Source of the DNA: Streptomyces hundungensis | GTDB lineage: Bacteria > Actinomycetota > Actinomycetes > Streptomycetales > Streptomycetaceae | Assembly: GCF_003627815.1 (NCBI RefSeq) | Contig: NZ_CP032698.1 | Coordinates: 6,572,001 to 6,636,000 of the forward strand | Length of the DNA stretch: 64,000 nt | Direction of reading: 5' to 3' | Shown here: one piece after another, positions 1 through 64,000 of the stretch | Numbering within the stretch: position 1 is the first letter of the stretch | How the letters are laid out: each line of letters starts with the position of its first letter | Notes under the pieces: model-generated | Seen by the model: only the letters and a program-made list of their open reading frames with translations | Told to the model about the DNA's origin: nothing | Database searches by the model: none | Made by a program: the position numbers and the translations under genes

Positions 1-240
1 GATCTGCGCTGGCTGCTGCCCGCGCGCGAGGGATGCGCCTTCGACCCGGCGCGCACGGCGCACACCGCGGGGGTGCTGCTGCTCGGGCGGCCGTGCCGGG
101 GCTCCCGCTCCTGGAGCCAGGAACTGGTCGCGGTCGACGACCTCGGCGAGATCACCCCCGGACGCACCCCGCTGGGCAACGATCTCCCCGGTGGGCGCCG
201 TGCGGACGGCGGCGGAAACCGGGTTGCACGGCCCAGTTAG
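1..240 (+). CDS. C-terminal fragment of an unrecognised protein
   Basis: Frame 1 is open from the window edge to a TAG at 238-240 and gives 79 residues beginning DLRWLLPAREGCAFDP. Third codon positions are almost all G or C, as in real genes of this genome, so the frame is probably coding. I do not recognise the family. The last 25 residues are Gly/Arg-rich and look like an unstructured tail. The stop overlaps a -10-like TAGAAT that may belong to the downstream ABC-F gene. The start lies outside the window. Confidence 0.6.
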   Translation, partial: DLRWLLPAREGCAFDPARTAHTAGVLLLGRPCRGSRSWSQELVAVDDLGEITPGRTPLGNDLPGGRRADGGGNRVARPS

Positions 241-273
241 AATTGGCCCATGGCAATTCTCCTCGTGCATTAG
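238..273 (+). promoter_or_regulatory. Possible promoter with leaderless 7-codon uORF before the ABC-F gene
   Basis: TAGAAT at 238-243 resembles a -10 hexamer. Seven bases downstream, at 250, an ATG opens a short frame, MAILLVH, ending in TAG at 273. There is no Shine-Dalgarno sequence before it, as expected for a leaderless transcript. The ABC-F start lies 112 bases downstream, and the interval contains GC-rich segments able to pair, including CCCC-TTCG-GGGG near 310-321. Short leader peptides that control ABC-F ATPase genes by attenuation are known. The assignment here is inference, and no convincing -35 element was found. Confidence 0.35.
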
Positions 274-384
274 GCGGCGTCGACCTCCACGCCCTCCGCC
301 GCCCGCCGCCCCCCTTCGGGGACGCGCCGCGCGTGGCGCCTCATGACGTCCCGTCCGCCGTCCATACCGCCCTGGAGTCTTTCC

Positions 385-1982
<1,598 letters not shown>

Positions 1983-1983
<1 letters not shown>

Positions 1984-1998
1984 CCGGCCCGGGCCGGT
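1983..1998 (+). terminator. Perfect GC palindrome at the ABC-F stop
   Basis: ACCGGCCCGGGCCGGT is a perfect 16-base palindrome that starts within the stop codon. It has no T-run, so it is more likely an RNA 3' stabiliser or a weak terminator than a classical intrinsic terminator. Confidence 0.4.
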
Positions 1999-2016
1999 GT
2001 CCTGGGGTGGGATCGG

Positions 2017-2053
2017 TGGATGATCCATCCGCTGATCCACTCGCTCTGGATCA
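2017..2053. promoter_or_regulatory. Cluster of TGATCCA inverted and direct repeats
   Basis: TGGAT-G-ATCCA lies at 2017-2027. TGATCCA then recurs at 2033-2039 and in inverted form, TGGATCA, at 2047-2053 (7-bp arms, 7-nt spacer). The two direct copies are 12 bases apart. The arrangement resembles a multi-site operator. The stretch from 1984 to 2369 otherwise holds only the terminator at 2125; I see no gene in it. Confidence 0.35.
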
Positions 2054-2124
2054 TTCGGCTCAGACGTGATCCTCAATCTGAGTGAGTGCGTCTCGTACCC
2101 CCGGTGTGTTCGGTACGCGATCAA

Positions 2125-2153
2125 GGTCCGCCCCCTGCGGGACGGGCCTTTTT
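2125..2153 (+). terminator. Intrinsic terminator with T-run
   Basis: Arms at 2125-2134 and 2139-2148 pair over 10 positions, with one G-U pair and one mismatch, around a CTGC loop. TTTTT follows at 2149-2153. This is the classical form. It ends either read-through from the ABC-F gene or a short untranslated transcript starting after 1998. Confidence 0.7.
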
Positions 2154-2369
2154 CCGTGTGTGACCCGGAACACAGCGCTGACCTGGCGCTTCGTCTCGAC
2201 TTTCGGGCCGGGATATGTCCGCGCCCAGTCGGAATGTGAGGTTCCGCCCCCGCGGTCCACCATCCGGGCTCCCAAGCTTGTTGGACGGACCTTGCCGAAT
2301 GGGTGGCCAGGAAGCGCGGAAGGGGTGATCATGAGAAGTCCAGAGCGCACTTCCCATGAGGAGGCACGG

Positions 2370-2591
2370 GTGGCCGAGACTCTGAAGAAGGGCAGCCGGG
2401 TAACCGGCGCCGCGCGCGACAAGCTCGCGGCAGACCTGAAGAAGAAGTACGACTCCGGTGCGAGCATCCGGGCGCTGGCCGAGGAAACCGGCCGGTCCTA
2501 CGGATTCGTCCACCGGATGCTCAGCGAGTCCGGGGTCACTCTCCGTGGACGCGGCGGAGCGACACGGGGCAAGAAGGCCACCTCGGTCTGA
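2370..2591 (+). CDS. Small helix-turn-helix protein
   Basis: This 73-aa basic protein carries one predicted helix-turn-helix, AALAADLKKKY-type helix then SIRALAEETGRSYGFVHRML at about 31-50, and a Lys/Arg-rich tail. Proteins of this kind are widespread in Streptomyces and are presumed DNA binders; the target is not evident. The GTG at 2370 has GAGGAGG about five bases upstream and gives the usual N-terminus (MAETLKKGS). An in-frame ATG at 2331 would add 13 residues. It stands alone between two terminators, so it is probably monocistronic. Confidence 0.8.
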   Translation: MAETLKKGSRVTGAARDKLAADLKKKYDSGASIRALAEETGRSYGFVHRMLSESGVTLRGRGGATRGKKATSV

Positions 2592-2638
2592 CCGAGGCGG
2601 TTCGGACGGCTTCTGTGGCCCCCCGGGTCCGGTGGTGG

Positions 2639-2670
2639 CCACCCGGTCGGCCGTGCGGTCGACCGGGTGG
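2639..2670 (+). terminator. Hairpin terminator after the HTH gene
   Basis: CCACCCGGTCG (2639-2649) pairs perfectly with CGACCGGGTGG (2660-2670) around a 10-nt loop. There is no T-run, which is common for Streptomyces terminators. Confidence 0.6.
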
Positions 2671-2680
2671 TTACTGTGCA

Positions 2681-2716
2681 GTCACTTAATGACCGCCGAG
2701 GCGGTCGTTCACTGAC
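2681..2716. promoter_or_regulatory. 36-bp imperfect palindrome upstream of the enoyl-CoA hydratase
   Basis: Two 17-bp arms, 2681-2697 and 2700-2716, match at 14 of 17 positions around a 2-base centre. The innermost seven pairs, GACCGCC/GGCGGTC, are perfect. The element ends 23 bases before the start codon at 2740, the position expected for a repressor operator of an acyl-CoA metabolism gene. No adjacent regulator gene is obvious. Confidence 0.45.
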
Positions 2717-2739
2717 GGCCACTGACCCGGAGGCGCCCC

Positions 2740-3540
2740 ATGGCTACGCCCGCATCCGTACATGAGGTATTCGACAAGGACGGCGTCCGGCTGTCCGTCG
2801 ACGACGCGGTCGCCACGGTGACCCTGACCCGTCCGGCCAAGCGCAACGCCCAGTCTCCCGCTCTGTGGCGGGCGTTGACAGAGGCCGGACGGTCGCTCCC
2901 GGGCAGCGTGCGCGTCGTCGTGCTGCGCGGCGAGGGCAAGTCCTTCTCCGCCGGCCTCGACCGCCAGGCCTTCACCCCCGAAGGCTTCGACGGCGAGCCC
3001 TCGTTCCTCGACCTCGCGCGCGGTTCCGACGCGGAACTCGACGCGGTCATCGCCGAGTACCAGGAGGCGTTCACCTGGTGGCGCCGCAACGACATCGTGT
3101 CGATCGCGGCCGTCCAGGGGCACGCCATCGGTGCCGGCTTCCAGCTCGCCCTCGCCTGCGACCTCCGGGTCGTCGCGCAGGACGTGCAGTTCGCCATGCG
3201 CGAGACCAGCCTCGGTCTCGTCCCCGACCTCACCGGCACCCACCCGCTCGTCGGGCTCGTCGGATACGCCCGCGCGCTGGAGATCTGCGCGACCGGCCGG
3301 TTCGTCGGGGCCGAGGAGGCCGAGCGCGTCGGCCTGGCCAACCTCGCCGTGCCCGCCGATGAACTCGACTCGGCCGTAAGGGACTTGGCGGGTGCGCTGC
3401 TGTCCGCGCCGCGTGACGCCGTGGTCGAGACCAAGGCGCTGCTGCGCGGCGCGAGCGGGCGCGGCTACGAGGAGCAGCGGGTCGCCGAGCGGGCCGCCCA
3501 GGCCAGGCGCCTGCGCGACCTGGCCGGCCTCGCCGACTGA
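2740..3540 (+). CDS. Enoyl-CoA hydratase/isomerase family protein
   Basis: This 266-aa protein has the crotonase fold signature: an oxyanion-hole region GEGKSFSAGLDRQAF near 66-80, then HAIGAGFQLALACDLRV near 128-144, followed by MRETSLGLVPDLTGT. It should act on acyl-CoA thioesters in fatty-acid or related catabolism; which member (hydratase, isomerase, hydrolase) cannot be fixed by eye. One candidate acidic position (the D of LVPDLTGT) differs from the classical Glu. GGAGG precedes the ATG. The last codons are reused downstream in a tandem DNA repeat. Confidence 0.88.
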   Translation: MATPASVHEVFDKDGVRLSVDDAVATVTLTRPAKRNAQSPALWRALTEAGRSLPGSVRVVVLRGEGKSFSAGLDRQAFTPEGFDGEPSFLDLARGSDAELDAVIAEYQEAFTWWRRNDIVSIAAVQGHAIGAGFQLALACDLRVVAQDVQFAMRETSLGLVPDLTGTHPLVGLVGYARALEICATGRFVGAEEAERVGLANLAVPADELDSAVRDLAGALLSAPRDAVVETKALLRGASGRGYEEQRVAERAAQARRLRDLAGLAD

Positions 3541-3720
3541 CGCCCCGCCCCCGGGGGCCCAGCGCGCCTTGTTCGGCTCGCCCTCGCCGACTGGCGACCT
3601 GCTCCGGGGGCCCGCCGCGCCTTGTTCGGCTGGCCCTGCCGGGCCTCGCCGACTGGCGCCCCGCCCGGGGGCTCGGCGCGCCTTGTTCGGCCTCGCCGAC
3701 CGACGACCTGCTCCCGGGGG
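3527..3720. repeat. Degenerate tandem repeat derived from the end of the enoyl-CoA hydratase gene
   Basis: A unit of about 50-65 bp containing GCCTCGCCGACTG, then CGCCCCGCCC/GACCTGCTCC, GGGGGC and CGCGCCTTGTTCGGC occurs roughly four times. The first copy includes the terminal codons and stop of the upstream gene, so the array grew from the 3' end of that gene. It is non-coding past 3540. Confidence 0.7.
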
Positions 3721-3740
3721 CCCGGCTCGCCCGGCCCGGC

Positions 3741-3874
3741 CTCGTCCTGTCCGACCCGCCTGTCCGGGCCACCCCGCCCGGCCCGGCCTCGTCCTTCCGA
3801 CCCGCCTGTCCGGGCCGCCCCGCCCGGCCCGGCCTCGTCCTTCCGACCCGCCTGTCCGGGCCGCCCCGCCCGGC
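3741..3874. repeat. Tandem repeat, 46-47 bp unit, three copies
   Basis: Units start at 3741, 3788 and 3834, each with CTCGTCC, then CCGACCCGCCTGTCCGGGCC and a CCCCGCCCGGCCCGGC tail. Copies two and three are nearly identical. With the preceding array this accounts for the whole 350-bp gap between the hydratase and the gene at 3893. Confidence 0.75.
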
Positions 3875-3892
3875 CTCGCCCCGCGCGGCCCG

Positions 3893-4555
3893 TCAGCCCG
3901 CCCAGGTGACCAGGACCCCGACGGAGGCCGCCTCCGGCACCGCCCGCGCCACCGCGTTCCGTACCGCGCGCGCCACCTCCAGGGGGTGGCCCGTCGTGGC
4001 CAGCTCCACGCGGATGTGGTCCTCGGTGAGCTGCACCGGCGGGCCCAGCTCGGCCGTCAGATGCGCCACGCCGGGGGTGGTGAGCGCGGCCGTCGCCGCC
4101 TTCGTCGCGGGCGGCTCGGCTGGGCCGGGCGGGGGACCGCCGAACGGGGGAACCGGAAGGGCGTCCACCAGGGCCGTCACCTGGAGATCGACGTCCGAGA
4201 CGTCGAGGCCGAGCCGGGCGTCCGCCGCCGCGAACAACGCCTCGCGCAGGCTTTCCGTCAGCTCCGGCAGCGGCCGCCCGCCCAGCGCCTCCAGCCGCGC
4301 GGTGAGCCGCAGCGGCCCCGGCGGCAGAGCGCTCGGGGGCGCCGGGACCAACGGCTCCGCCCGGCCCTCGGGGTCCGCCGGCGCCAACCGCAGCGACGTC
4401 ACGGCGAGCTCCGGCAGCGCCGCCGCCACCGCCCCCAGCACCGAGACAGCCGCCCGTTCGGAGATCCACACCCCGTCCTGCGGACCGCCCAGCGCGAGTA
4501 GTCGACCCAGACCCAGCCGGCGGCGTACCCCGGCGCTCCACGCATCACCCGTCAT
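3893..4555 (-). CDS. Asp23-locus protein with two degenerate Asp23-like units
   Basis: This 220-aa protein is divergent from the Asp23 operon; relatives in Streptomyces carry the uninformative name 'nucleopolyhedrovirus P10 family'. By eye it contains two Asp23-like units. Unit one (about 28-130) runs from VWISERAAVSVLGAVAAALP to LPELTESLREALFAAADARLG-DVSDVDLQV. Unit two (about 145-219) ends PLEVARAVRNAVARAVPEAA-VGVLV. The Asp23 protein at 4644 has the matching IAEVARDVRENVISAVERMTG-EVNIAV. I infer an accessory subunit of an Asp23 assembly at the membrane. The ATG at 4555 was chosen because upstream residues lack a ribosome site. Confidence 0.72.
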   Translation of the reverse strand: MTGDAWSAGVRRRLGLGRLLALGGPQDGVWISERAAVSVLGAVAAALPELAVTSLRLAPADPEGRAEPLVPAPPSALPPGPLRLTARLEALGGRPLPELTESLREALFAAADARLGLDVSDVDLQVTALVDALPVPPFGGPPPGPAEPPATKAATAALTTPGVAHLTAELGPPVQLTEDHIRVELATTGHPLEVARAVRNAVARAVPEAASVGVLVTWAG

Positions 4556-4643
4556 TCCCCCAGCCTGCCGCATCGAGGGCGCGAGTCGGGGCAACCGCAC
4601 TTAATGTGGGCAATGGAGTCCAAGCGCGAAGGGACGAACTTAC

Positions 4644-5147
4644 ATGAGCGACACCACCGCACAGCGCAGGCCCGGCGCCCCCGGGAACGGACCGTCGGGC
4701 GAAGCGGCCGACCAGGCCCAGAAGACCTCCGTGACCAAGCGGGGCGGCGCGGCGGACCCCGGAGGCCGGGGCCGCACCACCATCGCCGACGGCGTCGTGG
4801 AGAAGATCGCCGGCCTCGCCGCGCGGGACGTCATGGGCGTCCACGCCATGGGCAGCGGCCTGTCCCGTACGTTCGGCGCGGTCAGGGACCGGGTGCCGGG
4901 CGGAGGGAAGTCAGCCGCCACGCGCGGGGTGAAGGCCGAGGTCGGCGAGGTGCAGACCGCGCTCGACCTGGAGATCGTCGTGGAGTACGGCGTGTCCATC
5001 GCCGAGGTGGCCCGCGATGTGCGGGAGAACGTCATCTCCGCCGTCGAGCGGATGACCGGACTCGAGGTCGTCGAGGTCAACATCGCGGTCAGCGATGTGA
5101 AGCTGCCCGACGAAGAGGACGAGGAACCGGAATCCCGCCTCCAGTAA
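4644..5147 (+). CDS. Asp23/Gls24 family envelope stress protein
   Basis: This 167-aa protein has an unstructured N-terminal 45 residues, then an Asp23 domain: RTTIADGVVEKIAGLAARDV near 43-62 and the strand-helix-strand VSIAEVARDVRENVISAVER near 118-137 followed by EVVEVNIAVSDV. Asp23 proteins of Gram-positive bacteria are tethered beneath the membrane by AmaP and respond to envelope or alkaline stress. This is the first gene of a five-gene plus-strand operon that ends with amaP. The tail is acidic (EEDEEPES). AAGGGACG lies about 10 bases before the ATG. Confidence 0.9.
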   Translation: MSDTTAQRRPGAPGNGPSGEAADQAQKTSVTKRGGAADPGGRGRTTIADGVVEKIAGLAARDVMGVHAMGSGLSRTFGAVRDRVPGGGKSAATRGVKAEVGEVQTALDLEIVVEYGVSIAEVARDVRENVISAVERMTGLEVVEVNIAVSDVKLPDEEDEEPESRLQ

Positions 5148-5228
5148 CGCGTACGGCAAGCAACGCCTGACGGCTTCGCCGCAGGTCCAGCACGGACACG
5201 ACGCATTCGTCCAACCGAGGAGTTCGGC

Positions 5229-5420
5229 ATGAGCATGGCGGTGGTGGGTCTGATGGCCGGCATGGCACTCGGCTTCGCCGGATACTTCGGCGGATTCGGG
5301 GCCTTCCTGCTGATCGCGGCGCTCGGCGCCATCGGCTTCGTGGTGGGCCGCTTCGTGGACGGCGACCTCGACCCCGGAGACTTCTTCCGCCCGCGTGACC
5401 GCGGCGACCGGCGGCGCTGA
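5229..5420 (+). CDS. Small membrane protein of the Asp23 operon
   Basis: This 63-aa protein has two close hydrophobic stretches (about 3-20 and 24-43) and a charged tail of Asp/Arg residues (DGDLDPGDFFRPRDRGDRRR). It resembles the small DUF2273-type membrane proteins found in Asp23 loci and may help anchor the complex. It lies between two Asp23 genes; the next gene starts 3 bases after its stop. GAGGAG sits before the ATG. Confidence 0.8.
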   Translation: MSMAVVGLMAGMALGFAGYFGGFGAFLLIAALGAIGFVVGRFVDGDLDPGDFFRPRDRGDRRR

Positions 5421-5423
5421 CCC

Positions 5424-5771
5424 ATGGCGGTGGCCGCACGGATCGAGCCCGCCGAGCGCGGAGCCACCCGGATCGCCGACCGGGTGGTGGCGAAGATCGC
5501 CGCACGGGCGGCCAGGGAAGCCCTGGACCACGTCCCCGAAAACGGCGCCCCACCTCGCGCCTCCGTCACCGTTCACCACGACTCGGCGCGGGTACACGTC
5601 AGTGTCGAACTCGGTTACCCCGGCGACCTCGGCGGCCAGTGCGGCGCGGTACGCCGCCAAGTCGCCGAGCGCGTACGGGCGTTGGCGGGGATGGAGGTGC
5701 CCGAAGTGGCGGTGCGGATCGAGCGTCTGCACGCGACGGACGCGGGCGGGAACCGGGGGAGGATCCGATGA
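5424..5771 (+). CDS. Second Asp23/Gls24 family protein
   Basis: This 115-aa protein is a compact Asp23 domain: GATRIADRVVAKIAARAARE near 11-30, a strand SVTVHHDSARVHVSVELGYP, then LGGQCGAVRRQVAERVRALAG and EVPEVAVRIERL. It lacks the N-terminal extension of the paralogue at 4644. Its stop overlaps the next start (ATGA at 5768-5771), indicating translational coupling. It is probably a second subunit of the same submembrane assembly. Confidence 0.85.
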   Translation: MAVAARIEPAERGATRIADRVVAKIAARAAREALDHVPENGAPPRASVTVHHDSARVHVSVELGYPGDLGGQCGAVRRQVAERVRALAGMEVPEVAVRIERLHATDAGGNRGRIR

Positions 5772-6457
5772 GCGAGCCGTACGAAGGCGACCACAACACC
5801 CAGCGGCTGCCCGTGATCGAGCAGGGCGCCCACGCGGACGAACCCGGGCTCGGCCAGTCGGCCTCGGCCGCCGACTACGCCGCCGTGCCGGTCCTCGCGG
5901 ACGGCGCGGGCGGCCGGGCCGGGCGCTTCTGGTCCACGCGGCGCGTGCCCTCGGGCCTGGTCGCCCTGCTGATCCTGGCCGCCGCGGGCCTCCTCCTCTA
6001 CGACGTCGCCTCCGTACGGGCCCACCGCTCGGCGATGCGCTGGCGCTCCGGGCTCGCCGGCTGGCTGGCCGACCACCCGGTCGACGACATCGCGGTCCTC
6101 GCCGGCGCGGGCGCCATCGCGCTGCTCGGCGTCTGGCTGATCGTGCTCGCGGTCACCCCCGGTCTGCGCAGCATCCTGCCGATGCGGCGCCGGTCACCGG
6201 CCGTACGCGCCGGACTCGACCGGGACGCGGCGGCGCTCGTGCTGCGCGACCGGGCGATGGAGGTGGCCGGCATCCAGTCGGCGCGGGTCCGCATGGGGCG
6301 CACCCGGGTCGTGGTGCGGGCCCTGTCGCACTTTCGTGAACTCGACGACGTACGGGCCGACTTGGACGCGGCGCTGGGGGCGGGCATCCGGGAGCTGGGC
6401 CTTGCCGGGCCGCCCGGGCTCGCGGTCCATGTGAGCCGCCCACAACGGAAGGGCTGA
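5768..6457 (+). CDS. DUF6286-like two-TM protein of the Asp23 operon
   Basis: This 229-aa protein has a hydrophilic N-terminus of about 55 residues, two membrane segments (about 59-79 and 107-130) and a cytoplasmic C-terminal domain containing VLRDRAMEVAGIQSARVRMGRTRVVVRAL. That last part has the strand-helix pattern of an Asp23-like or AmaP-like domain. Related proteins in Streptomyces are annotated DUF6286. The start is the ATG that overlaps the preceding stop. A role in anchoring Asp23 proteins is inferred from the operon. Confidence 0.82.
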   Translation: MSEPYEGDHNTQRLPVIEQGAHADEPGLGQSASAADYAAVPVLADGAGGRAGRFWSTRRVPSGLVALLILAAAGLLLYDVASVRAHRSAMRWRSGLAGWLADHPVDDIAVLAGAGAIALLGVWLIVLAVTPGLRSILPMRRRSPAVRAGLDRDAAALVLRDRAMEVAGIQSARVRMGRTRVVVRALSHFRELDDVRADLDAALGAGIRELGLAGPPGLAVHVSRPQRKG

Positions 6458-6460
6458 GCC

Positions 6461-7039
6461 ATGCTGAGGACGGTCAACCGGGTGGTGCTCGGCCTCGCGG
6501 GGCTCGTGCTGCTCCTCGCCGGCGGTGCGGCCCTGGCCGCCGGACTCGGCCTCGACGTGCCGTCCTGGTGGCCCTGGGGCACCAAGCACGACGTACTCCT
6601 GAGCCGGTCCCGTCGCATCCGCTGGCACGAGCAGGACTGGTGGTGGCCGGTCGTGATCGCGGTGCTCGCGCTCACCGTCCTGCTCGCCCTGTGGTGGCTG
6701 CTTGCCCAACTCCGTCGCGCCCGGCTCGCCGAGGTCCTGGTGGACTCCGGGGACGGGGAGGGGGCGCTGCTGCGGGGGCGGGCGCTTGAGTCGGTGCTCG
6801 CGGGTGAGGCGGAGGGGCTTGACGGGGTGGCCCGGGCCCAGGTCGTACTGGTCGGCCGGCGGGCCGCGCCGGCCGCGCGGGTCGCGCTGCTCCTTGAGCC
6901 GCATGCGCAGCCGGGGGAGGCGCTGGGGCGGCTCGAGGGGGAGACGCTCGCGCATGCGCGGGACTCGGCGGGGCTCGCGGAGCTGCCGGCGGAAGTACGC
7001 TTCCGCTCCGTCAAACACCGCCCCCGCCGCGTCAACTAA
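6461..7039 (+). CDS. amaP: Alkaline shock response membrane anchor protein AmaP
   Basis: This 192-aa protein matches the AmaP layout: an N-terminal membrane segment (about 8-30), a second one (about 65-84) and a cytoplasmic C-terminal domain, ending in a basic tail (KHRPRRVN). AmaP anchors Asp23 to the membrane in staphylococci. It closes the operon and starts 3 bases after the preceding stop. The codon choice in the C-terminal third is slightly richer in GGG/CGG than the rest. Confidence 0.85.
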   Translation: MLRTVNRVVLGLAGLVLLLAGGAALAAGLGLDVPSWWPWGTKHDVLLSRSRRIRWHEQDWWWPVVIAVLALTVLLALWWLLAQLRRARLAEVLVDSGDGEGALLRGRALESVLAGEAEGLDGVARAQVVLVGRRAAPAARVALLLEPHAQPGEALGRLEGETLAHARDSAGLAELPAEVRFRSVKHRPRRVN

Positions 7040-7056
7040 CCCCGGCCCCCCCCTCC

Positions 7057-7306
7057 TTGGGGCTCCGCCCCAAACCCCGCACCGCGCCTAAAGGGCGCTC
7101 GGCACCGAGTAGTTAGGGGCGCGGGGAACTGCGCGCCCAGCCACGCACGATCCGCAGCCGAAAGGGGAGCGCCCTGGGGCTCTGCCCCAGACCCCGTTCG
7201 CGCCTTAAGGGCGCTCGTCCTCAATCGCCGGACGGGCTGAGGTTGCCCACGCTGGCCCGCACCGAGCATTTAAGGGGCGCGGGGAACTGCGCGCCCAGCC
7301 ACGCAC
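7057..7306. repeat. Dispersed Streptomyces intergenic repeat, two modules, multiple copies
   Basis: Module a, AGGGGCGCGGGGAACTGCGC followed by GCCCAGCCACGCAC, is at about 7112-7148 and again at 7271-7306. Module b, GGGGCTCTGCCCCAGACCCCG then GCGCTCGTCCTCAATCGCCGG, is at 7175-7240, with a degenerate copy at 7057-7103. The same modules recur in inverted orientation at 48230-48455 and 63950-64000. Each contains short self-complementary segments. The element overlaps the 3' end of the SDR gene at 7221. Confidence 0.8.
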
Positions 7307-8120
7307 GTTTCGCGGTTGGCAGGCGGCTCCCCCCCCGGCCCCCCCGCCCCCCGGAGGGCACCCCCTCAGAACCCCCTCCGACCCCCCCATCCACCGGCAC
7401 CATCACCCCGGTCAAATACGACGCCGCAGGCGACAGCAGAAACGCCGCCACCCGCCCGAACTCCTCCGGCGCCCCGTAGCGCCGCAGCGGAATGCGGGAC
7501 TCGTTGGCCGCGCGAGTCGCCTCCGCGTCGCCGGACAGTTCGTCGAGCTGGCGTACCCGGTCGGTGTCGATGCGGGCCGGCAGGAGGCCCACCACGCGGA
7601 TGCCGCGCGGCCCGAGTTCGTCGGCCAGGGATTTGGCGAAGCCCGCCAGGCCCGGGCGCAGGCCGTTGGAGATGGTCAGGCCGGGGATCGGTTCGTGGAC
7701 GGAGCCGGACAGGACGAAGCCGATCACCCCGCCCTCCTCCAGCTCTTCGGCCGCCGCCCGGGCGAGACGGACCGCGCCGAGGAACACCGACTCGAAGGCC
7801 GACTGCCACTGCTCGTCGGTGTTGTCCGCGACGAAGCCCGGCGCCGGACCGCCCACACTGATCAGCACCCCGTCGAAGCGCCCGAAGTGCCGCCGCGCGG
7901 TGGCGATCAGCAGGGCCGCCGACGCCGGGTCGGCGTTGTCACACGCCAACGGGAGTGCGCCGGGGCCGAGTTCAGCGGCGGCCGCGGCGAGCGTCTTCTC
8001 GTCACGGCCGCTGACGACAACCTTCGCGCCGTCGGCGACGAGTGCGCGGGCGGACGCCAGGCCGAGGCCCCGCGAGGCCCCGGTGACGACGTACACACGG
8101 TCCTTCAGTCCAAGATCCAT
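7221..8120 (-). CDS. SDR family oxidoreductase with a repeat-derived C-terminal extension
   Basis: This 299-aa protein has the Rossmann motif TGASRGLG (about 13-20) and the substrate-domain region SGSVHEP...ISNGLRPGLAGFAKSLADELG. The usual Tyr-x-x-x-Lys is replaced (N-G-L-R-P...K), so catalysis may be unusual or lost. The family normally ends near VPVDGG, at about residue 250. Here the frame continues about 45 residues through a Gly-rich stretch and AWLGAQFPAPLK, which is the translation of the dispersed repeat at 7175-7306. It follows the GH15 gene by 5 bases. Confidence 0.8.
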   Translation of the reverse strand: MDLGLKDRVYVVTGASRGLGLASARALVADGAKVVVSGRDEKTLAAAAAELGPGALPLACDNADPASAALLIATARRHFGRFDGVLISVGGPAPGFVADNTDEQWQSAFESVFLGAVRLARAAAEELEEGGVIGFVLSGSVHEPIPGLTISNGLRPGLAGFAKSLADELGPRGIRVVGLLPARIDTDRVRQLDELSGDAEATRAANESRIPLRRYGAPEEFGRVAAFLLSPAASYLTGVMVPVDGGVGGGSEGVPSGGRGGRGGSRLPTAKRAWLGAQFPAPLKCSVRASVGNLSPSGD

Positions 8121-8125
8121 GCCGC

Positions 8126-9934
8126 CTATCCTGCCTCGTCCTCGCCGTCCGGCTCCAGTGCGCAGGCGGTGGCGACCAGGCCGATGTGGCTGAAGGCCTG
8201 CGGAAAGTTGCCGAGATGGCGCTCGGCCCCGGGGTCGTACTCCTCGGCGAGCAGCCCCACGTCGTTGCGCAGGGTGAGGAGCCGCTCGAACAGGTCCCGT
8301 GCCTCCTTCACCCGGCCGGTCAGGCGCAGCGCGTCCGCCAGCCAGAACGAGCAGACCAGGAAGGTGCCCTCGTCGCCGGGGAGCCCGTCCACGGTCGTGT
8401 CGTCGGTGCTGTAGCGGCGTACGAAACCGCTGCCGCCGAGCTCGGCGGCGACCGCGTCGACGGTACCCACCACGCGTGGATCGTCCGGCGGCAGGAAGCC
8501 GACCCGGGGGATGAGCAGGGTGGCCGCGTCCAGCTCCTGCGAGCCGTACGCCTGGGTGAAGGTGTTGCGGACCGGGTCGAAGCCCTTCTCGCACACCTCC
8601 CGGTGGACCTCGTCGCGCATCTTGCGCCAGCGCGCGGCGTCCCCGCGCAGCTCCGGTTCCGCCTCCAGGGTGCGGACCGCGCGGTCGGCGGCCACCCAGG
8701 CCATCACCTTGGAGTGGACGAAGTGCCGGCGCGGCCCGCGCACCTCCCACAGGCCTTCGTCGGGTTCGCGCCACCGCGCCTCCAGGAAGCCGAGCAGACT
8801 GAGCTGGAGGTTCCAGGCGTGGGACTCGCTGTGCAGACCCGCCTGGCGCGCCAGATACAGCGAGTCGATGACTTCCCCGTACACATCGAGCTGGAGCTGC
8901 TCGACGGCCGCGTTGCCGATCCGTACCGGCGCGGATTCCAAGTGGCCTTTCAGCCACGGCAGTTCGACCTCGGGGAGCCTGCGCTCGCCCGACAGGCCGT
9001 ACATGATCTGGAGGTCGGCGGGGTCCCCGGCGACGGCGCGCAGCAGCCAGTCACGCCACTGCGCCGCCTCGTCCAGATAGCCGGCCGAGAGCAGCGCTTC
9101 GAGGGTGAGGGTGGAGTCGCGCAGCCAGCAGTAGCGGTAGTCCCAGTTGCGGATGCCGCCGAGCTCTTCGGGCAGCGAGGTGGTGGGGGCCGCCACGATG
9201 CCGCCGGTGGGGGCGAAGGTGAGCGCCTTGAGGGTGATCAGGGAGCGGATCACGGCTTCCCGGTAGGGCCCCTGGTAGCGGCAGCGGGCCGCCCACTCCC
9301 GCCAGTCGGCGAGGGACTGCTCCAGCGCCTCGTGCGGGTCGATGAGGTCGGGGCGCGGTTCGTGCGAGGGGTGCCAGGTGAGGACGAAGGCGACCTTCTC
9401 CCCTTTGTCGACGGTGAACGAGGAGCGCGTACTCATGTGCTGGCCCCACGTCTTGACCTCGGGTTCGCTGCGCAGCCACACCGAGTCGGGGCCCGCGATC
9501 GCCACCCGGTGCCCGTCCGAGCGCCGCATCCACGGCACCACATGGCCGTAGTCGAAGCGCAGCCGAAGGACCGACGACATCTCGACGGTGCCGCTGACCC
9601 CCTCCACGATGCGCACGACGTCGGGCGCCGTGTCGCGCTGCGGCATGAAGTCGATGACCTTCACCGTGCCGGAACGCGTCTCCCAGTAGGTCTCCAGGAT
9701 GAGCGAATCATCCAGATAGGCGCGCCGGGAACACTGCCCGAAGAGGCCGGCCTCGGTGGGGGCGATCCGCCAGTGGCCGTTGTCCTCGTCACCGAGCAGC
9801 GCGGTGAAGCAGGCGGCGGAGTCGAACCGGGGCAGACAGAGCCAGTCGACGGATCCGTCGCGGCCGACCAGGGCCGCGGTCTGGAGATCGCCGATGAGGG
9901 CGTAGTCCTCGATGCGTTGAGTACGTTGGGTCAC
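8126..9934 (-). CDS. Glycoside hydrolase family 15 protein (glucoamylase/trehalase type)
   Basis: This 602-aa protein has the GH15 pattern: an N-terminal beta domain beginning RIEDYALIGDLQTAALVGRD, RNWDYRYCWLRDSTLTLEAL at 262-281 at the start of the (alpha/alpha)6 barrel with a catalytic-acid region, and EEYDPGAERHLGNFPQAFSH near the C-terminus. No signal peptide is visible, so it acts in the cytoplasm. Bacterial members hydrolyse trehalose or alpha-glucans; trehalose is a plausible substrate here, but this is inferred. It is in a minus-strand run with SURF1 and the SDR gene. Confidence 0.9.
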   Translation of the reverse strand: MTQRTQRIEDYALIGDLQTAALVGRDGSVDWLCLPRFDSAACFTALLGDEDNGHWRIAPTEAGLFGQCSRRAYLDDSLILETYWETRSGTVKVIDFMPQRDTAPDVVRIVEGVSGTVEMSSVLRLRFDYGHVVPWMRRSDGHRVAIAGPDSVWLRSEPEVKTWGQHMSTRSSFTVDKGEKVAFVLTWHPSHEPRPDLIDPHEALEQSLADWREWAARCRYQGPYREAVIRSLITLKALTFAPTGGIVAAPTTSLPEELGGIRNWDYRYCWLRDSTLTLEALLSAGYLDEAAQWRDWLLRAVAGDPADLQIMYGLSGERRLPEVELPWLKGHLESAPVRIGNAAVEQLQLDVYGEVIDSLYLARQAGLHSESHAWNLQLSLLGFLEARWREPDEGLWEVRGPRRHFVHSKVMAWVAADRAVRTLEAEPELRGDAARWRKMRDEVHREVCEKGFDPVRNTFTQAYGSQELDAATLLIPRVGFLPPDDPRVVGTVDAVAAELGGSGFVRRYSTDDTTVDGLPGDEGTFLVCSFWLADALRLTGRVKEARDLFERLLTLRNDVGLLAEEYDPGAERHLGNFPQAFSHIGLVATACALEPDGEDEAG

Positions 9935-9964
9935 GCCAAGGCGTCTTCCCGGCCGGACAATTCG

Positions 9965-10756
9965 CTAAGCAGTCGCGGGCTCGGGCGCCACCACCGGCGC
10001 GGCGGCCGCGGCCTGGCGCTCCTGCTTCTCACGCCGTACGAGGATGAACCAGCCCACCGGCACCGCGGCCGAGAACAGCCACCACTGGACGGCGTACGCC
10101 ATGTGCGGGCCGATCGAACTGTCGTCGGGGGCCGGGATCAGCTCGGGGGAGCCGTCGACGGGTTCGGGCCCGGTCTGCTCGATGTAGCCGCCAAGGACGG
10201 TACGCCCGAGGGCCTTCGCCTGCTGGGCGCTGCTGATCAGCATGACCTGGCGGGGCGGCAGGCCCTTGACGTCCTTGATGCCGCTGGCCGCGGTGGTCTG
10301 GTCGGCCATCAGGCGGCCGGTGACGGTGACCTTTCCGGCGGGCGGCGGGGGGATCCTGGGGAAGGAGCTCTGGTTGCCGTTGTCGGCGATCCAGCCCCGG
10401 TTGACCAGTACGGTCGGGCCGCCACCGTCGAGGACGAACGGGGTGAGCACGTGGTAGCCGACCCGGCCGTCGGCCGCGGTCCTGCGCCGCACGACGACCT
10501 CGTGCGCGGTGTCGTAGCTGCCGGTGGCGGTGACCCGGCGCCAGTAGTCCGCGTGCGGGACGGTGTGGCCGGGGGAAGTGAGGTCGGTCACCGGGACCGG
10601 CCGGGACTTCAGGTTGTCGGCGATGATCGTGTTCTGGGCGACCTTGTGCTCGTGCCGGTGCAGCTGCCAGAAGCCCAGCTCGATCATCGTGGGGATGAGA
10701 GCCAGGGCCAGGAGGGTGACGAGCACCCACTGCCGGGACAACAGGAAGCGGTACAC
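9965..10756 (-). CDS. SURF1 family cytochrome oxidase assembly protein
   Basis: This 263-aa protein has the SURF1 topology: an N-terminal membrane segment (about 9-28) followed by FWQLHRHE, a periplasmic-side domain with VNRGWI, and a C-terminal membrane segment (AVQWWLFSAAVPVGWFILV, about 225-243). SURF1 helps assemble the haem a3-CuB centre of cytochrome c oxidase. The GTG at 10756 gives the family-typical MYRFLL start; a TTG five codons upstream is the alternative. Start selection lies inside a perfect inverted repeat (10754-10787), which may affect translation. The Ala/Pro-rich tail is low complexity. Confidence 0.88.
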   Translation of the reverse strand: MYRFLLSRQWVLVTLLALALIPTMIELGFWQLHRHEHKVAQNTIIADNLKSRPVPVTDLTSPGHTVPHADYWRRVTATGSYDTAHEVVVRRRTAADGRVGYHVLTPFVLDGGGPTVLVNRGWIADNGNQSSFPRIPPPPAGKVTVTGRLMADQTTAASGIKDVKGLPPRQVMLISSAQQAKALGRTVLGGYIEQTGPEPVDGSPELIPAPDDSSIGPHMAYAVQWWLFSAAVPVGWFILVRREKQERQAAAAAPVVAPEPATA

Positions 10757-10787
10757 CCCATGACCGTACAACTCGGGTCATGGGGTG
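10754..10787. promoter_or_regulatory. 12-bp perfect inverted repeat over the SURF1 start
   Basis: CACCCCATGACC (10754-10765) and GGTCATGGGGTG (10776-10787) are perfectly complementary, separated by 10 bases. The left arm contains the SURF1 start codon on the minus strand, so the repeat could be an operator or an RNA hairpin that hides the start. Confidence 0.5.
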
Positions 10788-10848
10788 CGCCGCGTGGGGT
10801 GGCGGGAAGTGCCGGGTGGGGCGGCGGGAAGGAGGGGGGAGGGGGTGG

Positions 10849-11082
10849 TCAGACCTTGTCGACGATGCCCGCCTTTCCCTCCGCGCGGGCGCAGTGCGCT
10901 CCGCAGTACCACGCGCCCTCGACCTCGACCCCCTGGCCGATGATCTGGACCCGGCAGTGTTCACAGATGGGCGCCATGCGGTGGATGGCGCACGAGAAGC
11001 AGTCGAAGACGTGCACCGCGCCCTGCGCGTGCACCTCGAAGGACATCCCGTAGTCGTTTCCGCAGACCTCGCAACGTGCCAT
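10849..11082 (-). CDS. Small multi-CxxC zinc-binding protein
   Basis: This 77-aa protein has four metal-ligand pairs: C4/C7, C28/C31, C40/C43 and C60 with H63/C64. This suggests two zinc-ribbon knuckles. It has no DNA-binding helix or membrane segment. Conserved small proteins of this kind occur in actinobacteria with no assigned function. It lies between the exonuclease and SURF1 on the same strand; the 54-base gap upstream and 92-base gap downstream leave operon membership open. Confidence 0.8.
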   Translation of the reverse strand: MARCEVCGNDYGMSFEVHAQGAVHVFDCFSCAIHRMAPICEHCRVQIIGQGVEVEGAWYCGAHCARAEGKAGIVDKV

Positions 11083-11135
11083 GCGCCACAGGGTGGGCTC
11101 TGGGCGGCGCGGGCGGTGGGCGCCGCGCCCGGCAC

Positions 11136-12110
11136 TCACCCGTCTGCCGGTGTCACGTCCCGCAGCAGTTGGGTGAAGGCGGCCTCGTCGACGACCGGCG
11201 TGCCGAACGACTTCGCCTTGACGGTCTTGGAGGTGGCCGAGTCGGGATCGTTGGTGACCAGCAGGCTGGTGAGGCGCGAGACGCTGGTCGCCACGTGCAG
11301 CCCCGCCTCGACGGCCCGGTCCTCCAGGAGCTCGCGGTCGACGGAGGTGTCGCCCGAGAACGCCACCCGCATGCCCTGCTTGAGCGGCCGGTCCGGCTCG
11401 TAGCGCCCCGGGTTGGGGTACGGGCAGGCGGGGCGTTTGCGCGAGGCGCGCCAGGTGCCCGAGCCGCCGCGGTAGGAGGCCTGGTAGCCGATGCGGGGGG
11501 TCGCGGGGGATTCCGTCCACTCGGTGAGCGGGCGGCATTCGAGCAGCGGCAGACGCACCCCGCCGGCCGCCGCCGCGTGCAGGCTCGGCCGGAACGCCTC
11601 GGCAAGCACCCGCGCGTCGTCGAGCGCGTGGTGCGCGCGCTGCTGCACGACGCCGAAGTGCGCGGCGAGCGACTCCAGTTTGTGATTGGGCAGCGGCAGC
11701 GCCAGCTCCTTGGACAGGGCGATGGTGCACAGCCGCTGCTTGACCGGTGCGGTGCGGGTGGCCCGCGCGTACTCGCGGGCGATCATCTGCCAGTCGAAGA
11801 TCGCGTTGTGCGCGACCAGGACCCGTCCGTCGAGCCGCGCCGCGAACTCCTCGGCGACCTCCGGGAAGAGGGGGGCGCCTTCGAGCACGTCACTGGTCAG
11901 CCCGTGGATCCAGACCGGGCCGGGGTCGCGCTCGGGGTTGACCAGGGTGTACCAGTGGTCCTCGACGTTGCCCTGCGCGTCGAGCCGGTAGACGGCAGCC
12001 GAGATTATCCGGTCGTCGCGGGCGAGGCCGGTGGTCTCGACGTCGACGACCGCGTACCCCGGTGGGTAGGCGGTCGGCCACGTCGCTGCTGTCGTCAGGT
12101 CGTCGAGCAT
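11136..12110 (-). CDS. DEDDh family 3'-5' exonuclease with C-terminal BRCT-like domain
   Basis: This 324-aa protein has the four DnaQ-type exonuclease motifs: VVDVETTGL (about 21-29, Asp and Glu ligands), HNAIFDW (about 98-104) and HHALDDA (about 161-167, His and Asp). The C-terminal 90 residues (GMRVAFSGDTSVDRELLEDRAVEAGL...) fit a BRCT-like fold. Such proteins degrade single strands in DNA repair or turnover. The ATG at 12110 (MLDDLTTAATWP) is the family-typical start. The upstream gap of about 300 bases should hold its promoter. Confidence 0.88.
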   Translation of the reverse strand: MLDDLTTAATWPTAYPPGYAVVDVETTGLARDDRIISAAVYRLDAQGNVEDHWYTLVNPERDPGPVWIHGLTSDVLEGAPLFPEVAEEFAARLDGRVLVAHNAIFDWQMIAREYARATRTAPVKQRLCTIALSKELALPLPNHKLESLAAHFGVVQQRAHHALDDARVLAEAFRPSLHAAAAGGVRLPLLECRPLTEWTESPATPRIGYQASYRGGSGTWRASRKRPACPYPNPGRYEPDRPLKQGMRVAFSGDTSVDRELLEDRAVEAGLHVATSVSRLTSLLVTNDPDSATSKTVKAKSFGTPVVDEAAFTQLLRDVTPADG

Positions 12111-12406
12111 GGTCACAGAGAATACGGGCCCGCACTGACAGCGCGGGCCGCGCCCGGGGTCGTGACGGGGCGCACGGGGTCGGCTCCCGCCGGGCCGGGT
12201 GCCCCAACTGGCGCCCGGAACAGCCGATATGGGTGGCCGACGGACCGCGCGGAAGCCACCCCCTCGGGTGTCGGGATGAGGGCCGGGCCACACCACCCGG
12301 CGGCCCGGGGGCGGTCGGGACGAGCCCCGCGCGCCCCTCTCGTCCGCTCGCGCACCCTCTCGTCCGCTCGCGCAGCCTCTTTCTCTCGCTCGCGAATCCC
12401 CTCTCC
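12111..12406. other. Non-coding gap with short direct repeats
   Basis: No gene is supported here. CTCTCGTCCGCTCGCGCA-type sequence occurs twice in tandem near 12337-12374, with a third degenerate copy. The exonuclease promoter is expected near 12111-12200, but I could not identify clear hexamers. Confidence 0.4.
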
Positions 12407-13033
12407 TCACGCCCGCGGGTCTACGAGCAGTCCCGCCACGAGGGCCTTGACCGAGTCGTCGAACAAGCGGTCCTGGTCCACCGGTGTGCCGAGGGCGCGG
12501 GCCAGCGCCGGGTCCTGTTCGGCCGCGGCCGCGTGCCACAGCTCCTCCTCGGCCGGGCGCTGGAGGGGTGCGCGCTCCCGGTTGCGCTCGACCAGGACGT
12601 ACCCCACCACCTGGAACTGGACGGCCCGCACCGCCTGGGCCGCGCGCGCTCCGCGCAGCCCCGCCGCGTGCATCTCGTGGACCAGGGCCTGCTGGGCGGG
12701 GAGGAACATCCGCTCGGTCAGACCGCGTTCGTGCACCATCGCGATCAGATGCGGGCGGGTGCGCAGCTCGCGGCGCAGGGTGCGCGCGACCGACATCACC
12801 CGCGCGGCCGGGGTGTGCCCGCGCGGCTCGATCTCGCCCAGCTCCTCGACGGTCCGCTCGACCAGCGCGTCCAGGAGCGACTCGCGGTTGCCGACGTGCC
12901 AGTAGATCGAGGTGACCGCCGTGCCGAGTTCGGCGGCGAGCGCCCGCATGGTGAGGGCGGCCGGGCCGTGCCGTCTGACCAGGGATCCGGCCGCGAGCAG
13001 GACCTCCTCACGGGTGAGCGACGCGCGAGTCAT
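12407..13033 (-). CDS. TetR family transcriptional regulator
   Basis: This 208-aa protein has an N-terminal TetR helix-turn-helix: LTREEVLLAAGSLVRRHGPA then ALTMRALAAELGTAVTSIYWHVGNRESLLDALVE (about 24-57), followed by a helical ligand-binding domain. It is divergent from the decarboxylase/SDR/amidohydrolase genes, and the shared 111-bp gap contains a 15-bp palindrome at 13091-13105. It therefore probably represses that operon, and perhaps itself, with an operon metabolite as inducer. The ATG at 13033 has GGGAG eight bases upstream. Confidence 0.88.
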   Translation of the reverse strand: MTRASLTREEVLLAAGSLVRRHGPAALTMRALAAELGTAVTSIYWHVGNRESLLDALVERTVEELGEIEPRGHTPAARVMSVARTLRRELRTRPHLIAMVHERGLTERMFLPAQQALVHEMHAAGLRGARAAQAVRAVQFQVVGYVLVERNRERAPLQRPAEEELWHAAAAEQDPALARALGTPVDQDRLFDDSVKALVAGLLVDPRA

Positions 13034-13090
13034 ATCTGACACTCCCTCAATTCTGTGGCCGCACGGCCCTTTACCCTTCGTCCGCCGCAG

Positions 13091-13105
13091 TGTAACTGTG
13101 TTACA
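13091..13105. promoter_or_regulatory. Probable TetR operator TGTAAC-TGT-GTTACA
   Basis: A perfect 6-3-6 inverted repeat lies between the divergent TetR gene (start 13033) and decarboxylase gene (start 13145). Operators of this TGTAAC/GTTACA type are common for TetR repressors. Its location suits control of both promoters. Confidence 0.65.
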
Positions 13106-13144
13106 GACCCCCCGAGGAGAACAGCCCGAGAAGGGTGGTACGAC

Positions 13145-13942
13145 ATGGCACGCGTACGGTACGGGGCGCGCACCGAGGCCGAGATCCAGGCCGCGCGCAC
13201 CGCGAGCTCCAAGCTCCCCGACATCTGGTCGACCGGTGTGGTGGCCGTCTGGGAGAGCGACCCCGACGCGGTCGCGGCGGTCCTTCCGCCGCCGCTGAAG
13301 CCCGCCGAACGTCCGCTGGTGCGGGCCAACATCAGCAAGGTCGACCTGCCCGGCTATCCGCTCGGCGCGGGCTCGGTGGCGGTCGCCGCCGTGCACGACG
13401 GGCAGGAGGGCTGGTATCCGCTGGTGATGCCGATGACCCATGAACGGGCCCTGATCGGCGGGCGCGAGGTGTTCGGCGAGCCCAAGAAGCTCGGCGAGGT
13501 GGTCGTCGAGCGGGACGGCCTGGTCGTCCGGGCCTCGCTCGCCCGGCACAACATCGCGTTCGTGGAGGTGCGCGGCGCGGTGGACGGCCCGCTGCCGCTG
13601 CCCGAGCCGACGACCAAGACCGACTTCTACTTCAAGTTCCTGCCCGCCGTGGACGGCGAGGGCTTCGACGCGGACCCCGTCCTCGTGCACTGCGTACGCA
13701 ACGAGAAGGTGCGCAAGCTGGAGAAGATCACCGGCGACGTGGTGCTGCGCGAGTCGATGTACGACCCCGTGGCCGATCTGCCGGTGCGCCGCGTCGTCGA
13801 GATCACCATCGGCGAGAAGACCACCGACCAGCGGGGCCGGGTGGCCGAACGCGTCAGCGCCCGGGCCCTGTTGCCCTACATCCACCAGCGCTACGACGAC
13901 CCCGCGCAGATCCTCGACGGGCCGCCCGAGGGGAGCGTCTGA
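13145..13942 (+). CDS. Acetoacetate decarboxylase family protein
   Basis: This 265-aa protein has the acetoacetate decarboxylase fold, with GREVFGEPKKLGEV at 106-119. K114/K115 match the Lys-Lys pair whose first Lys forms the Schiff base in the clostridial enzyme (E-x-P-K-K context). The substrate is probably a beta-keto acid or related compound rather than acetoacetate itself; many homologues catalyse other reactions. It is the first gene of a four-gene operon, and the SDR gene starts 2 bases after its stop. It is presumably controlled by the divergent TetR. Confidence 0.86.
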   Translation: MARVRYGARTEAEIQAARTASSKLPDIWSTGVVAVWESDPDAVAAVLPPPLKPAERPLVRANISKVDLPGYPLGAGSVAVAAVHDGQEGWYPLVMPMTHERALIGGREVFGEPKKLGEVVVERDGLVVRASLARHNIAFVEVRGAVDGPLPLPEPTTKTDFYFKFLPAVDGEGFDADPVLVHCVRNEKVRKLEKITGDVVLRESMYDPVADLPVRRVVEITIGEKTTDQRGRVAERVSARALLPYIHQRYDDPAQILDGPPEGSV

Positions 13943-13944
13943 CC

Positions 13945-14829
13945 ATGGAGCTCGGGCAGGGGCAGGTCGCCGTCGTCACCGGCGCCGCGAGCGGGATCGG
14001 GCTCGCGATGGCCCGGCGGTTCGCCGCCGAGGGCCTCAAGGTGGTCCTCGCCGACGTGGAGGAGGGCGCCCTGGAGAAGGCGGCGGGGCGGTTGCGCGAG
14101 GACGGGGCCCAGGTGCTCGCCCGCGTCGTCGACGTCAGCGAACGGGACTCGGTGAGCGCGCTCGCGGACGCCGCGTACGACACCTTCGGCGCCGTGCACG
14201 TGCTGTGCAACAACGCGGGCGTCGGCTCCGGCGCCGAGGGCCGCATGTGGGAGCACGAGGTCAACGACTGGAAGTGGGCCTTCGCGGTCAATGTGTGGGG
14301 CGTCTTCCACGGCATCCAGGCCTTCGTGCCCCGCATGATCGCGGGCGGTGAGCCGGGGCGCGTCGTCAACACCTCGTCCGGGGACGGCGGGATCGCCCCG
14401 CTGCCCACCGCCTCCGTGTACGCCGTCACCAAGTCGGCGGTCGTCACCATGACCGAGTCCCTGTACGCGCATCTGAAGGCGGAGGGCGCCAGGGTGGGCG
14501 CCTCGGTGCTCTTCCCCGGCCCGCACATGCTGCGCACCGGACTGTGGGAGTCGCACCGCAACCGGCCCGAGCGGTACGCCAAGGAGCGCCCGCGCAGGAC
14601 CCCCTACCGCAGTCTCGACCAGTGGGAGGCCGCCATGAAGGCGGCCGGCCAGGAGATCGAGTTCACCCCGGTCGAGGCGGTGGCCGAGGAGGTCGTCGAC
14701 GGGATCCGCGCCGACCGGTTCTGGATGCTGCCCGCCGGCGAGCACAGCGACCGCCAGATCAGGGCCCGGTCGCAGTCGATGCTCGACCGGTCGAACCCGG
14801 GCTATCTGGAAAGCTTCATTCTGGACTGA
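13945..14829 (+). CDS. SDR family NAD(P)-dependent oxidoreductase
   Basis: This 294-aa classical-type SDR has TGAASGIG (about 12-19), NNAG (about 90-93) and SSGDGG...YAVTKSAV with catalytic Tyr and Lys near 158-162. A C-terminal extension of about 40 residues (ERYAKERPRRTPYRSLDQWEA) is longer than in FabG-type enzymes. It is translationally linked to the decarboxylase and followed by two amidohydrolases. It probably oxidises or reduces a hydroxy or keto group on the pathway intermediate. Confidence 0.88.
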   Translation: MELGQGQVAVVTGAASGIGLAMARRFAAEGLKVVLADVEEGALEKAAGRLREDGAQVLARVVDVSERDSVSALADAAYDTFGAVHVLCNNAGVGSGAEGRMWEHEVNDWKWAFAVNVWGVFHGIQAFVPRMIAGGEPGRVVNTSSGDGGIAPLPTASVYAVTKSAVVTMTESLYAHLKAEGARVGASVLFPGPHMLRTGLWESHRNRPERYAKERPRRTPYRSLDQWEAAMKAAGQEIEFTPVEAVAEEVVDGIRADRFWMLPAGEHSDRQIRARSQSMLDRSNPGYLESFILD

Positions 14830-14842
14830 CGAGGGACGTGCG

Positions 14843-16129
14843 ATGACAGCGCAGAACGACCCGTATCTGATCATCTCCTCCGACTGCCACGCCGGGCTCC
14901 CCACCGAGGAGTACCGGCCCTATCTGGACGCCCGCTTCCACCGGGAGTTCGACGAGTTCCTCGCGGGGCGCGAGCGCCGCCGCGAGGAGATGACCCGGCT
15001 CGGCGTACGCAACGAGGCCTTCGCCGACCGCTGGTTCAGCGACAACGAGCAAGGTTTGCGCGGCGGTTGGGACGCGGTGCAGCGCCTCAAGGAGCTCGAC
15101 GGCGACGGGGTGGCCGCCGAGGTCGTCTTCCCCGACGCGGACGCCGTCGACAGCCGCACCGCCGCCCCCTTCGGCGTGGGCCTCGGCCTCTCCGGCGACC
15201 AGGACCCCGACCTCGGCATGGCGGGCGCGCGGGCGCACAACCGCTGGCTCGCCGAGTTCGTCGGCCACAATCCCGAACGGCACTGCGGGGTGGCCCTGTT
15301 GCCCGTCACCGGCGAGGTCGACCGGGTGGTCGCAGAGATCCACCGGGCCAAGGAGTCCGGGCTCGGCGCGCTGATGATCCCCTCGATGTGGGTGGACAAG
15401 GCGCCCTACCACGACCGCCGCTACGACCCCGTCTGGGCGGCGGCCGCCGAGACCGGCATGCCCCTGGTGACCCACTCGGGCGCGGCCCCGCGCCACGAGT
15501 ACGGCGACCACCTGGGGATCTACGTCAGCGAGGTGACCTGGTGGCCGGCGAGGCCGCTGTGGTTCCTGCTGTGGTCCGGGGTCTTCGAACGCCACCCGGG
15601 GCTGAAATTCGGGGTGGCGGAGTCGGGTTGCTGGTGGCTGCCCAATCTGCTGTGGTTCATGGACCGGCTCTACCTCGGCGCCCACGGCGGCAAGAAGCTC
15701 TCCCCGTTCGCCGAGCTGAAGCGGCCGCCGAGCGAGTACCTGGACCGCCAGCTCTTCATCTGCGCCACCAACACCAAGCGCCGCGAACTGGCCCAGCGCT
15801 ATGAGATCGGCGTCGACAACATCCTGTGGGGCTCCGACTTCCCCCACCCGGAGGGCACCTGGCCCCGTACCCGGGAGTGGCTGAAGAGCACCTTCCATGA
15901 CATTCCGGTCACCGAGACCCGCCGGATGCTGGGCCTCGCGGCCGCCGAGGTGTTCGGCTTCGACACCGGCAAGCTCGCGCCGATCGCCCGCCGGATCGGG
16001 CCGACCCCGGCCGAACTCGGCCAGCCGGAGGACCAGTTGGCGGTGGAGGCGTCCTGGGCGCGCTCGCGCGAGGTGGGCCGCCACTGGCTGACCGAACACG
16101 ACTTCCCGGTCCTCGGGGTGACGCGATGA
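14843..16129 (+). CDS. Amidohydrolase family (COG2159-type TIM barrel) protein 1
   Basis: This 428-aa protein starts ISSDCHAGLP, the DxH metal motif that replaces HxH in ACMSD-like amidohydrolases. It has VTHSGAAPRH near 210 and ILWGSDFPHPEGTWP near 328-342 with the late Asp ligand. Family members are metal-dependent decarboxylases or hydrolases of aromatic and related acids. It is clearly paralogous to the next gene and overlaps it by 4 bases (ATGA). The substrate is not evident. Confidence 0.86.
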   Translation: MTAQNDPYLIISSDCHAGLPTEEYRPYLDARFHREFDEFLAGRERRREEMTRLGVRNEAFADRWFSDNEQGLRGGWDAVQRLKELDGDGVAAEVVFPDADAVDSRTAAPFGVGLGLSGDQDPDLGMAGARAHNRWLAEFVGHNPERHCGVALLPVTGEVDRVVAEIHRAKESGLGALMIPSMWVDKAPYHDRRYDPVWAAAAETGMPLVTHSGAAPRHEYGDHLGIYVSEVTWWPARPLWFLLWSGVFERHPGLKFGVAESGCWWLPNLLWFMDRLYLGAHGGKKLSPFAELKRPPSEYLDRQLFICATNTKRRELAQRYEIGVDNILWGSDFPHPEGTWPRTREWLKSTFHDIPVTETRRMLGLAAAEVFGFDTGKLAPIARRIGPTPAELGQPEDQLAVEASWARSREVGRHWLTEHDFPVLGVTR

Positions 16130-17352
16130 CCGAGCGCTACACCGTCATCTCGGCGGACTGCCACGCCGGCGCCGACCTCCTGGACTACCGGCCCTATCTG
16201 GAGTCGAAGTACCACGAGGCCTTCGACGCGTGGGCGGCCACCTACGTCAACCCCTACGAGGACCTGTTGGCCGACGCGGCCGACCGCAACTGGAACTCCG
16301 AGCGCCGGGTGGCCGACCTGGAGGCGGACGGCATCGTGGCGGAAGTGGTCTTCCCCAACACCATCCCGCCGTTCTTCCCGAGCGCCTCCCTCATGGCGCC
16401 CGCCCCCACCCGCGAGGAGTTCGAGCAGCGCTGGGCGGGACTGCGCGCCCACAACCGCTGGCTGGCCGACTTCTGCGCCCGGGCGCCGGGCCGCCGGGCG
16501 GGCGTCGCGCAGATCCTGCTGAACGACGTGGAGGAGGCCGTACGCGAGATCCGCCGGACCCGGGAAGCGGGCCTGAGCGGCGGGATCCTGCTGCCGGGCG
16601 CCCCGCCGGGCTCGGGGGTGCCCGAGCTCTACTCCGAGGTGTACGACCCGATCTGGGGGGCCTGTGCGGAGCTGGGCATCCCGGTCAACCACCACGGGGG
16701 CTCCGCCTCCCCGCCGCTGGGGGAGGAGCCGGCGGCCCGGGCGGTGTTCATGGTGGAGACGACCTGGTTCTCGCACCGGGCGCTGTGGCACCTGATCTTC
16801 GGCGGGGTCTTCAAACGCCACCCCTCCCTCAACCTCGTGCTCACCGAGCAGGGTTCGGGCTGGATCCCCGGCGTGCTCGACATGCTGGACTACTACCACG
16901 GGCGTCTGGTGGCGGCCGCGACGAAGGCCTCCACCGCGGAGTCCAAGTTCGGCAGCGGCCTCGCCGAGTCCATGGGCAAGGGGCCCTCCCAGGTGTGGCG
17001 GGAGAACTGCTTCGTGGGCGCCAGCTTCATGCGCCCGCACGAGGTGCCGCTGCGGGACCGGATCGGCCTCGACAAGATCATGTGGGGCAGCGACTACCCC
17101 CACGACGAAGGGACCACTCCCTTCTCCCGGGAGGGCCTGCGCATCGCCTACGCGGGCCTGCCGAGCGAGGAGGTCGCGGCGATGGTCGGCGGCAACGCGG
17201 CCCGCGTCTACGGCTTCGACCTGCCCTTCCTCGACCGGATCGCGGCCCGGATCGGCCCCACGGTGGCGGAGATAGCCGAGCCCCTGAAGGAGATACCGCC
17301 CGAGGCGACGAGCCCCGCGTTCGCCCTTGGCGGGTCGGTGCGCGTGTGGTGA
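16126..17352 (+). CDS. Amidohydrolase family (COG2159-type TIM barrel) protein 2
   Basis: This 408-aa paralogue of the preceding protein has ISADCHAGAD at the N-terminus, VNHHGGSASP near 188 and IMWGSDYPHDEGTTP near 315-329. The shared order of motifs and the same IAARIGPT-type C-terminal segment show a tandem duplication. The two may form a heteromer or act on successive intermediates. The coupled ATGA start suggests balanced synthesis, which favours a complex. Confidence 0.86.
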   Translation: MTERYTVISADCHAGADLLDYRPYLESKYHEAFDAWAATYVNPYEDLLADAADRNWNSERRVADLEADGIVAEVVFPNTIPPFFPSASLMAPAPTREEFEQRWAGLRAHNRWLADFCARAPGRRAGVAQILLNDVEEAVREIRRTREAGLSGGILLPGAPPGSGVPELYSEVYDPIWGACAELGIPVNHHGGSASPPLGEEPAARAVFMVETTWFSHRALWHLIFGGVFKRHPSLNLVLTEQGSGWIPGVLDMLDYYHGRLVAAATKASTAESKFGSGLAESMGKGPSQVWRENCFVGASFMRPHEVPLRDRIGLDKIMWGSDYPHDEGTTPFSREGLRIAYAGLPSEEVAAMVGGNAARVYGFDLPFLDRIAARIGPTVAEIAEPLKEIPPEATSPAFALGGSVRVW

Positions 17353-17376
17353 GCACGGGGTGAGACCCTGCCCCGC

Positions 17377-18090
17377 ATGAGCTCATCCGACCAGCACGAC
17401 GAGGCGCACAACGGGGCGCTGGGCTCGCGGCTCAACTGGTTGCGGGCCGCGGTCCTCGGCGCCAACGACGGCATCGTCTCCACGGCCGGCCTGGTCGTCG
17501 GCGTGGCCGGAGCGACCGACGACCGCTCCGCGCTCCTGACTGCGGGCCTGGCCGGACTGCTCGCCGGCTCCATGTCCATGGCGGCCGGCGAGTACGTCTC
17601 CGTCTCCACCCAGCGCGACTCAGAGAAGGCCGCCCTCGCCCTGGAGCGCCGGGAGCTGAAGGAGTCGCCGGAGGCCGAACTCGCCGAACTCACCGGCCTG
17701 TTGGCCGGGCGCGGACTCAGCGCGGAGGTGGCCCGTGAGGCGGCCGTCCAGCTCACCGAACGCGACGCGCTGCGCGCCCACGCCAGCGTCGAGCTCGGCA
17801 TCGACCCCGACCAGCTCACCAACCCCTGGCACGCGGCCTGGGCCAGCTTCCTCGCCTTCACGGTGGGCGCGCTGCTCCCCCTCCTCGCGATCGTGCTGCC
17901 GCCCTTGTCGCTCCGGCTGTATGTGACGGTCGGCTCGGTCCTCGCCGCCCTCGCCCTGACCGGCTGGTGGAGCGCCCGCCTCGGCTCGGCCCCGGCCCAC
18001 CGCGCGGTCCTGCGGAACATGGGCGGGGGCGCGGTGGCGATGGGGGTCACCTATGCGGCGGGGGCGCTGCTGGGGGCGGTGGGGGTGTAG
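17377..18090 (+). CDS. VIT1/CCC1 family transporter
   Basis: This 237-aa protein shows the VIT1/CCC1 pattern: an amphipathic start LNWLRAAVLGANDGIVSTAGLVVGVAGA (about 19-46), MSMAAGEYVSVSTQRDSEKAALA in the metal-binding region, and three C-terminal membrane segments. Family members move Fe2+ or Mn2+ out of the cytoplasm. The ribosome site is weak. It is 24 bases after the amidohydrolase gene and may be read from the same transcript, but no functional link is obvious. Confidence 0.88.
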   Translation: MSSSDQHDEAHNGALGSRLNWLRAAVLGANDGIVSTAGLVVGVAGATDDRSALLTAGLAGLLAGSMSMAAGEYVSVSTQRDSEKAALALERRELKESPEAELAELTGLLAGRGLSAEVAREAAVQLTERDALRAHASVELGIDPDQLTNPWHAAWASFLAFTVGALLPLLAIVLPPLSLRLYVTVGSVLAALALTGWWSARLGSAPAHRAVLRNMGGGAVAMGVTYAAGALLGAVGV

Positions 18091-18249
18091 GGGCCGGCGA
18101 TCGTACGCCGACCCCCGAGCGCCGACGGGCGGAACGCACCGAAGGCCGCCGATTGGCGGAACGTGCCAAAGCCTGCTGACAACGCGTCTCGCATACTTGT
18201 CGGTAACAACATCTAGCGGGGGCCGCCACCCCGCCCCTACGGTGCAGGC

Positions 18250-19173
18250 ATGTCGCCGAACCTGCCCGATGTCGTGCTGTGGTCGATACCCGCCTTCGTG
18301 CTGCTCACCGTCGTCGAGATGGTGAGCTACCGCCTCCATCCGGACGAGGACGCCGCCGGGTACGAGACGAAGGACGCCGCCACCAGCGTCGGCATGGGCC
18401 TCGGCAGCCTGGTCTTCGACGCGCTGTGGAAGATTCCCATCGTCGCGATCTACACGGCCGTCTACGCGCTGACGCCACTCGCCATCCCGGTCCTGTGGTG
18501 GACCGTGCCCCTGATGCTGCTCGGGCAGGACTTCTTCTACTACTGGTCCCACCGCGGCCACCATGTGATCCGGATCCTGTGGGCCTGCCACGTGGTGCAC
18601 CACTCCAGCCGCAAGTTCAACCTCACCACCGCCCTGCGCCAGCCCTGGACGACCTGGACGGTGTGGCCCTTCTACGTGCCGCTCATCGCGCTCGGCGTGC
18701 ACCCCGCGGTCCTGGCGTTCTGCTCGTCGGCCAACCTCGTCTACCAGTTCTGGGTGCACACCGAGCGGGTCGGCAAGCTGCCCCGGCCGTTCGAGTTCGT
18801 CCTCAACACGCCCTCCCACCACCGGGTGCACCACGCCTCCCAAGGCGGCTATCTGGACCGGAACTTCGGCGGCATCCTGATCGTCTGGGACCGGATGTTC
18901 GGCTCGTTCACGCCCGAGACCGAGCGGCCCGTGTTCGGGCTCACCAAGAACATCTCCACCTTCAACCCGCTGCGCGTCGCCACCCACGAGTACGCCGCCA
19001 TCGCCCGCGACGTCCGCGCCGCGCACACCTGGCGCGAGCGTGCCGGACGGGTCTTCCGCGGCCCGGGCTGGCAGCCGAAGGCAGCGTTGGCGCCCACCCC
19101 GGCCGAGCCCGTCCCCGCAGCCGCGGGCGAGTCGGCCACCGGGCCCGCCGCCGTCGCGGAGCGCGCCGTATGA
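18250..19173 (+). CDS. Sterol desaturase / fatty acid hydroxylase family protein
   Basis: This 307-aa integral membrane protein carries the histidine clusters of the family: HRGHH near 98-102, HVVHHSS near 113-119, and HHRVHH near 195-200. These bind a di-iron centre that hydroxylates or desaturates lipid substrates. Membrane segments lie at about 8-25, 45-70, 75-95 and 135-160. The stop overlaps the next start (ATGA at 19170-19173). The substrate in a sterol-free bacterium is unknown; a lipid or carotenoid is possible. Confidence 0.88.
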   Translation: MSPNLPDVVLWSIPAFVLLTVVEMVSYRLHPDEDAAGYETKDAATSVGMGLGSLVFDALWKIPIVAIYTAVYALTPLAIPVLWWTVPLMLLGQDFFYYWSHRGHHVIRILWACHVVHHSSRKFNLTTALRQPWTTWTVWPFYVPLIALGVHPAVLAFCSSANLVYQFWVHTERVGKLPRPFEFVLNTPSHHRVHHASQGGYLDRNFGGILIVWDRMFGSFTPETERPVFGLTKNISTFNPLRVATHEYAAIARDVRAAHTWRERAGRVFRGPGWQPKAALAPTPAEPVPAAAGESATGPAAVAERAV

Positions 19174-19853
19174 CACGACCGGGCGCCCTCGCGCGCGGGA
19201 CGCACCCGGGCGCCGACGCGCCGGCCCCGCCGCACCCCGGCGCGGCCACCCCGCTCCTCGCGGCCTTCGCGCTCGTCTGCCTCCTCGACCTCGGCTCGCT
19301 GCTCGCGCACTGGCACCCCGGCCACCTTCTCGCCAAGCCGCTCCTGATGCCGCTGCTCGCCGGACACGTGTACGCGCGCGGCGGACCCCGGCTGCTCGTC
19401 GCGGCGCTGCTGTGCGGCTGGGGCGGCGATGTGTTCCTGCTCTCGGACGCCGACCCCGCCTTCCTGCTCGGCATGGGCTGCTTCGCCGCCGGACACGTCT
19501 GCTACCTCGTGCTGTTCGGACGGGGCAGAACGCATCTTGGGCTCGGCGCCGCCTACGGGGTCGCGCTGATCGCCACCGTCGCGGCGCTCTGGGGCGACCT
19601 GCCGGGCGGGCTGCGGATCCCGGTCGCCGGCTACAGCCTGCTGCTCACCGGGATGGCCTACCGCTCCTCCCGGCTCGGCCCGCTCGTCGGCCTCGGCGGC
19701 GCCCTGTTCCTGCTCTCCGACACCCTCATCGCCACCGGCGTCGCCGACTGGCCGCAGCCCCCGCGCCCCGACTTCTGGATCATGCTGACCTATCTCGGCG
19801 CGCAGGCCCTTCTCGCACAGGCGTACCGTGAGAGGCCCCGAACCACCCCCTGA
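19170..19853 (+). CDS. YhhN family membrane protein (lysoplasmalogenase-like)
   Basis: This 227-aa protein has about eight hydrophobic segments and the YhhN motifs KPLLMPLL near 55, GWGGDVFLL near 78, and a second GGALFLLSDTLIA near 175 with conserved acidic residues. Eukaryotic relatives (TMEM86) hydrolyse the vinyl ether of lysoplasmalogens. Coupling to the hydroxylase gene suggests both act on membrane lipids. The ATG at 19170 was taken because it overlaps the preceding stop. Confidence 0.82.
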   Translation: MTRPGALARGTHPGADAPAPPHPGAATPLLAAFALVCLLDLGSLLAHWHPGHLLAKPLLMPLLAGHVYARGGPRLLVAALLCGWGGDVFLLSDADPAFLLGMGCFAAGHVCYLVLFGRGRTHLGLGAAYGVALIATVAALWGDLPGGLRIPVAGYSLLLTGMAYRSSRLGPLVGLGGALFLLSDTLIATGVADWPQPPRPDFWIMLTYLGAQALLAQAYRERPRTTP

Positions 19854-19871
19854 CCGGCAAGGACCCGCACC

Positions 19872-20915
19872 ATGCGCGCCACCGTCATCCATGCCCCCCA
19901 CGACATCCGGGTGGAGGAGGTGCCGGACCCGAGGATCCAGACGTCCACCGACGCGGTCGTCCGCGTCCTGCGGGCCTGCATCTGCGGCAGCGACCTGTGG
20001 GCGTACCGCGGCGAGTCACCGCGTCAGCCGGGGCAGCGCATCGGCCACGAGTTCCTCGGCATCGTCGAGGAGACCGGGCCCGAGGTGCGCGGGCTCGCCA
20101 AGGGCGACCTCGTCGTCGCGCCGTTCGTCTGGTCCGACGGCACCTGCGACTTCTGCGCCGAGGGTCTCACGACGTCCTGCCCGCAGGGCGGGTTCTGGGG
20201 CTCGGTCGGCTCCGACGGCGGCCAGGGCGAGGCGGTCCGCGTCCCGTTCGCCGACGGCACCCTCGTCAAGCTGCCCGCCGACGCCGCATCAGACGACCAC
20301 CTGCTGACCGCGCTGCTCGCCCTGTCCGACGTCATGGGCACCGGGCACCACGCGGCCATCGGGGCCGGTGTCACCCCCGGCTCGACCGTCGCCGTCGTCG
20401 GTGACGGCGCCGTCGGCCTGTGCGGGGTGCTCGCCGCCAAGCGCCTCGGCGCCGAGCGGATCATCGCGCTCGGCCGCCACCAGGCCCGTACCGACATCGC
20501 CAAGCTCTTCGGCGCCACCCATGTCGTCGCCGAGCGCGGCGAGGCCGCCGTGGACGCGGTGCGCGAACTCACCCGCGGCCAGGGCGCGCACGCCGTCATC
20601 GAGGCCGTCGGCACCGAGCAGTCCATGCGCACCGCGGTCGACATCACCCGCGACGGCGGCGCCATCGGCTATGTCGGCGTCCCGCACGGCAGCGGCACCG
20701 GCCTCGACCTCGGCGTCATGTTCGACCGCAACATCGCGCTGCGCGGCGGCGTCGCCCCCGTGCGCACCTACATCCCCGAACTGCTCGCCGACATCCTCGA
20801 CGGCACCATCGACCCGTCCCCGGTCTTCGACCTCACCGTCTCCGTCGAGGGCGTGCCGGACGGCTACCGGGCGATGGACGAGCGCACCGCCCTGAAGGTC
20901 CTCGTCAAGCCGTAG
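19872..20915 (+). CDS. Zinc-dependent medium-chain alcohol dehydrogenase
   Basis: This 347-aa protein has CICGSDLW (about 37-44, catalytic Cys), GHEFLGIVEE (about 58-67) and a Rossmann motif GDGAVGLCGV (about 178-187). The structural-zinc loop GTCDFCAEGLTTSC has only three of the usual four cysteines, a known variant. It oxidises an alcohol or reduces an aldehyde with NAD(P); the substrate is unknown. AAGGA precedes the ATG. A strong hairpin follows the stop. Confidence 0.88.
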   Translation: MRATVIHAPHDIRVEEVPDPRIQTSTDAVVRVLRACICGSDLWAYRGESPRQPGQRIGHEFLGIVEETGPEVRGLAKGDLVVAPFVWSDGTCDFCAEGLTTSCPQGGFWGSVGSDGGQGEAVRVPFADGTLVKLPADAASDDHLLTALLALSDVMGTGHHAAIGAGVTPGSTVAVVGDGAVGLCGVLAAKRLGAERIIALGRHQARTDIAKLFGATHVVAERGEAAVDAVRELTRGQGAHAVIEAVGTEQSMRTAVDITRDGGAIGYVGVPHGSGTGLDLGVMFDRNIALRGGVAPVRTYIPELLADILDGTIDPSPVFDLTVSVEGVPDGYRAMDERTALKVLVKP

Positions 20916-20924
20916 CACGCCGAA

Positions 20925-20953
20925 GGGGGCCGCCCGCGGCGCGGACGGCCCCC
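20925..20953. terminator. Bidirectional hairpin between convergent genes
   Basis: GGGGGCCG (20925-20932) pairs with CGGCCCCC (20946-20953). It lies between the convergent alcohol dehydrogenase and subtilase genes. Confidence 0.65.
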
Positions 20954-20965
20954 TCAACTCGCCTG

Positions 20966-22507
20966 CTAGCGAACGGCGTTGAGGGCGTTGGTGATGCCCG
21001 CCCCGTAGAAGCCGTTGTAGAACGTGCCGCCCTGGCAGACCGCGTCCACCTTGCCGTCACCGTCGATGTCGTACGGAGTGGTGCACGGCGTACGGTCCGC
21101 CCCGAGCGCGAGCAGCGCCTTGATCTCCCACGCCGAGGCGTACGGGTGCTGCGACTTCAACAGGGCCGCGACGCCCACCACATGCGGCGTCGCCATGGAC
21201 GTGCCCGCCATGTACGCCCAGCTCCCGCCGGGCACCGGGCCCAGGATCAGTCCGCTGGTGGCCGGGGCCTGGGGCGGCTGGTACGCGGTCGAGTCGCCGC
21301 CCGGCGCCGCGATGTCGATCACGCCGAGGCCGTAGTTCGAGAAGGACGACTTCAGCCCCTTGGCGCCGGTCGAGGCGACCGTCACCACACCGGGAAGCTG
21401 GGTCGGGATGTCCAGGCACTCGTGCGGGTCGACGACCCGGCGGCCCGGCGTCGAGTCGTTCGGGCTGGCGGGGTCGGTGATCGCATCGGACGCGAAGTCG
21501 TAGTTCTCGTTGCCGGCGGCCGCCACGTTCACCGTGCCCTTGGACTCGGCGTACTTGGAGGCCCGCGTGATCGCCTCGACCAGCGCCTTCTGGTCGGGGT
21601 CGTTCTTGCAGTTGAAGTACCAGGGGTCGGTGTAATAGCTGTTGTTGGTGACGTCGATGTGGTGCTCGGCCGCCCACATGAACCCGCAGACCACGGCCTC
21701 GGTGTAGAAGAAGCTGCCGCCTTGCGTCGACACCTTGATGGCCGCGACCTTCACCCCGGGCGCCACCCCGGTGATGCCGACGCCGTTCTTGGCGCCCGCG
21801 ATCTCGCCCGCCACATGGGTGCCGTGCGGGGAGCCGCCGGTGGTGAACGGACGCCAGGCGCCGTCCGTGGTGTCGGGCTTGCCGGTGATGCAGCTGACCG
21901 ACTTGGCGCGGTCGAAGTTCGGGGCGATGTCGGGGTGGGTGTCGTCGACGCCCGTGTCGATCACGCCGACGGTGACCCGGGAGCTGCCCAGGGTCTTCTC
22001 GTGCGCCTTGTCCGCCTTGATCGCCTTCAGGTCCCACTGCAACGGCTCCAGCGGATCCTCGCCGGGCGCCGCCTTGGCGGACAGCGTCCTGAGCTCCTCG
22101 GCGGTGATGTTCCTCGGCGTGCCCACATCGGTGGTGGACTGCGCGGGCAGCGGCGCGGTCCGGGTCGCGCCCGCCGAGTCGACGCCCTTGACCGTACGGA
22201 TGGTCTTGGCGAAGTCCGCGTTGGCGGAGTGCACGACGAGCACGCCTATGCGGTCGTACGCCTGGAGCACCGAGCCGCCCGCCTGCTCGACAGCTCTGCG
22301 TACCCGGGCCGAATTGCCTTGCCCGGGGCGGACGTTGACGATGTAGCTGAGCTCCGGGCCGGTGCTGGAAGCGGTCCGCGCGGTGGCCGGCCCGGCTCCG
22401 GTGGAAGCGGCCGACGCGGTGCCGGGCAGCAGCGCGAGCGCGGCGGCGGTGGCCAGACCCGCCGAGACGGCGACGGCGCGGCGCGTACGGGAGATGTGCA
22501 ACGTCAT
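20966..22507 (-). CDS. Secreted S8 family (subtilisin-like) serine peptidase
   Basis: This 513-aa protein has a signal peptide (basic start, hydrophobic AVSAGLATAAALALLPGTASA, cleavage near 33-35), an inhibitor-I9-like propeptide (about 50-110) and an S8 domain. The catalytic residues are D184 (VIDTGVDD), H228 (HGTHVAGE) and S437 (GTSMATPH), with oxyanion N333. The C-terminal DIDGDGKVD resembles a calcium-binding loop. It should be secreted and self-processed. GGAG lies before the chosen ATG; a longer upstream frame lacks a signal peptide at its start. Confidence 0.93.
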   Translation of the reverse strand: MTLHISRTRRAVAVSAGLATAAALALLPGTASAASTGAGPATARTASSTGPELSYIVNVRPGQGNSARVRRAVEQAGGSVLQAYDRIGVLVVHSANADFAKTIRTVKGVDSAGATRTAPLPAQSTTDVGTPRNITAEELRTLSAKAAPGEDPLEPLQWDLKAIKADKAHEKTLGSSRVTVGVIDTGVDDTHPDIAPNFDRAKSVSCITGKPDTTDGAWRPFTTGGSPHGTHVAGEIAGAKNGVGITGVAPGVKVAAIKVSTQGGSFFYTEAVVCGFMWAAEHHIDVTNNSYYTDPWYFNCKNDPDQKALVEAITRASKYAESKGTVNVAAAGNENYDFASDAITDPASPNDSTPGRRVVDPHECLDIPTQLPGVVTVASTGAKGLKSSFSNYGLGVIDIAAPGGDSTAYQPPQAPATSGLILGPVPGGSWAYMAGTSMATPHVVGVAALLKSQHPYASAWEIKALLALGADRTPCTTPYDIDGDGKVDAVCQGGTFYNGFYGAGITNALNAVR

Positions 22508-22881
22508 GGGGTCTCCATGGGGTTGGCGGAGCTCTCGGTACGTACGGACGTGAGGGACGGCGACCGGGGCCGGCGGGGCGCCCCGGGCGCATCGAGGAGT
22601 GAAGCTATCGCTGATCATCACGGCGGTTCAACGGCTTGCGCCGAGTTCGCGAAGAAAGTCGCGTAGTCGCCCCGGGGGAGCGCGGAGGGCGCCGGGCACC
22701 CGCCGGGCGCGCCCCGATGGACCAACGCGCCGGTGGAAGGCGCCGCGACAAAAAACGGCCGGACTGAACCGAGACGGCCCGCGCTCCGTGCCGTTGTCAG
22801 GGGGACCGCGTCCCATCCCCGTCGAGGACCCCCATGTCCGAACTTTCCGTACCCGCCGTACCCGCATCGCGAGGAGATTCC
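22508..22881. other. Divergent intergenic region, subtilase and DUF485 promoters
   Basis: There is no gene in this 374-base stretch apart from a possible 16-codon upstream extension of the DUF485 gene (ATG at 22834). Two promoters are expected. AAAAAACGG near 22751 is the only AT-rich patch. I could not assign -35/-10 pairs with confidence. Confidence 0.35.
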
Positions 22882-23247
22882 GTGGCCACCGACGCGCCGC
22901 CGCCCGAAGCCGGGGCGGAACACCGCCCGGCCCAGCCCAGTACCGAGGCATTCGTCGCGGAGCAGCAGAGCGCGGAATTCGGTGAACTCCGCCGCGCGCA
23001 CCGCTCGTTCGCCTTCCCGCTGACCATCGCCTTCATCACCTGGTACCTGCTGTACGTGCTGCTGTCCAACTACGCGGGCGGCTTCATGGGGACCAAGGTC
23101 GTCGGCCACATCAACGTGGCCTTCGTGTTCGGCCTCGCCCAGTTCCTGACCACCTTCCTCATCGCCTGGTTCTACTCGCGCCACGCCACGGCCAAGCTCG
23201 ACCCCAAGGCCGCGGCCATCAAGTCCCGTATGGAGGCCGACGCATGA
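22882..23247 (+). CDS. DUF485 domain membrane protein (YjcH-like)
   Basis: This 121-aa protein has two membrane segments (about 45-65 and 80-102) and the DUF485 signature LRRAHRSFAFPLTIAFITWY. DUF485 proteins are encoded with SSS-family acetate permeases, as in the yjcH-actP pair, and probably assist the transporter. The GTG at 22882 has GAGGAG upstream and gives a typical MATDAPPP start; an in-frame ATG at 22834 also has GAGGA, so the start is uncertain. Its stop overlaps the next start (23244). Confidence 0.85.
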   Translation: MATDAPPPEAGAEHRPAQPSTEAFVAEQQSAEFGELRRAHRSFAFPLTIAFITWYLLYVLLSNYAGGFMGTKVVGHINVAFVFGLAQFLTTFLIAWFYSRHATAKLDPKAAAIKSRMEADA

Positions 23248-24875
23248 GCCCCGCCCTGATCCCGCTCGCCGCGGCCTCCTCGACCACCGAGCACCGGCCC
23301 CTGATCATCACCCTGTTCGCGGTGTTCGTCGCCGCGACCCTCGCCATCACCGTCTGGGCGGGCCGGCAGACCAAGAACGCCTCCGACTTCTACGCGGGCG
23401 GCCGCCAGTTCACCGCCTTCCAGAACGGCCTCGCGGTCTCCGGCGACTACATGTCCGCCGCGTCCTTCCTCGGCATCGCCGGAGCCATCGCCCTGTTCGG
23501 CTACGACGGCTTCCTGTACTCCATCGGCTTCCTGGTCGCCTGGCTGGTGGCGCTCCTCCTGGTCGCCGAGCCGCTGCGCAACTCCGGCCGCTACACGATG
23601 GGCGACGTGCTCGCCTACCGGATGCGTCAGCGCCCGGTCCGCACCGCGGCCGGCGTCTCCACGATCGTCGTCTCGATCTTCTACCTGCTCGCGCAGATGG
23701 CGGGCGCGGGCGTGCTCGTCTCGCTGCTTCTGGGCATCACCACCGACGCGGGCAAGATCCTCATCGTCGCCCTCGTCGGCGTCCTGATGATCGTCTACGT
23801 CACCATCGGCGGCATGAAGGGCACCACCTGGGTGCAGATGGTCAAGGCGGTGCTGCTCATCGCGGGCGCCCTCCTGATGACCTTCATGGTGCTGCTCAAG
23901 TTCCACTTCAACATCTCCGACCTGCTCGGCTCGGCGGCCGCCAAGAGCGGCAAGGGCGCCGCGTTCCTGGAGCCCGGCCTCAAGTACGGCGTCAGCGGCA
24001 CGTCCAAGCTGGACTTCCTCTCGCTGGGCATCGCCCTCGTCCTCGGCACCGCGGGTCTGCCGCACATCCTGATCCGCTTCTACACCGTCCCGACCGCGAA
24101 GGCCGCCCGGAAGTCCGTGAACTGGGCCATCGGCATCATCGGTGCCTTCTATCTGATGACGATCGCGCTCGGCTTCGGCGCGGCCGCCCTGGTGGGACCC
24201 GCCGCCATCAAGGCGCAGAACCCGGCCGGCAACACGGCCGCCCCGCAACTCGCCGAGTACCTGGGCGGCGGTGTCGGCACCACCGGCGGCGCCACCCTGC
24301 TCGCGGTGATCTCGGCCGTCGCCTTCGCGACCATCCTCGCCGTGGTCGCCGGTCTCACCCTCGCCTCGTCGTCCTCCTTCGCGCACGACATCTACGCCAA
24401 TGTGATCCGCAAGGGGAAGGCGACCGAGAAGGAGGAGATGCGGGCCGCGCGCTGGGCCACCGTCCTGATCGGCGCGGTGGCGATCCTGCTCGGCGCCTTC
24501 GCCCGCGACATGAACGTGGCCGGCCTGGTCGCGCTCGCCTTCGCGGTGGCCGCCTCCGCCAACCTGCCGACCATCCTCTACAGCCTGTTCTGGAAGCGCT
24601 TCACCACCCAGGGCGCGTTGTGGTCGATCTACGGCGGCCTGTTCAGCTCGGTGTTCCTGGTGCTGTTCTCGACCGTCGTCTCCGGCAACCCGAAGACCTC
24701 GATGTTCAAGGGCGTCGACTTCCACTGGTTCCCGCTGGAGAACCCGGGCATCGTCTCGATCCCGCTGGGCTTCCTGCTCGGCTGGATCGGATCGCTGTTG
24801 TCCAAGGAGGAGTCCGACCGCGGCAAGTACGCCGAGCTCGAGGTGAAGTCCCTGACCGGCGTCGGCGCCCACTGA
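23244..24875 (+). CDS. Sodium/solute symporter, acetate/monocarboxylate type
   Basis: This 543-aa protein has about 13 membrane segments and sodium:solute symporter signatures: FYAGGRQFTAFQNGLAVSGD near 49-68 and GLPHILIRFYTV near 272. It is most like ActP/MctC cation-acetate symporters, taking up short-chain monocarboxylates. Coupling to the DUF485 gene supports this. A 16-bp perfect hairpin at 24937-24970 ends the operon. Confidence 0.9.
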   Translation: MSPALIPLAAASSTTEHRPLIITLFAVFVAATLAITVWAGRQTKNASDFYAGGRQFTAFQNGLAVSGDYMSAASFLGIAGAIALFGYDGFLYSIGFLVAWLVALLLVAEPLRNSGRYTMGDVLAYRMRQRPVRTAAGVSTIVVSIFYLLAQMAGAGVLVSLLLGITTDAGKILIVALVGVLMIVYVTIGGMKGTTWVQMVKAVLLIAGALLMTFMVLLKFHFNISDLLGSAAAKSGKGAAFLEPGLKYGVSGTSKLDFLSLGIALVLGTAGLPHILIRFYTVPTAKAARKSVNWAIGIIGAFYLMTIALGFGAAALVGPAAIKAQNPAGNTAAPQLAEYLGGGVGTTGGATLLAVISAVAFATILAVVAGLTLASSSSFAHDIYANVIRKGKATEKEEMRAARWATVLIGAVAILLGAFARDMNVAGLVALAFAVAASANLPTILYSLFWKRFTTQGALWSIYGGLFSSVFLVLFSTVVSGNPKTSMFKGVDFHWFPLENPGIVSIPLGFLLGWIGSLLSKEESDRGKYAELEVKSLTGVGAH

Positions 24876-24936
24876 GCCGGCCGCCGAACCGCCTTCCGCA
24901 CGTACCTCCCCACGTACATCCGCACGGCGGACGACC

Positions 24937-24970
24937 GAGGCCGTGTCGTAGGACCCTACGACACGGCCTC
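24937..24970 (+). terminator. 16-bp perfect stem terminator after the symporter
   Basis: Arms at 24937-24952 (GAGGCCGTGTCGTAGG) and 24955-24970 are exactly complementary, with a 2-base centre. No T-run is present, as often in Streptomyces. Confidence 0.75.
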
Positions 24971-25075
24971 GCCGCACCTCGTGACAATCGGCCTCCCCTG
25001 TTGTCGTACGTCTCGCGTAGGCTCGGGTGTATACACATCCGGCAGATGTTCGAGGACGAGGGGAGGGGGCTCACA

Positions 25076-26065
25076 GTGCTCATCGACACTTACGGCCGTG
25101 TGGCCACTGACCTGCGTGTCTCGCTGACCGACCGGTGCAACCTGCGGTGCACGTACTGCATGCCGGAAGAGGGCTTGCAGTGGCTGGCCAAGCCCGATCT
25201 GCTGACCGACGACGAGATCGTCCGCCTGATCCGCATCGCCATCACCGACCTCGGGGTGACCGAGGTCCGCTTCACCGGTGGCGAGCCGCTGCTGCGGCCG
25301 GGCCTGGTCGGCATCGTCGAGCGCTGCGCCGCTCTGGAGCCGCGCCCCCGGATGTCGATCACCACCAACGGCATCGGCCTCAAGCGCACCGCCGCCGCCC
25401 TGAAGGCGGCGGGCCTGGACCGCGTCAACGTCTCCCTCGACACCCTGCGCCCCGAGGTCTTCAAGACGCTGACCAGGCGCGACCGCCACCACGACGTCAT
25501 CGACGGCATGGCGGCCGCCCGCGACGCGGGGCTCACCCCGGTCAAGGTCAACGCGGTCCTGATGCCGGGCCTCAACGACGACGAGGCCCCCGACCTGCTG
25601 GCCTGGGCCGTCGAGCACGACTACGAGCTCCGTTTCATCGAGCAGATGCCGCTGGACGCCCAGCACGGCTGGAAGCGCGACGGCATGATCACCGCCGGCG
25701 ACATCCTCCAGTCGCTGCGCACGCGCTTCACGCTGACCCCCGAGGGCGACGACGAGCGGGGCTCCGCGCCCGCCGAGCGCTGGGTGGTCGACGGCGGCCC
25801 GCACACCGTGGGCGTCATCGCCTCGGTGACCCGCCCCTTCTGCCGGGCCTGCGACCGGACCCGGCTCACCGCCGACGGTCAGGTGCGCACCTGTCTGTTC
25901 GCCCGCGAGGAGTCCGACCTGCGCGCGGCGCTGCGCTCGGACGCCGGTGACGAGGAGATCGCCCGGCTGTGGAAGCTGGCGATGTGGGGCAAGAAGGCAG
26001 GTTCCGGCCTGGACGACCCCTCGTTCCTCCAGCCCGACCGCCCGATGTCAGCGATCGGCGGCTGA
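25076..26065 (+). CDS. moaA: GTP 3',8-cyclase MoaA
   Basis: This 329-aa radical SAM enzyme begins molybdenum cofactor synthesis by converting GTP to 3',8-cyclo-GTP. The radical SAM cysteines are in DRCNLRCTYC (about 20-29); TGGEP follows near 66. The second iron-sulfur cluster is bound by CRACDRTRLTADGQVRTC near 256-273, and the protein ends in the catalytically important Gly-Gly. The GTG at 25076 follows GGAGGGGG; an ATG at 25046 is the alternative. GTGTATACAC at 25027-25036 is a palindrome near the likely promoter. The last 18 bases overlap the convergent gene. Confidence 0.95.
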   Translation: MLIDTYGRVATDLRVSLTDRCNLRCTYCMPEEGLQWLAKPDLLTDDEIVRLIRIAITDLGVTEVRFTGGEPLLRPGLVGIVERCAALEPRPRMSITTNGIGLKRTAAALKAAGLDRVNVSLDTLRPEVFKTLTRRDRHHDVIDGMAAARDAGLTPVKVNAVLMPGLNDDEAPDLLAWAVEHDYELRFIEQMPLDAQHGWKRDGMITAGDILQSLRTRFTLTPEGDDERGSAPAERWVVDGGPHTVGVIASVTRPFCRACDRTRLTADGQVRTCLFAREESDLRAALRSDAGDEEIARLWKLAMWGKKAGSGLDDPSFLQPDRPMSAIGG

Positions 26066-26305
26066 CCCGGCCGACCGCCACTCGGCGAGCGTCACGACAT
26101 CCTTCAAGAAGCCCCGTACGCCCAGGAATTGGGAGAGGTGCTCGCGGTGCTCCTCGCACGCGAGCCATGTCTTGCGGCGCTCCGGGGTGTGGATCTTCGG
26201 GTTGTTCCAGGCCAGCACCCACACGGCGTCGGCACGGCAGCCCTTGGCGGAACACACGGGGGTCTCGTCGCTGGTCTCGTCACTCACAGAGACATTGTGC
26301 GGCAT
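26048..26305 (-). CDS. Small conserved cysteine-containing protein
   Basis: This 85-aa protein has CSAKGCRADAVWVLAWNNPKI, then WLACEEHREHLSQFL. Two cysteines (18, 23), Cys50 and the following His pair could bind zinc. Related Streptomyces proteins are sometimes labelled 'acetone carboxylase' without support. The 3' end overlaps moaA by 18 bases on the opposite strand. The start is uncertain: a GTG at codon 7 is possible. Confidence 0.72.
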   Translation of the reverse strand: MPHNVSVSDETSDETPVCSAKGCRADAVWVLAWNNPKIHTPERRKTWLACEEHREHLSQFLGVRGFLKDVVTLAEWRSAGSAADR

Positions 26306-26482
26306 ACGGCCCCGTACAAAAGGCGACGCCGAGCAGCCACGGGGGGAGCTGCCCGGCGTCGGTCCGTCGCTCCGACGGGGGATGCGGAGCGCTTACGAAG
26401 TATGTCATGGGGGACCCGGTGTGGTGCACCGGAACTTCATGATTGATCTGAGGTTTTCCTGAGCTTCGCGGACGGTGACGGA

Positions 26483-26857
26483 TCAGCCGTGATCGCGTGA
26501 ACGCCACTCCTGGTCACCGGCGGTGGGTTCCGCCGGGGGTTCCGCGGAGCCACCCACCGGGGCGGCGCCGAGCGCCGGTCGCACGGGGGCGGGGATGAAG
26601 GTGGAGGGCAGCGAAGTGACGTTCTCGCGGCCCGCGTTGGCGAACACGACCGCCACATAGGGCAGCAGCGCCCCGAGGGCCAGCGTCACAATGGCGACAG
26701 GACGCTCGACGTTCCACAGCACCGCCGTCAGCACCACCGAAAGGGTGCGGATCGACATCGAGATCACATAGCGGCGCTGCCTGCCCCGGACGTCCTCGGC
26801 GAGCCCCTGGCGGGCTCCGGTGATCCGGAAGACCTGGCCGCTGCTCTGCTTCCGCAT
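26483..26857 (-). CDS. DUF3099 family membrane protein
   Basis: This 124-aa protein has RQRRYVISMSIRTLSVVLTAVLW and a second hydrophobic segment PVAIVTLALGALLPYVAVVFANAGR, matching the two-helix DUF3099 pattern of actinobacteria. The C-terminal 45 residues are Pro/Glu-rich and probably disordered. The function is unknown. The ATG at 26857 gives the family-like MRKQSSGQVFRITGAR start; longer open frame upstream is not typical of the family. Confidence 0.78.
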   Translation of the reverse strand: MRKQSSGQVFRITGARQGLAEDVRGRQRRYVISMSIRTLSVVLTAVLWNVERPVAIVTLALGALLPYVAVVFANAGRENVTSLPSTFIPAPVRPALGAAPVGGSAEPPAEPTAGDQEWRSRDHG

Positions 26858-27070
26858 CACGTTCCACCACCCGAGTTCCACGGCGGGCTCTCCCCGGCCC
26901 GGACTGCTTCCACCGTACGCCGGGGCTCCGCCGGGCACGAGACCGGGGCGGCCCCCACCTGCCGGGTGCCGCGGTACCCGCCCCGTACGGACGTGTCCGA
27001 CATGCGCCGTACGGGGTATGGGTCGACACTGGCTGAACCTGCTCACGTCGAGCCGTACAAGGAGGCAGCC

Positions 27071-27346
27071 ATGGGCTGGTTGTGGGCCATCATCGTGGGA
27101 TTCGTGCTCGGTCTCATCGCCAAGGCGATCATTCCAGGCAAGCAGCACAGTCCGCTGTGGCTGACCACCATCTTCGGCATCATCGGCGGCATCGTCGGCA
27201 ACTCGATCGCCCGGGCCATCGGCATCGCCGAGACCAAGGGCATCGACTGGGGCCGGCACGGCCTGCAAATCGCGGCCGCCGTCGTCATCGTCTTCCTGGG
27301 CGACATGCTCTACATGGCGATGCGGGGCAACAAGCAGAGAGCCTGA
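27071..27346 (+). CDS. GlsB/YeaQ/YmgE family stress membrane protein
   Basis: This 91-aa protein has three membrane helices with Gly motifs: GWLWAIIVGFVLGLIAKAIIPG, TTIFGIIGGIVGNSIAR and IAAAVVIVFLGDMLYMAMR. These transglycosylase-associated-protein family members are stress-induced in many bacteria; the mechanism is unknown. GGAGG at 27061 precedes the ATG, and a longer upstream frame is unsupported. A strong bidirectional terminator follows. Confidence 0.88.
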   Translation: MGWLWAIIVGFVLGLIAKAIIPGKQHSPLWLTTIFGIIGGIVGNSIARAIGIAETKGIDWGRHGLQIAAAVVIVFLGDMLYMAMRGNKQRA

Positions 27347-27355
27347 CGTACACGA

Positions 27356-27392
27356 AAAAGGGGGCGGCTCCGCGAAGGAGCCGCCCCCTTTT
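27356..27392. terminator. Bidirectional intrinsic terminator (glsB-like gene / tyrS)
   Basis: A 16-bp perfect stem (27356-27371 with 27377-27392) has a 5-base GCGAA loop, A-run on the left and T-run on the right, so it can stop transcription from both sides. Confidence 0.9.
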
Positions 27393-27435
27393 CGGGCGCT
27401 TACCGGCCAGGTGGGTGCCGGGGCGCGGGGTGCGG

Positions 27436-28704
27436 TCAGGCGCCGACGACCTCGACGGCCGCCAGGTTCTTCTTGCCGCGGCGCAGCACCAGCCAGCGCC
27501 CGTGCAGCAGTTCCTCCGCCGTGGCCACCGCGTCCTCGGCCGTCACCTTCACGTTGTTCACGTAGGCGCCGCCCTCCTTCACGGTGCGCCGGGCGGCCGA
27601 CTTGCTGGCCACCAGGCCCACCTCGGCGAAGAGATCGGTGACCGGGCCGAGCTCGGTCACCTTCGCGTTCGGCAGCTCGGACAGGGCGGCGGCCAGCGTC
27701 GCCTCGTCGAGATCCGCCAGCTCGCCCTGGCCGAACAGCGCCTTCGACGCGGCGATGACCGCCGCGCACTGGTCGGCGCCGTGCACCAGGGTGGTCAGCT
27801 CCTCGGCGAGCGCCCGCTGCGCGGTGCGCGCCTGCGGGCGCTCCTCGGTGAGCTGCTCGATCTCCTCCAGCTCCTCACGGGACTTGAAGGAGAGGATGCG
27901 CATGTACGTCGAGATGTCCCGGTCGTCCACGTTCAGCCAGAACTGGTAGAACGCGTACGGGGTGGTCATCTCCGGGTCGAGCCAGACGGCCCCGCCCTCG
28001 GTCTTGCCGAACTTGGTGCCGTCCGCCTTGACCATCAGCGGCGTCGCCAGACAGTGCACCTCGGCGTCCGGCTCCAGGCGGTGGATCAGGTCGAGCCCGG
28101 CCGTGAGGTTGCCCCACTGGTCGCTGCCGCCCTGCTGGAGGGTGCAGCCGTAGCGCCGGTACAGCTCCAGGAAGTCCATGCCCTGGAGCAGCTGGTAGCT
28201 GAACTCCGTGTAGCTGATGCCCTGTTCGGACTCCAGGCGACGGGCCACCGAGTCCTTGGTGAGCATCTTGTTGACCCGGAAGTGCTTGCCGATGTCCCGC
28301 AGGAACTCGATCGCGGACAGGCCCGCGGTCCAGTCCAGGTTGTTGACCATCACGGCCGCGTTCTCGCCCTCGAAGGAGAGGTACGGCTCGATCTGACCGC
28401 GCAGCCGGTCCACCCAGTTCGCGACCGTCTCCGGGTCGTTCAGGGTGCGCTCGGCGGTCGGGCGCGGGTCACCGATCTGGCCGGTGGCCCCGCCCACCAG
28501 CGCCAGCGGCCGGTGCCCGGCCTGCTGGAGCCGGCGGACCGTGAGCACCTGCACCAGGTGGCCGACGTGCAGGCTGGCCGCGGTCGGGTCGAAGCCGCAA
28601 TAGAACGTGACGGGACCGTCCGCGAGAGCCTTGCGCAGTGCGTCCTCGTCGGTGGACAGCGAGAAAAGCCCGCGCCACTTCAGCTCGTCGACGATGTCCG
28701 TCAC
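27436..28704 (-). CDS. tyrS: Tyrosine-tRNA ligase
   Basis: This 422-aa class I synthetase has [16 protein letters not shown] (HIGH-type motif HVGH at 46-49), GGSDQWGN near 190, and KFGKTEGG near 229 in place of KMSKS. The C-terminal 80 residues form an S4-like RNA-binding domain ([20 protein letters not shown]). It charges tRNA-Tyr. The GTG start follows AAGGAG at about 10 bases. I see no T-box leader in the 52-base gap to the upstream gene. Confidence 0.96.
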
Positions 28705-28756
28705 GGTTCTGGGTCTCCTTGGCGTAGTACGGGGTGGAACCGCCAGTCTAGGCGGG

Positions 28757-30147
28757 TCACACGCCCTGGCTGACCGAGCTCATGTTGAAGTCGGGCACGC
28801 GCAGCGCGGGCATCGCGGTCCGGGTGAAGTAGTCGTTCCACTCCCGGGGCAGCGTCCGCCCGGTGCGTCCCGCCTCGGTGGCCCGTGACAGCAGGTCGAC
28901 CGGCGACTCGTTGAAGCGGAAGTTGTTCACCTCGCCGACCACCTCGCCGTTCTCGACGAGGTACACGCCGTCCCGGGTCAGACCGGTCAGGAGCAGCGTC
29001 GCCGGGTCCACCTCGCGGATGTACCACAGGCACGTCACGAGCAGTCCGCGTTCGGTGGCCGCGACCATCTCGTCCAGGGTGCGCTCGCCGCCGCCGTCCA
29101 GGATCAGGTTGCCCGGCGAGGGGGCGAGCGGCAGTCCGGTCAGGGCGGCGCTGTGCCGGGTGGTGACCAGGTTCTCCAGACGGCCCTCGCGCATCCAGTC
29201 GGTCGCGGTCAGCGGGAGCCCGTTGTCGAACACCGACTCCGTGTCGCCAGAGGAGTGCGCCACCATGAACGGCGCGTACTCCAGTCCGGGCTCGTTCGGG
29301 TCGCTGCGCAGCGTCAGCGGCAGCGGGGACAGGGTCTCGCCGACGCGGGTGCCCCCGCCCTGCTTGGAGAACACGGTCCGGCCCTCGGCCGCGTCCCGGG
29401 CCGCCGCCGACCAGATCTGGTAGATCAGCAGATCGGCCACGGCGGTCGGCGGCAGCAGCGTCTCGTACCGCCCGGCGGGCAGCTCGATGCGCCGCTCGGC
29501 CCAGCCGAGCCGGCGGGCCAGCTCCTCGTCGAGGGCCGCGGGGTCGACGTCCTTGAAGTCCGCGGTCGCCCGGCCGGCCCACGCCGAGCGCGTGCGGTCC
29601 GGGGACTTGGCGTTGAGCTCCAGGGTGCCGTTGGGCTGGTCGTGGCGCAGCCGCAGGCCCGTGGAGGTGCCCAGATAGGTGGAGTTGAGCTCGTGGTTGG
29701 CGAAGCCGTACAGCTCGCGGCCGCCGGCCCGGGCCCGCGCGAAGGCCTCGCCGAGCGCGGGCGCGAAGTCGGTGAAGACGGCGGAGGAGGTCTCGGCCGG
29801 GGCGTCGGTGAAGTCGGCCGCCACCGGGACCCCGCCGACCAGCGGCTGGGCGTCCTCGGCGGGCCCGGCGCCCCGGGCGGCCGCCTCGGCGGCGCGTACC
29901 AGCGGCTCCAGGTCCTCGGCGGTGACGGCCGAGCGCGACACGACACCGGAGGCGGTGCCCTGGGCGCCGTCGACCGTGGCGATCACCGTCAGGGTCCGAC
30001 CGCGGGTGACGCCGTTGGTGGTCAGCGCGTTGCCGGCCCAGCGCAGATTCGCCGAGGAGTGCTCGTCGGCGATGACGACACAGCCGTCGGCGGTGGACAG
30101 TTCCAGGGCCCGCTCGACGATCTCGTGCGGCTTGGTCGTACGGGAGC

Positions 30148-30151
<4 letters not shown>
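28757..30151 (-). CDS. pmbA: TldD/PmbA family metallopeptidase partner (TldE/PmbA type)
   Basis: This 464-aa protein is the non-catalytic partner in the TldD/TldE protease: it shows the family fold ([21 protein letters not shown] at the N-terminus, [24 protein letters not shown] near the C-terminus) but has no HExxxH zinc site. TldD/TldE heterodimers trim unfolded peptides and mature some ribosomal peptides such as microcin B17. Its ATG overlaps the tldD stop (30148-30151), consistent with a heterodimer. Confidence 0.88.
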
Positions 30152-31680
<1,529 letters not shown>

Positions 31681-31869
31681 AACTGTCTCCCTGTCGTATG
31701 AGACCGGACGCCCCCGATCATTCACCGCCGACCCGCTCCCTGACTACGCCTTTCTGTAGGGACCCGACAGCACTCGTTCCTCGCCACTGTCAGGGCCCGA
31801 TTCCTCGTAAGTCGGGCGGTACCGATAGTTTGCGGGGAGTACGAATCCGCCTATCGAAAGGGTGATCCG
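31681..31869. promoter_or_regulatory. Divergent tldD / fabG promoter region
   Basis: This 189-base gap must hold both promoters. CCCGACAG at 31763-31770 and CTGTCAGGG at 31787-31795 form an imperfect inverted repeat. CGATAGTTTGC near 31821 is AT-richer and could hold the fabG -10. No firm hexamer assignment is possible. Confidence 0.35.
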
Positions 31870-32589
31870 TTGAGCCGCTCGGTTCTCGTCACCGGAGGTA
31901 ACCGGGGCATCGGCCTCGCCATCGCCCGCGCTTTTGCCGAGAGCGGCGACAAGGTCGCGATCACGTACCGCTCCGGAGAGCCGCCGGCCGCGCTCACCGA
32001 ACTGGGCTGTCTGGCCGTCAGGTGCGACATCACGGACACCGAGCAGGTGGAGCAGGCCTACAAGGAGATCGAGGACAAGCACGGTCCCGTCGAGGTCCTG
32101 GTCGCCAACGCCGGCGTCACCAAGGACCAGCTCCTGATGCGCATGTCCGAGGACGACTTCACCTCCGTCCTCGACACCAACCTCACCGGCACCTTCCGGG
32201 TCGTCAAGCGCGCCAACCGCGCCATGCTGCGGGCCAAGAAGGGCCGCGTGGTGCTGATCTCCTCCGTCGTCGGGCTGCTCGGCTCGGCGGGGCAGGCCAA
32301 CTACGCCGCCTCCAAGGCGGGACTTGTCGGCTTCGCCCGGTCGCTCGCGCGTGAGCTCGGGTCCCGGAACATCACTTTCAACGTCGTGGCACCCGGTTTC
32401 GTCGACACCGACATGACCAAGGTGCTCACCGAGGAGCAGCGCTCGGGCATCGTGTCCCAGGTGCCGCTGGGCCGCTACGCGCAGCCCGAGGAAATCGCCG
32501 CCGCGGTGAAGTTCCTCGCCTCCGACGACGCCTCGTACATCACTGGAGCCGTCATCCCGGTTGACGGCGGATTGGGCATGGGTCACTGA
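31870..32589 (+). CDS. fabG: 3-oxoacyl-ACP reductase FabG-type
   Basis: This 239-aa SDR has TGGNRGIGLA (about 8-17), NAGVT near 80 and ISSVVGLLGSAGQANYAASKAG with the Ser-Tyr-Lys triad (about 136-157). It ends VIPVDGGLGMGH. It should reduce 3-oxoacyl-ACP with NADPH in fatty-acid elongation. The start is TTG with AAGGGTGA upstream. It is followed 5 bases later by the enoyl-ACP reductase gene, the same order as mycobacterial fabG1-inhA. Confidence 0.92.
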   Translation: MSRSVLVTGGNRGIGLAIARAFAESGDKVAITYRSGEPPAALTELGCLAVRCDITDTEQVEQAYKEIEDKHGPVEVLVANAGVTKDQLLMRMSEDDFTSVLDTNLTGTFRVVKRANRAMLRAKKGRVVLISSVVGLLGSAGQANYAASKAGLVGFARSLARELGSRNITFNVVAPGFVDTDMTKVLTEEQRSGIVSQVPLGRYAQPEEIAAAVKFLASDDASYITGAVIPVDGGLGMGH

Positions 32590-32594
32590 TCACC

Positions 32595-33362
32595 ATGAGC
32601 GGAATTCTCGAGGGCAAGCGCATCCTCATCACGGGTGTGCTGCTGGAGTCCTCCATCGCCTTCCACGCCGCGAAGCTGGCCCAGGAGCAGGGCGCCGAGG
32701 TCATCCTCACCGCCTTCCCGCGTCCGACCCTGACCGAGCGCATCGCCAAGAAGCTCCCCAAGCCCGCCAAGGTCATCGAGCTCGACGTGACCAACCAGGA
32801 GCACCTGGACCGGCTCGCGGGCCTGGTCAAGGACGAGCTCGGCGGTCTGGACGGCATCGTCCACTCCATCGGCTTCGCCCCGCAGGACGCGCTCGGCGGC
32901 AACTTCCTGAACACCCCGTTCGAGTCGGTCGCCACCGCCATGCACGTCTCGGCGTTCTCGCTGAAGTCGCTGACCATGGCGCTGCGCGAGCTGCTCGGCC
33001 CGGGCAGCGCCGTCGTCGGCATGACGTTCGACGCGCAGTACGCCTGGCCGCAGTACGACTGGATGGGCCCGGCCAAGGCCGCCCTGGAGGCGACCTCCCG
33101 TTACATGGCCCGCGACCTGGGCAAGGACGGGATCCGCTGCAACCTGATCTCGGCCGGCCCGATCGGCTCCATGGCCGCGAAGTCCATCCCGGGCTTCGGC
33201 GAGCTCGCCGACGTGTGGAACCACCGCTCCCCAATGGAGTGGGACATGGCCGACCCCGAGCCCGCCGGCAAGGGCGTCGTCGCGCTGCTCTCGGACTGGT
33301 TCCCGAAGACCACGGGCGAGATCATCCACGTCGACGGCGGCCTGCACGCCGTGGGTGCCTGA
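32595..33362 (+). CDS. fabI: Enoyl-ACP reductase (FabI/InhA type)
   Basis: This 255-aa protein has the altered nucleotide motif of FabI enzymes (LITGVLLESSIAFHAA, about 11-26), HSIGFAPQ, and YDWMGPAK with the Tyr-x6-Lys active-site pair near 155-162. It ends IIHVDGGLHAVGA. It carries out the last reduction of fatty-acid elongation. Its pairing with fabG and the FabI rather than FabK/FabV motifs make the assignment firm. A 15-bp stem terminator follows. Confidence 0.95.
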   Translation: MSGILEGKRILITGVLLESSIAFHAAKLAQEQGAEVILTAFPRPTLTERIAKKLPKPAKVIELDVTNQEHLDRLAGLVKDELGGLDGIVHSIGFAPQDALGGNFLNTPFESVATAMHVSAFSLKSLTMALRELLGPGSAVVGMTFDAQYAWPQYDWMGPAKAALEATSRYMARDLGKDGIRCNLISAGPIGSMAAKSIPGFGELADVWNHRSPMEWDMADPEPAGKGVVALLSDWFPKTTGEIIHVDGGLHAVGA

Positions 33363-33381
33363 CCCCTCCCGCACGATCCGC

Positions 33382-33413
33382 GGCCGCCCACCGGAACCTT
33401 CCGGTGGGCGGCC
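33382..33413 (+). terminator. 15-bp stem terminator after fabI
   Basis: GGCCGCCCACCGGAA (33382-33396) pairs exactly with 33399-33413 around CC. Confidence 0.8.
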
Positions 33414-33458
33414 GCCGTGCGTGGACCACGACTTCCCCGCAGACTGAACGAGACGGAC

Positions 33459-33926
33459 ATGTCGGGCAGTCGGCCGGGAAGAGGTGGGGGCGTGCGTCCT
33501 TCGCGTGTACGACCCCCCGGGGCGCACCCCCGCCGGGTGCGCCCGCTCCTCGACCACCCCCTGCGGGTCGGCCAGCGCCGGGCCCTGGCCCTGCTCGTCC
33601 TGGTGCTGGCCACGGCGGCCGGGCTCGCCGCACCCTCGGTGGTGCGGGCCGCCACGGCCCCCGACGCCCCGCCCGCGGCGGCGAAGCCCGAGCCGTTCGG
33701 CGCCGACTGCCGCCCCTCCGTGCAGGGTTCGCATGTGATCGCGTACTGCCACAACCCCTACCCGGACGCCGACCGGGTGCGACTGCACACCGACTGCGCG
33801 ATGTGGTGGGACCTCGACGCGGACGCGGCGCCGGTGCAGGTCGGGCCCGGCCAGACCGTACGGCTCACCGACCGGTGCTGGAAGGACGTGCGCGCGGTGT
33901 GGGTCACCCACGAGAAGGTGTCCTGA
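33459..33926 (+). CDS. Secreted or membrane-anchored four-cysteine protein
   Basis: This 155-aa protein has a long Arg-rich N-terminus, a hydrophobic segment ALALLVLVLATAAGLAAPSVVRA and an extracytoplasmic domain with four cysteines (ADCRPS, AYCHNP, DCAMWW, RCWKD) that could form two disulfides. I do not recognise the family. Start choice is uncertain: ATG 33459 or GTG 33492, which has GGTGGGGG upstream and would give a compact signal peptide. Confidence 0.65.
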   Translation: MSGSRPGRGGGVRPSRVRPPGAHPRRVRPLLDHPLRVGQRRALALLVLVLATAAGLAAPSVVRAATAPDAPPAAAKPEPFGADCRPSVQGSHVIAYCHNPYPDADRVRLHTDCAMWWDLDADAAPVQVGPGQTVRLTDRCWKDVRAVWVTHEKVS

Positions 33927-33993
33927 GCGCACGCCTCGGCGGGCCGGGCCCGAGCGGTGAGCTCAGCGGCTTTCGCGGCGGCGAGCGGTCCGG

Positions 33994-34677
33994 TCAGCGT
34001 TTTTCGAGGCGGTCCGGCAGGCAGATGAAGGCGTGGGCCGCGGCCTCGGCGGCGGCGCTCTCCGCGTCGCCCGTCCGGATCGCGTCGACCATCCGGGCGT
34101 GGTCCATGTGGTTCTCCGGCGTCATGTCGAGGCCCACGTCGTCCCGCAGCCAGTCGCGCAGCAGATGCCCGAGGTCCGCGTACAGCTCGGTCAGTACGTC
34201 GTTGTGGGAGGCCGCGACGACGGCCAGGTGGAGCGTCGCGTCGGCCGCGATGAACGCCTCCCGGTCGGCCGAGGCCCACGCCTGCTCGCGCCGTTCGAGC
34301 AGCGTGTCCAACTGCTTGAGCTCGCGCTCGGTGCGCCGCTGGGCGGCGAGCCGAGCCGCCGACGACTCCAGCGTGGAGCGCAGCTCGGCCACATGGCGGG
34401 GGTCGGCGTCGGCGAACCGGCGCTGCATCACCCCGGCCAGCTCGCTGGTGGCCACGACATAGGTGCCCGAGCCCTGACGGATGTCGAGCAGGCCGTTGTG
34501 CGCGAGGGCGCGCACCGCCTCGCGGACCGTGTTGCGGGCCACCCCGAGCTGCTCGACCAGCTCCGGCTCGGTCGGGATGCGCGCGCCCACCGGCCACTCG
34601 CCCGAGGTGATCTGGTTGCGCAACTGCGCGATCACCTGGTCGGCGAGGGCGGACCGCCGGGGAGAGCTCAGCGTCAT
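33994..34677 (-). CDS. GntR family regulator, FadR/FCD subfamily
   Basis: This 227-aa protein has an N-terminal winged helix (LADQVIAQLRNQITSGEWPVGARIPTEPELVEQLGVARNTVREAVRAL) and an all-helical C-terminal FCD domain with metal-ligand-like Asp/His positions (FIAADATLHLAVVAASHN; H near 190). It is divergent from the MFS gene, and the gap holds inverted repeats at 34722-34747 that overlap the MFS promoter. It therefore probably represses the transporter and responds to its substrate. Confidence 0.87.
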   Translation of the reverse strand: MTLSSPRRSALADQVIAQLRNQITSGEWPVGARIPTEPELVEQLGVARNTVREAVRALAHNGLLDIRQGSGTYVVATSELAGVMQRRFADADPRHVAELRSTLESSAARLAAQRRTERELKQLDTLLERREQAWASADREAFIAADATLHLAVVAASHNDVLTELYADLGHLLRDWLRDDVGLDMTPENHMDHARMVDAIRTGDAESAAAEAAAHAFICLPDRLEKR

Positions 34678-34721
34678 GGTGCTCCAGTCCGAATGTGGGG
34701 CGTGAAAAGGGGATCGTGAAC

Positions 34722-34755
34722 GATTGGACAACCAATCATCCCATGATTCTATGAT
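34722..34755 (+). promoter_or_regulatory. GntR operator overlapping the MFS promoter
   Basis: GATTGG-ACAA-CCAATC (34722-34737) and ATCAT-CCC-ATGAT (34735-34747) are adjacent inverted repeats. TTGGAC at 34724-34729 and TATGAT at 34750-34755 look like promoter hexamers, with a long 20-base spacer. The +1 would fall at about 34762, right at the ATG at 34763, so the MFS transcript may be leaderless. Confidence 0.5.
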
Positions 34756-34762
34756 GGACCAC

Positions 34763-36055
34763 ATGGCCGACGAAGAGACCACCACGCTGAGCCCCGCGCC
34801 CACCGTCCGCACCGAGCCCCTGGAAGCCCCCGCACCCGCCGGCTCCGCCCGGGTGCCGGCGTGGGCGCGCTGGCTCGTACCGCTCGCGCTGGTCCTCGCC
34901 GCCGTCAACCTGCGTCCCGCGATCACCAGCCTCGGCTCCCTGATGAAGGAGGTCACCGGCGGACTGCACATGAGCGGCGGCATCGCGGGCGTCCTCACCT
35001 CGGTGCCGGCGTTCTGCTTCGCCCTGTTCGGCATCATGGCGCCGCGCCTGGCCCGCCGCTTCGGCCCGGGCGCCGTGGTCCTCGCCGGCATGGCCGCCAT
35101 CACCGCCGGCCTGCTGCTGCGCCCCTTCGCCGGAGGCACCGTCACCTTCCTCGCGGCCAGCGCGCTCGCCCTGATGGGCATAGCCGTGAGCAACGTCCTG
35201 ATGCCGGTGATCGTCAAGCGGTACTTCCCCGACCGGGTCGGCTCCATGACCGGCCTCTACTCGATGGCGCTCGCCGCCGGCACCTCGCTCGCCGCGGTCA
35301 CCACCGTGCCCCTCACCGATGCGCTCGGCGGCAGCTGGCGCCAGGGCCTCGGCATCTGGGCGCTGCTCGCGGTCCTCGCCGTGGCGGCGTGGATCCCGCT
35401 GGCGCGCGACCGCTCCGGGAGCGAGAGCCCGGCCGTCAGCGCCAAGCAGGAGGAGGGACCCGCCCCGCGCATCACCCGCAGCGGCACCGCCTGGGCGCTG
35501 GCCTGCTTCTTCGGACTCCAGGCGACCGGCGCCTACATCACCATGGGCTGGATGCCGACGATCTTCCGCGACGCGGGCGTATCGGCGGGCACCGCGGGGC
35601 TGCTCCTGTCCATCACCATGGTGATGGGCGTGCCGCTAGGCTTCGTCATCCCCTGGCTGGTCAACCGGCTGCGCAGCCAGGGCCCCATCGTGGTCGCGCT
35701 CGGCACCTGCGGCCTGGCCGGCTACGCCGGGCTCTACCTCGCGCCGGCCTCCGGAGCCTGGGCCTGGGCGCTGCTGCTCGGCATCTCCAACTGCGCCTTC
35801 CCGCTCGCCCTGACGATGATCGGCAAGCGGTCGCGGACCGGCGCGGGTGTCGTACGCCTCTCCGCCTTCGCCCAGTGCGTCGGCTATCTGCTCTCCATCC
35901 CGGGCCCCCTGCTCGTCGGCCTCCTGCACGACCGCAGCGGCGGCTGGGACCTGCCCATCGCGCTGATGGCCGCCCTCATGGTGCCGCAGATCGTCGTGGG
36001 CATCCTGGCGGGCCGGGACCGCACGATCGAGGACGAGGTCGGGGCCCGGCGATAG
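34763..36055 (+). CDS. MFS transporter, CynX/NimT type
   Basis: This 430-aa protein has 12 predicted membrane segments and the CynX/NimT features AAVNLRPAITSLGSL (about 46-60) and LMPVIVKRYFPDRVGSMTGLYSMAL. Members export or import small anions and drugs; the substrate is unknown. The ATG at 34763 was chosen because a -10-like TATGAT ends 8 bases before it and no ribosome site supports the three earlier in-frame starts. Its neighbour GntR regulator and the following 38-aa protein probably serve it. Confidence 0.85.
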   Translation: MADEETTTLSPAPTVRTEPLEAPAPAGSARVPAWARWLVPLALVLAAVNLRPAITSLGSLMKEVTGGLHMSGGIAGVLTSVPAFCFALFGIMAPRLARRFGPGAVVLAGMAAITAGLLLRPFAGGTVTFLAASALALMGIAVSNVLMPVIVKRYFPDRVGSMTGLYSMALAAGTSLAAVTTVPLTDALGGSWRQGLGIWALLAVLAVAAWIPLARDRSGSESPAVSAKQEEGPAPRITRSGTAWALACFFGLQATGAYITMGWMPTIFRDAGVSAGTAGLLLSITMVMGVPLGFVIPWLVNRLRSQGPIVVALGTCGLAGYAGLYLAPASGAWAWALLLGISNCAFPLALTMIGKRSRTGAGVVRLSAFAQCVGYLLSIPGPLLVGLLHDRSGGWDLPIALMAALMVPQIVVGILAGRDRTIEDEVGARR

Positions 36056-36085
36056 CGGGCCAAACCGGGATGCGACACTGGCCGC

Positions 36086-36202
36086 ATGCCAGTGCTCGAA
36101 CCCAATCCGCAGAACAGCCACAAGAAGCTTCTGCTCGTGCTCGGCGCGATGCTCGCCGTCACGGTCGTCGTCGCCGTCATCGCGACGCTCGCCTCCCCCT
36201 GA
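36086..36202 (+). CDS. 38-aa single-helix protein associated with the MFS transporter
   Basis: ATG at 36086 opens a 38-codon frame: MPVLEPNPQNSHKK, then one hydrophobic helix of about 22 residues ending TLASP. This matches the small 'SGM_5486 family transporter-associated' proteins that follow CynX-type transporters in Streptomyces. It may be a transporter subunit. It lies 30 bases after the MFS stop. Confidence 0.7.
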   Translation: MPVLEPNPQNSHKKLLLVLGAMLAVTVVVAVIATLASP

Positions 36203-36476
36203 CCGACGCCCGGGGGCACATCCCCCGCGAGGGCGTTCCGACGCCCGCCCGTCTCCTGGACGACGTCCCCGCGTCGCCCCGCAGTGGTCGGGACGACGAC
36301 CGGGCCCGCCAGGGTGGTGGTGCTAGCCCCACCATCCCCTAGGGGGTCAGGGTCAGGGTCAAGTGGGTGGGTCACCGGATGGGACGACGCCCGCCGGATC
36401 CGTAGGTTTTGAGGTACCGCGACGGACGCCCCGTCCGCCCGCGGAACTCGAAGCGGGAACCCCCACGGAGGCGGTC
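36203..36476. other. Intergenic region with GGGTCA triplication
   Basis: No gene is seen in this 274-base gap. GGTCAGGGTCAGGGTCA at 36345-36361 is a three-fold direct repeat, preceded by an imperfect inverted repeat around GCTAGC near 36323. A promoter for the 36477 gene is expected here. Confidence 0.35.
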
Positions 36477-36683
36477 ATGTCGGCCCACACCCACCCCAGG
36501 TCCACCCAACAGGCCGCCGGTGGCATCGACTTCAAGCTGCCGTGGTGGGGCGTCCTGCTGCCCGCGATCGCGTTCTGCGCGCTCCTCGCGCTCGTGGTCG
36601 GATCCGGCGACGCCCACGCGGTGTCCGCCGACGGAACGCTCACCCACCTCGTCGAGCGCATCCAGGAAACCCTCTCCCGCTAG
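36477..36683 (+). CDS. Small single-TM protein
   Basis: This 68-aa protein has a polar N-terminus, WWGVLLPAIAFCALLALVVGSG as one membrane helix (about 22-43) and an amphipathic C-terminal helix THLVERIQETLSR. GGAGG lies 5 bases before the ATG. I do not recognise a function; similar small proteins occur in Streptomyces. Confidence 0.75.
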   Translation: MSAHTHPRSTQQAAGGIDFKLPWWGVLLPAIAFCALLALVVGSGDAHAVSADGTLTHLVERIQETLSR

Positions 36684-36778
36684 CGCCCGACAGCCCCCGC
36701 GAGCACGGCCGTCGCCCTCGCCGGCGGAGCATCCGAGACCCTGCGCCCGGTGGCGCGATCCATGCGAAGCTGGGAAAC

Positions 36779-37297
36779 ATGAGCGTCGACACACCCCGCA
36801 GGATCGTCCTTCTGAGGCACGCGAAAGCCGACTGGCCCCAGGTGTCGGACCACGAGCGGCCGCTCGCCGAACGAGGCAGGGCGGACGCCCCCGTCGCCGG
36901 CCGCCGACTGGCCGAGACCGGCATCGCCCCCGACCTCGCCCTGTGCTCCAGCGCGGTGAGGACCCGCGAGACCTGGAAGCTCGCCGTTCAGGAACTGGCG
37001 CACCGCCCCAGGACGGTCTACGAGGACCGCATGTACGAAGCCTCGCTCGGCGAACTGATCGCGCTGGTCAACGAGACCCCCGACGACGTCGAGGACCTGC
37101 TGCTCATCGGCCACAACCCCGGTATGCACGCGATGGCCGACGCGCTCTCGGGCGACGCGGACGGTGACCTGCTCGCGCGGATGAACCGCAGCGGCTTCCC
37201 GACCAGCGCCATCGCCGTGCTCACCTTCGACGGCCCCTGGAAGTCGGTGGAACACGGCGTGGCCAGGCTCGTCGACTTCTGGGCCCCGCACGCCTGA
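36779..37297 (+). CDS. Histidine phosphatase family protein (SixA-like)
   Basis: This 172-aa protein has LLRHAKADWP at about 10-19 (RHG-type motif with the catalytic His), SSAVRTRETW near 57-66 and IGHNPGMHAM near 109-118 (second His). The short single-domain form matches SixA, which removes phosphate from histidine-phosphorylated proteins. The ribosome site is weak (GGGA), and the start is inferred from family length. Confidence 0.85.
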   Translation: MSVDTPRRIVLLRHAKADWPQVSDHERPLAERGRADAPVAGRRLAETGIAPDLALCSSAVRTRETWKLAVQELAHRPRTVYEDRMYEASLGELIALVNETPDDVEDLLLIGHNPGMHAMADALSGDADGDLLARMNRSGFPTSAIAVLTFDGPWKSVEHGVARLVDFWAPHA

Positions 37298-37325
37298 CCG
37301 CACGCCCGACCCGTTACGCATGGCT

Positions 37326-37356
37326 GGGCCCCGGCGCACACCGCGCGCCGGGGCCC
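37326..37356. terminator. Bidirectional 12-bp stem between sixA-like gene and serB
   Basis: GGGCCCCGGCGC (37326-37337) pairs with 37345-37356 around a 7-base loop, between convergent genes. Confidence 0.75.
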
Positions 37357-37373
37357 CTGTGCGCCCGAGGGTG

Positions 37374-38615
37374 TCAGTCGACGAGGCCGTCGGCCGCCTC
37401 GACCTCTTCGCGGGTGATGCCGAGCAGATACAGCACGGTGTCGAGGAAGGGCACGTTCACCGCCGTGTGCGCGGCTTCGCGCACCACGGGCTTGGCGTTG
37501 AAGGCGACCCCGAGGCCCGCCGCGTTCAGCATGTCGAGGTCGTTGGCGCCGTCACCGATCGCCACCGTCTGGGCCAGCGGCACCCCGGCCTCGTCGGCGA
37601 ACCTCCGCAGCAGCCGCGCCTTGCCGGCCCGGTCGACGATCTCGCCCGTGACCCGGCCGGTGAGCCTGCCGTCCTCGACCTCCAGGGTGTTGGCGGAGGC
37701 GAAGTCGAGCCCGAGCCGGTCCTTGAGGTCGTCGGTGACCTGGGTGAACCCGCCCGATACGACGCCCACTTGATAGCCGAGCGCCTTCAGCGTACGGATC
37801 AGGGTGCGGGCGCCCGGGGTGAGCCGGACCTCGGCCCGTACCTTGTCCACCACCGACACGTCCAGGCCCCGCAGCAGCGCCACCCGGGCGTGCAGCGACT
37901 GCTCGAAGTCCAGCTCGCCGCGCATCGCGGCGGCGGTGACCTCGGCGACCTCGGCCTCGCAGCCGGCGTGCGCGGCGAAGAGCTCGATCACCTCGTCCTG
38001 GATCAGCGTGGAGTCCACGTCCATCACGACGAGCCGCTGGGCCCGGCGGTGCAGGCCCGCCGAGACGACGGCCACGTCCACGCCACGAGCGGCGGCCTCG
38101 GTCGCGAGCGCGGTGCGCAGCGTTCCCGTCGCCACGCCGGAGACCGCGAACTCCACGGCGGTGACGGGGTACTTGGCGAGCCGGAAGATACGGTCGATGT
38201 TGCCGCCGGTACCGGCGATGCGAGCCGCTATGGCCGCCGTGGACTCGGCGGTCAGCGGGTGGCCGAGCACGGTGACGTGCGAACGGCCGCTGCCGCGCGG
38301 CCTGTTGTCGCCGGTGCCGGAGATGATCTCGGCCTCCAGCTTCAGCGACTCGGCCCAACTGTGCACCGTGGCCCGCAGTTCGCCCTGGGGGGCGACGGTC
38401 GGCTCGGTGACCAGCGCGCACAGGACGAGCCTGCCACGGGAGACGACCTGTTCGATGTCCACGACATCGACGGAGTAGGCGGCGAGGGTGTCGAAGAGCC
38501 CGGCGGTGATGCCGGGACGGTCCTTGCCGAAGATCTTGACGAGGAGGGTCGGTACGTCAGAGCTCTGACCGGCGTCGGAGTTCTGGCCGGCGGGGGGCAG
38601 GGGCGATGGCGTCAT
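37374..38615 (-). CDS. serB: Phosphoserine phosphatase SerB with N-terminal ACT domains
   Basis: This 413-aa protein has an N-terminal regulatory region with two ACT-like modules (about 22-105 and 110-185) and a HAD phosphatase domain: VVMDVDSTLI near 195-204 (nucleophile Asp), SGGFTQV near 300, and GDGANDLDML near 365-374. It catalyses the last step of serine synthesis. The double ACT layout is typical of actinobacteria and suggests amino acid control. Confidence 0.93.
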   Translation of the reverse strand: MTPSPLPPAGQNSDAGQSSDVPTLLVKIFGKDRPGITAGLFDTLAAYSVDVVDIEQVVSRGRLVLCALVTEPTVAPQGELRATVHSWAESLKLEAEIISGTGDNRPRGSGRSHVTVLGHPLTAESTAAIAARIAGTGGNIDRIFRLAKYPVTAVEFAVSGVATGTLRTALATEAAARGVDVAVVSAGLHRRAQRLVVMDVDSTLIQDEVIELFAAHAGCEAEVAEVTAAAMRGELDFEQSLHARVALLRGLDVSVVDKVRAEVRLTPGARTLIRTLKALGYQVGVVSGGFTQVTDDLKDRLGLDFASANTLEVEDGRLTGRVTGEIVDRAGKARLLRRFADEAGVPLAQTVAIGDGANDLDMLNAAGLGVAFNAKPVVREAAHTAVNVPFLDTVLYLLGITREEVEAADGLVD

Positions 38616-38741
38616 GGTGATCCCACCGTATCCGCACGCCGCTCCGTCCCCGCACGCCGTCCCGCCCTGCGGACAGGGCCCCCTCGTACGGCCCCTCGTA
38701 CGGCCGCCCTGGTGAAGCTCCGGCCGACGGAGTGGCGCGCT

Positions 38742-40475
38742 TCAGGGGCCGCGCCGTGGTGTGCCGGGCGGGGGAGGGGGGCCCTCGTGCGGAGGCGTGC
38801 GCGGTCGAGGGGCCGGTCGCGGCCCGCCCCCCGGGCCGGGCAGGGTGGGGGAGCCGTGCAGGTCCGGCGGCAGCTTCAGATACGGGTTGGTGTCGGGGTT
38901 CGGCGGCCGGTAGGAGGGCGCCGGGTCGTACGGTCCAGGAGGCCGCTCCTCCCGCGGTCGCGGTACGTCCGCGCTGCCCGGGTCCGCGAGCGGTTGTCGT
39001 ACATCCACGCCGCCGGGCCCCGCGAGCGGTTGTCGTACATCCGCGCCGTCCGGGTCCGCGAGCGGTTGCGGTACGTCCGCGCCACTGGCCCCTGCGAACC
39101 GTCGCCGAACGTCCACGCCGCCGAGCCCCGCCGGCGCCGCCGCCCTTCGGCCCGCCGCCCCGAAGGCCCGGGCCAGCAGCGCGCCCAGGGCGCCCGCGCC
39201 GGCCCCCCACCCGGCGCCGAGGGCGAGGGCGAGCCCCGCGTCGCCGTGCAGCTCGACGCCCGCCCCGAACGCGTCGAAGCCCAGCACCGAGAGGGAGGCG
39301 TTCGCGGAGACTCCGGTGAGCCACACCATCAGGGGGAGCGCCACCGCGGTGGCCGCGGCCAGCGACAGCGCGCACCGCCCCGCGAAAACACCGGCGGAAC
39401 GCCCGCCCACCGGCGTCCGGACCGCGGCGAGCACCCCCGCGCACAGCATCAGACAGGCCATCGCGAGGGCCAACAGCCATGCTCTGTCGTCGAGTTGGGC
39501 GAGCCGGGCCACCGTCACCGGCTCGTCGGCCCGCATGTCGAGCAGCCGGCCGAGCGGGTCCGGGAGCAGGGTGGCGAGGGTGCCCGTGGCGTGGCCGCTC
39601 CACGGCACGAAGAGGCCGAGCGGGACCGCGAGCCACGCCCCGTTGGGCGCACCGAGGAGCGCCGCGCCCGCGATCCGCCCCGGATGGGCGTCGCCGATCG
39701 CCGCGTACGCCGCCGCCGCGAAACCCGCCGCCACCGCCACCAGGGCCACCGTCACCAGCGCGGACACCGCCGGCCGTACCCCTCGGTGCAGCGCCGACCA
39801 GCCGCGCGGCAGGGGGGTGCGGCGCGAGGCGAGCAGGGCGATCGCCAGCACCGCGGTCACCCAGCAGGCCGCGCCCGTCAGCGAGCGGGGCGTGTCCACG
39901 CGGAAGCCGACCTTCGCCCCGGCGTCCGCGAGCCCGGCGAGCCGGCCCGGCAACAGGCCGCCGATGTCCCCGATGCCGGGAATGCCCGGCACTTTCGCGC
40001 CGCCCGGAACGAGGTCCGTGCCGTCGAGGGTGACCAGGTCGTGGCCGATCCGGGCGAGCCCGGCGACCACGGCGACGAACACGAGCACCAACACGGCCGC
40101 GCGGGCCGCCAGTTCGGCGCCCCGGATCCGGGTACCGGCGGCCCGCAGCGAGCGCAGGAAGAAGAACGCGAGCAGCAGCGCGCCCGCGAGGCCCACGCCG
40201 AGCGGCGCGACATCGACGGCCGTCCGTGCCTGGGCGCCGCTCAGGCCGAATGCCGAGACGTCGCCGGACGGGGTGACCGAGCCGCCCACCCCGAGCACCA
40301 CCACGGCCGCCGTCATCGGACCGAGCGCCCCCGCCGCGTCCGCGCCGAGCAGATGGAGCCCGAGCGCCGCCGTGCCCGCCATCGCCACCAGCGCCCAGCT
40401 CACCGAGGCGATCGAGGTGAGCACGACATCGCCCCACCGGATCGCGCCCCGAACCTCATTGTCGTCCACGCTCAT
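38742..40475 (-). CDS. Streptophobe family membrane protein
   Basis: This 577-aa protein has about ten membrane segments in the first 430 residues and a soluble tail, matching the 'streptophobe' family of unknown function in Streptomyces. The tail contains a run of near-repeats of about 13 residues (G-x-DV-x-QPLA-x-PG), then a Pro-rich end. The ATG at 40475 (MSVDDNEVRGAIRWGDVV) is the family-like start. No enzymatic motif is visible. Confidence 0.82.
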   Translation of the reverse strand: MSVDDNEVRGAIRWGDVVLTSIASVSWALVAMAGTAALGLHLLGADAAGALGPMTAAVVVLGVGGSVTPSGDVSAFGLSGAQARTAVDVAPLGVGLAGALLLAFFFLRSLRAAGTRIRGAELAARAAVLVLVFVAVVAGLARIGHDLVTLDGTDLVPGGAKVPGIPGIGDIGGLLPGRLAGLADAGAKVGFRVDTPRSLTGAACWVTAVLAIALLASRRTPLPRGWSALHRGVRPAVSALVTVALVAVAAGFAAAAYAAIGDAHPGRIAGAALLGAPNGAWLAVPLGLFVPWSGHATGTLATLLPDPLGRLLDMRADEPVTVARLAQLDDRAWLLALAMACLMLCAGVLAAVRTPVGGRSAGVFAGRCALSLAAATAVALPLMVWLTGVSANASLSVLGFDAFGAGVELHGDAGLALALGAGWGAGAGALGALLARAFGAAGRRAAAPAGLGGVDVRRRFAGASGADVPQPLADPDGADVRQPLAGPGGVDVRQPLADPGSADVPRPREERPPGPYDPAPSYRPPNPDTNPYLKLPPDLHGSPTLPGPGGGPRPAPRPRTPPHEGPPPPPGTPRRGP

Positions 40476-40822
40476 CAGGACCCCCCGATACGAGCCGACT
40501 TGCACCTTTTGGGAGCGGAGAGACCATTTTCGACCGCCGCCGGGTCATTTATGGGCGGACATCATGATCCGTACGCACTCATGGGTGCTTACTACTCTCG
40601 GGGGGTGTTTGGCCCACGTCAACGGGCGGGCGCCGAGGCCCTGTTGCACGACCGCGACGGGACTGTGCCCGGTCTGTGCACGTAATTCACAAGGCCCGGG
40701 TTTCGGATACGAGCCCGGGCCTGAAATAGTTCCCCACGATGTTCACCAACCCTAGACTCCCGGTGTCGGGAGTACGGGCCTCCGGTGCGGAGGTCTTTCG
40801 GGGGACGACAAGTGGGGCTGGA

Positions 40823-43345
40823 GTGCCGGAACTCGTACTGGAATTGAATGGCAGCACCTGGACGCTCGATCCGTCCAGGTCGTACACCCTCGGCCGGGAC
40901 CCGCAAGGTGACCTGGTGGTCGACGACGCCAGGGTGTCGTGGCGGCATGCCACGATCAGCTGGAGCGGCCGCAGTTGGGTCATCGAGGACCACGGATCGA
41001 CCAACGGCACCTATGTGCGGGGCCAGCGGATCCACCAGATGGACATCGGCCCCGGCTCCTCGGTCCACCTCGGCAACGCGACCGACGGCCCGCGGCTGAA
41101 TCTCACCGGTGCCGCCGCCTGCACACCGCACGCCCCCGCCCAGCAGGCGCAGGCGACGCCCGTCCACCCGCAACCGCAGCAGACCCCGCCCCAGCAGGGC
41201 GGCTGGGCGCAGCAGCACCCCCCGCAGGCGCAACACCCCCAACAGCCGCAGGTTCCGCAGCAGCAGTGGCAACAGCAGCCGCAGCCGCAGGTCCCGCAGC
41301 AGGGCGGCGCCGCGGGCGCCCCGCCCGTCTACGGGGACCGCAGCCCGACCACGTTCCACCAGGTCGCGCTCGGCCGGGTCATGCGCATCGGCCGTGCCCT
41401 GGAGAACGAGCTGGTCGTCTCCGACCTCCAGGTCTCGCGCCACCACGCCGAGTTCCACGCGACGCCCGACGGCCGGATGGAGATCCGCGACCTCGGCTCG
41501 CACAACGGCACCTATGTCAACGGCCAGCCGATCGCCAAGGGCGGCAGCGTCCTGCTCGGCCCGCAGGACATCGTGGGCGTCGGCCACTCGACGTACCGCA
41601 TCGTCGGCGACCGGCTCGAGGAGTTCGTCGACACCGGTGACGTCTCCTTCTCCGCCCGCCATCTGACCGTCACGGTCGACGGCGGCAAGGACATCCTCAA
41701 GGACGTCTCGTTCGGCGTCCCCGAGAAGTCCCTCATCGCGGTCATCGGCCCCTCGGGCTCCGGAAAGTCCACGCTCCTCAAGGCGCTCACCGGCTACCGG
41801 CCCGCCAACAAGGGCGACGTCCTCTACGACAACCGCAACCTCTACAAGCAGTTCGCCGAGCTGCGCCAGCGCATCGGTCTGGTCCCGCAGGACGACATCC
41901 TGCACAAGGAGCTGACCGTCAAGAAGGCGCTGAAGTACGCGGCCAAGCTGCGCTTCCCCGCCGACACCACCGAGAACGAGCGCCAGCAGCGCATCGACGA
42001 GGTGCTGCGCGAGCTCAAGCTGGACATCCACAAGGAGAAGAAGGTCACCTCCCTCTCCGGTGGCCAGCGCAAGCGCGTCTCGGTGGCCCTGGAGCTGCTT
42101 ACCAAGCCCTCGCTGATCTTCCTCGACGAGCCCACCTCGGGCCTCGACCCGGGCATGGACCGCGACGTCATGCAGCTTCTTCGCGGCCTCGCCGACGACG
42201 GTCGCACCGTCCTGGTCGTGACCCACTCGGTGGCCGAACTCGCGATCTGCGACAAGCTGTTGGTGATGGCGCCGGGCGGCTCCGTCGCCTACTTCGGGCC
42301 GCCCGAGGAGGCGCTGAACTTCTTCGGCTACGGCACCTGGGCCGATGTCTTCTCCGCCTTCGAGAGCTACCGCGACTACGACTGGGCGGGCCGCTGGAAG
42401 GGCTCGCAGCACTACCAGATGTACGCCGCGGACATCGACGCCGTCGCCCCGCAGTCGGTGCAGATGCCGCCGGCCCAGTCGATGAAGCCGCCGAAGCCGC
42501 AGGGCTGGCTCTCCCAGCTGTGGACCCTGATGCGCCGCTACACCTCGGTGATCGCATCCGACAAGGGCTTCCTCGCCCTGTCGGTGGCGCTGCCGGCCGT
42601 GATCGGCTCGGTGAGTGTCGTCATCCCGGCGAAGTTCGGCCTCGCGCCGCCGACGCCGCCGTCCCGGTTCAACGGGGACGCCGGCACGATCATGCTGATC
42701 CTCGCGGTCGGCATGTGCTTCTCGGGCGCGGCCAACTCCGTACGAGAACTGATCAAGGAACGGGTCATCTACGAACGGGAACGGGCCACCGGCCTGTCCC
42801 GCTCGGCATACCTGATGTCCAAGATCCTGGTGCTCGGGGTGATCACCGCCTTCCAGGGCGTGATCCTGTGCGTCATCGGCTTCTCGACCCGCAAGCTGCC
42901 CGCCGAGGGCCTGGTGATGCCGCCCGCGGTCGAGATGTGCCTGGTCGTCATCGCGCTCGGCTTCACCTCGATGATGTTCGGCCTGATCATCTCCTCGCTG
43001 GTGAAGACCTCCGAGAAGACCATGCCGCTGCTCGTCATGTTCGCCATCGTCCAGGTCGTCTTCACCGGCATCCTGTTCAAGGTGTACGACTCGCCCGGCC
43101 TTGAGCAGTTCGCCTGGCTGATGCCGTCGCGCTGGGCCATCGCGGGCGTCGGCACGACGCTCGACCTGTCCCATCTGATGGGCCCGATGGACCAGAGCGA
43201 CCCGACCAACCTCGACCCGCTCTGGAAGCACGACGCCGCCCAGTGGTTCACCGACATCTCGGTGCTGCTGGTCATCGGCATCGCGCTCGGCTTCGTGGTC
43301 GCGCGCCTGCTGCGCCGCCACGAGCCCGAGGTCATGCGCAAGTAG
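40823..43345 (+). CDS. FHA-FHA-ABC exporter (ATPase and permease fused)
   Basis: This 840-aa protein has an FHA domain (about 1-85; GRDPQGDLVVDDARVSWRHA), a Gln/Pro linker (about 97-165), a second FHA domain (about 180-260; GRALENELVVSDLQVSRHHA and SHNGTYVNG), an ABC ATPase (GPSGSGKST near 309, LSGGQRKR near 410, LIFLDEPTSGLD) and an ABC-2 permease with six helices (about 570-835). It resembles mycobacterial Rv1747, which is bound and phosphorylated by Ser/Thr kinases through its FHA domains. The GTG at 40823 gives the family-type PELVLELNG start; an ATG at 40739 adds 28 atypical residues. Confidence 0.9.
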   Translation: MPELVLELNGSTWTLDPSRSYTLGRDPQGDLVVDDARVSWRHATISWSGRSWVIEDHGSTNGTYVRGQRIHQMDIGPGSSVHLGNATDGPRLNLTGAAACTPHAPAQQAQATPVHPQPQQTPPQQGGWAQQHPPQAQHPQQPQVPQQQWQQQPQPQVPQQGGAAGAPPVYGDRSPTTFHQVALGRVMRIGRALENELVVSDLQVSRHHAEFHATPDGRMEIRDLGSHNGTYVNGQPIAKGGSVLLGPQDIVGVGHSTYRIVGDRLEEFVDTGDVSFSARHLTVTVDGGKDILKDVSFGVPEKSLIAVIGPSGSGKSTLLKALTGYRPANKGDVLYDNRNLYKQFAELRQRIGLVPQDDILHKELTVKKALKYAAKLRFPADTTENERQQRIDEVLRELKLDIHKEKKVTSLSGGQRKRVSVALELLTKPSLIFLDEPTSGLDPGMDRDVMQLLRGLADDGRTVLVVTHSVAELAICDKLLVMAPGGSVAYFGPPEEALNFFGYGTWADVFSAFESYRDYDWAGRWKGSQHYQMYAADIDAVAPQSVQMPPAQSMKPPKPQGWLSQLWTLMRRYTSVIASDKGFLALSVALPAVIGSVSVVIPAKFGLAPPTPPSRFNGDAGTIMLILAVGMCFSGAANSVRELIKERVIYERERATGLSRSAYLMSKILVLGVITAFQGVILCVIGFSTRKLPAEGLVMPPAVEMCLVVIALGFTSMMFGLIISSLVKTSEKTMPLLVMFAIVQVVFTGILFKVYDSPGLEQFAWLMPSRWAIAGVGTTLDLSHLMGPMDQSDPTNLDPLWKHDAAQWFTDISVLLVIGIALGFVVARLLRRHEPEVMRK

Positions 43346-43361
43346 CCGGACCCGGACACGG

Positions 43362-43399
43362 GAGAAGGGCGGCACCCCGTGGGGGGTGCCGCCCTTCTC
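43362..43399. terminator. 17-bp stem terminator between convergent genes
   Basis: GAGAAGGGCGGCACCCC (43362-43378) pairs exactly with 43383-43399 around GTGG. It serves the FHA-ABC gene and the convergent transglycosylase gene. Confidence 0.88.
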
Positions 43400-43423
43400 G
43401 CGTCCCGTACGCCAGGAAAAGGA

Positions 43424-44098
43424 TCAGTAGGCGCTGTTCACGTTGTCCATCGAGCCGTACTTGTCGGCCGCGTAGTTGGCGGCGGCGGTGATGTTGGCGA
43501 CCGGGTCGTAGATGTTCCACGAGGTGCCGGGCACGTGGTAGGCGTTGAACGTCGGCTGGATGACCTGGAGCAGGCCCTTGGACGGGACGCCGTTGATGGC
43601 GTTGATGTCCCAGCCGTTGATGGCCATCGGGTTGCCGGTCGACTCGCGCATGATGTTGCGGTGCAGACCCTCGTAGCTGCCGGGGATGCCCTTGCTCTTC
43701 ATGATGTCGAGGGACTGGCGGATCCAGCCGTCGAGGTTGTTGGCGTAGACCGGCTTGCGGGCGGCGGAGCGGCTCGCGGCGGCGGCCGCGTCACGCTTCT
43801 TCGCCTCGGCCTCGGCCTTCGCCTTGGCGTCCGCGGCGGCCTTCGCCTTCGCGGCGACCTGGGCCTGCTTGTCCGCGGTGACGTGCTGCTTGGTGACGCT
43901 CTCGGAGAGCGTCCTGGTGCTGGCGACGGTCGCCGAGAAGGCGGCGGGCTCGGCGGCTGCGGCGGCCGTGCCCGACTCGCCCGTGCCGGGGAGAACCGTG
44001 AGGGCGAGAGCGGCGGCGCCGAGGGCGGCGACACCGGCAATCGAGATCTTGTGCGTCTTGGGCAGACGACTAGGACCCAGGTTGCTGAACTCGGGCAT
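43424..44098 (-). CDS. Secreted lytic transglycosylase (SLT domain)
   Basis: This 224-aa protein has a signal-like N-terminus (ISIAGVAALGAAALALTVLPG), an Ala/Lys-rich coiled-coil spacer (about 75-112) and a C-terminal SLT-type domain: GLHRNIMRESTGNPMAINGWD with the catalytic Glu, and SKGLLQVIQPTFNAYH. It should cleave peptidoglycan outside the cell. GGAAGAGG lies upstream of the ATG. The 5' region has a long inverted repeat at 44219-44325. Confidence 0.9.
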   Translation of the reverse strand: MPEFSNLGPSRLPKTHKISIAGVAALGAAALALTVLPGTGESGTAAAAAEPAAFSATVASTRTLSESVTKQHVTADKQAQVAAKAKAAADAKAKAEAEAKKRDAAAAASRSAARKPVYANNLDGWIRQSLDIMKSKGIPGSYEGLHRNIMRESTGNPMAINGWDINAINGVPSKGLLQVIQPTFNAYHVPGTSWNIYDPVANITAAANYAADKYGSMDNVNSAY

Positions 44099-44218
44099 GG
44101 CGGTTGGACCTCTTCCGAATGGCGGGGGACGGCGCATCGAAGCGCCGCGGCGTTGGAGCCGCAGTGCTGTGCGACGGGAGCCATTGTTAGCGGCCGCAAA
44201 ATCTGGTGGCAAAGCTGC

Positions 44219-44325
44219 CACTTACGAAGCCGGGTAGTGGATCAGGGCCGCGCGAAAGGCGCCTCGTACCCACTCCGGACCGGCTCACACCGCCTTTATC
44301 CGTCCACTAGCCCGCTTCGTAAGTG
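44219..44325 (-). promoter_or_regulatory. 22-bp near-perfect inverted repeat upstream of the transglycosylase
   Basis: Arms at 44219-44240 (starting CACTTACGAAGC) and 44304-44325 (ending GCTTCGTAAGTG) match at 20 of 22 positions across a 63-base interior. It lies 121 bases before the start codon, in the expected 5' leader. Transcribed, it would form a long closing stem, so it may be a cis-regulatory RNA or a double operator. Confidence 0.45.
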
Positions 44326-44368
44326 ATGTGCGTCCTATGCGCGGGCTCACATCAGACACGTAACAATC

Positions 44369-45448
44369 TCACCGCACGTTGCTGGAGCAATGCGCAGCGT
44401 GAGGGTTCTCCTCCGCAAGGATGAGGTGGACGTCGCCGAACTCGTGCCACAGGTAGAGCCGGCTCAGCGCCTGGTCGTAGGCGACGGCCAGCGCCTCGCG
44501 CCCCGCGATCGCCTCCAGCATCAGCAGATGGGAGGCCTCCGGCTCGTGCAGGCCGGTCAGCAGTCCGTCCACCACCCGCACGCCGCGCTCCGGCGTCACC
44601 ACCAGATCCGTCCAGCCCGCCGCCGCCCGCACCACCCGGCCGGGCCCGGCCGCCGACTCCAGGGCGCGCACCGCCGTGGTCCCCACGGCCACGATCCTGG
44701 CGCCGTCCGCCCGGGCCGCGTTCACCAGCCGGGCCGTGGCCGCCGAAACCTCGAAGCGCTCCGGGTAGGGCGGCTCGTGCGCCTCCGCAGAAGCCACCCC
44801 GGTGTGCAGGACCACCGGCGCGAACCGCACGCCGCGCCGCACCAGCTCCGCGACCAGGCCCTCGGTGAACGGCCGTGCCGCACTCGGCATCTCCGCCGAG
44901 CCGAGCCCGCCGGGCGCGGGCCGCGCGAACACCGTCTGGTACGCCGCCAGCGGCTGGTCCCGCTCGGTGTAGGAGTACCGAATGGGCCGCCCGTGCCGCC
45001 GCATCAGCCCCGGTACGTCGGCCGCCGACACCCGGGCCCACCACAGCCGGTCCGGGCTCAGCGCCTCATCCAGCACCAGGCGCTCCCCGTCCGGCAGCAC
45101 CACCCGCGTGCCCGCCCGGTCCCCGGTGCGCCGTTCCGTACTGCCCGACGCCGTCGGGCGGCGCAGCTCCACGGCCCAGCGCCCGTCCGGGCCGAGCGTG
45201 GAGAAGTGCACCACCACCGGCCGGCCGCCGACCCTGCCGTCGACCGCGGCGGGCAGTGTCCTCGAGGTGTTGACCACCAGGACGTCACCCGCCCGCAGCT
45301 GCCCGGCCAGCTCACGAAACCGGTGGTGCGTGACCGCCGTGCCGCGCGACACCATCAGCCGCACGTCGTCGCGCCCCGCCCCGCGCACCTCGGCGGGCAC
45401 CGAGGCCAGCAGCGCCTCGGGCACCCGCACCACCAGCGGCGCCGTCAC
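44369..45448 (-). CDS. queA: S-adenosylmethionine:tRNA ribosyltransferase-isomerase QueA
   Basis: This 359-aa protein has family motifs: LRAGDVLVVNTSRTLPAA, YTERDQPLAAYQTVFARPAPGGLGSAEMPSA, HTGVASAEAHEPPYPERFEVS and AVGTTAVRALES. QueA transfers ribose from SAM to preQ1 in tRNA during queuosine synthesis. The GTG at 45448 overlaps the SDR stop (GTGA), so the two are coupled. No other queuosine gene is in the window, which leaves the pathway context open. Confidence 0.85.
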   Translation of the reverse strand: MTAPLVVRVPEALLASVPAEVRGAGRDDVRLMVSRGTAVTHHRFRELAGQLRAGDVLVVNTSRTLPAAVDGRVGGRPVVVHFSTLGPDGRWAVELRRPTASGSTERRTGDRAGTRVVLPDGERLVLDEALSPDRLWWARVSAADVPGLMRRHGRPIRYSYTERDQPLAAYQTVFARPAPGGLGSAEMPSAARPFTEGLVAELVRRGVRFAPVVLHTGVASAEAHEPPYPERFEVSAATARLVNAARADGARIVAVGTTAVRALESAAGPGRVVRAAAGWTDLVVTPERGVRVVDGLLTGLHEPEASHLLMLEAIAGREALAVAYDQALSRLYLWHEFGDVHLILAEENPHAAHCSSNVR

Positions 45449-46167
45449 CGCGCCACCTCCCCATCGGCCGCCGACGGATCCGGTATCAGGGAAGGCGCGC
45501 TGTAGCGGCCGCTCGGCAGCCGCTCGTCGAGGAGCCGCAGGAAGCCCGGCACCACCGTCGAGGGCTCCGGCCGCCCGGAGTCGTCGCCCGGCACCGCGGC
45601 CGCGTACAGGTCCGTGCGCAGATCGCCCGGGTCCACCGCCCACACCCGAAGGCCCGGCTCCTCCACGGCGAGCACCGCCGCCACCTGGTCGAGCGCCGCC
45701 TTCGACGCCCCGTAACCACCCCAGGTCCGGTACGCCTCGACCGCCGCGTCCGAACTGACCGCCACCACCGCGCCGAAGGCGGCCTCCCGCAGCAGGGGCA
45801 GCGCCTCCTGCACGAGCCCGAGCGCGGCCACCACATTGGTCTCCAGGGCCGTCCGCAGCCCTTCGAGCGTCAGCTCCGCCAGGGGTACGAGCGGCTCGGC
45901 GCCCAGCGCGGAGGCGTTGTGCACCAGCAGATCGAGTCCGCCGAGGTCCCCCGCCGCGGCCACCAGCTCCGCCCGGTGCCCGGCGTCGGTGACATCTCCG
46001 GCGAGCGCCACGACCTTCGTGCCATACCCGTCGAGTCCACGCGCCGCCTCCTCCAGTACGGGTCCCGTCCTCGCGTCGAGGACCAGGTCCCAGCCCCGCC
46101 GGGCCAGTGCCGCGGCGAGTGCCGCTCCGAGCCCCTTCGAGGCGCCCGTGATGATCGCGACCGGCAT
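45445..46167 (-). CDS. SDR family NAD(P)-dependent oxidoreductase
   Basis: This 240-aa SDR has TGASKGLG (about 7-14), HNASALG near 81, SSDAA and YGASKAAL with Tyr-x-x-x-Lys near 151-155. The substrate is unknown. GAGGGG lies about 9 bases before the ATG. It is co-translated with queA; this pairing may be operonic convenience rather than a shared pathway. Confidence 0.86.
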   Translation of the reverse strand: MPVAIITGASKGLGAALAAALARRGWDLVLDARTGPVLEEAARGLDGYGTKVVALAGDVTDAGHRAELVAAAGDLGGLDLLVHNASALGAEPLVPLAELTLEGLRTALETNVVAALGLVQEALPLLREAAFGAVVAVSSDAAVEAYRTWGGYGASKAALDQVAAVLAVEEPGLRVWAVDPGDLRTDLYAAAVPGDDSGRPEPSTVVPGFLRLLDERLPSGRYSAPSLIPDPSAADGEVAR

Positions 46168-46362
46168 GGTGTCCAACCCCTCTGTCCATCGAGTTCCATC
46201 GAATTCCTCCGTCGATGGGTTCACAGTGGCGCCGGGGGCGTGGGCGGCGCCTCGGACGCGGGGCCCACCCCGGCGAGGCCCTTCGGCCTAGGCCCCAGGA
46301 CCCAAGCGGTGCTGGTCCCCGGGCCGAGGCGCGGGGCCGCACCCCGCCGGTACGGTGATCAC

Positions 46363-47562
46363 ATGAGCCGTCCCGGACCCCACTCCGCCGCCCGGCCCGG
46401 CCGGGCCTCCTCGCCGAGCGTGGGCCTCGCCGCGGTGAGCACCGCCCTGCTCGCCATGAGCCGGCACCTGGAGGTCGGGGACGTCCTCAAGACGATCACC
46501 GCGTCCGCCCGCGAACTGCTCGACGCCGAGTACGCGGCGCTCGGCGTCCCCGACGACCGCGGCGGCTTCGCCCAGTTCGTGGTGGACGGCATCAGCGACG
46601 AGCAGTGGCGGGCGATCGGGCCGCTGCCCCGCCAGCACGGCATCCTCGCCGCGATGCTCCACGAGGAGAAGGCCGAGCGCCTCGCCGACGTGCGCCAGGA
46701 CCCCCGCTTCGAGGGCTGGCCCGCGGCCCACCCCGACATGTCCGACTTCCTCGGCATGCCGATCCGCGACGGGGACGAGACGCTCGGCGCCCTCTTCCTC
46801 GCCAACAAGCGCTGCCCCGAGGTCTCCCTCTCCCGCAGGGGCGAGCGCTGCGGCTTCACCGAGCACGACGAGGACCTCCTTCGCCTGTTCGCCCAGCACG
46901 CCGCGATCGCCCTCACCAACGCCCGCCTCTACGAACGCAGCCGCGAGCTGACCATCGCCGAGGAGCGCTCCCGGCTCGCCCACGAGCTGCACGACGCGGT
47001 CAGCCAGAAGCTGTTCTCGCTGCGGCTCACCGCCCAGGCGGCCGCGGCCCTGGTCGACCGCGACCCGGCCCGCGCCAAGGGCGAGCTCCAGCAGGTCGCG
47101 GCCCTCGCGGCGGAGGCGGCCGACGAACTGCGCGCCGCCGTCGTGGAGTTGAGGCCGGCGGCCCTGGAGGAGGACGGCCTCGCGCACACCCTGCGCACCC
47201 ACGTCCAGGTCCTGGACCGCGCCCACACGGCCCGGGTCACCTTCGACAACCTCGGCGTGCGCGCACTGCCCCCGGCCCAGGAGGAGGCGCTGCTGCGGGT
47301 CGCCCAGGAGGCCCTGCACAACGCGCTGCGCCACTCCGGCGCGGGCCGGGTCGACGTCGTACTGGAACGCAGGGACCAGGGCGCGGTGCTGCGCGTCAGC
47401 GACGACGGCCGGGGCTTCGATCCCGGCCTCGTCCGGCGCGCGGGCCGTCACCTCGGCCTGGTGTCGATGCGGCACCGGGCGAACGGCGTCGGTGGCAGGC
47501 TCACCGTGCAATCGGCACCCGGCGAGGGCGCCACGATCGAGATGGAGGTCCCCGGTGGCTGA
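46363..47562 (+). CDS. GAF domain sensor histidine kinase (NarL-partner type)
   Basis: This 399-aa soluble kinase has a GAF domain (about 35-185), a HisKA_3 dimerisation region with RLAHELHDAVSQKLFSL near 204-220 carrying the phospho-accepting His, and a HATPase domain with ALHNALRHSGAG and SDDGRGFDPG. It has no membrane segment, so it senses a cytoplasmic signal or a bound ligand. No ribosome site is visible; TACGGT at 46351-46356 ends 6 bases before the ATG, so the mRNA may be leaderless. It overlaps the regulator gene by 8 bases. Confidence 0.9.
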   Translation: MSRPGPHSAARPGRASSPSVGLAAVSTALLAMSRHLEVGDVLKTITASARELLDAEYAALGVPDDRGGFAQFVVDGISDEQWRAIGPLPRQHGILAAMLHEEKAERLADVRQDPRFEGWPAAHPDMSDFLGMPIRDGDETLGALFLANKRCPEVSLSRRGERCGFTEHDEDLLRLFAQHAAIALTNARLYERSRELTIAEERSRLAHELHDAVSQKLFSLRLTAQAAAALVDRDPARAKGELQQVAALAAEAADELRAAVVELRPAALEEDGLAHTLRTHVQVLDRAHTARVTFDNLGVRALPPAQEEALLRVAQEALHNALRHSGAGRVDVVLERRDQGAVLRVSDDGRGFDPGLVRRAGRHLGLVSMRHRANGVGGRLTVQSAPGEGATIEMEVPGG

Positions 47563-48199
47563 CAAGGTGATCAGGGTCCTGCTCGTGGACGACCACCAGG
47601 TGGTCCGCCGGGGGCTGCGCACGTTCCTGGAAGTACAGGACGACATAGAGGTGGTGGGGGAGGCCTCCGACGGCGCCGAGGGCGTGGCCCGCGCCGAGGA
47701 GCTGCGGCCGGACGTCGTCCTGATGGACGTGAAGATGCCGGGGACGGACGGCATCGAGGCCCTGCGCAAGCTCCGCGAACTCGCCAACCCGGCGAGGGTC
47801 CTCGTCGTCACGAGCTTCACCGAGCAGCGCACGGTGATACCCGCGCTGCGCGCCGGCGCCTCCGGTTACGTATACAAGGACGTCGACCCGGACGCGCTGG
47901 CCGGAGCGATCCGCTCGGTGCACGCCGGGCACGTCCTGCTCCAGCCCGAGGTCGCGGGGGCCCTGCTCAGCCAGGACGAAGGACACGGCGGCACCGGGCG
48001 CGGCACGACCCTGACCGAACGCGAGAAGGAGGTCCTGGCGCTCATCGCCGACGGCCGCTCCAACCGCGAGATCGCCCGCCATCTCGTGCTGTCCGAGAAG
48101 ACCGTCAAGACCCACGTCTCGAACATCCTGATGAAACTGGACCTCGCGGACCGCACGCAGGCGGCCCTATGGGCAGTCCGCAACGGCGTAACCGGCTAA
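47555..48199 (+). CDS. NarL/LuxR family response regulator
   Basis: This 214-aa regulator has a receiver domain (LLVDDHQVVRRG, D58 in VVLMDVKMPG, conserved Lys in YVYKDVD) and a LuxR-type helix-turn-helix (LTEREKEVLALIADGRSNREIARHL). It is the partner of the upstream kinase; the GTG start overlaps that gene's end. The target genes are unknown. Confidence 0.93.
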   Translation: MADKVIRVLLVDDHQVVRRGLRTFLEVQDDIEVVGEASDGAEGVARAEELRPDVVLMDVKMPGTDGIEALRKLRELANPARVLVVTSFTEQRTVIPALRAGASGYVYKDVDPDALAGAIRSVHAGHVLLQPEVAGALLSQDEGHGGTGRGTTLTEREKEVLALIADGRSNREIARHLVLSEKTVKTHVSNILMKLDLADRTQAALWAVRNGVTG

Positions 48200-48229
48200 C
48201 CCCGCGCCCCTGAACCCCCCCTTTTCGCC

Positions 48230-48455
48230 TGCGGACCGTGCCCGCGTCCCGCGCAGTTCCCCGCGCCCCTTAGCCACTCGGCGCTGGCCCGCACCCCAGC
48301 CCCAGGAGGCTTGGCCTTCGGGTGCGGGCCGTGCGTGGCTGGTCGCGCAGTTCCCCGCGCCCCTTAGCGGCACCGGTGCTGGCCCGCACCTCAGCCTGTC
48401 CGGCGTTTGAGGACGAGCGCCGTTCAGGCGCGAACGGGGTCTGGGGCGGAGCCCC
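48230..48455. repeat. Dispersed intergenic repeat, inverted copies
   Basis: GCGCAGTTCCCCGCGCCCCT (module a, inverted) occurs at about 48252-48271 and 48346-48365. Module b, inverted, spans about 48391-48455 (GTCCGGCGTTTGAGGACGAGC then GAACGGGGTCTGGGGCGGAG). They match the copies at 7057-7306 and 63950-64000. These fill the gap between the regulator and the gene at 48463. Confidence 0.8.
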
Positions 48456-48462
48456 AGAGGGT

Positions 48463-49248
48463 TCAGCCGCGCTCGCGCAGCTCCACGTACGCGTTGTACG
48501 CCGCAACCCGCGCCCGCCGAGCCACCCGCTCAACCGGCCGCAACGCCTCCCCCCGTGCCGAGATCTCCGAGGCACTCACCGCCCCCCCGTCCCCGTTCTC
48601 GTACGCGAGCGCCACCAGCAGCGCGACCCGCCGCGCCAGCTCCAACACCCGTACCGCACGCGGCGGATAGCCCGGTGCGAGCACCTCCTCGTCGGGCCCC
48701 TCGGCCCGCGCCCGGTACGCGTCGATCGCGGCGGCCGCGCGCGGACCGGAACCGGCCACGTCGAGCCGGGTGAGCACGGCCGTCGCATCCCGTAGCGCCT
48801 CCGCGAGCTCCCGCTCCGCCTCACCGAGCGAGGGCACGTCCGCGGGCGGCGCCTCGCGCACCGAGAGGCAGTGCCAGAGGACCTCCGCGTGCACATCCCC
48901 GGCGGGCCCCGCCTCGTACACCTGCGGCACGAGCCCGTACGGCGCCCCGAACCCCACCACGGCCTCCTCGGCGTCCAGCGCCCGCGCGTTGAACTCCGCG
49001 GGTCCGCTGAGCCCCAGCGGATGGCCGGCCACCGGGAGCGCGAGCCGCCAGCCGGCCACCCCGAGCGTGCGCAGCCGGCCGAGCGCCAGCGTGAGCCCCA
49101 CGGGCGCGGACTCGCCCGGCAGCCCCGCGACGCGGTGCACCGCGTCGTCCCCTACGATCGCGAGCTGCGCGTCGTCCGGCGAGACATTTCCGGCCAACAG
49201 GGCATTTCCCCATGCGACCAGCCGACCTGAACGTGGTTCCGAGAACAT
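48463..49248 (-). CDS. Conserved protein of unknown function
   Basis: This 261-aa Ala/Val-rich protein has no recognisable motif or membrane segment. It has a hydrophobic beta-rich first half (AVHRVAGLPGESAPVGLTLALGRLRTLG) and a helical second half, with VRVLELARRVALLVALAYENGDG. I do not know its family. The 3' end lies next to a module b repeat. It is divergent from the ABC ATPase gene at 49397. Confidence 0.75.
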   Translation of the reverse strand: MFSEPRSGRLVAWGNALLAGNVSPDDAQLAIVGDDAVHRVAGLPGESAPVGLTLALGRLRTLGVAGWRLALPVAGHPLGLSGPAEFNARALDAEEAVVGFGAPYGLVPQVYEAGPAGDVHAEVLWHCLSVREAPPADVPSLGEAERELAEALRDATAVLTRLDVAGSGPRAAAAIDAYRARAEGPDEEVLAPGYPPRAVRVLELARRVALLVALAYENGDGGAVSASEISARGEALRPVERVARRARVAAYNAYVELRERG

Positions 49249-49396
49249 GCCCCCAGCCTAGGGAAGCCGCGCGACCGGACCTAGCGGCGGGATCACTTCC
49301 CCAGTGGCGTAGGTTTTCCCTGGGGACCGCGCCCACCGGCGCGCCCCGGACCGCACTCGCGAACTCACGACGATGGCATGGGGAGACAACGCGCTC

Positions 49397-50188
<792 letters not shown>

Positions 50189-50274
50189 GCCCGCGCCCCG
50201 TGCCCGGGGCCCCGCGCCCGTGCCCGGGCCGTGTGCCCTGTCGGTGAGGGGACGCCCGGATCTACCATGACCTG

Positions 50275-50703
50275 GTGGACATCGAGGCATGGGTGTGGTG
50301 GCTGGTAGCCGCGGCGGGTCTTGGCATTCCGCTCGTCCTGACCGCCATGCCCGAGTTCGGGATGATGGCGGTCGGCGCGATCGCCGCCGCGATCGGCGCG
50401 AGCCTGGGTCTCGGCGCCGTCGCGCAGGTCCTCCTCTTCGTGGTGGTCTCGGTCGCCCTCATCGGCGTCGTACGCCCCATCGCCGCCCGCCACCGCACCC
50501 AGCACCCCCAACTCGCCACCGGCACCGAGGCGTTGAAGGGCCGTCAGGCCGTCGTCCTGGAACGGGTCGACGGGAGCGGCGGCCGGATCAAGCTCGCCGG
50601 CGAGGTCTGGTCGGCTCGCGCGCTCGACACGGAGCAGGTGTACGAACCCGGCCACCAGGTCGACGTCGTTGAGATCGACGGAGCCACTGCCATCGTCATG
50701 TGA
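50275..50703 (+). CDS. NfeD family membrane protein
   Basis: This 142-aa protein has two or three membrane segments in the first 70 residues and a C-terminal OB-fold NfeD domain (LKGRQAVVLERVDGSGGRIKLAGEVWSAR). NfeD partners with SPFH proteins in membrane quality control; the next gene encodes one. The GTG start has no ribosome site; TACCAT at 50263-50268 ends 6 bases before it, which fits a leaderless mRNA. Confidence 0.88.
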   Translation: MDIEAWVWWLVAAAGLGIPLVLTAMPEFGMMAVGAIAAAIGASLGLGAVAQVLLFVVVSVALIGVVRPIAARHRTQHPQLATGTEALKGRQAVVLERVDGSGGRIKLAGEVWSARALDTEQVYEPGHQVDVVEIDGATAIVM

Positions 50704-50783
50704 ACCATGCCAGGATCATCGGGTCCGGAACCGCACGACGTTTCCAGGGCCATCCGAGAGCAAGAAAGGCACGGGGGTACGCG

Positions 50784-51755
50784 ATGCAACCGATCATCAT
50801 CGTCCTGATCATCCTGGTGGTGCTGGTCTTCATCGCCCTGATCAAGACCATCCAGGTGATCCCGCAGGCCAGCGCGGCCATCGTGGAACGCTTCGGCCGC
50901 TACACCAGGACCCTGAACGCGGGCCTGAACATCGTCGTCCCGTTCATCGACTCGATCCGCAACCGGATCGACCTGCGCGAACAGGTCGTCCCCTTCCCGC
51001 CCCAGCCGGTGATCACCCAGGACAACCTGGTCGTCAACATCGACACCGTCATCTACTACCAGGTGACCGACGCCCGCGCCGCCACCTACGAGGTCGCCAG
51101 CTACATCCAGGCCATCGAACAGCTCACCGTCACCACGCTCCGCAACATCATCGGCGGCATGGACCTGGAGCGGACCCTGACCTCCCGCGAGGAGATCAAC
51201 GCGGCCCTGCGCGGCGTCCTCGACGAGGCCACCGGCAAGTGGGGCATCCGCGTCAACCGCGTCGAACTCAAGGCGATCGAGCCGCCCACCTCCATCCAGG
51301 ACTCGATGGAGAAGCAGATGCGCGCCGACCGCGACAAGCGCGCCGCGATCCTCCAGGCCGAAGGTGTACGGCAGTCGGAGATCCTGCGCGCCGAAGGTGA
51401 GAAGCAGTCCGCGATCCTGCGCGCCGAAGGTGAGGCCAAGGCGGCCGCCCTGCGCGCCGAGGGCGAGGCCCAGGCGATCCGTACGGTCTTCGAGTCCATC
51501 CACGCCGGCGACCCGGACCAGAAGCTGCTCTCCTACCAGTACCTCCAGATGCTCCCGAAGATCGCCGAGGGCGACGCCAACAAGCTCTGGATCGTGCCCA
51601 GCGAGATCGGCGACGCCCTCAAGGGCCTCTCCGGCGCCTTCGGCAACCTCGGCGGCGGCATGCCCGGCTTCAACACCGGCAACAACTCCGGCAACAACTC
51701 CGGGAACACCGGCAACGGCGCGTCCGAGCGCCGCGAACAACCCCCCTTGGACTGA
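50784..51755 (+). CDS. SPFH/Band 7 (stomatin-like) membrane protein
   Basis: This 323-aa protein has an N-terminal membrane helix (IIIVLIILVVLVFIALI), an SPFH domain (IPQASAAIVERFGRYTRTLNAG to VELKAIEPP), then a helical region with repeats of ILRAEGE/ALRAEGE and a low-complexity NTGNNSGNNSG tail. SPFH proteins form large ring oligomers at the membrane. NfeD at 50275 is the expected partner. The ATG at 50784 follows GGGGG. Confidence 0.92.
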   Translation: MQPIIIVLIILVVLVFIALIKTIQVIPQASAAIVERFGRYTRTLNAGLNIVVPFIDSIRNRIDLREQVVPFPPQPVITQDNLVVNIDTVIYYQVTDARAATYEVASYIQAIEQLTVTTLRNIIGGMDLERTLTSREEINAALRGVLDEATGKWGIRVNRVELKAIEPPTSIQDSMEKQMRADRDKRAAILQAEGVRQSEILRAEGEKQSAILRAEGEAKAAALRAEGEAQAIRTVFESIHAGDPDQKLLSYQYLQMLPKIAEGDANKLWIVPSEIGDALKGLSGAFGNLGGGMPGFNTGNNSGNNSGNTGNGASERREQPPLD

Positions 51756-51761
51756 CGGCAG

Positions 51762-51792
51762 TTGACTGCCCCATACACCGTTCATGCATGAT
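51762..51792 (+). promoter_or_regulatory. Possible promoter of the TSUP gene
   Basis: TTGACT at 51762-51767 and CATGAT at 51787-51792 (19-base spacer; TGCATG at 51785 gives 17) resemble housekeeping promoter hexamers, 63 bases before the gene. Confidence 0.35.
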
Positions 51793-51854
51793 CAGTGCGG
51801 CCCCTCGACCTCCATGGCGGGGAGGCGACTCACTGAACGTGTAAGGAGATGGCC

Positions 51855-52622
51855 TTGTCCATCTGGGAAGCACTCGCGGTCTTCGCGGCCGGCATCGGCG
51901 CGGGCACCATCAACACGATCGTCGGATCCGGCACGCTCCTCACCTTCCCCGTGCTCCTGGCCACCGGCCTGCCACCGATCACCGCCAACGTCTCCAACGC
52001 GCTGGGCCTGGTCCCCGGCTCCATCAGTGGGGCCATCGGCTACCGCCACGAACTGCGCGGCCAGACCGGCCGGGTGCTCCGCCTCGGCGGCGCCGGGCTC
52101 CTCGGCGGGCTCGCCGGGGCGATCCTGCTGCTCGCCCTGCCGTCCTCGTCGTTCGACGCGATCGTCCCCGTCCTCGTCGGACTCGCCCTCGTCCTCGTCC
52201 TGTTCCAGCCGCGCCTCGCCGCCACCATCAAGCGCCGCCGCGAGGCCCGGGGCAGCGAGGCCCATCCCGAAGGCGGCGCGGCCCTGCTCGTCGGCCTCTT
52301 CCTCGCCAGCATGTACGGCGGCTACTTCGGGGCGGCCCAGGGCGTCCTGTACCTGTCCCTGATGGGCCTGCTCCTGTCCGACAGCCTCCAGCGCGTCAAC
52401 GCCGTCAAGAACATCCTCGGCGCCGTCGTCAACGGCGTCGCGGCCGTCTTCTTCCTCTTCGTCGCCGAGTTCAACTGGACGGCGGTCCTGCTCATCGCGG
52501 TCGGCTCGACCATAGGGGGCCAGATCGGCGCGAAGGTCGGCCGCCGCCTCAAGCCCGCGGTGCTGCGCGCGGTGATCATCGCCGTCGGCATCGTCGCGAT
52601 CCTCCAACTGACGCTCACGTAG
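51855..52622 (+). CDS. TSUP family permease (TauE/SafE type)
   Basis: This 255-aa protein has about eight membrane segments and the TSUP pattern GIGAGTINTIVGSGTLLTFPVLLATGLPPITANVSN near the N-terminus and LFLASMYGGYFGAAQGVLYL in the second half. Members export sulfur-containing anions. The TTG at 51855 lies 6 bases after AGGAG; the ATG at 51849 touches the ribosome site and cannot be well used, so TTG is preferred. Confidence 0.87.
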   Translation: MSIWEALAVFAAGIGAGTINTIVGSGTLLTFPVLLATGLPPITANVSNALGLVPGSISGAIGYRHELRGQTGRVLRLGGAGLLGGLAGAILLLALPSSSFDAIVPVLVGLALVLVLFQPRLAATIKRRREARGSEAHPEGGAALLVGLFLASMYGGYFGAAQGVLYLSLMGLLLSDSLQRVNAVKNILGAVVNGVAAVFFLFVAEFNWTAVLLIAVGSTIGGQIGAKVGRRLKPAVLRAVIIAVGIVAILQLTLT

Positions 52623-52640
52623 CAGCCGTACGCACACGAA

Positions 52641-52671
52641 GAAGCCCGCCTTCACCCCGAAGGCGGGCTTC
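52641..52671. terminator. 13-bp stem terminator between convergent genes
   Basis: GAAGCCCGCCTTC (52641-52653) pairs exactly with 52659-52671 around ACCCC. It serves the TSUP and HNH genes. Confidence 0.82.
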
Positions 52672-52691
52672 GCACACGGAAGTCGACCCCG

Positions 52692-53207
52692 TTACGCGGC
52701 CGGCGCCGCCCCCGCTGCCAGCCAGTCGGGCAGCTCGGAACGGTCCCCGGACGTCATCGCCAGCAGCATCGCGTCGGCGGGCGAGGGGATGAACGGCTGC
52801 CGCAGCAGCGGCATCCCCGCCTCCTCCGGCGTCCGGTCCGCCTTGCGGTGATTGTCCTCGGCGCAGGACGCCACCGTGTTCAGCCAGCCGTCCCGGCCCC
52901 CCTGCGCCCGCGGCACCACATGGTCCACGGTCGTCGCGCGCCGACCGCAGTAGGCGCACCGGTGCTGGTCCCGGATCAGCACCCCCCGTCTCGACCACGG
53001 AGCCTGTCTTCGGAAGGGCACCCGTACGTATCTGCACAACCGGATCACCCGCGGCACCGGTATGTCGACGGCGGCCGCACGCACCCGAAGCCCCGGATGG
53101 GACTGCTCGACCACGGCCTTGTCCTGGAGCACCAGCACCACGGCACGGTTCAACGTCACCGTCGACAGCGGCTCGAAGCTCGCGTTCAGTACCAGCGTTT
53201 CCCTCAT
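52692..53207 (-). CDS. HNH endonuclease family protein
   Basis: This 171-aa protein has an HNH-type motif: RCAYCGRRATTVDHVVPRAQGG with the zinc pair CxxC and catalytic DH, followed by LNTVASCAEDNHRKADRTPEEA with the second zinc pair and His. Many actinobacteria encode it as a chromosomal gene with no known target. GGAGG is 8 bases before the ATG. No methyltransferase or toxin is next to it. Confidence 0.9.
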   Translation of the reverse strand: MRETLVLNASFEPLSTVTLNRAVVLVLQDKAVVEQSHPGLRVRAAAVDIPVPRVIRLCRYVRVPFRRQAPWSRRGVLIRDQHRCAYCGRRATTVDHVVPRAQGGRDGWLNTVASCAEDNHRKADRTPEEAGMPLLRQPFIPSPADAMLLAMTSGDRSELPDWLAAGAAPAA

Positions 53208-53334
53208 CGTGCCCACCTCCGTAGCGCCGGCCCACCGACGCGGGCTTGGATCAACTCTGGCCGGGCTCGCCACGATGGACAACGCAATATCCGCGCCCCC
53301 GCCCGGAGGAGCTCCGGTCCCGGCAACAGAAAAA

Positions 53335-53371
53335 TGCCCTGCCCTGATCTCTCCAAGACCAGGGCAGGGCA
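53335..53371. terminator. 12-bp stem terminator
   Basis: TGCCCTGCCCTG (53335-53346) pairs exactly with 53360-53371 around a 13-base loop; it follows the PEBP-like gene on the minus strand. Confidence 0.7.
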
Positions 53372-53387
53372 AACGGAAAACGAACGG

Positions 53388-53924
53388 TCAGCTCTCCGCG
53401 GGGGCCGTGTACTCACCGATGAGCTGAGCCCGCCCCAGGGTGTGGAACCGCAGATTGAACCCGACCACGGCCGGAGAAGCCTCCGCGTCCGGACCCAGCT
53501 TCTCCGTGTCGACCGCGTACACCGTGAAGACGTAGCGGTGGGTCTCCCCGGCGGGCGGCGCCGCGCCGCCGAACTCCTTCGACCCGTAGTCGTTGCGCAC
53601 CTGCACCGCGCCGACCGGCAGCCCCTCGAACGAACCGCTGCCCGCGCCCGCCGGCAGCTCGGTCACCGACGCCGGGATGTCGAACACCGACCAGTGCCAG
53701 AACCCGCTGCCCGTGGGCGCGTCGGGGTCGAAGCACGTCACCGCGAAGCTCTTCGTGCCGGCCGGAAACCCTTCCCACCGCAGCTGCGGCGAGGTGTTCC
53801 CGGCCGCGTAGACCTGGGCGTCCTTGAGCACGGCACCCGGCTCGACGTCCTCGCTCACCACGGTGAACGACGGCACCTCGGGGTGGAAGTCATGGGGAAG
53901 CGGCGGCCTCTTGAGCTCGCTCAC
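53388..53924 (-). CDS. YbhB/YbcL (PEBP) family protein
   Basis: This 178-aa protein has the PEBP ligand-site motifs [19 protein letters not shown] and [24 protein letters not shown] relatives include Raf kinase inhibitors; bacterial ones have no settled function. There is no signal peptide, so it is cytoplasmic. Confidence 0.92.
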
Positions 53925-53994
53925 GTCGGCACCTCCTGATTCGGCATCAACTGTTCGGCGTCACCTGACGGAACCGAGCCTAGGGGGTCCGCCC

Positions 53995-54777
53995 CTAGAA
54001 CCAGTTCCGCCGCCCGCCGACCTCGGCCAGCCACTGATTGAGGTACGCCGCCCAGTCCGTCCCCTGGAAGTCGTGCAGGCCGACCTGGAACGAGCGGTAG
54101 GAGTCACTGCCCTCGCTGAAGAGCCCCGGCTTCTTGTCCATCTCCAGGATCACGTCCATCTCGCGGTCGTCCGCGACGAACGTCAGCTCCACCTCGTTCA
54201 GACCCCGGTACTGCGACGGCGCGGAGAACTCGATCTCCTGATAGAAGGGCAGCCGCTGCCGCGTCCCGCGGATGTGCCCCTTCTCCATGTCCGCGCCCTT
54301 GAAGCGGAAGCCCAGCCGGATGAACGCGTCGAGGATCGCCTGCTGGGCGGGGAGCGGATGCACCTGGATCTGGTCGAGGTCACCCGAGTCGAGCGCACGC
54401 GCGATCTCCAGCTCGGTCGTCACCCCGATGTGCATGCCCCGCAGCTGCTGCCCGTCGATGGCCGTGACCGGCGTCTCCCAAGGGATTTCGAGCCCGAACG
54501 GCACCACGTGCACCGCACCCGCCCGCACCTCGAAGGCCCCGCCGAGCCGGAGCTTGGTGAACTCGATGTCCTGCTTGTGCTCGTGCTCACCGCCCTCGAC
54601 CTCGACCCGGGCCTGCAACCCGACCGACAGTCCCTCGATCCGCTGGTCCACCGACCCGCCCTGGATCCGCACCTCGCCCTGGACGACTCCGCCCGGCACC
54701 ACATTGGTCTCGGTGAGCTCGGTCTCCACCGAAGCCCCGCCGGCCCCCAAACTCGCCAGCAGCCGCTTGAACCCCAT
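53995..54777 (-). CDS. spo0M: Spo0M family sporulation-control protein
   Basis: This 260-aa protein has an arrestin-like first half ([24 protein letters not shown]) and a second beta domain ending [15 protein letters not shown]. Spo0M affects sporulation in Bacillus; in Streptomyces the role is less clear. It is divergent from the glycosylase gene with a 94-base gap. Confidence 0.9.
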
Positions 54778-54871
54778 GCCAGTCCTTCCCCTTGTCGCGC
54801 TCGATCTCGCCCCTACGAACGCGTGGCCACGACCTGCGGTTCCATCCGCCCGTCAAGTACGCTCGTACGGC

Positions 54872-55513
54872 ATGATCACGGCCATCGAACGTACGCCACT
54901 GACCCGGGACTTCTTCGACCGCCCCGTCCTGGAGGTCGCCCCCGATCTCCTGGGCCGCACGCTGGTACGACGCACTCCCGAGGGGCCCCTCGAACTCCGC
55001 CTGACGGAAGTCGAGGCGTACGACGGCCCCAACGACCCCGGTTCCCACGCCTTCCGAGGCCGCACGCCCCGCAACGACGTGATGTTCGGGCCGCCCGGAC
55101 ACGCGTACGTCTACTTCACCTACGGGATGTGGCACTGCCTCAACCTGGTGTGCGGCCCGGCGGGGCGGGCGAGCGGTGTCCTGCTCAGGGCGGGGGAGAT
55201 CGTGGTGGGCGCCGATCTGGCCCGCTCCCGGCGGCTCTCGGCCCGCCATGACAAAGAACTGGCCAAAGGCCCGGCCCGGCTGGCCACCGCGCTCGATGTC
55301 GGCCGCCCCTTGAACGGCGTGGACGCGTGCGACGGGCCCGAGGCCCCGCTCTCCGTCCTTACGGGCACCCCTCCCCACCCCGACCAGGTACGCAGCGGCC
55401 CCCGCACCGGCGTCGGCGGCGACGGGGCTCCGCACCCCTGGCGCTTCTGGATCTCGGACGACCCCACGGTGAGCCCCTATCGCGCCCATCAGCCCCGCAA
55501 ACGCCGAACTTGA
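54872..55513 (+). CDS. DNA-3-methyladenine glycosylase (AAG/MPG family)
   Basis: This 213-aa protein has [38 protein letters not shown] (catalytic Glu in EVEAY), [15 protein letters not shown] and [10 protein letters not shown]. It removes alkylated purines from DNA. There is no clear ribosome site; TACGCT at 54858-54863 lies 8 bases before the ATG, so the mRNA may be leaderless. An rrn promoter-like sequence overlaps its stop. Confidence 0.93.
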
Positions 55514-55538
55514 CTCGGCCTCGAGCGGCGCCTAACGT
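55510..55538 (+). promoter_or_regulatory. Promoter-like sequence TTGACT-17-TAACGT
   Basis: TTGACT at 55510-55515 and TAACGT at 55533-55538 have the ideal 17-base spacing. It overlaps the glycosylase stop codon and is the most upstream promoter candidate of the rrn operon. Confidence 0.55.
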
Positions 55539-55560
55539 ATCCCGAGCCGCTTGAGACGGG

Positions 55561-55674
55561 CCCTGCTGTTCAGCATCCCCAAGCGACATCCACTACCTAC
55601 GATCGAACCCTGACGGGTCTCAATTTCGGCATGCCGAAATTCGAACTCGAATGACTCGATTATGAACAGCAGGG
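55561..55674. repeat. Nested inverted repeats upstream of the rrn leader
   Basis: CCCTGCTGTTCA (55561-55572) and TGAACAGCAGGG (55663-55674) are exact complements 90 bases apart. Between them lies the perfect 20-bp palindrome AATTTCGGCATGCCGAAATT (55622-55641). The left arm is inside the region that would be transcribed from the 55510 promoter. Confidence 0.65.
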
Positions 55675-56061
55675 GAAACCCGCTAAAGTAGTGGACACGC
55701 CGAAAGGGAAACGCGAAAGCGAAGATCTCGAAGCGTTCCCCATTCCGACGGGGAATCGGACACGAAAGCGTCTGATAGAGTCGGGAACACGAAATACCGA
55801 AGGGAAGCGCCCGGAGGAAAGCCCGAGAGGGTGAGTACGAAGGAAGCGTCCGTTCCTTGAGAACTCAACAGCGTGCCAAAAGTCAACGCCAGATTGACAA
55901 CCCCGTATCCACTCCGGTGGATCGAGGTTCCTTTGAAAAGTCCTGTCGACCTTCACGGTCGGCAGGCGATTACACAGCGAGGACGCTGTGGACGGGCCAC
56001 CTTATTCCGGTGGTTCCGTCCCGCTCTTACGTGATGTGTGCACCCGATTACGGGTAAACAT
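55675..56061 (+). promoter_or_regulatory. rrn promoter and leader region
   Basis: This AT-richer stretch has the conserved Streptomyces rrn leader. -10-like hexamers are TAAAGT at 55684-55689 and TAGAGT at 55776-55781, indicating tandem promoters; their -35 elements are weak. TTGAGAACTCAACAG at 55857-55871 matches the actinobacterial boxA-like antitermination sequence, repeated in the 16S-23S spacer. Stems before 16S (around 55945-55975 and 55990-56030) are probable RNase III processing sites. Confidence 0.6.
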
Positions 56062-60999
<4,938 letters not shown>

Positions 61000-61103
61000 C
61001 AGTTGCTCGCGTCCACTGTGTTAGTTCTGAAGCAACGAACAGTTGCTGGTTGAGCAGAACCCACTTAATTGAAAAGTGTGCTTGTTCGCTCGAAACCGAT
61101 AGG

Positions 61104-61222
61104 GTTTCGGTGGTCATAGCGTTAGGGAAACGCCCGGTTACATTCCGAACCCGGAAGCTAAGCCTTTCAGCGCCGATGGTACTTCAGGGGGGACCCTGTG
61201 GGAGAGTAGGACGCCGCCGAAC
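61104..61222 (+). rRNA. rrf: 5S ribosomal RNA
   Basis: GTTTCGGTGGTCATAGCGTT to GGACGCCGCCGAAC, about 119 bases, with CCGAACCCGGAAGCTAAGCC in the middle. The terminal stem (GTTTCGGTGG with CCGCCGAAC) pairs. It lies about 105 bases after 23S and just before the rrn terminator. Confidence 0.96.
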
Positions 61223-61232
61223 AATATTTATG

Positions 61233-61275
61233 GACCCTTGGTCCCAGCGTTCACGCTGGGACCAAGGGTCTTTTT
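61233..61275 (+). terminator. rrn operon terminator
   Basis: A 17-bp perfect stem, 61233-61249 (GACCCTTGGTCCCAGCG) with 61254-61270, has a TTCA loop and TTTTT after it, a strong intrinsic terminator that separates the rrn operon from the 61359 gene. Confidence 0.95.
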
Positions 61276-61358
61276 GTTTTTCCGCTTTGTTTTGCCGAAG
61301 CGCGTCGGGCAGCCGACTGCGCGAGAATGACTGTAGTACCCGAAGACTAGGAGTCACG

Positions 61359-63845
61359 ATGTCCACCAACTCTCCCGACGATCGTCCGGAGCGCGAGCCG
61401 CGCCGTCAGGATGGTGGCGACCGGGGCGGCTACCGCGGTGGCCGAGACGACCGCGGTCCGCGTCGTGACAACGACCGCGGTTGCTACGGCGGGCGTCGTG
61501 ACGACAGTCGCGGTGGCGCGCCCAGCGGTGGCTCCTCCGGCGGTGGGTACCCCCGCCGCGACGACCGCGGCGGTCGCCCCGCCGGCGGCGGCAGCTCGTA
61601 CGGCCGTCGCGACGACCGTCCGGCCCCCCGTCGCGATGACGACCGTGGTGGTTTCCGTCGCGATGACAACCGCGGTGGTGGCGGCGGTTTCCGTCGTGAC
61701 GACAACCGGGGTGGATCTGCCGGTGGTGGCAGCTCGTTCGGGCGTCGTGACGACCGTCCCGCCCCGCGCCGTGACGACAACCGCGGTGGTGGCGGCGGCT
61801 CCTACGGTCGCCGTGACGACAACCGTGGTGGTGGCGGCGGTTTCCGTCGTGACGACAACCGGGGTGGTGGCGGCGGTTTCCGTCGTGATGACAACCGTGG
61901 TGGGTCTGCCGGTGGTGGCAGCTCCTTCGGGCGTCGTGATGACCGTCCGGCTCCGCGTCGGGACGATGACCGTGGTGGGTTCCGTCGTGATGACAACCGC
62001 GGTGGGTCTGCCGGTGGTGGCAGCTCCTTCGGGCGTCGTGATGACCGTCCGGCTCCGCGTCGGGACGATGACCGTGGTGGGTTCCGTCGTGATGACAACC
62101 GCGGTGGGTCTGCCGGTGGTGGCAGCTCCTTCGGGCGTCGTGATGACCGTCCGGCTCCGCGTCGGGACGATGACCGTGGTGGGTTCCGTCGTGATGACAA
62201 CCGCGGTGGGTCTGCCGGTGGTGGCAGCTCCTACGGGCGTCGTGACGACCGTCCGGCCCCGCGCCGCGACGACAACCGCGGTGGTGGCGGCAGCTCGTAC
62301 GGGCGTCGTGACGACCGTCCCGCCCCGCGTCGCGATGATGACCGTGGTGGGTTCCGTCGTGACGACAACCGCGGTGGTGGCGGCGGTTTCCGTCGTGATG
62401 ACCGTCCGGCGCCGCGCCGTGACGACAACCGTGGCGGCGGCGGCTCGTACGGGCGTCGCGACGACCGTCCCGCCCCGCGCCGCGATGACGACCGTGGCGG
62501 GTTCCGTCGCGATGAGCGTCCGGCGCCGCGCCGTGACGACGACCGTGGTGGGTTCCGTCGTGATGACAACCGTGGTGCTGGCGGCGGCTCGTACGGACGT
62601 CGCGATGAGCGTCCGGCTCCCCGTCGGGACGACGACCGGGGTGGCTACGGCGCCCGGCGTGACGACCGTCCGGCTCCGCGCCGCGACGACGACCGTGGTG
62701 GGTTCCGCCGTGACGACCGGGGCGACCGCGGTGGCTACCGTGGGCGTGAGGACCGTCCGGCCCCCCGTCGCGACGACGACCGGGGTGGCTACGGGCGTCG
62801 GGACGACCGGGACCGGGATCGTGACCGCGAGCCCGTCAAGCGGTTGCCGATCGACGAGGACGTCACCGGTGACGAGATCGACGCCGATGTGCGTCAGGAG
62901 CTGATGAGCCTGCCCAAGGGTCTCGCCGAGGAAGTGGCGTGCAACCTGGTGATGGTGGCGCGGCTCATCGACGACGAGCCCGAGCAGGCCTACGCCTACT
63001 CCCGCATCGCGCTGCGGCTCGCCTCCCGCGTCGCCGCCGTCCGCGAGGCCGCCGGCTTCGCCGCGTACGCCACCCAGAAGTATTCGGAGGCGCTCGCGGA
63101 GTTCCGTGCCGCGCGTCGGATGACCGGCTCGGTCGAGCTGTGGCCCGTCATGGCGGACTGCGAGCGCGGCCTCGGTCGTCCCGAGCGGGCGCTGGCGATG
63201 GCCGGCGAGCCCGAGGTGCAGAAGCTCGACAAGCCCGGCCAGGTCGAGATGCGTCTCGTCGCGGCCGGTGCGCGCCGGGACATGGGGCAGCTGGACGCGG
63301 CCATCGTGACCCTCCAGAGCCCCGAGCTCGCGTCGAACTCCGTACAGCCGTGGACCGCGCGACTGCGCTACGCGTACGCCGACGCGCTGCTGGCCGCGAC
63401 CCGTGAGGACGAGGCCCGCGAATGGTTCGCCAAGGCGCTTGAGGCGGACAAGGACGGCTCGACCGACGCCTCCGACCGGCTCGCCGAGCTGGACGGGGTC
63501 GACTTCGTCGACGCGATGGCCGAGAACCACGACGTCGACGCGGACGCCGAGCTCGAAGCGGACGACGACCTCGACGCGGCGCGTGGTGAGGTCGAGGACG
63601 CCCCTGAGTTCGACGACGAGGGCGAGGAGGAGGACGACTTCGAGGGCGACGACTCCGATGTCGTCCGCGCCGCCGAGGTGGTCGACGCGGACGAGGTCAT
63701 TGACGCCGACCTGGTGGAGTCCGCGCCGAACGAGGCCGTTCCGTCGGTGGACAAGGCCGAGAAGGCCGACAAGGCCGAGAAGGCCGACAAGGACGAGAAG
63801 GTCGACAAGAGCGGCCGGAGCGAGCAGAGCGACAAGGACGCCTGA
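61359..63845 (+). CDS. RG/RD-rich repeat protein with TPR-like domain and acidic tail
   Basis: This 828-aa protein has three parts. Residues 1-490 are an Arg/Asp/Gly-rich disordered region with about 13 copies of a RPAPRRDD motif plus RGGFRRDDNRGG spacers. Residues about 495-715 form paired helices (TPR-like: LAEEVACNLVMVARLIDDEP, AGFAAYATQKYSEALAEFRAARR, YADALLAATREDEAREWFAKALEAD). The tail, about 720-828, is Asp/Glu-rich and ends in KAEKADK repeats. RG-rich regions commonly bind RNA. Its place 84 bases after the rrn terminator suggests a ribosome- or RNA-related role, which is inference. AGGAG is 6 bases before the ATG. Confidence 0.85.
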   Translation: MSTNSPDDRPEREPRRQDGGDRGGYRGGRDDRGPRRDNDRGCYGGRRDDSRGGAPSGGSSGGGYPRRDDRGGRPAGGGSSYGRRDDRPAPRRDDDRGGFRRDDNRGGGGGFRRDDNRGGSAGGGSSFGRRDDRPAPRRDDNRGGGGGSYGRRDDNRGGGGGFRRDDNRGGGGGFRRDDNRGGSAGGGSSFGRRDDRPAPRRDDDRGGFRRDDNRGGSAGGGSSFGRRDDRPAPRRDDDRGGFRRDDNRGGSAGGGSSFGRRDDRPAPRRDDDRGGFRRDDNRGGSAGGGSSYGRRDDRPAPRRDDNRGGGGSSYGRRDDRPAPRRDDDRGGFRRDDNRGGGGGFRRDDRPAPRRDDNRGGGGSYGRRDDRPAPRRDDDRGGFRRDERPAPRRDDDRGGFRRDDNRGAGGGSYGRRDERPAPRRDDDRGGYGARRDDRPAPRRDDDRGGFRRDDRGDRGGYRGREDRPAPRRDDDRGGYGRRDDRDRDRDREPVKRLPIDEDVTGDEIDADVRQELMSLPKGLAEEVACNLVMVARLIDDEPEQAYAYSRIALRLASRVAAVREAAGFAAYATQKYSEALAEFRAARRMTGSVELWPVMADCERGLGRPERALAMAGEPEVQKLDKPGQVEMRLVAAGARRDMGQLDAAIVTLQSPELASNSVQPWTARLRYAYADALLAATREDEAREWFAKALEADKDGSTDASDRLAELDGVDFVDAMAENHDVDADAELEADDDLDAARGEVEDAPEFDDEGEEEDDFEGDDSDVVRAAEVVDADEVIDADLVESAPNEAVPSVDKAEKADKAEKADKDEKVDKSGRSEQSDKDA
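61899..62204 (+). repeat. Three identical 102-bp tandem repeats inside the RG-rich gene
   Basis: Units start at 61899, 62001 and 62103; each encodes 34 residues (181-282 of the protein). By eye the three are identical at every base, including third codon positions. A further, diverged copy starts at 62205. This shows a very recent in-frame expansion or gene conversion. Confidence 0.85.
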
Positions 63846-63877
63846 CGTCGGGTGATGTCTGAGCGTTGAGGAAGAGG

Positions 63878-63914
63878 AAAGAGGCGGTGCCCCCGGTCGG
63901 GGCGCCGCCTCTTT
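63878..63914 (+). terminator. Intrinsic terminator after the RG-rich gene
   Basis: AAAGAGGCGGTGCCCC (63878-63893) pairs with 63899-63914 around CGGTC, with one G-U pair; TTTT follows. Confidence 0.88.
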
Positions 63915-63949
63915 TCGTTCTGGTGCCCTGAGGAGGGGGCGACTTCTTC

Positions 63950-64000
63950 GTCTGCGGACCGTGCGGGGCTGGTCGCGCAGTTCCCCGCGCCCCTAAGGGG
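63950..64000. repeat. Dispersed intergenic repeat, third location
   Basis: GTCTGCGGACCGTGCGGGGC followed by TGGTCGCGCAGTTCCCCGCG and CCCCT matches the inverted module a copies at 48230-48370. It runs to the window edge and may continue. Confidence 0.75.

Follow-up and report, generated by a model that had tools for sequence, protein, structure and literature searches.

LAF-1, DDX4, nucleolin and fibrillarin possess disordered regions of the RGG/GAR type. The protein described here comprises 828 amino acids and is encoded on the forward strand at 61359..63845 of a 64,000-nucleotide stretch of Streptomyces hundungensis DNA, the whole of which is referred to as the window. It has in common with these regions the Arg-Gly repeats with interspersed Phe and Tyr, and its charged fraction is 0.49. 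In contrast to them, it contains more Asp together with RD and RRDD words, and it displays a predicted TPR core where the RGG/GAR systems have a helicase, RRM or methyltransferase domain. The combination of an acidic stretch with a GAR-like region is also reminiscent of nucleolin-like proteins; however, no RRM is among the four Pfam matches obtained for the protein at E up to 1. The TPR adaptors TTC0263, YrrB, PilF/PilW and MamA are among the top structural matches of the core and share its solenoid fold. To our knowledge, these adaptors lack both a long Arg-rich region and a linkage to rRNA operons (rrn), and the common fold shows no function. In S. coelicolor, the locus tags of the gene might be SCO1789/SCO1790.

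In mycobacteria, the protein resembles Rv1691 of M. tuberculosis and MSMEG_3754 of M. smegmatis, a likeness which consists of the TPR annotation, as given in the accessible part of PMC7092591, and of the gene order rather than of a sequence comparison. RNA polymerase beta of M. smegmatis has been purified after formaldehyde treatment, and MSMEG_3754 is contained in the resulting high-confidence list, with no DNA recovered together with it according to the accessible text (PMC7092591). Since this list of 275 proteins is enriched for the term ribosome, as far as the available sections state (PMC7092591), it is not specific. The recovery without DNA renders nucleoid organisation, a role considered in the preliminary description, less likely. 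MSMEG_3754 is also listed in a ClpC1 interactome table (PMC10433963, available part), and a further mention of Rv1691 gives no function in the text at hand (PMC11754781). An RNA-binding datum was found for no member of the family in the literature consulted, including the accessible parts of PMC7092591 and PMC10433963, and a literature search whose coverage stops short of most subscription journals and of supplements returned no report on the function of the gene or its linkage to rrn.

Domain organization of the protein

The N-terminal part of the protein (residues 1–490; 61359..62828, forward strand) is an Arg/Gly/Asp-rich repeat region as judged by composition, with 28% Arg, 24% Gly and 20% Asp. 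The preliminary description had reported 490 residues of balanced Arg/Asp/Gly repeats; the repeats are present, but instead of being charge-balanced they are mildly basic, with a net charge of +32. RGG and RG motifs cluster in this low-complexity region in the manner by which RGG-motif proteins are defined, and the whole protein contains 27 RGG, 37 RRDD and 11 DRPAPRRDD motifs. Within 100-residue windows of the repeats the fraction of Arg, Gly and Asp amounts to 0.67–0.79. Among 10587 such stretches from 45 further ORFs predicted in the window, the highest value is far lower, at 0.48, so that the region is not of ordinary composition. On the basis of its composition it is taken as disordered.

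A tandem array of four 102-bp copies is situated inside the repeat region (61878..62284, forward strand). Copies 1 to 3 differ at a single third-position base, and copy 4 deviates at nine bases, two of which alter residues. The 11 DRPAPRRDD units, which were chosen for their identical peptide, have nine distinct DNA spellings, indicating that silent sites changed around a constant peptide. The Pfam model RDM3_C (PF23348) matches the repeats at 61725-62315 of the window with 45.2 bits, above its cutoff, a match to the RDM3_C/SPT5L type with its beta-solenoid domain. Since the same model also matches the tail of a DEAD-box helicase (44 bits, see below), we take the match as one of composition, likely an artefact which could mislead annotation.

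The repeats are followed by the conserved core (residues 491–714; 62829..63500, forward strand). Structure prediction for the core gave a mean pLDDT of 95 and a pTM of 0.88, with 14 helices arranged in helix-turn-helix pairs that form a solenoid, and mostly TPR proteins were found at the top of both structure comparisons. No Pfam TPR profile exceeded its curated cutoff in the protein (best TPR_19, 17.4 versus 25 bits), and the core is thus predicted to be a TPR solenoid from its fold alone. The C-terminal tail (residues 715–828; 63501..63842, forward strand) is composed of an acidic Asp/Glu stretch with a Lys/Asp/Glu-rich end and has a net charge of −36. Pfam searches of the 828 residues revealed no recognised RNA-binding domain, and neither a transcription-factor domain nor an enzymatic domain was found in the protein. 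The helical, TPR-like core of the preliminary description is thus borne out by the predicted structure; the tail, which had been described as strongly acidic and Lys/Glu-rich, is indeed acidic, but mainly through Asp and Glu, with Lys being frequent only in the last 38 residues.

Position beside the rRNA operon

On the forward strand of the window, genes for 16S rRNA (56061..57586), 23S rRNA (57876..61000) and 5S rRNA (61106..61222) precede the TPR gene, which starts with the ATG at 61359 and is separated from the 5S end by 136 bp. A strong intrinsic terminator (61232..61271, forward strand) is located in this gap, in agreement with the earlier statement that the gene lies directly after the rrn terminator. 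Terminator-like sites between 5S and start, counted without a shuffled control, were found at gaps of up to 500 bp in 77 of 79 Streptomyces-group loci, in 20 of 29 loci from the rest of the class and in 5 of 10 outside the class. The leader before the ATG has a consensus in 76 aligned Streptomyces-group loci, which includes CGAGAATG, GGTA, CCCG, GAC-AGGAGTCAC, the Shine-Dalgarno sequence AGGAG (61349..61353, forward strand) and GAGAAT (61323..61328, forward strand), a possible −10 element. A promoter scan of the leader found none; based on the conserved consensus, the TPR gene of the Streptomyces group nevertheless likely has its own promoter.

For a survey of this arrangement 161 loci were assembled, comprising the present one, 20 more of the genus, 40 from the rest of the class, 80 from named genomes and 20 of the 81 matching outside the class. 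The named-genome set represents the best 80 of 549 confirmed loci and is nearly all Streptomyces; the loci other than this set and the present one were selected mainly for long contigs and hence non-randomly, and the Streptomyces group accounts for 101 of the 161. A same-strand rRNA operon is located upstream of the TPR gene in 130 of the 161 loci; in 27 the sequence breaks off at a contig or locus edge no more than about 730 bp from the start, and four are without an operon. The distance is at most 500 bp in 118 of the 130 (median 127 bp there) and 538 to 4937 bp in the remaining 12. By sample, the operon was seen in 21/21 loci of the genus including the present one, 61/80 named-genome loci (19 cut), 32/40 of the class (6 cut) and 16/20 outside it (2 cut). 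Whether the gene stays beside an rRNA operon in other genomes had been raised in the preliminary description, which regarded a lack of positional conservation as speaking against its proposal; such a lack is contradicted by these counts. Nearness to the operon is, however, not required, since the gene is kept with more than 5 kb of rrn-free upstream sequence in L164 and L177 (outside the class) and in L188 and L189 (one genus of the class). In L174, a 16S match alone was found upstream.

In order to provide a scale, the first close gene on the same strand was taken at other rRNA operons of the genome, three of seven of which supplied such a control, and searched in 24 genomes for rRNA within 1.5 kb of the best match. 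rRNA was found beside the three controls in 8/8, 8/8 and 4/7 Streptomyces genomes and in 0/16, 0/13 and 0/2 genomes of other genera, the control genes being unequally conserved and the HAD best matches outside Streptomyces, at 31–35% identity, perhaps not orthologous. The TPR gene is beside rrn in 16 of 16 genomes of other genera (15 within 1.5 kb, one at 2.6 kb), the 24 genomes having been picked post hoc from loci with an operon beside the TPR gene, to the exclusion of those of L188 and L189, so that the comparison gives a scale and not a rate.

Duplications also involve both elements. Genome G076 contains two TPR copies, each behind an rRNA operon. The two regions have in common a 6.68-kb block of 99.2% identity which comprises the operon with the TPR gene and breaks off 23 bp short of the end of the TPR ORF. 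Because the duplication stops there, the pair can apparently move apart from the rest of the block. Two genomes of the same genus (G154 and G329) likewise have the gene in pairs, each copy being next to 5S and 23S, at 97 and 99% identity over the stretch covered. In G086, a member of another family, the two copies have diverged and each is accompanied by rRNA matches, and G278 contains one full copy with rRNA in addition to a partial match at a contig start. The near-identical pairs L185/L186 (from G076), L238/L243 and L239/L244 give the impression that the gene belongs to the rrn unit.

The wider neighbourhood commonly reads DNA-3-methyladenine glycosylase, rrn, TPR gene, DUF1015, HAD, SCP2-like, TlyA, NAD kinase and RecN, and in many loci members of this series are missing, inverted or interrupted by insertions. 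The SCP2 label of the gene before TlyA is our assumption, and a Pfam search of the SCP2-like stretch gave no match. TlyA, an rRNA methyltransferase family in NCBIfam, is found near the TPR gene in 60 of the 80 loci besides the named-genome set and the present one, within the stretch covered (17, 15, 10 and 18 per group of 20, the 10 being outside the class). Between glycosylase and rrn, a tyrosyl-tRNA synthetase is encoded in L067, L079 and L187 according to Pfam, and in L078 as judged from its opening sequence only. In the window, the glycosylase gene (54872..55513, forward strand) is separated from the operon by 55514-56060, which, unlike the situation in these four loci, is too small for a tyrosyl-tRNA synthetase.

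Further downstream, outside the window, the HAD gene (G000:C1 about 6637370-6638440; L011 1671-2740) aligns with the protein of a relative in two different frames, the change of frame lying near L011 2333, and from its sequence looks either frameshifted or affected by an assembly error. A siderophore-type ABC transporter (L011 2808-5763) lies between the HAD and SCP2-like genes; a complete or partial form of it is present in many Streptomyces loci, but it was not found in L063.

Rv1692 of M. tuberculosis is presumably the HAD gene. TlyA, NAD kinase and RecN follow downstream in the Rv1691-type order here as well as in L079 and L187, the M. tuberculosis gene list being lprJ, Rv1691, Rv1692, Rv1693, tlyA, ppnK and recN in the accessible part of PMC3072309. 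In mycobacteria with a second operon, rrnB is positioned behind tyrS, as the available portions of PMC10218544 and PMC6089878 state, and the tyrosyl-tRNA synthetase upstream of rrn in L079 and L187 agrees with this position. We infer that L079 and L187–L189 are mycobacterial; their N-terminal regions of about 44–89 residues and the lack of an acidic tail distinguish them from the present protein.

Distribution of the core and the Arg-rich leader

The homologous core was detected in 56 of 61 relatives, in 269 of 296 genomes of the class (104 of 114 genera) and in 102 of 246 genomes of a phylum sample, 81 of these being outside the class and four matches being weak (E about 1e-4 to 1e-3). Among the matches listed, the nearest named species is S. 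xanthochromogenes with 96% core identity, and a Streptomyces sp. strain reaches 97%. The design is not restricted to Streptomyces, as core and Arg-rich leader extend across the class and into part of the phylum sample. The long RD/RG repeats are a lineage-dependent enlargement.

Regions N-terminal of the core measure at least 40 residues in 152 of the 161 loci, and in 151 of these 152 Arg accounts for at least 15% (13% in L176). The median Arg content is 29.5% in these regions and 9.2% in the cores. Nine regions are shorter than 40 residues, with L174, L177 and L179 devoid of Arg and L154 cut by an edge; outside the class, the Arg leader is sometimes very short or absent. Arg strongly prevails over Lys, the pooled ratio being 13878:226 in N-terminal regions as against 3408:1064 in cores. 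For the 21 loci whose GC content (calculated for the whole locus, rRNA included) is below 60%, the ratios are 1276:40 and 437:158, and as the bias is kept there, GC content alone is seemingly not its cause.

The length of the N-terminal region, which is approximate because starts were assigned heuristically (L044 has no clear start), reaches 687 residues at most, and its lower end, found outside the class, is a few residues. With kinship ignored, it correlates with genome size (Spearman 0.61) in 49 of 60 loci outside the genus, the other 11 having an edge-cut N-terminus, being the second copy of a genome or being without rrn outside the class. It also correlates with the net charge of the tail, again with kinship ignored, at −0.67 in 39 of 41 loci (two with uncertain N-terminal ends dropped). 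Group-wise, within the 130 loci with an upstream operon, the coefficients are −0.42 in the Streptomyces group (n = 82) and −0.51 in the class (n = 32), compared with a non-significant −0.16 outside the class (n = 16). Charge compensation between N-terminal region and tail, with a correlation within the class and no significant one outside, was set aside.

When the genome was searched with the whole protein, a cutoff of E 0.001 left a single further match, namely a DEAD-box RNA helicase, which aligns through its tail (E 5.6e-4). This helicase (L013:3286-5583; G000:C1 about 4143285-4145582) carries a long RRDDRP/GGF tail which is similar to the TPR repeats in composition and words. Its Arg codons are likewise rich in CGT, the share being 62% in the tail, 61% in the repeats and 8% in 34 other ORFs of the window. 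The RG-rich tail of the helicase is, however, C-terminal on an enzyme. RG-rich tails are found on helicases in several other genera; of 30 genomes, 18 gave a helicase hit with an E-value of 1e-120 or less, and 14 of these entered a comparison of the wording of both tails after four with tails below 50 residues had been dropped. Pooled over the 14, wording matched within genomes (p = 0.033, 0.004 and 0.002 for 2-, 3- and 4-mers), in contrast to the eight outside Streptomyces (p = 0.73, 0.26 and 0.21), and matched wording was consequently rejected as general evidence.

Possible role in ribosome biogenesis

Taken together, the position, the co-duplication, the TlyA neighbour, the Arg-over-Lys bias and the proximity to RNA polymerase without DNA point to rRNA. 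We tentatively propose, at a probability of roughly 45%, that the protein is a putative RNA-binding scaffold which, in actinobacteria, serves the synthesis or processing of rRNA or the early steps of ribosome assembly. Binding of RNA, most likely nascent or precursor rRNA, would occur via many weak contacts of the Arg-rich N-terminal region, and the TPR core would dock protein partners. Where an acidic tail is present, RNA and the tail may be competitors for the Arg region, as suggested by the correlation of N-terminal length and tail charge within, though not outside, the class. The long RGG/RD repeats of Streptomyces may provide a valency high enough for the putative RNA-binding protein to cluster, and such clustering is possible in vivo. 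A further step, in which the protein is an actinobacterial counterpart of a nucleolar scaffold, encoded alongside the rRNA operon, that brings maturation enzymes and the RGG/RD-tailed helicase together with nascent rRNA in clusters at active rRNA operons, the strength of the clusters depending on repeat length in lineages with large genomes, appears distinctly unlikely.

Several observations count against a scaffold for rRNA. The protein has no recognised RNA-binding domain, terminator-like sites part the operon from the gene in most Streptomyces loci, and the Arg leader is short or absent in some loci outside the class. The wording of helicase and TPR repeats is unmatched outside Streptomyces, the control genomes were picked post hoc and less than half of the other operons furnished a control. 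Moreover, linkage can persist as inherited synteny, as the gene retained without an operon in L188 and L189 illustrates. The whole arrangement might accordingly be an old block (glycosylase, TyrS, rrn, TPR, HAD, TlyA, NAD kinase, RecN) in which the TPR protein has no connection with rRNA and serves as an adaptor between proteins. The block is in large part conserved, and the appearance of MSMEG_3754 in the ClpC1 table (PMC10433963, available part) would suit an adaptor; this explanation is unlikely, however, given that the G076 duplication holds only operon and TPR gene, that three other rrn neighbours lose the linkage outside Streptomyces, and that Arg-rich leaders are nearly universal among N-terminal regions of at least 40 residues.

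Indirect support for a role related to RNA comes from the Arg-over-Lys bias, the similar helicase tail and the mycobacterial co-purification with RNA polymerase, as far as the accessible part of PMC7092591 describes it. An alternative is a general RNA-granule scaffold that acts with the RGG/RD-tailed helicase in mRNA turnover or stress, with rRNA being no special target. The composition of the helicase tail, its words in Streptomyces and the shared Arg codon habit favour such a granule, which we regard as somewhat unlikely since it leaves the wide rrn linkage and the co-duplication unexplained and the two tails match no better than chance outside Streptomyces. An accessory of RNA polymerase on rRNA operons, for instance in elongation or antitermination, would account for the position and for the recovery of MSMEG_3754 with crosslinked RNA polymerase beta; it is very unlikely in view of the missing transcription-factor domain and of the recovery without DNA (PMC7092591, accessible part). 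An origin of the repeats by slippage, with hardly any function other than solubility, is suggested by the 102-bp tandem copies, a sign of recent expansion, and by lengths between few and about 690 residues among lineages, but is extremely improbable, as the Arg bias is maintained in 151 of 152 N-terminal regions, lower-GC loci included, and units chosen for identical peptides differ at silent sites.

Compared with the three control neighbours, a protein gene that stays directly behind an rRNA operon across taxa this distant is conspicuous. If the protein acts on rRNA, as the proposed scaffold would, the phylum to which antibiotic producers and mycobacteria belong would have a ribosome-biogenesis factor that has so far gone unstudied, and the graded Arg-rich lengths on one conserved fold would provide a natural series for testing the function of such regions in bacteria.
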